Of a stretch of 21,395 nt of DNA, positions 1-21,395 are shown piece after piece. This DNA comes from a virus. Below the pieces are notes generated by a model. The model saw nothing but the letters and a program-made list of their open reading frames with translations. It made no database searches and was not told the origin of the DNA. A program made the position numbers and the translations under genes. The stretch spans positions 1 through 21,395 of IMG/VR virus record IMGVR_UViG_3300007542_000233. The stretch is one strand, 5' to 3'. Position 1 is the stretch's first letter; every line of letters begins with the position of its first letter.

Positions 1-3000
1 GTAACCGATAACAATACAATCACAGGAATAAAGAAAAGGATTACAGATGGATTTGGAAATGAAATCCCTTTGCAACTTTCTTCTACTGATATCGAAATTG
101 ATGGAACGTTAATTCTTTCAGCACTTACAGATTTAGAAGTCGCTACAAAGTTTCTAAGCCTAAAAGCAGATAATTCCGTTTCATATCGTACAGCTTCCGA
201 GGTCTTAACAGATATTGGTGGCGCGTCAAGCTCAAGCATTTCAGGCACAACTGGCAGACTATCAAAGTTTACAAGCTCCGGAACTGTTGGAAATTCAATC
301 TTAAATGAAATCGGTAATGTTATACACTTAACCGATGGAACTTCAAGCTATGCAAGTTTTGGGATAATTAATCCGGGCGTAGATAATGATGCTTACATAG
401 GTTCGACAATAAACAATGACTTTATAATCCGAGTAAACAACACAGAAGCGTTAAGAATAGATACTAATTTTAGATTAAAAATAGCTAACATTCAAAACGC
501 TTTATATGACACGGATAAATTTCTAGTTTCTGAAGATGGTGTTGTTAAATATCGGACAGGCGCTGAAGTTTTAGCAGATATTGGTGCAGGGGTTGGTTCG
601 GTTACTAGCGTTGGTTTAACGATGCCAGTAGCGTTTAGCGTTGCTAATTCACCAATAACAAGTTCGGGAACTTTAGAAGTCACGGCAATAGGTACGGCAT
701 CTCAATACATTCGTGGCGATGGAACTTTAGCGACTATACCATCGACATCAAGCGGAGGTGCTAATGTTAACTATTATTTGAACGGCTCGGTAGCTGCAAG
801 TGTAGCGACATACAAGCAAATGGCTAACAGTGCCATAGTTGGTGCAGGTACTGACTTTAATTTGACTGGCAATGGTTTAATTGCTCAATTCTTAACAGAT
901 GCAGGTAATCCAAATAGATTGCTTATTCCGGGTGGTGCTTGGAACTTTGAATTGTTTTTCAATGTTTCATCTAGCGGAGGTTCGCAAAAGTTTTATGTAG
1001 AGCTATTAAAATATAACGGTTCGACTTTTACAAGTATTGCAAGTTCGGTTGCTGTTCCTGAAGAAATAACAGGCGGAACAACCACAGATTTATATATCAC
1101 ATCTTTAGCAGTTCCCGAAACTACTTTATTAATCACTGATAGGCTAGCTCTTCGGGTTTACATCGTAGATAATTCAGGCGGTCGTACAGTTACTTTACAC
1201 ACTGAGGATAATACTTTGTGTTTAGTAACTACAACTTTCGCAGGTGGTATTGCAGCTCTTAACGGATTAACGGCTAATACTCAATATTTTGCAACTGGAA
1301 CGACTGGAAGCGATTTTAATATCTCTAGTGTTTTAGATACTCATACCTTTAATCTACCAACTGCAAGTGCTACAAATAGAGGGGCATTGAGCTCAGCTAA
1401 TTGGAGTACGTTTAACGGCAAAGAAAATGTATTAACTTTTTCATCTCCTTTAGTTAGAACATTAAACACTATTTCTATTCCTGCCGCTACCTCTACTATT
1501 AATGGGTATTTATCCTCTACGGATTGGACTACATTTAATAGTAAGCAAAACACAATTACGCTAACCACAACTGGAACAAGCGGTGCAGCTACATTTATAA
1601 GCAATACTTTAAACATTCCACAATACACCGTTTTATCTTTAGCTGCTATCGGTATAACACCAAACGCAAATGGAGCTAGTATAGTTGGTAGCCTTTTAAG
1701 TTTACAACCTGCTGATGCAAGTTTTGGCGGTGTAATAACCACTGGAGCGCAAACAATAGCAGGGTCTAAAAGTTTTAGTAATGATTTAACGGCAAACGGT
1801 ATTACTATTGGTAGAGGTGGCGGTAATATTTTTACAAATACTGGAGTTGGTTTAAATGCTCTTTTTTCAAATACAACGGGCTCTTTAAATACCGCATTTG
1901 GCTATCAATCGGGCTATGGCTCAGGCGGAACGAATGCAAACACAACTGGATTAAATAATATTTTTATTGGCTATAATACAGTCGGAGAGTCAGCAACCGA
2001 AAATAGTAGAACGTGGATAGGTAATTCTTCTACTACATCAACATGGCTAGGCGGTAACTTGCTTTTAGGTTCACGAACAAATGCTACTAGCGATAAGCTA
2101 CAAGTTACAGGAGGTGCAACAATTACAGGAATACTTAAATTGGGTTCCGCAGATAATACTTTTGTTTACGAGTCGACTGGTAGTTTGATTTTACAAACTG
2201 GAGCGTCTGCAAGATTAACGATTAATTCAGCTGGAAATACTACTATATCAGGAACTTTAAATGGTACAAGTGCTACATTTAGTGGTATAGTAGGAACAGG
2301 GAGTGGGGCAGCTGGGTTTGCATTTAGAATGGGGTATGATGCAAATGCTGCTTCTCGTTCTTGGCAGATATATAGCGATGCTTATAATTACGGTGATTGG
2401 GCTTTAGCACAATCAACAACACAAACAGGAACAACTTATGCTGCAAAATTATTAGTATCTGGCGGTAATTTAACTATTGGAGCAGTTCCAGGTACGGGCA
2501 TTGGTGGCTTATATGCAGGTGCAGCTACATTCTCTAGTAGTGTGACGGCATTAGGTGGTGGAATAGATGGTACTCTTGGGGATGTAATGTATTTTGGTAA
2601 TGCAAGTTATCCAAATGCTCAAAAAAATAGAATTAGAAGTTCAATATCTGCTTCAGGTTCTGCCAATTATTTAGTATTTGAAACAAACAATGGTACAACA
2701 GGTAGTTACAATACAAGTCAATTAGTTTTAAATGGAGCTGGTAACGTACTAATAGGCACTACAACAGATGCAGGTTACAAGCTAGATGTTAATGGGACTG
2801 GGAGGTTTAGTCATACAAGCGGATTTGGAATAAATAATAGATACACAAGTGAAAATTTAGAGTTAAATTTTGGTACTGTTATTGGTGGTAAAATAGGGAT
2901 TCAAGCAAATGTAATAAGTAACGGTAACCCTTATACATTATTTTTAAGCCCTAATGGTGGCGGTATTGATGTAACAGGTGCAGCGACATTCTCTAACGAT

Positions 3001-3465
3001 GTTATAATAAATGGTACACTTGCAAATTTAACTCTTGGTGGAAGTGGAGCTGAGGTATTTTTTAGCAGAAATAGTGCAAATTATATTACTGCAAATGGAG
3101 GAGCTGGCGCTGAAATAAGAATAATAAGTAATACAAATGGAGTTGTTTTAGCAAATGGAGGCACTTCATGGGGTTCACTATCTGATGAAAATTCTAAAGA
3201 TGTAATTGAACCAATAATGAATGCTTGTGATAATTTATCTCAGGTTAGGACAGTTATTGGTAAATATAAAACTGATAATGAAGATAAAAGAAGATTATTT
3301 TTAATTGCACAAGATATAGAAAAAGTTTATCCAGAAGCGGTATTTAAAATTAAAAATGAAAATGGCAAAGAAAATTTAGGTTTAAATTATCAAGATTTAA
3401 TCCCAGTATTAATAAAAGCAATACAAGAGCTTAACGAAAAAATAACGCAATTAGAAAACAAATAA
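1..3465 (+). CDS. Tail fibre protein with C-terminal S74 self-cleaving chaperone domain (5' partial)
   Basis: The reading frame is open from base 1, so the true start lies upstream; 1154 residues are visible (numbered from base 1). It is a modular receptor-binding fibre. Two copies of a YRTxxEVLxDIG motif lie at about 60-74 and 181-195, a jelly-roll-like region at about 250-413, two copies of LSSxxWxTFNxK at about 456-515, and a Gly/Asn/Thr-rich head-like region at about 610-690 with NTGVGLNAL and NIFIGYNT. Repeated ATFS/ATITG units follow. The C-terminus from about 1058 is a peptidase S74 (endosialidase-type intramolecular chaperone) domain: Ser1061-Asp followed by Lys1066 fits the Ser/Lys dyad spacing, and a final helix (about 1133-1152) is coiled-coil-like. 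In known S74 proteins this domain helps the fibre trimerise and is then cut off. The domain calls other than S74 are by resemblance only. Confidence 0.9.
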   Translation, partial: VTDNNTITGIKKRITDGFGNEIPLQLSSTDIEIDGTLILSALTDLEVATKFLSLKADNSVSYRTASEVLTDIGGASSSSISGTTGRLSKFTSSGTVGNSILNEIGNVIHLTDGTSSYASFGIINPGVDNDAYIGSTINNDFIIRVNNTEALRIDTNFRLKIANIQNALYDTDKFLVSEDGVVKYRTGAEVLADIGAGVGSVTSVGLTMPVAFSVANSPITSSGTLEVTAIGTASQYIRGDGTLATIPSTSSGGANVNYYLNGSVAASVATYKQMANSAIVGAGTDFNLTGNGLIAQFLTDAGNPNRLLIPGGAWNFELFFNVSSSGGSQKFYVELLKYNGSTFTSIASSVAVPEEITGGTTTDLYITSLAVPETTLLITDRLALRVYIVDNSGGRTVTLHTEDNTLCLVTTTFAGGIAALNGLTANTQYFATGTTGSDFNISSVLDTHTFNLPTASATNRGALSSANWSTFNGKENVLTFSSPLVRTLNTISIPAATSTINGYLSSTDWTTFNSKQNTITLTTTGTSGAATFISNTLNIPQYTVLSLAAIGITPNANGASIVGSLLSLQPADASFGGVITTGAQTIAGSKSFSNDLTANGITIGRGGGNIFTNTGVGLNALFSNTTGSLNTAFGYQSGYGSGGTNANTTGLNNIFIGYNTVGESATENSRTWIGNSSTTSTWLGGNLLLGSRTNATSDKLQVTGGATITGILKLGSADNTFVYESTGSLILQTGASARLTINSAGNTTISGTLNGTSATFSGIVGTGSGAAGFAFRMGYDANAASRSWQIYSDAYNYGDWALAQSTTQTGTTYAAKLLVSGGNLTIGAVPGTGIGGLYAGAATFSSSVTALGGGIDGTLGDVMYFGNASYPNAQKNRIRSSISASGSANYLVFETNNGTTGSYNTSQLVLNGAGNVLIGTTTDAGYKLDVNGTGRFSHTSGFGINNRYTSENLELNFGTVIGGKIGIQANVISNGNPYTLFLSPNGGGIDVTGAATFSNDVIINGTLANLTLGGSGAEVFFSRNSANYITANGGAGAEIRIISNTNGVVLANGGTSWGSLSDENSKDVIEPIMNACDNLSQVRTVIGKYKTDNEDKRRLFLIAQDIEKVYPEAVFKIKNENGKENLGLNYQDLIPVLIKAIQELNEKITQLENK

Positions 3466-3466
3466 A

Positions 3467-3766
3467 ATGAAAACAATTCAAGAAATCCCTACATGGGTAA
3501 AAGGTCAAGCAGTAACAGCAACTATTTTTAATCTACGTCCTATCGGTGGCGAACTATTTCAAAGTGCAACATTTTATTATGCTTTATTAGATAGTGATTT
3601 AGTTATGGTTGCAGATGGCAATTTAACGATGTCAGGCGAATCTTATAACGAATGGGGTAATGATGACGAGGTTGCTTATAACTGGGGCGCTAGTGAGCTT
3701 AATTTAGTTATTACAGGGGATTACGTAGCTCCAGTTGTAAAGGAATCCTTGACAGTTGAAGATTAG
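3467..3766 (+). CDS. Small protein after the tail fibre, unknown function
   Basis: A 99-residue protein whose ATG is one base after the tail-fibre stop, so the two are probably co-transcribed and translationally coupled. It is acidic, rich in aromatic residues and predicted to be mostly beta-strand (for example ATFYYALLDSD), with a Trp-containing motif NEWGNDDEVAYNWG at about 61-74. No signal peptide or membrane segment is visible. Proteins of this size and composition often follow fibre genes in Bacteroidetes phages, and a fibre-associated or structural role is possible, but I do not recognise a characterised family. Confidence 0.75.
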   Translation: MKTIQEIPTWVKGQAVTATIFNLRPIGGELFQSATFYYALLDSDLVMVADGNLTMSGESYNEWGNDDEVAYNWGASELNLVITGDYVAPVVKESLTVED

Positions 3767-4049
3767 GGTTTTAGATACCGAGCTAAAAGTCGGTAATATT
3801 TCACGAAAAATTAATTCGGTTAATATACTTTCTTTTAGATATGACTTGTTTTGTGAGGGCATAAATATCATTTGTCAAATATGCGACGCTAATAATTGTA
3901 TTTGTTTTGAAGAAGTTATATTTATAAAAAAAGAAACGCTTGATAAGTGGGGCAAAGATGACAATTTTATAGTTAATGAGTTGTTAATACGATTAGGATT
4001 AAAGAAATACACAACTGAAGAGCAAGGAAATAAAAATATTAAAAAATGA
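3756..4049 (+). CDS. Hypothetical protein with TTG start, between fibre and portal
   Basis: A 97-residue protein. The only usable start near the 5' end is TTG at 3756, because an in-frame TGA lies two codons upstream (3750-3752) and no in-frame ATG comes near it. It overlaps the preceding gene by 11 bases, and its TGA overlaps the ATG of the portal gene (ATGA, 4046-4049). A purine run (AAAGGAA) lies roughly 10 bases before the TTG. It contains a Cys cluster (FCEGINIICQICDANNCIC, about 31-50) that could bind a metal or form disulphides, and a basic C-terminal tail. It ends in the same DKWGKDD-like pattern as the NEWGNDD motif of the preceding protein, perhaps a distant relationship. Function unknown. 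Confidence 0.65.
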   Translation: MKIRVLDTELKVGNISRKINSVNILSFRYDLFCEGINIICQICDANNCICFEEVIFIKKETLDKWGKDDNFIVNELLIRLGLKKYTTEEQGNKNIKK

Positions 4050-6007
4050 GTAATTTAATAGCGATAAATTTTAGCGAATATTCACAACCAAAGTTCACTG
4101 AAAAGAAGAATCAAGATTGGGTTAATTATGGCGAAGATAATAAGTTCCCTTTGCACTTGCTTTCATTGCTTAATACGTCGGCAAAGCATAACGCTATCGT
4201 AAATGGTAAGGCTAATTACATCGCTGGTGGTGGTATTGTATTTGACGATGAAGCGAACCAGTATTTAGTTGAAAAGCCTATCAATAGGTCAAAAGAAAAC
4301 ATAAACGATATACTAGATAAAATTACTTTAGACATCGAAACTTTCGGAGGTTGCTATCTTGAGATTATTTACAATCATTTTGGCGATGCGGTTTCTTTAT
4401 ACCATATTGACTACGCAAAAGTTAGGTCTAATCCAGATAATACTTATTTCTACATATCGAATGAATGGGATATTAAAGCAAAGCCAAACGATATTAAATC
4501 TATTTCAGCATTTAATCCCGAAAACAAAGTAGGTAAGCAATTAATTTACCTAAAAGAGTATCGTCCGGGCGTTAATACGTACACGTTACCAACTTATCAG
4601 GGTGCTTTAAATTATATCGAGCTAGATGTCGCGGTTTCTGAATTTCATTTAAACGCTATTCATAACGGAATGATGCCTTCAAAAATGTTATCATTTAATA
4701 ATGGTATTCCGACCGAAGAAGAACAACGTAAAATTGAGCGTCAAGTTAAAGACAAGTTTTCTGGTGAAAAGAACGCTGGTAAATTTATTATTAATTTTAA
4801 TAACGACCCCGCAAAAGCTCCGACCGTGATTGACTTATCCGCTTCCGATTTAGATAAGCAATTTGATATGCTAAATAAGACTATACAACAAGAGATTTTC
4901 TCTGGTCATAGGATTACTTCAGCTTCATTGTTTGGTATCGCTCAAGAGGGCGCATTAGGTGCAAGGACTGAAATGCGCGACGCTTACGAGATATTCCAAA
5001 ATACTTATGTAAGTGGCAAACAACAATTTATTGAAAGGTGGCTCGGTTATATTTTACCATTGTTTGGAATCACAGCCGAATTTCATATTAAACATACCGA
5101 ACCTTTAGGCTTTGAATTTAGCGAAGCGATTATTTCGGCTAATATGACACAAGAAGAAATCCGCGAAAAGTTAGGATTGCCTCTTTTAGAATCAAAGACC
5201 GAAAGCTCACAGCAAGATGTTATTAACGGTATTAATTCATTAAGTCCTTTGGTTGCTAACAAGGTTCTTGAATCAATGACACCAAACGAAATTCGTGCAT
5301 TAATAGGATTAACACCAAAACAAGAAGGCGAAGCCATACCGGAAGCGACCTCTCAAGCATTTAGCGAACAAGATGATGACTTTGCAATAGGTATATTTGC
5401 AGACTTTGGCGATGCGAAAAGCGAGTATGATGTTATAAAGTCAAGGCGTGTTCAATTTGATGACAATTTCGAACCGATACCACATCAAGAATTCGCGGAT
5501 ATTGATATTATTATCACAAACGTACAAAGTGGGATATTAGATTTATTGCAAAAGAATCCTTTAACTACGGTCGAAGATATGGCAACCGCTTTAAAGGTAG
5601 ATAAACAAGTCATTATCGGGTCACTTTCTACTTTAGAAAATAACAAGCTAATAAATGTAAAGCCTTTCAATGATAATGGAAGCGAAGTTATATCTCGCGA
5701 GATTACAGATGAAGGTAAAAAGCAAAAGTCAGCGCGTAAACCAATAGCGGACATACAGATAAGATATTCATATGAGGTTAATCCCGTTTTAGGTCCGCCA
5801 ATTATTCCAACTACTAGGAGGTTTTGCGAAAACTTAATCACATTAGATAAGATTTATTCACGTGCCGAAATACAAGCAATAAGTCAAAGGTTAGGATATT
5901 CAGTTTGGCAAAGACGTGGCGGGTTTTACTATAATCCTAAAACACAAGTAACCACACCATATTGTCGTCATCGTTGGGTAGAACAAGTTGTAATTAAAAG
6001 AAGATAA
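4046..6007 (+). CDS. Portal protein with C-terminal winged-helix-like and CRH-motif extension
   Basis: A 653-residue protein. The first 400 or so residues have the layout of an HK97/PBSX-type portal: an N-terminal strand region, the ...GGCYLEIIYN... segment at about 100, the PTYQGALNYIELD helix at about 185-197, a NGMMPSKML segment, a wing with ASDLDKQFDML, then HRITSASLFGI at about 291-301. Portals form the dodecameric ring through which DNA enters and leaves the head. Beyond this is an extension: a winged-helix-like stretch at about 507-540 and a basic module at about 569-653 with TTRRFCENL, YSRAEIQ, WQRRGGFYY and PYCRHRW, which resembles modules of minor head proteins in related phages. 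It overlaps the upstream gene by ATGA and the next gene by TAATG. The portal call is fairly sure; the role of the extension is inferred. Confidence 0.85.
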   Translation: MSNLIAINFSEYSQPKFTEKKNQDWVNYGEDNKFPLHLLSLLNTSAKHNAIVNGKANYIAGGGIVFDDEANQYLVEKPINRSKENINDILDKITLDIETFGGCYLEIIYNHFGDAVSLYHIDYAKVRSNPDNTYFYISNEWDIKAKPNDIKSISAFNPENKVGKQLIYLKEYRPGVNTYTLPTYQGALNYIELDVAVSEFHLNAIHNGMMPSKMLSFNNGIPTEEEQRKIERQVKDKFSGEKNAGKFIINFNNDPAKAPTVIDLSASDLDKQFDMLNKTIQQEIFSGHRITSASLFGIAQEGALGARTEMRDAYEIFQNTYVSGKQQFIERWLGYILPLFGITAEFHIKHTEPLGFEFSEAIISANMTQEEIREKLGLPLLESKTESSQQDVINGINSLSPLVANKVLESMTPNEIRALIGLTPKQEGEAIPEATSQAFSEQDDDFAIGIFADFGDAKSEYDVIKSRRVQFDDNFEPIPHQEFADIDIIITNVQSGILDLLQKNPLTTVEDMATALKVDKQVIIGSLSTLENNKLINVKPFNDNGSEVISREITDEGKKQKSARKPIADIQIRYSYEVNPVLGPPIIPTTRRFCENLITLDKIYSRAEIQAISQRLGYSVWQRRGGFYYNPKTQVTTPYCRHRWVEQVVIKRR

Positions 6008-6597
6008 TGAGCGCGAATATTTTATTTATAAGCGAAACAACGCTAAAAGATAGGTCACTATTGCAGGACAATGTAGACCCTAAACTTATAAGACCAACTA
6101 TCAAGCAATCTCAGGATATGTATATTGAGCCTATTTTAGGGACGGGTTTATATCAAGAATTGCAAACTCAAATAGAAGATAATTCTTTGACTGTTTTAAA
6201 TAAGAAGCTTCTTGATTTATACGTGACAGATTGTATTTGCTGGTATGTCGCAAGTGAAATGGTTATGTCATTAGGTTTTAAAATGACTAACAAAAACGTG
6301 CTTAGAAAAAATAGTGAAAATTCAAACGAAGCTAGTTTGTCTGAATTGTTTGATTTAATGAGCTATTACAAAAATAAAGCTGAATGGTACGCGCAAAGAA
6401 TCACAAATTATCTTTGTGAGAATATAATCGATTATCCTTTGTATAACAATCCCGGTAGCGGTTCTGATATCATACACCCGAACGGTTCTAGTTATAGCAC
6501 AGGAATGTTTCTTGGTGGTATTGAAAGAGATTACAAAGACTATTCAGATATGTATCAATCACAATTCGGTGCATTAGGTAAAGATTATAGAGATTAA
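6007..6597 (+). CDS. Putative head-tail connector/adaptor (DUF6712-like)
   Basis: A 196-residue protein starting at the TAATG overlap with the portal gene. The N-terminus (SANILFISETTLKDRS, then QDMYIEPILGTGLYQEL at about 36-52) resembles a conserved Bacteroidetes phage family annotated as DUF6712. Its all-helical first half followed by a Tyr/Trp-rich region fits the fold seen in phage head-completion adaptors. The C-terminal 40 residues are Gly/Ser-rich and probably flexible. The place directly after the portal supports a connector at the head-tail joint. I found no capsid or protease gene between portal and this gene, which is unusual for connectors. Family recognition is by motif memory only. 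Confidence 0.6.
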   Translation: MSANILFISETTLKDRSLLQDNVDPKLIRPTIKQSQDMYIEPILGTGLYQELQTQIEDNSLTVLNKKLLDLYVTDCICWYVASEMVMSLGFKMTNKNVLRKNSENSNEASLSELFDLMSYYKNKAEWYAQRITNYLCENIIDYPLYNNPGSGSDIIHPNGSSYSTGMFLGGIERDYKDYSDMYQSQFGALGKDYRD

Positions 6598-6695
6598 TGG
6601 CAAAGGATTATTCTAATAAGAACGTGGTTAAGCTAAAGACTTACCTAAATACTGTAAAAAATGACAATCAAGGAAGTAAAAAGTCTGTTAAATAA
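6597..6695 (+). CDS. Very small basic ORF (32 residues), overlapping the next gene
   Basis: An ATG in a TAATG junction with the connector gene opens a 32-codon frame that ends 35 bases inside the following gene. The peptide is very basic (10 Lys, no Cys) with no membrane segment. The tight stop-start overlap is the same as that of most real junctions here, but its length and out-of-frame overlap leave open that it only serves to carry ribosomes to the next ATG at 6661. Function unknown. Confidence 0.4.
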   Translation: MAKDYSNKNVVKLKTYLNTVKNDNQGSKKSVK

Positions 6696-7110
6696 TTTAG
6701 CAACCGACCACAAGCAAATCAATGACTTTGGTTGGGGCGATGTTTGGGAATTAGGTGAAAGTAAATCAATTACTTATCCGCTCATGTATTGCACAATCGA
6801 AAGTTCAAACGTAAGCGGGTCAATATTTAACCTTTCTTTGTCTATTATCTTTGCTGATTTAGTATTTGCAGACGAAAAGAACGAGGACGATGTTATAAGT
6901 GACCAGATGCTAGTTTGTCAAGATATAATCGCACAATTACGAAGCGATACTTTTGAATTTACGCTCGGTAATTCGGTTAATATTAACTTCTTTACAGAAA
7001 GATTATCAGACCTTGTAGCGGGTGTTCAAGCTTCAATCTCACTTGCTATTCCATACGTTGCAGATAGGTGCGCTGTGCCTTCCGATTACCCTTTAATTGA
7101 TGCAGTGTAA
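6661..7110 (+). CDS. Putative neck / tail-completion protein
   Basis: A 149-residue protein with an alpha/beta pattern: N-terminal helix, a strand around YPLMYCTIES, a long hydrophobic strand region (IFNLSLSIIFADLVFADE, about 55-72), an acidic DEKNEDDV stretch and a helix with SDQMLVCQDII. This layout resembles Bacteroidetes phage proteins found next to portal/connector genes and is comparable with tail-terminator or neck proteins that cap the tail tube. The C-terminal RCAVPSDYP is also typical of that group. It starts inside the preceding 32-codon ORF, and its stop overlaps the next ATG (TAATG, 7108-7112). Role inferred from position and shape, not from a catalytic motif. Confidence 0.55.
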   Translation: MTIKEVKSLLNNLATDHKQINDFGWGDVWELGESKSITYPLMYCTIESSNVSGSIFNLSLSIIFADLVFADEKNEDDVISDQMLVCQDIIAQLRSDTFEFTLGNSVNINFFTERLSDLVAGVQASISLAIPYVADRCAVPSDYPLIDAV

Positions 7111-7376
7111 TGACTCAAAAAGAATCTGCTACTTTAGAAAAGGTATTTGAAGAATTACGCAATCTATCGCATAAAGTGCAAACGATTGAGGACGCTATTC
7201 TAGGAAGTGAATATTTCGGGGATGGATTGAAACTTCAAACTAAAAAAAACACTGAAGAAATAGCATCGATTCAAAATAAGTTTAAATATGTTTACTATAC
7301 TTTAATTGGGGTAGGTATCACTGGAGGGTGGCAAATAACGGAATTAATTAAAAAAATATTCCCTGCTTTATTTTAG
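7110..7376 (+). CDS. Holin-like coiled-coil membrane protein (XhlA-like layout)
   Basis: An 88-residue protein. Residues about 5-60 are heptad-rich and charged (coiled coil), followed by a single membrane segment (VYYTLIGVGITGGWQ, about 61-75) and a short Lys-containing C-terminus. This coiled coil plus one C-terminal membrane helix is the layout of XhlA/haemolysin-type phage accessory lysis proteins. It is the last gene before the promoter at 7414. A small tail or scaffold-type membrane protein cannot be excluded. A second holin candidate lies at 9168-9374. Confidence 0.5.
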   Translation: MTQKESATLEKVFEELRNLSHKVQTIEDAILGSEYFGDGLKLQTKKNTEEIASIQNKFKYVYYTLIGVGITGGWQITELIKKIFPALF

Positions 7377-7393
7377 CATTTTTCAACATTACT

Positions 7394-7421
7394 ATTTTAT
7401 TTAATAAAATAAGTATCTTTG
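7394..7421 (+). promoter_or_regulatory. Bacteroidetes-type promoter with overlapping AT palindrome
   Basis: The gap before the metallophosphoesterase gene holds TATCTTTG (7414-7421), matching the -7 box TAnnTTTG of Bacteroidetes. A convincing -33 TTTG at 19-20 bases upstream is absent. Directly before the box is a perfect 7-bp inverted repeat, ATTTTAT-TTA-ATAAAAT (7394-7410), and just after it GTTTTAAAAC (7421-7430) is self-complementary. The repeats could be operator half sites. The ATG is 18 bases after the box. Confidence 0.55.
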
Positions 7422-7439
7422 TTTTAAAACAAAACAAAA

Positions 7440-8183
7440 ATGTATAGACCGAGATTAAATTCTAATGAATACGACTTGATAAAATCATTTCGTAATTCAA
7501 ATGTAGTAGGCATCATAGGCGATAGACACGCTCCATTCACACATCCAGATTACTTTGAGTTCGTGTACGAAGTGTTTAATAAGTTTCAAGTTTCAACAGT
7601 TGTGGATATTGGTGACGATACCGATTTTCACGCAATTAGTTACCATGAATCAGACCCTGATGGTGAAAGCGCTGGTAATGAATTAGAACTAGCACGTAAA
7701 GACCACGTTAAATGGCACGAAGCATTCCCAAATGTTTATGGTTGTATAGGTAACCATTCAAGCCTACCAACTAGAAAACTTCAAACAGCTGGTTTGCCAA
7801 AATCAATGTTCAAATCGTATAACGAAATGCTAGGTTATCCCGAAGGATGGAAATGGGCGTACTCACATGAAATAGATAACACATTATATATCCATGGCAC
7901 AGGGTCAAGCGGTGCGCAAGGTGCAATCAACCGCGCAAGGGATAATCGACAATCCACAGTGATAGGTCATATTCATTCATTTGGTGGTGTAAACTATTCA
8001 GCATCAGATAGAGATATGATTTTCGGAATGAATGTCGGGTGTGGTATTGATGTACGTTCTTATGCAATGGCTTATGGCAAAGTGTACGCAAAGAAGCCTA
8101 CTTTAGGATGTGGAATAGTTATCGATGGTAAAACAGCAATATTTTTGCCAATGAATTTGGGGAGTAAAATTTCTTGGTTATGA
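7440..8183 (+). CDS. Calcineurin-like metallophosphoesterase
   Basis: A 247-residue protein with the metallophosphoesterase motifs in order: GDRH (27-30, Asp28 and His30), GDDTD (58-62), GNH (104-106), His152 in IHGTG and GHIH (176-179). These are the ligands of the two-metal site of the calcineurin-like superfamily, which hydrolyses phosphomonoesters, cyclic nucleotides or nucleic-acid ends. Its length matches single-domain phage members; no extra domain, signal peptide or membrane segment is seen. It is the first gene after a promoter, and its TGA overlaps the ATG of the 44-residue ORF (ATGA). Substrate unknown: DNA-end processing or nucleotide salvage are both reasonable given the diphosphohydrolase-like gene two ORFs on. 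Confidence 0.85.
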   Translation: MYRPRLNSNEYDLIKSFRNSNVVGIIGDRHAPFTHPDYFEFVYEVFNKFQVSTVVDIGDDTDFHAISYHESDPDGESAGNELELARKDHVKWHEAFPNVYGCIGNHSSLPTRKLQTAGLPKSMFKSYNEMLGYPEGWKWAYSHEIDNTLYIHGTGSSGAQGAINRARDNRQSTVIGHIHSFGGVNYSASDRDMIFGMNVGCGIDVRSYAMAYGKVYAKKPTLGCGIVIDGKTAIFLPMNLGSKISWL

Positions 8184-8314
8184 TATACATGAAGATATTA
8201 GAGGAAAAGGCAATCGAGAATAAAAAGATTAAGGGTTTAATGAAGCTAAAAGCTTTGAAAGAAGCGGAACTTCAAGAGATAGTTATGGCATTAAGAAAAT
8301 TAATACAAAAATGA
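8180..8314 (+). CDS. Small helical charged peptide (44 residues)
   Basis: A 44-codon ORF linked by ATGA overlaps at both ends: its ATG (8180) overlaps the stop of the phosphoesterase, and its TGA overlaps the ATG of the next gene at 8311. It fills the otherwise unexplained 127-base gap exactly. The peptide is Lys/Glu/Leu-rich with no Pro and one Gly, and reads as one amphipathic helix, possibly a coiled coil. ATG at 8189 is a weaker alternative start. Function unknown; a regulatory or partner role for a neighbour is speculation. Confidence 0.65.
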   Translation: MIYMKILEEKAIENKKIKGLMKLKALKEAELQEIVMALRKLIQK

Positions 8315-8721
8315 AAAGAATACCGGGCGTACATTATGAGTATATAGAAGAAAAGAAAGACAATCCTATCGCGGAATATGTAAAAAATGCAAATAAAAGA
8401 GTGTTCGAAAGCGGAAGTCAGCGAGATGACGACACAAATAAGCCATTAGTAAACCATTTAGATGCTTATGTAAGGCTAAGATTTGGCTATCTATTGCGAA
8501 TGGGTGCTAATAAGTACGAAAAAAACAACTGGCAAAAGGGGCAACCAGACGAATCTTCACTTGAAAGTTTACATAGGCACTTAGCTAAGTATGAATTAGG
8601 TGATAGAAGCGAAGACCATTTAGCTTGTATTATGTTCGGCATTCAATTAATAATGAAGAACGAACAAAAGGAAGGAATAGCAATAGACCATTATTATAAA
8701 GAGCATGAAAATAACAGTTAA
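8311..8721 (+). CDS. dATP/dGTP diphosphohydrolase-like protein (DUF5664/PF18909-type)
   Basis: A 136-residue protein. From about 36 it has RDDDTNKP, then GANKYEKNNWQKG (about 64-76), SLxxLHRHLAKYELGD (about 82-97) and SEDHLACIMFGIQLI. This helical pattern (GA.KY..NWxKG ... RHL....GD..ED) is that of the dATP/dGTP diphosphohydrolase N-terminal domain family of phages, a MazG-like all-alpha pyrophosphohydrolase fold in which Glu/Asp/His residues hold Mg2+. Such enzymes remove pyrophosphate from purine dNTPs and alter the host nucleotide pool. The first 35 residues are not part of the motif. It overlaps the next gene by 17 bases. Function assigned by motif resemblance only. Confidence 0.7.
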   Translation: MKRIPGVHYEYIEEKKDNPIAEYVKNANKRVFESGSQRDDDTNKPLVNHLDAYVRLRFGYLLRMGANKYEKNNWQKGQPDESSLESLHRHLAKYELGDRSEDHLACIMFGIQLIMKNEQKEGIAIDHYYKEHENNS

Positions 8722-9157
8722 AAGGGAATTCTTTACAGATACCGAAACTATCGGTTCGATGTTTATCAATGATAAGTTCTTTTGTTATACGCTTGAGGAC
8801 AAAGACAGAATGCTACACCAGTTACAAATTGAATCCGAAATAAAAACTCAAAAGAAATTTGGTGTTACGGCAATACCTTCAGGAACTTATCGAGTGATAT
8901 TAACTTTGAGCAATAGATTTAAAAGAGTAATGCCCGAAGTTTTGAAAGTCAAAGGATTTTCGGGAATCAGAATTCATGGAGGCAATACACATGAATCTAC
9001 GGAAGGCTGTATTCTAGTAGCAAACACAAAGCATATTAATAAACCATTTGGCAAAGTCTTAAATTGGATTCAGGGCAGTACTGAGGTCAAGCTTATAAAA
9101 GAGATAAACAAAGCTATTCAAATCAATGAAAGAGTAGAATTGCAAATCGTTTATTAA
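8705..9157 (+). CDS. DUF5675 family protein, possible cell-wall lysis enzyme
   Basis: A 150-residue protein. Residues 1-105 match the DUF5675 pattern: TxTIGSMFIND, CYTLEDKDR (about 27-35), FGVTAIPSGTYRVILT (about 52-67), RFKRVMPEVL, GFSGIRIHGGN (about 84-94) and STEGCILV (about 98-105). The IHGGN...GCI pattern recalls the His/Cys active site of L,D-transpeptidases, though the relation is unproven. DUF5675 members are common in Bacteroidetes phages, and this one lies among membrane and lysis genes, so a peptidoglycan-active role is plausible; an endolysin is otherwise not seen in this window. The residues after 105 are less conserved in appearance. It overlaps the previous gene by 17 bases. 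Confidence 0.7.
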   Translation: MKITVKREFFTDTETIGSMFINDKFFCYTLEDKDRMLHQLQIESEIKTQKKFGVTAIPSGTYRVILTLSNRFKRVMPEVLKVKGFSGIRIHGGNTHESTEGCILVANTKHINKPFGKVLNWIQGSTEVKLIKEINKAIQINERVELQIVY

Positions 9158-9167
9158 TTTTATATTT

Positions 9168-9374
9168 ATGATTGTGAGCAAATTAAAAAATAGATATTGG
9201 AAACCAACGCCAAAGACGTTCCGTAAAATAGGTGACACGCTACTTGCTTGTTCTACAATGATAGCTAGTTATTCAATTTATGCAGGTTTTGAATGGGTAG
9301 CAATCGTTGCTATCGTTTCTGGCGTTGTAGGGAAGTTTCTAACAAACTTTAGCACGTATGATGACAAATTATAA
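9168..9374 (+). CDS. Small two-helix membrane protein, holin candidate
   Basis: A 68-residue protein with a basic N-terminus (KLKNRYWKPTPKTFRKIGDT) followed by two hydrophobic segments, about 25-42 and 45-58. The N-terminus is positively charged and the C-terminus is short and charged. Holins typically have this two- or three-helix form. It begins 10 bases after the DUF5675 gene, and its last 17 bases overlap the lipoprotein gene at 9358, so it is in a lysis-type cassette. The function is inferred from this context. It resembles a short W.PTP..+RKIGDTLLA family that I recall from Bacteroidetes phages. Confidence 0.6.
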   Translation: MIVSKLKNRYWKPTPKTFRKIGDTLLACSTMIASYSIYAGFEWVAIVAIVSGVVGKFLTNFSTYDDKL

Positions 9375-9747
9375 GGATTTACTATTTGCGTTGCTTACAT
9401 CGCTTCTAATCGCTTCGTGTGCAAGTAAACGATTTACGGAAACGATTACAATTAAGGACACTATTATAGTACCCGCAAAGATTCAGCTTGATACTTTGGT
9501 TTTATTTAAAGATTCAATCGTAACTATTCATGACACAACGGGGCAGATGACTATAACTATTCAAAAATTTAGAGATAAGTATATAAGAGTCCAAGGTATT
9601 TGCAAACCTAAAGAAATTATCATTCCTATTACAAAAACAATCACAAAGACAAAGGAAGTCATTGTTAAAAACTCTTTTTATAAGTATTCATTATTTTTAT
9701 TACTTTTGTTTGTCGGTGCTTATGTAGCGTTTAAACGCTTTAATTAA
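9358..9747 (+). CDS. Candidate unimolecular spanin (lipoprotein with C-terminal membrane anchor)
   Basis: A 129-residue protein with both ends membrane-directed. The N-terminus is a lipoprotein signal: charged start, hydrophobic LLFALLTSLL, and lipobox LIASC with Cys21 as the lipidated residue. The C-terminus (about 109-125, YSLFLLLLFVGAYVAF) is a transmembrane helix, ending in a few charged residues. The middle (about 22-105) is rich in Thr/Ile/Val and beta-strand-like. A protein linking the outer membrane lipid anchor with the inner membrane is the layout of u-spanins such as phage T1 gp11, which fuse the two membranes at the end of lysis. Its position after a holin-like gene and before a terminator supports this. 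An ATGATG start gives two possible first codons. Confidence 0.65.
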   Translation: MMTNYKDLLFALLTSLLIASCASKRFTETITIKDTIIVPAKIQLDTLVLFKDSIVTIHDTTGQMTITIQKFRDKYIRVQGICKPKEIIIPITKTITKTKEVIVKNSFYKYSLFLLLLFVGAYVAFKRFN

Positions 9748-9771
9748 GTTTTTTCATTGTTGTTTGTTTAG

Positions 9772-9802
9772 AAGGTGGTCATTAATTTGACTGCCTTTTT
9801 TT
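9772..9802 (+). terminator. Intrinsic terminator ending the lysis block
   Basis: The stem is AGGTGGTCA (9773-9781) with TGACTGCCT (9788-9796), nine pairs of which two are G-U, around a TTAATT loop. An A-T pair extends it by one, and seven Ts (9796-9802) follow. This is a classical rho-independent terminator, 25 bases after the candidate spanin stop. Confidence 0.85.
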
Positions 9803-9805
9803 ATT

Positions 9806-9827
9806 TATGACAATTCTATGACAATTC
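9806..9827 (+). repeat. Tandem 11-bp direct repeat TATGACAATTC x2
   Basis: Two exact adjacent copies of an 11-base word spaced one helical turn, lying upstream of the 9844 promoter box and downstream of the 9772 terminator. Such spacing suits side-by-side binding of a dimeric regulator. No third copy is near. Confidence 0.8.
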
Positions 9828-9851
9828 TTTTGTAGATTGACCTTATATTTG
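9806..9851 (+). promoter_or_regulatory. Promoter of the early/replication block, preceded by a tandem 11-bp repeat
   Basis: TATATTTG (9844-9851) is a good Bacteroidetes -7 box (TAnnTTTG). Upstream, TATGACAATTC occurs twice in tandem (9806-9816 and 9817-9827), so the copies sit one helical turn apart; the second covers the position where a -33 box would be. No separate TTTG is found at the expected spacing. This suggests a promoter with a bound activator or repressor. The first ORF after it begins at 9875. Confidence 0.6.
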
Positions 9852-9874
9852 TTTCAACAACAAAAAGAAATAAT

Positions 9875-10021
9875 ATGAAAAACCTAAACCAACAGCAACC
9901 TATTTTTTACAGAAACGAATTAATTTCATTTATTGATTTTGATTCTCAAAGAAATGGCTATATTCAAATATTTATTGGAATGGCTTTATTATTTGTTAAT
10001 ATTGATGAACTTTCAAATTAA
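9875..10021 (+). CDS. Small protein (48 residues), first gene after the promoter
   Basis: A 48-residue ORF 24 bases after the TATATTTG box and before any other candidate start. The sequence is Asn/Gln-rich at the N-terminus and has one hydrophobic stretch (YIQIFIGMALLFVNI, about 29-43), possibly a short membrane helix. The TAA at 10019 is four bases before the next ATG (10026). Tiny first genes of an early operon are common in phages. No family is recognised. A different frame, starting with a TTG or ATG at 9933 onwards, overlaps its end and is treated as a shadow. Confidence 0.5.
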   Translation: MKNLNQQQPIFYRNELISFIDFDSQRNGYIQIFIGMALLFVNIDELSN

Positions 10022-10025
10022 TATT

Positions 10026-10154
10026 ATGGAATTAACACCACTCGAAAAGTCAAGGCTTCAATATATGAAGCTTTATGAAGAACAAATAATCTTTAAATCA
10101 AATCAAAACAAACAAACAACTTTTAAAAAACTATTATCATGGATAACAAAGTAA
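10026..10154 (+). CDS. Small TP-x-EKS protein (42 residues)
   Basis: A 42-residue ORF; a longer in-frame reading from 9933 is possible but has no support before the ATG at 10026. The N-terminus LTPLEKSRLQYMKLYEE closely resembles TPKEKSKELYWKFYRF of the protein at 14820 and TPLENS of that at 15029, so a small family may be repeated in this genome. Highly basic (many Lys), helical. It overlaps the next gene by 16 bases. Function unknown. Confidence 0.55.
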   Translation: MELTPLEKSRLQYMKLYEEQIIFKSNQNKQTTFKKLLSWITK

Positions 10155-10312
10155 AACTATTAACTAATCCGCAAGGGATTGACGTACAAACGACAGGAAA
10201 AACAGGTATCATTTTAAAACGATGGTTTAAGTTTTCATTGATTGAATTTACCAATGAGTTTAACGAGCCTGAGGAATGGTATTTTGAGAATAAAGAATTT
10301 GTAATTTTATAA
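10139..10312 (+). CDS. Small hypothetical protein (57 residues)
   Basis: A 57-residue ORF starting 16 bases inside the previous gene and ending three bases before the ERF ATG. It has several aromatic and charged residues (RWFKFSLIEF, EEWYFENKEF) and reads as beta-rich, perhaps a small SH3/OB-like fold. No family recognised. The opposite strand ORF across this stretch is a shadow. Confidence 0.55.
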   Translation: MDNKVKLLTNPQGIDVQTTGKTGIILKRWFKFSLIEFTNEFNEPEEWYFENKEFVIL

Positions 10313-10315
10313 GAA

Positions 10316-10900
10316 ATGGAAAAACTAATTAAAAAGCTAGTCACAATTCAAAGCGAATTGAAAGCACCAAAGGGGCAAACTAATAACTTTGGTAAATATA
10401 AATACCGTTCATGTGAAGATATACTAGAAGCCGTTAAACCGCATCTATTAAAGCATGGTTTGTTCTTATCAATCACAGATGAACTTGTAAACATCGGAGA
10501 TAGGTATTATATCAAAGCTTCGGTAAACATCACAGACGGAATAGACAAATATTTAGTTGATGGATTCGCACGTGAAGAAGAAAATAAAAAAGGGATGGAT
10601 GCTTCGCAAGTCACCGGGGCGTGTTCTAGTTATGCACGTAAATATGCCTTAAATGGAATGTTTGCGATTGATGACACCAAAGATAGTGACGCAACGAATA
10701 ACAACGATAAAGAGCCTGTAAAGATTTCAGCAGGTGAAGCCGTGCAATTAAGTAACTTGCTTAATATAGCGATAGCCGAAACAAACGTGTGCGATAACGT
10801 AGATAGTTTAAAAGCAATTTGGGCATCATACCCAATGTTTCACACAAATACAACCTTTAAAGAATTAATAAATAGTAAAAAACTTGAATTTAATAAATAA
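10316..10900 (+). CDS. erf: ERF family single-strand DNA annealing protein
   Basis: A 194-residue protein. Residues about 5-125 match the ERF superfamily: FGKYKYRS (25-32) with EDILEAVKPHL, YYIKASVNIT, GFAREEENKKGMDASQVTGA and SSYARKYALNGMFAIDD (about 104-120). ERF proteins anneal complementary single strands and take part in phage recombination and DNA circularisation. The acidic C-terminal region (about 125-194) is separate and less conserved. It lies next to a small protein with an SSB-type tail, as often seen in recombination modules. The gene symbol is given for the family, not for a proven ortholog. Confidence 0.85.
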   Translation: MEKLIKKLVTIQSELKAPKGQTNNFGKYKYRSCEDILEAVKPHLLKHGLFLSITDELVNIGDRYYIKASVNITDGIDKYLVDGFAREEENKKGMDASQVTGACSSYARKYALNGMFAIDDTKDSDATNNNDKEPVKISAGEAVQLSNLLNIAIAETNVCDNVDSLKAIWASYPMFHTNTTFKELINSKKLEFNK

Positions 10901-10914
10901 ATTATATAAATTTG
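10884..10914 (+). promoter_or_regulatory. Promoter inside the erf 3' end, close to a start codon
   Basis: TTG (10884-10886), 20 bases, then TAAATTTG (10907-10914), which fits the Bacteroidetes -33/-7 pattern well. The ATG of the next gene (10921) is only six bases after the box, so transcription would start at or next to it and the mRNA could be leaderless. Pattern by eye only; AT-rich sequence produces chance hits. Confidence 0.5.
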
Positions 10915-10920
10915 AAAACT

Positions 10921-11136
10921 ATGACAGACGAAAAAAAAGTAAGTTTTGGCGCATGGAAGCGACAGACTGCAAAAGGCGAAGTAATTAACTTTGCAATTAA
11001 TGGAACTCGCTATTCGATGTGGGCAAATGGCTACAAGAAAGAAGAAAAGCAACCAGATTTCAATATCTACGTAAACGATTACGTAGCACCTACGGAAACA
11101 CAATTAACAGAATCAAAAACAGATTTACCATTTTAA
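10921..11136 (+). CDS. Small protein with SSB-like C-terminal tip
   Basis: A 71-residue protein. ATG at 10921 is preferred over the TTG at 10912. The body has FGAWKR, KGEVINFAINGTRYSMWANG (about 18-37), EKQPDFNIYVND (about 41-52) and an acidic TLTESKTDLPF tail. The final DLPF resembles the conserved tip of bacterial single-stranded DNA-binding proteins (usually DDLPF or DDIPF) that recruits partner proteins. The body is too short for a normal SSB OB-fold (about 110 residues), but its beta pattern is compatible with a mini OB-fold. It sits directly after erf. This could be a minimal SSB; it is not proven. Confidence 0.6.
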   Translation: MTDEKKVSFGAWKRQTAKGEVINFAINGTRYSMWANGYKKEEKQPDFNIYVNDYVAPTETQLTESKTDLPF

Positions 11137-11138
11137 TC

Positions 11139-11336
11139 ATGACAGAAAACGAAGCATTGAACATACTTGTTCAGGTAGCCTTAAAGGCTCAATCAGTTGG
11201 CGCACTTAAATTAGAAGAAAGCGTTTTAGTAAAGGAAGCAATCGACACTTTCACGCCAAAGCAGGAAGAAATTGCAAATGATGACACAGGCAAAACTAAA
11301 AAGTTAAAGCCTGTAACGACAGAAGACGCATTTTAA
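11139..11336 (+). CDS. Small acidic/Lys-rich protein (65 residues)
   Basis: A 65-residue protein; the start at 11139 follows the previous stop by two bases. Earlier in-frame starts inside the neighbour are unlikely. The first half is helical (NILVQVALKAQSVGALKLEES), the second half charged and probably disordered, ending in TTEDAF. It lies just before a terminator, so it is probably the last gene of this transcript. No family recognised. Confidence 0.6.
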   Translation: MTENEALNILVQVALKAQSVGALKLEESVLVKEAIDTFTPKQEEIANDDTGKTKKLKPVTTEDAF

Positions 11337-11343
11337 ACCAAAC

Positions 11344-11370
11344 AAGGGAGCGTAAAACCTCCCTTTTTTT
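11344..11370 (+). terminator. Intrinsic terminator after the recombination block
   Basis: AAGGGAG (11344-11350) and CTCCCTT (11359-11365) form a perfect seven-pair stem with a CGTAAAAC loop, followed by Ts to 11370. It is the GC-richest hairpin nearby and sits eight bases after the stop at 11336. Confidence 0.85.
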
Positions 11371-11381
11371 ATACAAACAAC

Positions 11382-11624
11382 ATGACAAACGAAAACAAAA
11401 AGACATTATTTGAACGCCTTGAGTCAGATATTAAATATAAACTTGATAGGGTAGAAGAATTATACCCAAATAGTATCAATGGTATTTATAAAGAGCTTCA
11501 TGAAAATTATTATTTCAGAAAATTAACGTATGACTGCATAATTGATTTAGTTTATTATTGTGAATTAAAAGATTGCAATTCTGGGACTATTAAAAATTTA
11601 TTTATAGATACTGAAAATATTTAA
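11382..11624 (+). CDS. Hypothetical protein (80 residues)
   Basis: An 80-residue protein starting just after the terminator, in a gap without a clear promoter box. It is highly charged and rich in Tyr (eight residues), predicted helical, with motifs ERLESDIKYKLDRVEELY and DCIIDLVYYCELKDC (about 51-65). It ends four bases before the DnaA-like gene, so it is probably its operon partner. No family recognised. Confidence 0.6.
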   Translation: MTNENKKTLFERLESDIKYKLDRVEELYPNSINGIYKELHENYYFRKLTYDCIIDLVYYCELKDCNSGTIKNLFIDTENI

Positions 11625-11628
11625 AGAC

Positions 11629-12183
11629 ATGAATCAAGACACATTAAAATTATGTTACTACGCTTCCGAATTATATGAATCTAAGAAGCTAAGTTCAAAC
11701 GATATTTACCAATTATTAACGACTACTAACAGACGTATTGGTGAAGTTACAAAAGCAAGGCAACTAGTTTCTTATTTTTTGTATAACCATTACAAAATGA
11801 CTATGGTGCAAATAGCAAAAGAATTTAAATTGCAAAATCATAGCTCAATAATTTATCAGATTGACAAGGTATTTTACAGCCTTCGTACCGACAAAAGAAT
11901 GAAATACAGGCATGACTTCATGCTCGATATAATTAATGGCGTACAGCGCACAATAATGCGCGACAGACCTATTTCAAAAGGTATCTTATCAGAAGATGAC
12001 AAAGATTTTATAAAAACAAACTTATCAAATGATTTCTCGGTAAGTTATTACGCAGATATTTTAAACAAAACTAAAGGAGCGGTTAAATTTTATCTTTATA
12101 GCTTAAATAAAGAAACGCTAAACGCAACGAGAAAACCTCAAGTAAAATTGTCTAGATTTGTAATTCAAAAAATCGACTATTAA
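11629..12183 (+). CDS. DnaA domain IV-like DNA-binding protein, candidate replication initiator
   Basis: A 184-residue protein. Residues about 34-82 match the DNA-binding domain of DnaA: RRIGEVTKARQLVSYFL (35-51), the helix MTMVQIAKEF (57-66) and NHSSIIYQIDK (70-80), equivalent to the DnaA signature dHSTVxxAxxKi that reads the DnaA box. There is no AAA+ ATPase domain. A second helix-turn-helix-like region is at about 122-160 (SVSYYADILNKTKGAVKFYLYSLN). It sits directly before a DUF4373-type protein and a helicase, which fits a role in recruiting the replication machinery at an origin or in regulating transcription. The domain is recognised by motif; the role is inferred. Confidence 0.65.
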   Translation: MNQDTLKLCYYASELYESKKLSSNDIYQLLTTTNRRIGEVTKARQLVSYFLYNHYKMTMVQIAKEFKLQNHSSIIYQIDKVFYSLRTDKRMKYRHDFMLDIINGVQRTIMRDRPISKGILSEDDKDFIKTNLSNDFSVSYYADILNKTKGAVKFYLYSLNKETLNATRKPQVKLSRFVIQKIDY

Positions 12184-12184
12184 A

Positions 12185-12811
12185 ATGAAATATTTCTTAC
12201 ACGACACCGCAAGTTTTGAAGATGAAAAAATCTCGGAGCTATTTATAAACTTTGGATATGAAGGTCTTGGATTGTTCTATACTTTGATTGAAAAGATGGC
12301 ACGTCAAGAAAAGCCTATCAAAACCAACGTCTTAAAACATCAATGCAAAGTTGGTAAAAGACTTGAAAAGTGCTGGGATTTTATGGAAGAAATAGACTTG
12401 ATTTCCTCGAATAATGGGGAAACTTTCAACAAACAATTACTAAACTTTGCACAAAAGTACCAGATAAAAAAAGAAAAAAACGCGAAAAGAATTTCACAAT
12501 GGCGTGAGAAACAAGCAGTTACAGAAAATGTAACGCATTCAGAACGCGCGTGTAACACTCCTAAAGTAAAGAAAAGTAAAGTAAATATATATATGCCCGA
12601 TATTGATGAAGTGATTAAGTACTTTTTAGAGAATGGATTTAAAGCAGATGCAGCGAAGAACGCTTATAAATATTACAATGAATCTGGCTGGGTCGATAGC
12701 AATGGTAAGAAAGTTCTAAACTGGAAACAAAAAATGAGGGGCGTATGGTTTAGAGATGAAAATAAAATAAACACAAATAATACTTTAAGTTTTAATATAC
12801 CAGTTAATTAG
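12185..12811 (+). CDS. DUF4373/Lin1244-like replication protein
   Basis: A 208-residue protein. The N-terminus has the DUF4373 pattern: FLHDTASFEDEKISELF, FGYEGLGLFYTLIEKMA (about 23-39) and CWDFMEEIDLI, a winged-helix fold found in phage replisome-organiser and loader proteins. The middle (about 95-130) is charged and likely flexible. The C-terminus has YYNESGWVDSNGKKV and NWKQKMRGVWF (about 176-194), a motif of the helicase-loader-like tail. Its position between a DnaA-like protein and the helicase supports a loader role. The last bases run into the 12790 promoter. Exact function is inferred. Confidence 0.7.
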   Translation: MKYFLHDTASFEDEKISELFINFGYEGLGLFYTLIEKMARQEKPIKTNVLKHQCKVGKRLEKCWDFMEEIDLISSNNGETFNKQLLNFAQKYQIKKEKNAKRISQWREKQAVTENVTHSERACNTPKVKKSKVNIYMPDIDEVIKYFLENGFKADAAKNAYKYYNESGWVDSNGKKVLNWKQKMRGVWFRDENKINTNNTLSFNIPVN

Positions 12812-12820
12812 TTACATTTG
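12790..12820 (+). promoter_or_regulatory. Promoter of the helicase gene
   Basis: TTTT (12790-12793), exactly 19 bases, then TACATTTG (12813-12820), a TAnnTTTG -7 box. The -33 element differs from TTTG by one base. The ATG follows 17 bases after the box. The sequence overlaps the 3' end of the upstream gene. Confidence 0.6.
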
Positions 12821-12837
12821 ACAAACGACAAACAACA

Positions 12838-13827
12838 ATGATAAAAAACTTAATCCAATTTGAAAACGAAATCTTAGACTTTCATAAGTCGGGAATACAA
12901 CGAGGGCAGTACGTTGGCTTTAAATCTTTAGATGCTTTATACACAAAGAAAAAAGGGTCAATGACTTTTATTCTTGCATCACCACACTCAGGTAAAACAG
13001 AATTTAATCTCGAAATACTTTTAAACCTTTCAATTAAGCACAACGAAAAGCACGTAATATTTAGTCCAGAAACAGGAGATTATAAAGACCTAGCGAAAGA
13101 ACTAATATCTAAATACATTAGAAAACCATTCTTTGCAAGTGACGTTAATGCATGTAGCGAATCAGAAATTTACAACGCTATTGCTTTTTTAAGTGATAAG
13201 TTTTTTATTGTAGATAACGACGAAAATTCCTTTAGCTTTGATGACATAATAGGTCAAGTTAAAATCTTAGAAGCTGAAAATCGAATCAAGATTGATAATA
13301 TTTTGTTTGACCCTTATAATGAAATCAAACACAATATGAGCGAGTTTGGCAGTCGTCAAGACTTATATATCGAGGACGCAGTCGGTAAGCTTAGACGTTA
13401 CGCAAAGAAAGAAGAAAAGCATATTTTTATTTGTATGCATCCTCAAGACCAACAACCGATAACCGAAAACGGTGTTACTTATTATCCACCCCCACATCCT
13501 AGACAATCCGCTGGTGGTCAATCGTTCTTTCGTAAAGCAATGGCGTTTATAATCTTGTGGCGACCTCCATTTGGGTTTAATGACAAAGATGGTCAGCCTT
13601 ATAAAGAAAATGAAACTCATGTGATTATTGCAAAGGCTAAGCCTAAAGGTTCGGCAAAGCTAGGAATGTGTAAATTATTTTGGGACTGGAAGAAAAATCG
13701 CTTTTATGAGGAAATCGAGGGCGCAATTTACTTTGGTCTTGAATACGAAGCGAAAGAAAAATTAAATAAAGAACCGGGTAATATATCCGTTTTAAATAGT
13801 ACATTTGGTAAAGACTTTGATTTTTAA
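12838..13827 (+). CDS. DnaB-like replicative helicase (RecA-fold domain only)
   Basis: A 329-residue protein, close to the helicase C-terminal domain alone, without the DnaB N-terminal collar. The Walker A is ASPHSGKT (47-54), which has Ala in place of the first Gly. A Glu-containing SPETGDY follows at 76-82; Walker B is NILFDPYN (154-161, Asp158); His201 in FICMHPQ is like the sensor His of the DnaB/Twinkle family. GGQSFFRKAMAFIILWR (about 226-242) and the KPKGSAKLG segment are typical of the group. Such helicases unwind the fork as hexamers. The upstream DUF4373 protein may be its loader. Confidence 0.8.
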   Translation: MIKNLIQFENEILDFHKSGIQRGQYVGFKSLDALYTKKKGSMTFILASPHSGKTEFNLEILLNLSIKHNEKHVIFSPETGDYKDLAKELISKYIRKPFFASDVNACSESEIYNAIAFLSDKFFIVDNDENSFSFDDIIGQVKILEAENRIKIDNILFDPYNEIKHNMSEFGSRQDLYIEDAVGKLRRYAKKEEKHIFICMHPQDQQPITENGVTYYPPPHPRQSAGGQSFFRKAMAFIILWRPPFGFNDKDGQPYKENETHVIIAKAKPKGSAKLGMCKLFWDWKKNRFYEEIEGAIYFGLEYEAKEKLNKEPGNISVLNSTFGKDFDF

Positions 13828-13830
13828 GAT

Positions 13831-14496
13831 ATGAAAAGCACAAATAAAATACAAATAACAAATGAGGACAATATGGAGCTAATGGCTCGTTATCCTGATA
13901 ACTATTTTGATTTGGCTATCGTAGACCCGCCATATGGAATTAATGAGGATGGAGCTAAAAACCATTCAAGAGGTAAAGCAACAAAGCCAAAATTATACAC
14001 TCCTAAAAATTGGGATAAAGAAACACCTAAAAAAGAATATTTTATTGAATTATTAAGAGTATCTAAAAATACTATTATTTGGGGCGCAAATCATTTTATT
14101 CAAGATATACCAAACTCAAATAGCAGCAGTTGGGTTGTATGGGATAAACAAAATGGGGATAATGACTTTGCAGATTGTGAACTTGCTTGGACTAACTTTA
14201 AGACAGCAGTTAGAAAATTTGAATTTAGATGGGCTGGAATGTTGCAAGGCAATATGAAAAACAAAGAAAATAGAATTCACCCAACTCAAAAACCAGCAGC
14301 ACTTTACAAATGGCTACTTGACAAATACGCAAAACAAGGGGATAAAATATTAGACACTCATTTAGGTTCTGGCAGTATTGCAATAGCCTGTCATGATTAT
14401 AAATTTGATTTAACAGCTTGTGAATTAGACAAAGAGTATTTTGATTCAGCAATGCAAAGAATTAACAATCACATGGCACAAACTAAACTATTTTAA
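13831..14496 (+). CDS. DNA adenine-N6 methyltransferase (orphan)
   Basis: A 221-residue protein with DPPY (32-35, motif IV), HPTQKP (150-155) and DTHLGSGS (175-182, the AdoMet-binding FxGxG-type motif I with Leu in place of Phe), so the catalytic motif precedes the AdoMet motif (beta class). These features belong to N6-adenine or N4-cytosine methyltransferases; the DPPY form favours adenine. No restriction enzyme gene is adjacent, so it is likely an orphan that may protect phage DNA from host restriction or mark it. Its specificity cannot be read from the sequence. Gene neighbours: helicase (three bases upstream) and a coiled-coil protein. Confidence 0.85.
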   Translation: MKSTNKIQITNEDNMELMARYPDNYFDLAIVDPPYGINEDGAKNHSRGKATKPKLYTPKNWDKETPKKEYFIELLRVSKNTIIWGANHFIQDIPNSNSSSWVVWDKQNGDNDFADCELAWTNFKTAVRKFEFRWAGMLQGNMKNKENRIHPTQKPAALYKWLLDKYAKQGDKILDTHLGSGSIAIACHDYKFDLTACELDKEYFDSAMQRINNHMAQTKLF

Positions 14497-14499
14497 GAT

Positions 14500-14823
14500 A
14501 TGAATTATAAAGAATTAATAAACGACTTACAAAACAAGCTAAACGCTTACAAGTTCTTCGACGACGAAAGGCTAAGCCTTTTAAAGGTAGCTTTAGACTT
14601 GCAAATAATCAATAGAGCCTTAACAGATTTGAAAGGTTTTGATAACGAAATCAATCAAGCTCAAATATATGTCGAACAGGCAATGAATGAATATAGCAAG
14701 ATGTTTGCAAAGTACGAACTCGCAGCGATTGAATTAGAAACAATGCGAATGCAAATAGGAACTTTGCTTTTATATGTAAACGATTTAGAAAAGGAAGTGA
14801 TTAAATTAAATTCAAGTATATGA
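14500..14823 (+). CDS. Helical coiled-coil hypothetical protein (107 residues)
   Basis: A 107-residue protein rich in Leu, Glu, Lys and Ala with no Pro, Cys or Trp and only two Gly, read as two or three long helices (INDLQNKLNAYKFF, VEQAMNEYSKMFAKYELAAIELE, YVNDLEKEVIKL). Its TGA overlaps the ATG of the next gene (ATGA, 14820). It looks like a small oligomeric structural or scaffold protein. No family recognised. Confidence 0.65.
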   Translation: MNYKELINDLQNKLNAYKFFDDERLSLLKVALDLQIINRALTDLKGFDNEINQAQIYVEQAMNEYSKMFAKYELAAIELETMRMQIGTLLLYVNDLEKEVIKLNSSI

Positions 14824-15032
14824 CACCGAAAGAAAAATCAAAAGAGTTATATTGGAAATTCTATCGTTTTACAGATTCTGAGTTTAATGAATTACACCAC
14901 AAATATACTAGGGATTGTTCATTAATAGCAGTTGATGAAATATTAGAAAGTCATTATAAAGTATTTACTGGTGTAAATTCAACAATTTACGAATATTATC
15001 AAGAAGTTAAACAAGAAATAGAAAAGTTATGA
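14820..15032 (+). CDS. Small TPKEKS protein (70 residues)
   Basis: A 70-residue protein, ATGA overlaps at both ends (14820 and 15029). The N-terminal TPKEKSKELYWKFYRF resembles the 42-residue protein at 10026 and the next gene's TPLENS. The rest is helical and ends EYYQEVKQEIEKL. This kind of small protein is common in Bacteroidetes phages and is often given no function. I can add only the family resemblance. Confidence 0.6.
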   Translation: MTPKEKSKELYWKFYRFTDSEFNELHHKYTRDCSLIAVDEILESHYKVFTGVNSTIYEYYQEVKQEIEKL

Positions 15033-15289
15033 CACCACTCGAAAACTCATTAATATTATCTTATCTTCATTCTAAGATGTCGATTAAGAATTTAGAAGTC
15101 GCAGTACATGAATTATCAGTCTTGAATAATGAAGATGCAGGTAAGTTACAACACAAGTTTGAAAAGCTAATTAATGCGCACCGTAAAGCTATGGGTACGA
15201 TGGAGCGTAATATGGTAGATACTGAACTATTTGAAAAAGATTTCGAGGAAGAAATGAATAATAACTGGAATGAATTGATAAATAAATAG
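15029..15289 (+). CDS. Small helical protein (86 residues), TPLENS start
   Basis: An 86-residue protein, predicted all helix, highly acidic at the C-terminus (DTELFEKDFEEEMNN). Its start MTPLENSLILSYLHSK shares the TP-x-E motif of the preceding gene, with which it overlaps by ATGA. It is followed two bases later by a nuclease-like gene. No function recognised. Confidence 0.6.
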   Translation: MTPLENSLILSYLHSKMSIKNLEVAVHELSVLNNEDAGKLQHKFEKLINAHRKAMGTMERNMVDTELFEKDFEEEMNNNWNELINK

Positions 15290-15291
15290 TT

Positions 15292-15654
15292 ATGGAATAC
15301 AACTCGGATTTTAAATATGATTTATTGACTAGCGGACTAATCGGTGAAACATTTATTCATAGGTTACTAGAAAACAAGAAAATAGAAGTTAAGAATGAAG
15401 AAAAAATCTCTTCAATAACAGGTAATTTTTATATTGAATATGAATGCAGGGGTAAAATGTCAGGACTTGCTACAAGTGAAGCCGACTTTTATGCGTTTAA
15501 ACTTTCAGAAGAACGCGCATTTATCATATCTACATTAGAACTAAAACAAAAAATAAAAGAACTTGTAAAAAGTGGTAAGGCATTTGCAAACATAAAGGGT
15601 GGTGATAGTAATTTATCTACTGGTGTATTAGTTAAAATTAAAGATTTGTTATGA
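15292..15654 (+). CDS. Putative PD-(D/E)XK-like endonuclease
   Basis: A 120-residue protein. The N-terminal FKYDLLTSGLIGETFIHRLL, IEVKNEEKI (about 31-39), TGNFYIEYECRGKMSG (about 44-59) and SEADFYAFKL (about 63-72) form a pattern found in phage holiday-junction-resolvase or endonuclease-like proteins: an early Glu, the E-x-K pair in IEVK, then an IEYE strand. The conserved SGLATSEAD motif is also typical. It is followed by a VRR-NUC gene with ATGA overlap (15651). The acidic/basic arrangement suits a metal-dependent DNA cleaver, but the family match is by memory. Confidence 0.55.
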   Translation: MEYNSDFKYDLLTSGLIGETFIHRLLENKKIEVKNEEKISSITGNFYIEYECRGKMSGLATSEADFYAFKLSEERAFIISTLELKQKIKELVKSGKAFANIKGGDSNLSTGVLVKIKDLL

Positions 15655-16037
15655 AAAACAAAGAAGATTTAATTCAGTTAAGCGTTATTAATTATTTAAA
15701 AATGCAATATCCACAAGTCAGATTTATGGCTAATTATCTTTCAGGTGCAAGGCTTCCGATTTATTTAGCGCGTAAAGCAAAGAAGTTAGGTCAAGCAGGG
15801 CAAGGGACACCAGACTTATTTATATTTCATAATAACGGTAAGTACTCAATGCTAGTTTTAGAGTTAAAAGTCGAAAGTCCTTTTAAGCTGAATGGTATGT
15901 TGAAAACTAATGAGCATTTAACTAAACAAAAGAATTATCTTGACTACCTAAATAGAGAGGGTGCTTTCGCTTCGTTTGGCGTTGGTGTAACAAATACAAT
16001 AGAATTGATTGATAAGTATATGCACAATGAACTATAA
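15651..16037 (+). CDS. VRR-NUC domain nuclease
   Basis: A 128-residue protein, about the full length of a stand-alone VRR-NUC domain. The catalytic PD-(D/E)XK set reads as GTPDLFIF (52-59, Asp55) and LELK (70-73, Glu71, Lys73), with a QKNYLDYLN motif and GVGVTN near the end. Such nucleases cut branched or flap DNA, and this one is typical of phage replication modules. The ATG overlaps the previous stop (ATGA). Its stop lies 9 bases after the start of the sigma-like gene. Confidence 0.8.
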   Translation: MKNKEDLIQLSVINYLKMQYPQVRFMANYLSGARLPIYLARKAKKLGQAGQGTPDLFIFHNNGKYSMLVLELKVESPFKLNGMLKTNEHLTKQKNYLDYLNREGAFASFGVGVTNTIELIDKYMHNEL

Positions 16038-16578
16038 TAGAGTTATAAGCGATTATTACACGCAAAAGGATATAATAACATTCTTTAAAAACATCGCTGG
16101 TGAATGGTGGGAAGAACTTCGTCAAGATGTATTTTTAACGATTTGCGAGTACGACCAGACGAAAATAATTGATATGCACGAAAGAAAGTGCTTAAAATTC
16201 TTTATTGTTCGCATAGGATTAAATCAATTCAGGTCTAAAAACTCAAAGTTTTATTATCAGAATTTCAAGAATCAAAGGATAAGTGATAATATTATTGACG
16301 ACGAACTGATTGAAAATAGCGACCATATATTATTCGCAAATCATTTGTTTGAATTACAAGACGATAACGCTTATGATAAGATAGAAACTAGGATTCAAGC
16401 AGTCGAAAAGAGTATATCAGAACTTCGCTTCTTTGAATGTGAAGTCTTAAAGTTATATTTACAACTAGGTACGTATAAGAATGTGAGTTTAAAGACTGGC
16501 ATTCCAATACGAACAATCGCAAACGGAGTAAAGAATGCTATAAATAATGTTAAATTAAATGTTAAAGAATATGAATGA
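16027..16578 (+). CDS. Sigma-70-like factor (small)
   Basis: A 183-residue protein from ATG 16027; a TTG at 16009 would add six residues and is less likely. Region-2-like segment: WWEELRQDVFLTICEYDQ (27-44) and CLKFFIVRIGLNQF (about 57-70), which resembles the -10-recognition part of small sigma factors. C-terminal region-4-like helix-turn-helix: ELRFFECEVLKLYLQ, then TGIPIRTIANGVKNAINNVK (about 158-178). Spacing and size suit an ECF-type or truncated phage sigma. It may redirect host RNA polymerase to phage promoters or be a DNA-binding regulator. It overlaps the VRR-NUC gene by 11 bases. Confidence 0.6.
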   Translation: MNYNRVISDYYTQKDIITFFKNIAGEWWEELRQDVFLTICEYDQTKIIDMHERKCLKFFIVRIGLNQFRSKNSKFYYQNFKNQRISDNIIDDELIENSDHILFANHLFELQDDNAYDKIETRIQAVEKSISELRFFECEVLKLYLQLGTYKNVSLKTGIPIRTIANGVKNAINNVKLNVKEYE

Positions 16579-16870
16579 ATTATTTCTTATTGTCGGGTCG
16601 GCTTGTTTAGGCTTTAGCTTTGCCGAAATTTCAATGATACCGCAATCATTATCACGTTGGTTGTTTGATAGATTTAATATCGGTAACAAACTAAAGGGTT
16701 ACGATTTTATTAAGACACCTTTACGATTGAAGCCTTTTGATTGCGGGTATTGCTTGAGCTTTTGGGTTGGTTTGTTATCAGCTTTATATTTTAACTATAT
16801 AATTATCACAGCTTTAATGATTGCTTTCGCAGCTAGTATTGTGGCTATATTATTTAAAAAATTTATATGA
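16559..16870 (+). CDS. Small membrane protein with CGYC-SFW motif
   Basis: A 103-residue protein from ATG 16559 (ATG at 16571, in an ATGAATGA junction with the previous stop, is an alternative that would shorten it by four). Hydrophobic segments at about 6-22 (LFLIVGSACLGFSFA), 65-80 and 81-96, so two or three membrane helices. The motif FDCGYCLSFWVGL (about 60-72) is like the CxxC...W signature of DUF1360-type membrane proteins. It overlaps the next gene by ATGA at 16867. Function unknown; possibly envelope-associated, for example in superinfection exclusion. Confidence 0.55.
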   Translation: MLKNMNELFLIVGSACLGFSFAEISMIPQSLSRWLFDRFNIGNKLKGYDFIKTPLRLKPFDCGYCLSFWVGLLSALYFNYIIITALMIAFAASIVAILFKKFI

Positions 16871-17223
16871 ACTATCTAACTAAAAAAACACTTGATAAAT
16901 ATAAAGAGCATTGGGTTTCATTACGAGATGCAGGGTTTATCAAGAACTTAAACGAGGTTACTATCTTAGAACTTGAAGCTATTTACAAGCAAGAAGTAGA
17001 CGATAAATTCTTTGTTAATAAATGGTGTATGTCTTGCGTCGCGGAAATGATTCAAAGGATATATCTAAGCGTTAATTACGATAGCTACATTGAACCTATC
17101 GAAGCGTTTGCAGAATCAATACAAAGTACTACTAATGTAGAAGCTACGTTTATAAATGACTTTAAGCCTGAAGATGTGAATAAGCAAGTGCCTAAAAGGC
17201 GTGGGCGTAAATCAAGAAAGTAA
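16867..17223 (+). CDS. Hypothetical protein with basic C-terminal tail (118 residues)
   Basis: A 118-residue protein with a helical N-terminal part (KTLDKYKEHWVSLRDAG), a segment KWCMSCVAEMIQRIY (about 52-66), which holds a Cys pair, and a strongly basic C-terminal tail (KQVPKRRGRKSRK) that suggests nucleic-acid binding. It starts by ATGA overlap and ends by TAATG. I do not recognise a family beyond its being a common Bacteroidetes phage type. Confidence 0.6.
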   Translation: MNYLTKKTLDKYKEHWVSLRDAGFIKNLNEVTILELEAIYKQEVDDKFFVNKWCMSCVAEMIQRIYLSVNYDSYIEPIEAFAESIQSTTNVEATFINDFKPEDVNKQVPKRRGRKSRK

Positions 17224-17348
17224 TGCCAGTAATTAAATGTTCAAACGGAAAGTATAAAATCGGGCAGGGTGCTTGTATTTACGATACTAAAGAGAAAGCT
17301 CAAAAAGCTTGGGAAGCTATTATAATAAAAGAATCAAAAAAGAAATAA
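17223..17348 (+). CDS. Conserved-looking small phage protein (41 residues)
   Basis: A 41-residue ORF linked by TAATG on both sides (17221 and 17346). The sequence has VIKCSNGKYKIGQGACIYDT (3-22) and KEKAQKAWEAI (24-34), the KCxNGKY.IG.G.C.Y.TK..A..A pattern of a small protein found in many phages, sometimes near capsid genes. Two Cys residues 12 apart are typical. The function is not established. Confidence 0.7.
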   Translation: MPVIKCSNGKYKIGQGACIYDTKEKAQKAWEAIIIKESKKK

Positions 17349-17515
17349 TGTCTAATAAAATCGAAATCGAGAAAGAAACGAATCAGAACTTAGATAAGAT
17401 AATGGTTATGCTTGAAATACTCGCGCAACTAGATGACATTGATTTGCTAGGTAATTCAATACCAATGAAGATAAAGGTTATAAACAAAATAGATACTTTG
17501 CTTGATAAGTTATGA
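17348..17515 (+). CDS. Small acidic helical protein (55 residues)
   Basis: A 55-residue protein from the ATG in the TAATG junction; an in-frame TTG at 17309 would add 13 residues inside the previous gene and is rejected. It is all helix with charged residues and Leu/Ile repeats (NLDKIMVMLEILAQLDDIDLL, about 13-33) and could be a coiled-coil dimer. It ends in an ATGA overlap with the ParB-like gene. No family recognised. Confidence 0.55.
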   Translation: MSNKIEIEKETNQNLDKIMVMLEILAQLDDIDLLGNSIPMKIKVINKIDTLLDKL

Positions 17516-18048
17516 TTGAACTTAAAATATCGGATTTAATCCCAGACGATAAAAATTATAACAAAGGTACTGAATTTGGTAATTCATTAATTGAAAAATC
17601 ATTAAGGAAGTTCGGGGCGGGTCGTTCAATCTTGTTAGATAAAAACAATCGAATCATAGCAGGTAACAAAACTATTGAAAACGCAAACGCTATTGGCTTA
17701 GAAGATATTATTATTGTTGAAACGACAGGCAATCAAATCGTAGCGGTCAAAAGATTAGATATTGATTTGGATTCTAAAATTGGTCGAGAATTAGCCTTTG
17801 CAGATAATGCTTCAGCAAAAGCAAATATCGATTGGGACATGGATAATGTCTATGAAGATTGGACTAAACAGGAAGCTTTAAATTGGGGTGTTAGCGAATC
17901 AAAAGAAGATATGCAAACGGTAGAGGAAGCTCAAGAAGAAAACTTCATTAAGATTTCAATCGAAACAACGAATAACGCTTTCATTGAAATGAATGAAAAG
18001 CTTCAAAACTTGTGTGACGAATACAGTGCGATAATGAAAGTCAAATGA
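17512..18048 (+). CDS. ParB-like N-domain protein
   Basis: A 178-residue protein. Residues 1-115 have the ParB N-terminal (ParB/Srx-like) pattern: IPDDKNYNKGT, GNSLIEKSLRKFGAGR (about 23-38), SILLDKNNRIIAGNKT (39-54), AIGLEDIIIVE and GRELAFADNASAKANIDWD. The I-x-AGNKT loop is the CTP/nucleotide-binding or catalytic region in relatives. The C-terminal part (115-178) is acidic and helical. Phage versions are often found near terminase or modification genes. It could act in DNA packaging, partition or as a nuclease; none is shown. It overlaps both neighbours by ATGA. Confidence 0.7.
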   Translation: MIELKISDLIPDDKNYNKGTEFGNSLIEKSLRKFGAGRSILLDKNNRIIAGNKTIENANAIGLEDIIIVETTGNQIVAVKRLDIDLDSKIGRELAFADNASAKANIDWDMDNVYEDWTKQEALNWGVSESKEDMQTVEEAQEENFIKISIETTNNAFIEMNEKLQNLCDEYSAIMKVK

Positions 18049-18317
18049 AAAAGCACGTTAAACTTTATTTATCATTCTTCGGCTACGATACTAGCGACTT
18101 CATTTCTTGCGAAGTCTGTGGCAAACAATCGGTAGATATTCACCACCTAGAATGTAGGGGAATGGGTGGCTCTAAACTTGCAGACCATATCGATAACTTA
18201 CAAGCTTTGTGCCGAGATTGTCATATCGAGTTTGGAGATAAGAAACAACATAAAGAATACTTACAAGACATTCACGACTTATTAATTCAAGAAAGACTAT
18301 ATGGAAAAGGTAATTGA
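18045..18317 (+). CDS. HNH endonuclease
   Basis: A 90-residue protein. Zn ribbon Cys pairs: C22-EVC25 and C56-RDC59. HNH residues: His33-His34, Asn51 (IDNLQAL) and His60. The small size and compact form are those of phage HNH nucleases. Those adjacent to the terminase genes in cos-type phages act together with the large terminase in packaging-site cleavage; here two small genes lie between it and the terminase. The N-terminal 20 residues are aromatic (YLSFFGY). Overlaps: ATGA at the start, 17 bases with the following small ORF. Confidence 0.85.
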   Translation: MKKHVKLYLSFFGYDTSDFISCEVCGKQSVDIHHLECRGMGGSKLADHIDNLQALCRDCHIEFGDKKQHKEYLQDIHDLLIQERLYGKGN

Positions 18318-18399
18318 ATTTGTTTTATACGTTTCATTCTTAGGACTAGCAACGTATTTTTTAGTATTGGGAATTATAGGTATATTTAACTATTTATAA
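18301..18399 (+). CDS. Very small single-helix membrane peptide (32 residues)
   Basis: A 32-codon ORF that begins 17 bases before the HNH stop and ends two bases before the next ATG, filling the gap completely. One transmembrane helix (about 4-30, with VLYVSFLGLATYFLVLGIIG). Two charged residues at the N-terminus suggest an N-in topology. Small membrane peptides are common in phage operons, and no role is known. Confidence 0.55.
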   Translation: MEKVIEFVLYVSFLGLATYFLVLGIIGIFNYL

Positions 18400-18400
18400 T

Positions 18401-18622
18401 ATGCCAGACTTCACAATGTGCAAGGGCGAAGATTGCCCTTTAAAAAATGATTGCTATCGTTACACAGCGACACCAAGTGATTATCAAAGTTACTTTGTAG
18501 ACCCGCCGTATATTGAAGATGAATGTGATTTCTTTTGGGGTAAACAATCAAGTTATACTTATGATAGCTTAAAGGATATATTTAACGGTGATTTAAATAA
18601 AAGTGAAACAAAAGCGAAATAA
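18401..18622 (+). CDS. Small four-Cys protein (73 residues)
   Basis: A 73-residue protein. Cysteines at 7, 12, 18 and 42 (MCKGEDCPLKNDCYRY and DECDF) suggest a metal-binding site, with an acidic C-terminal end. The N-terminal MxDxTMC.G..CPLK..CYR pattern is found in small Bacteroidetes phage proteins. It precedes the small terminase gene, which starts by TAATG overlap at 18622. Function unknown. Confidence 0.65.
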   Translation: MPDFTMCKGEDCPLKNDCYRYTATPSDYQSYFVDPPYIEDECDFFWGKQSSYTYDSLKDIFNGDLNKSETKAK

Positions 18623-19005
18623 TGGCAAATGAACAAAATTTAAAACCTTTCAATAAAGGTTATGATTCAAGACGCGAGGGAAACGGTAGACCTAGAAAAT
18701 GGGTATCTACATTAACAGAACAAGGCTATAAAAATTCAGAGGTCACAGATACGATTCAGGCTTTGATGTCAATGACTATCGACGAACTTAAAGAAGTTTA
18801 TCAAGATAAAAATACAACCGTTTTAGAAAAGACCGTTGCGGGTGCGATAAGAAAGTCAATCGAAAAAGGTACTCTTTATTCATTAGATTTATTATGGAAT
18901 CGTGTATATGGTAAACCTAAAGAGCAAATGGATTTAAACGCTTCAGGTGGGTTTAAAATTGAAGTAACATATAAAGATGCAGACGATAGTAATCGAGCTT
19001 CCTAA
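18622..19005 (+). CDS. Terminase small subunit-like protein
   Basis: A 127-residue protein: N-terminal basic NKGYDSRREGNGRPRK (about 11-26), then helices with LTEQGYKNSEVTDTIQ (about 31-46), MTIDELKEV and VLEKTVAGAIRKSI (about 67-80), then KGTLYSLDLLWNRVYGKPKEQ. A gene directly upstream of TerL with this helix-rich form and a helix-turn-helix-like part is expected to be the small subunit, which recognises the packaging site. It overlaps TerL by 29 bases. Sequence recognition is by comparison with Bacteroidetes phage homologs I remember. Confidence 0.65.
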   Translation: MANEQNLKPFNKGYDSRREGNGRPRKWVSTLTEQGYKNSEVTDTIQALMSMTIDELKEVYQDKNTTVLEKTVAGAIRKSIEKGTLYSLDLLWNRVYGKPKEQMDLNASGGFKIEVTYKDADDSNRAS

Positions 19006-20146
19006 ACCACACGAGGGACAGCGTAACGTCTTAGAATCAAAGGCACGTTTTAGGGTTTTAATGTGTGGTCGTAGGTGGGGCAAATCTTTGATAAGTAAAC
19101 AGTACACAATTACGGAATCTTTAGCCGGTAATATTAATGCTTACATAACTCCGACCTATTCACTTGCAAAAGTTTTCTTTGACGAGATAGCAAAGTTAAT
19201 CCCGAACGAAGTAGCAACCGCAAACAAATCAGATTTGGTTTTTAAGTTCGTCACAGGTGGTGAGATTCGTTTCTTTACAGGTGAGCGATTAGATAACTTG
19301 CGTGGTTTAAAGTTTCACAATGTCATAATAGACGAAGCTTGTTATATACCACACTTAGAAGATGCATGGAACAACGCAATAAGACCAACGCTTACCGACT
19401 ATCAAGGTCGTGCCTTGTTCATATCCACCCCACGTGGTAAAGACTTTTTTTATCGACTTTATTTGCGTAATGGTGACAAAGACTTTCAATCCTTTAAATA
19501 CACGACATATGACAATCCATTTATTAACAATCAAGAAATTGACGATGCTCGTGCTTCGCTACCTTCGGCGGTCTTTGAGCAGGAATATCTCGCGAATCCG
19601 ATGGAGAATGCAGCTAATCCATTTGGTATGGACTTTATTCGTCAAAACATTACGCAAATATCCAGTGCCGTTCCCGTTTGCTACGGCATTGATTTGGCTA
19701 AGTCTTACGATTATACTGTCATTATCGGTCTTGATGGTAATGGTTGCGTATGTCATTACGACCGCTTTCAAGCTGACTGGAATACTACTAAGAATAAGAT
19801 AAAACAACTAGCAAACGTACCGAAAGTAATTGATGCCACCGGCGTTGGCGACCCAATAGTAGAGGACTTGCAACGTGACGATTACATGATTGAAGGGTTT
19901 AAATTTACTAGCACTTCTAAACAGCAATTAATTGAGGGATTAGTCATTGCTATTCAGCAAGGTTTGATTAAATACCCAGAGGGGTCAATCGTAGACGAAT
20001 TAAGTTTGTTTGAATATGTGTATAGCAAAACAGGCGTTAAGTATTCAGCACCTCAAGGGATGCACGATGACGCTGTATGTTCTTTAGCCTTAGCGTGGCG
20101 TGGTTTTATTCAAGGGCGTACACTTGGGCAATATGCTTTGATATGA
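18977..20146 (+). CDS. terL: Terminase large subunit (packaging ATPase and nuclease)
   Basis: A 389-residue protein. Walker A is CGRRWGKS (30-37), Walker B VIIDEA (116-121, Asp119-Glu120) and the coupling motif ISTPRGK (149-155). The nuclease domain has YGIDLAKSYDYT (236-247, Asp239), VIDATGVGDP (284-293, Asp286) and HDD (363-365), the three acidic sites of the RNase H-like TerL nuclease. It is a full-length single-chain protein, a little shorter than many TerL (about 450-550). It translocates DNA into the procapsid through the portal and cuts concatemers. Its start at 18977 lies inside the small-subunit gene. Other frames inside it are shadows. Confidence 0.95.
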   Translation: MQTIVIELPKPHEGQRNVLESKARFRVLMCGRRWGKSLISKQYTITESLAGNINAYITPTYSLAKVFFDEIAKLIPNEVATANKSDLVFKFVTGGEIRFFTGERLDNLRGLKFHNVIIDEACYIPHLEDAWNNAIRPTLTDYQGRALFISTPRGKDFFYRLYLRNGDKDFQSFKYTTYDNPFINNQEIDDARASLPSAVFEQEYLANPMENAANPFGMDFIRQNITQISSAVPVCYGIDLAKSYDYTVIIGLDGNGCVCHYDRFQADWNTTKNKIKQLANVPKVIDATGVGDPIVEDLQRDDYMIEGFKFTSTSKQQLIEGLVIAIQQGLIKYPEGSIVDELSLFEYVYSKTGVKYSAPQGMHDDAVCSLALAWRGFIQGRTLGQYALI

Positions 20147-20223
20147 AAAACACTTATTATTTGTGTAAAATAGTTATTTGCACCTATATTTTATGTAAAA
20201 CGCTTATTATTGTCACAAAGTAA
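20143..20223 (+). CDS. Possible 26-residue peptide after the terminase (weak)
   Basis: An ATGA overlap with the TerL stop opens a 26-codon frame with Ile, Leu and Cys residues, ending at TAA 20221 within the inverted repeat. The overlap type resembles real junctions here, but it is short, in repeat-rich AT-sequence, and may be only a chance frame. No family recognised. Confidence 0.2.
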   Translation: MKNTYYLCKIVICTYILCKTLIIVTK

Positions 20224-20239
20224 GCATGAAGTGTGACAA
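20210..20239 (+). repeat. Inverted repeat TTGTCACA/TGTGACAA
   Basis: A perfect 8-bp inverted repeat (20210-20217 and 20232-20239) with a 14-base spacer, arm centres 22 bases apart (two helical turns). It is followed by TTTTT then A7, so it might end TerL transcription weakly, or be an operator for a dimeric protein. The choice is open. Confidence 0.6.
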
Positions 20240-20353
20240 ATTTTTAAAAAAAGTTGTAAACAAAGCTTACAAAATTATTTTATGATGTCTTTTATTATAC
20301 ACATAAAGCGTATTATTGTGCATTATATCACACTTTATACAATAATTTGGCAT

Positions 20354-20361
20354 TATATTTG
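20354..20361 (+). promoter_or_regulatory. Possible -7 box TATATTTG (upstream)
   Basis: TAnnTTTG match in the repeat region, 66 bases before the next start codon. No good -33 element at 19-20 bases upstream. It could drive an upstream transcript or be chance in AT-rich DNA. Confidence 0.4.
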
Positions 20362-20378
20362 AAAACTGCCAAACTATT

Positions 20379-20423
20379 GTGCATTGTTTTGCACTTTTAT
20401 TGTGCAGATTTATTGTATATTTG
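20379..20423 (+). promoter_or_regulatory. Promoter for the 69-residue gene with overlapping GTGCA operators
   Basis: TATATTTG (20416-20423), four bases before the ATG at 20428. GTGCA-N6-TGCAC (20379-20394) and TGCAC-N7-GTGCA (20390-20406) form overlapping inverted repeats across the -33 region. This looks like a regulated promoter; the mRNA may be leaderless. Confidence 0.55.
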
Positions 20424-20427
20424 AATT

Positions 20428-20637
20428 ATGAAAGATAAAGCTTTTGAGTTTTTCGATTCAATGCTAGGCGGTCAGATAATAGCTATAAAGGAAATAGCTA
20501 AGAATGACCCCGAAGCATTTAAACAATATCTAAAGGACTATATCGATAGCGGTGGTTTGATTACCGTATCACCAGACTGGCGAAAGTTCAGAAAAGATAA
20601 TGACCCTAATGACTTTAAAGATTTGCCACAACGGTAA
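20428..20637 (+). CDS. Hypothetical protein (69 residues) between packaging and tail genes
   Basis: A 69-residue acidic helical protein (MKDKAFEFFDSMLGG, then KEIAKNDPEAFKQYLKDYID). It has its own promoter box close upstream and a terminator overlapping its stop codon, so it seems to be a single-gene transcription unit. The start is the ATG right after the box. No family recognised. A regulator of the tail operon or a small structural protein are both possible. Confidence 0.6.
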   Translation: MKDKAFEFFDSMLGGQIIAIKEIAKNDPEAFKQYLKDYIDSGGLITVSPDWRKFRKDNDPNDFKDLPQR

Positions 20638-20648
20638 GTCTTTTTTTT
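20617..20648 (+). terminator. Intrinsic terminator overlapping the stop codon
   Basis: AAAGATTTGCC (20617-20627) pairs with GGTAAGTCTTT (20633-20643): 11 pairs, two of them G-U, around ACAAC. Eight Ts run to 20648. The TAA stop (20635-20637) lies inside the downstream arm. Strong form. Confidence 0.8.
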
Positions 20649-20671
20649 ATTTACATTATATTTAAACAATA

Positions 20672-21334
20672 ATGAAGAACTGGAATACAATTACAATAGA
20701 AGATTATCAGCTTATTTATGGTATCATAAACGATGCTAATATGAATGACTTTGAAAAAGAAGTTAAATTGATTTCAATAATTAATGAAATTTCAGAAGAC
20801 GAACTTGATAATATGCCTTTGGATAAATTCAAAGATTTAAAACCTAGTTTGGATTTCTTGCATAAAGGTACGATTGAAGGTAAACTTCAAAAGTACGTGA
20901 AAGTAAACGATACTAAATATGTAATGTCTTTAGATGCTTTTAAATTGACTTATGGTCAATATGTAGATATCACAACTTTCTTAGCTGGTGAAAACGCAAT
21001 GGTAGAAAACTTGCACTTAATCATGGCTTCATTGTCAATGCCTGTTAAAACTAACTGGTATGGCAAAGAAAGTGTAATGCCTTATGGTAGCTTAGAGCAT
21101 AGCAAGGTATCAAGCGATATGCTGAAGTCAAACTTTGCAAATTGCTATCATACAAGCGTTTTTTTTTTGAAACTTATAAGCGCCTTAATAAAGGTTATAG
21201 GGGTCTATTCGGTCAAGGAGGTTTTGAAGAGCAAACGAGTGACGAAGGAGAAATTGAGGTCGATTCTGAAACCTTTGAAAAACGGTGGGGGTGGGTTTAC
21301 AATGCCGAACTTATCGCAAAGTTTGAACGAGTAG
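20672..21334 (+). CDS. Tail assembly chaperone, zero-frame product (gpG-like)
   Basis: A 220-residue protein. The body (MKNWNTITIEDYQLIYG, VKLISIINEIS, PLDKFKDLKPSLDFL, GQYVDITTFLAG, NLHLIMASLSMP) resembles a common Bacteroidetes phage tail chaperone type. Residues about 163-166 are coded by ten Ts (21159-21168). After it, the zero-frame tail of 54 codons is basic and ends TAG. Chaperones of this sort, such as the G product in lambda, bind the tape measure during tail assembly. The second half can be real or an effect of the -1 frame; see the next entry. A weak TATATTTA sequence lies before the ATG. The tape measure gene is expected just after the window. Confidence 0.75.
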   Translation: MKNWNTITIEDYQLIYGIINDANMNDFEKEVKLISIINEISEDELDNMPLDKFKDLKPSLDFLHKGTIEGKLQKYVKVNDTKYVMSLDAFKLTYGQYVDITTFLAGENAMVENLHLIMASLSMPVKTNWYGKESVMPYGSLEHSKVSSDMLKSNFANCYHTSVFFLKLISALIKVIGVYSVKEVLKSKRVTKEKLRSILKPLKNGGGGFTMPNLSQSLNE

Positions 21335-21395
21335 CATTAAACGAAGTTTGGAAATTAAATATAATACAGGCGTTAAATTCATTAGCTTATTTAAA
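20672..21395 (+). CDS. Tail assembly chaperone -1 frameshift fusion (gpGT-like, 3' partial)
   Basis: The same start as the previous entry, with a -1 slip at the T run (heptamer T TTT TTG, 21163-21169). The -1 frame, after its last stop at 21100-21102, stays open to the window end (76 codons past the slip): ETYKRLNKGYRGLFGQGGF, then FEKRWGWVYN and LNIIQALNSLAYLK. These acidic and WGW/LNxLxYLK motifs belong to the downstream part of phage tail chaperones. Independent initiation (TTG 21142 is in frame) or a sequencing indel in the T run are the alternatives. Product is a minor fusion by analogy with lambda G-T. Confidence 0.7.
21159..21169 (+). promoter_or_regulatory. T10 slippery run, candidate -1 ribosomal frameshift site
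   Basis: Ten Ts (21159-21168) then G. In the zero frame the heptamer T TTT TTG (21163-21169) fits X XXY YYZ, allowing both tRNAs to re-pair with TTT in the -1 frame. No stimulating hairpin was worked out. Homopolymer indel is the main caveat. Confidence 0.7.

Follow-up and report, generated by a model that had tools for sequence, protein, structure and literature searches.

The present study analyzes a gene-poor gap in the window, by which we mean the whole stretch of 21,395 nucleotides of viral DNA that was examined, lying between the gene for the large terminase subunit and a small gene ahead of the tail genes. On balance, the comparison of related sequences makes it somewhat probable that this gap is an accessory operator/promoter module, i.e. 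a cis-regulatory element controlling the operon of the 69-aa gene and the tail genes in a Bacteroidota phage, and it is probably a regulatory switch as opposed to a replication origin or packaging site. Its repeated words look like docking sites for a putative DNA-binding protein, placed in a removable, gene-free stretch before the tail genes. The features of the region are as follows.

18977-20146, plus strand: terL, large terminase subunit (PHROG terminase large subunit, 2.2e-44; tblastn matches to phage terminases).
20147-20285, plus strand: A block, a non-coding AT-rich array of two direct repeats of about 30 bp (20151-20178 and 20181-20208) followed by GTAAG/CTTAC-type motifs.
20318-20333, plus strand: operator-like dyad 1, degenerate, GTGCA-TTATAT-CACAC; unchanged in L003 and one base different in L082 (GTGCATTATATGACAC).
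20346-20373, plus strand: inverted repeat TTTGGCA-N14-TGCCAAA around the upstream -7 box; identical arms and a variable loop in L003, L007 and L025.
20354-20361, plus strand: -7-like box P1, TATATTTG; not conserved (TATATTCG in L003, TATATTTA in L007).
20379-20394, plus strand: operator-like dyad 2, perfect arms, GTGCA-TTGTTT-TGCAC; arms and 61-nt spacing from dyad 1 the same in L003 and L082.
20398-20406, plus strand: third word TATTGTGCA, a half-site, 23 nt after dyad 2.
20416-20423, plus strand: -7 box P2, TATATTTG, 4 nt before the ATG at 20428; predicted to act as a leaderless promoter for the 69-aa gene and the genes downstream.
20428-20637, plus strand: 69-aa gene; place conserved between terL and the tail genes, with a weak winged-helix-like model.
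20672-21334, plus strand: 220-aa gene, first of the tail block; probable tail assembly chaperone, judged from where it lies and from a T9-T10 run that is conserved and has an overlapping frame.

The gap spans 281 bp (20147-20427, GC 24%), from the terL stop at 20146 on the left to the ATG of the 69-aa gene on the right, and, as noted originally, no gene-poor stretch of the window is larger: 204 bp lie outside any plus-strand open reading frame of at least 45 aa, compared with 127 bp for the runner-up. Nearly all genes around it are carried on the plus strand. No convincing gene was found within the gap, and an Rfam search of the window, gap included, matched no family. An ATG overlapping the terL stop (ATGA) starts a frame of 26 codons at 20144-20224 (MKNTYYLCKIVICTYILCKTLIIVTK); the frame is open in relatives but the ATG is absent in L003, L006, L008 and L010, and this candidate was rejected as a conserved gene. 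The family of the 69-aa protein has 21 invariant residues in an alignment of 20 sequences, and its AlphaFold2 model (pLDDT 70) has the order H-E-H-H-E-E, with winged-helix domains in many of the best PDB matches, none of them significant (best E 0.37). It is unlikely that this protein binds the words, as 91–97% identity is kept in relatives without them. The 220-aa gene had no match in Pfam or PHROG. Within it, a run of ten T is overlapped by another open frame, 100 codons long (21142-21395 in the window, continuing to window-equivalent 21444 in L002). A T9-T10 run is found at nucleotide 487 of the gene in 7/7 relatives checked, and the arrangement suggests programmed frameshifting in a tail assembly chaperone.

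The three exact word copies that had been claimed are borne out for TATTGTGCA, which has its only copies in the window at 20314, 20375 and 20398, while a longer word, TATTATTGTGCA, is present as a single copy at 20311. GTGCA occurs at 20318, 20379 and 20402 and TGCAC at 20179 and 20390, and two of the three TATTGTGCA words form the left arms of 16-bp dyads of the form GTGCA-N6-YRCAC, the third being a half-site. The inverted arms described originally therefore amount to one perfect dyad, the other being degenerate. Both -7 boxes described originally are present, at 20354 and 20416, although there are 22 copies of TAnnTTTG in the window and two in the gap are unremarkable by count. When the gap was shuffled 5000 times with dinucleotides preserved, 145 of the shuffles contained a 9-mer three times, 6 had seven 7-mers each present at least three times, and 57 reached five occurrences of GTGCA plus TGCAC; dyads of this length were not enriched compared with the shuffles (1234/5000). 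The clustering of words is thus of modest significance from the window alone and is solid with comparison. Readings of the words as dif/XerCD-like or sigma54-like sites were rejected after by-eye comparison, the fit to either consensus being poor.

The comparison drew on at least 80 IMG/VR relatives identified by terL. One, L002, has a gap identical to that of the window, and two others, L003 and L004, match it at 93% over 271 bp. The 19 differences all fall outside the two dyads, and past the matching stretch both relatives switch to a different cassette. Exact-pattern scans also detected the full pattern of two sites plus half-site in L082, part of a 62-kb contig (G025) whose proteins had no match at E 1e-4 to those of the 30.6-kb relative G001. 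L082 holds both the A block and the word block, which we term the T block, and its word starts are 61 and 23 nt apart exactly as in the window. In the three-way alignment of window, L003 and L082, 59/64 positions were identical inside the sites vs 23/54 outside (Fisher p 4e-9), the borders of the sites having been set with the repeats already known. The 36-nt spacer between the dyads was identical at 15/36 positions without any indel. Protein-binding-like sites are thus conserved at fixed spacing, as in an operator region, and of the three interpretations first offered (regulator-binding control region, replication origin with iterons, packaging site) it is the first that gains support, from sites and spacing shared by unrelated phages beside a conserved promoter-like box. 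The spacing of 23 nt from dyad 2 to the third word is found in L003, L082, L105 and L106, in the last two of which it was imposed by the search pattern. Only two independent carriers of the full T block were seen, the kin of the window and L082, which counts against the operator reading. In favor of it, a shorter sister motif, the related 26-mer ATTGTGCAATATATTACACATTTATT, is present in L105, L106 and L127 and also in the unrelated L126 and L128, always intergenic or at a gene border. The TTTGGCA/TGCCAAA inverted repeat is absent at the corresponding place in L082.

Neither the gap nor the L082 element had a BLASTN match among annotated phages and plasmids, and short-motif BLAST gave matches at chance level only (E 0.2 or worse), among them one to Pelagibacter phage HTVC168P that was set aside. 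A scan of bacterial and archaeal genomes gave four matches without the context of the window element, which were attributed to chance or other repeats, and a dyad pattern in L125 was dismissed as chance because it lies inside a coding gene. Two bacterial contigs, L112 (4218-4247 in reverse complement) and L113 (4751-4780), have in common a near-identical TTGTGCA-rich stretch, which is probably a different repeat element.

The main rival explanation, which we consider rather unlikely, sees in the segment a non-coding remnant or linker belonging to a cassette-exchange hotspot, conserved by recent exchange and recombination homology as opposed to being read by a protein. The junction is hypervariable: among 30 relatives the distance from terL to the 69-aa gene ranges from -4 to 1489 nt with varied small genes between, and small genes, tRNA genes and promoters are swapped among relatives, so that close relatives have variable content between conserved flanking genes as at a moron or cassette hotspot. 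Profile searches placed the A block after terL in L003, L006, L008, L009 and L010, in the last four without the word block and in L009 with one unit of about 29 bp lost, as well as before a tRNA gene in other contigs (L108, L110 and L111), and its 92% identity over 65 bp between the window and L082 is consistent with recent exchange. An A-block word in L102 lies inside a coding gene and was discounted as chance. Neutral linkers should diverge evenly, however, and in the T block identity across the spacer has dropped almost to background, with no indel, and the sites remain fixed. This rival explains the A block well but the T block less well. Two further patterns were seen at these junctions. 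A common cassette promoter, TTTATGACAATTCTATGACAATTGAATAGG...TATCTTTG, lies after terL upstream of unrelated small genes in L005, L007, L008, L009, L010 and L025. Just after terL in L011, L034 and L075 there are GC-richer paired elements 3′ of small cassette genes (such as TTCCAG..CTGGAA / TTCCTG..CAGGAA and CCACC..GGTGG). Their changes seem to be compensatory, and the cassette borders may thus hold a structured element. Rfam searches of these three loci returned only tRNAs.

Another explanation could be an RNA-level role for the inverted arms, which would end the terL transcript as intrinsic terminators or attenuators. Terminator-like calls fell at 20379-20394 and 20388-20408, T-rich tracts being present on the same side, a T-rich TTTAT-like tract lies 3′ of the dyads in the carriers, and the segment folds better than shuffles, if only mildly (z -2.1). 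We regard this as improbable: the stems are AT-rich and only about 5 bp, the fold of L082 is weaker (z -1.4), its dyad 1 is altered on one side only (CACAC to GACAC) with no compensation, and in L105 and L127 the motif is antisense to its genes. What is found is a T-rich tract in the absence of the stable hairpin with compensatory changes that characterizes intrinsic terminators.

Relatives lacking the segment bear most directly on the two remaining interpretations. Two near-complete genomes, G004 and G011, have a terL protein 98% identical to that of the window and the same gene order, but profile searches of the entire contigs detected no A block and no word triad, and a pattern search with one mismatch allowed found no dyad; in G011 the TTTGGCA/TGCCAAA repeat (16 bits) is all that remains. 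The segment is very likely to be truly missing, because contig-end mapping showed the relative contigs to be circular permutations of one genome of about 31 kb with only small pieces missing. In eight more distant relatives (L012, L016, L017, L018, L020, L021, L028 and L031, terL 73–77%) the terL stop is 6–12 nt from the 69-aa gene. Since relatives with the same order or a compact junction do without it, the segment is dispensable, and it therefore fits neither an origin nor a packaging site, readings that fail on the refuting condition set originally, absence of the words from close relatives with unchanged gene order.

A phage replication origin with iterons would be consistent with AT-rich DNA bearing short repeats, here of about 30 bp and 9 bp, and with the DnaA-C-like HTH protein and DnaB-like helicase encoded by the phage. 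Unlike iteron origins, the segment is not beside replication genes, which lie about 6–10 kb away, it is missing from near-complete relatives with the same replication genes, and cumulative GC skew, a check suggested originally, makes no turn at the gap. This reading is very improbable and already largely refuted. At least as improbable, and largely refuted as well, is a pac or cos site, for which the gap is suitably placed adjoining terL and a probable terS, but which is absent where the terL protein is 98–99% identical. The termini of contigs point the same way, the relative contigs of about 31 kb opening at many different points and none at the gap, contig ends being a weak proxy for virion ends.

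To return to the operator/promoter reading, what relatives do conserve is the downstream box, a predicted leaderless promoter. A TAnnTTTG-like box followed by exactly 4 nt and the ATG of the first gene is present in 17/17 displayed sequences, with and without the gap (20416-20430 in the window). Because the Flavobacterium psychrophilum sigmaA box TAnnTTTG sits at -12 to -5 (PMC9723704), transcription from P2 is predicted to start on the A of the ATG and give a leaderless mRNA. In compact relatives the -7 box is immediately 3′ of the terL stop, whereas in the window 269 bp separate the two, and this 269-bp segment fits exactly between the terL stop and the P2 box. The ancestral junction would thus have been compact, with terL stop, -7 box and, 4 nt on, the leaderless ATG, and the inserted segment would have replaced the end of terL upstream of P2 with operator-like sites in the order dyad 1, dyad 2 after 61 nt, and half-site after a further 23 nt. 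The half-site ends 9 nt before the P2 box. A putative dimeric protein may bind dyads 1 and 2, 61 nt being about six helical turns, and the half-site, and once bound it would repress, or less likely activate, expression of the 69-aa and tail genes from P2; repression is suggested because the place that RNA polymerase must occupy is overlapped by dyad 2 and the half-site. The binder may be host-encoded, as the two phages with the full triad have no detectable protein in common. Several observations count against an operator. A good -33 element is missing from P2, where about 24 nt separate the -7 box from the closest TTTG upstream, and the motif is reversed relative to the genes in L105 and lies between convergent genes in L126. 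In L003 and L004 the dyads are intact and the P2 box is lost, so that the dyads would need to act on a cassette promoter further down; where relatives carry a cassette gene, no P2-type box precedes the 69-aa gene and the promoter present is that of the cassette.

Morons are transcriptionally autonomous genes between conserved modules of tailed phages, and phage or host repressors may use tandem operators, 16-bp dyads with spaced copies. The junction resembles moron and accessory-gene insertion sites of tailed phages, where small genes that bring their own promoters come and go between conserved genes, but its inserted segment has no gene, just repeats and operator-like dyads. Likewise, two dyads and a half-site at fixed spacing upstream of a promoter are like tandem repressor operators, although we know of no operator with 61-nt spacing and the sequence GTGCA-N6-YRCAC. 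Both a moron/cassette hotspot junction and operators before a promoter are already known kinds; searches of annotated collections turned up neither this particular motif nor its sharing between unrelated phages. The box and its distance to a leaderless ATG match the F. psychrophilum position of the Bacteroidota sigmaA promoter (-7 box TAnnTTTG; PMC9723704), but P2 differs in having no convincing -33 element, with the dyads occupying the upstream region.

These results have several implications. First is that three open guesses are reduced to a single testable reading, namely which DNA-binding protein recognizes GTGCA-N6-YRCAC. Secondly, the findings suggest that phages exchange non-coding control segments, besides genes, at the terminase/tail junction, and they add a predicted leaderless promoter to the few regulatory sites known from uncultured Bacteroidota phages. 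Speculatively, the dyad, 61 nt, dyad, 23 nt and half-site might together be a portable gene-free module passed between unrelated Bacteroidota phages, through which a host-encoded regulator would time tail or accessory genes, with the sister motif TTGTGCAATATATTACACATTT elsewhere read by the same conserved host protein; we hold this wider scenario to be doubtful. If the binder is indeed a host regulator, the motif would allow host control of phage genes to be read from metagenomes.
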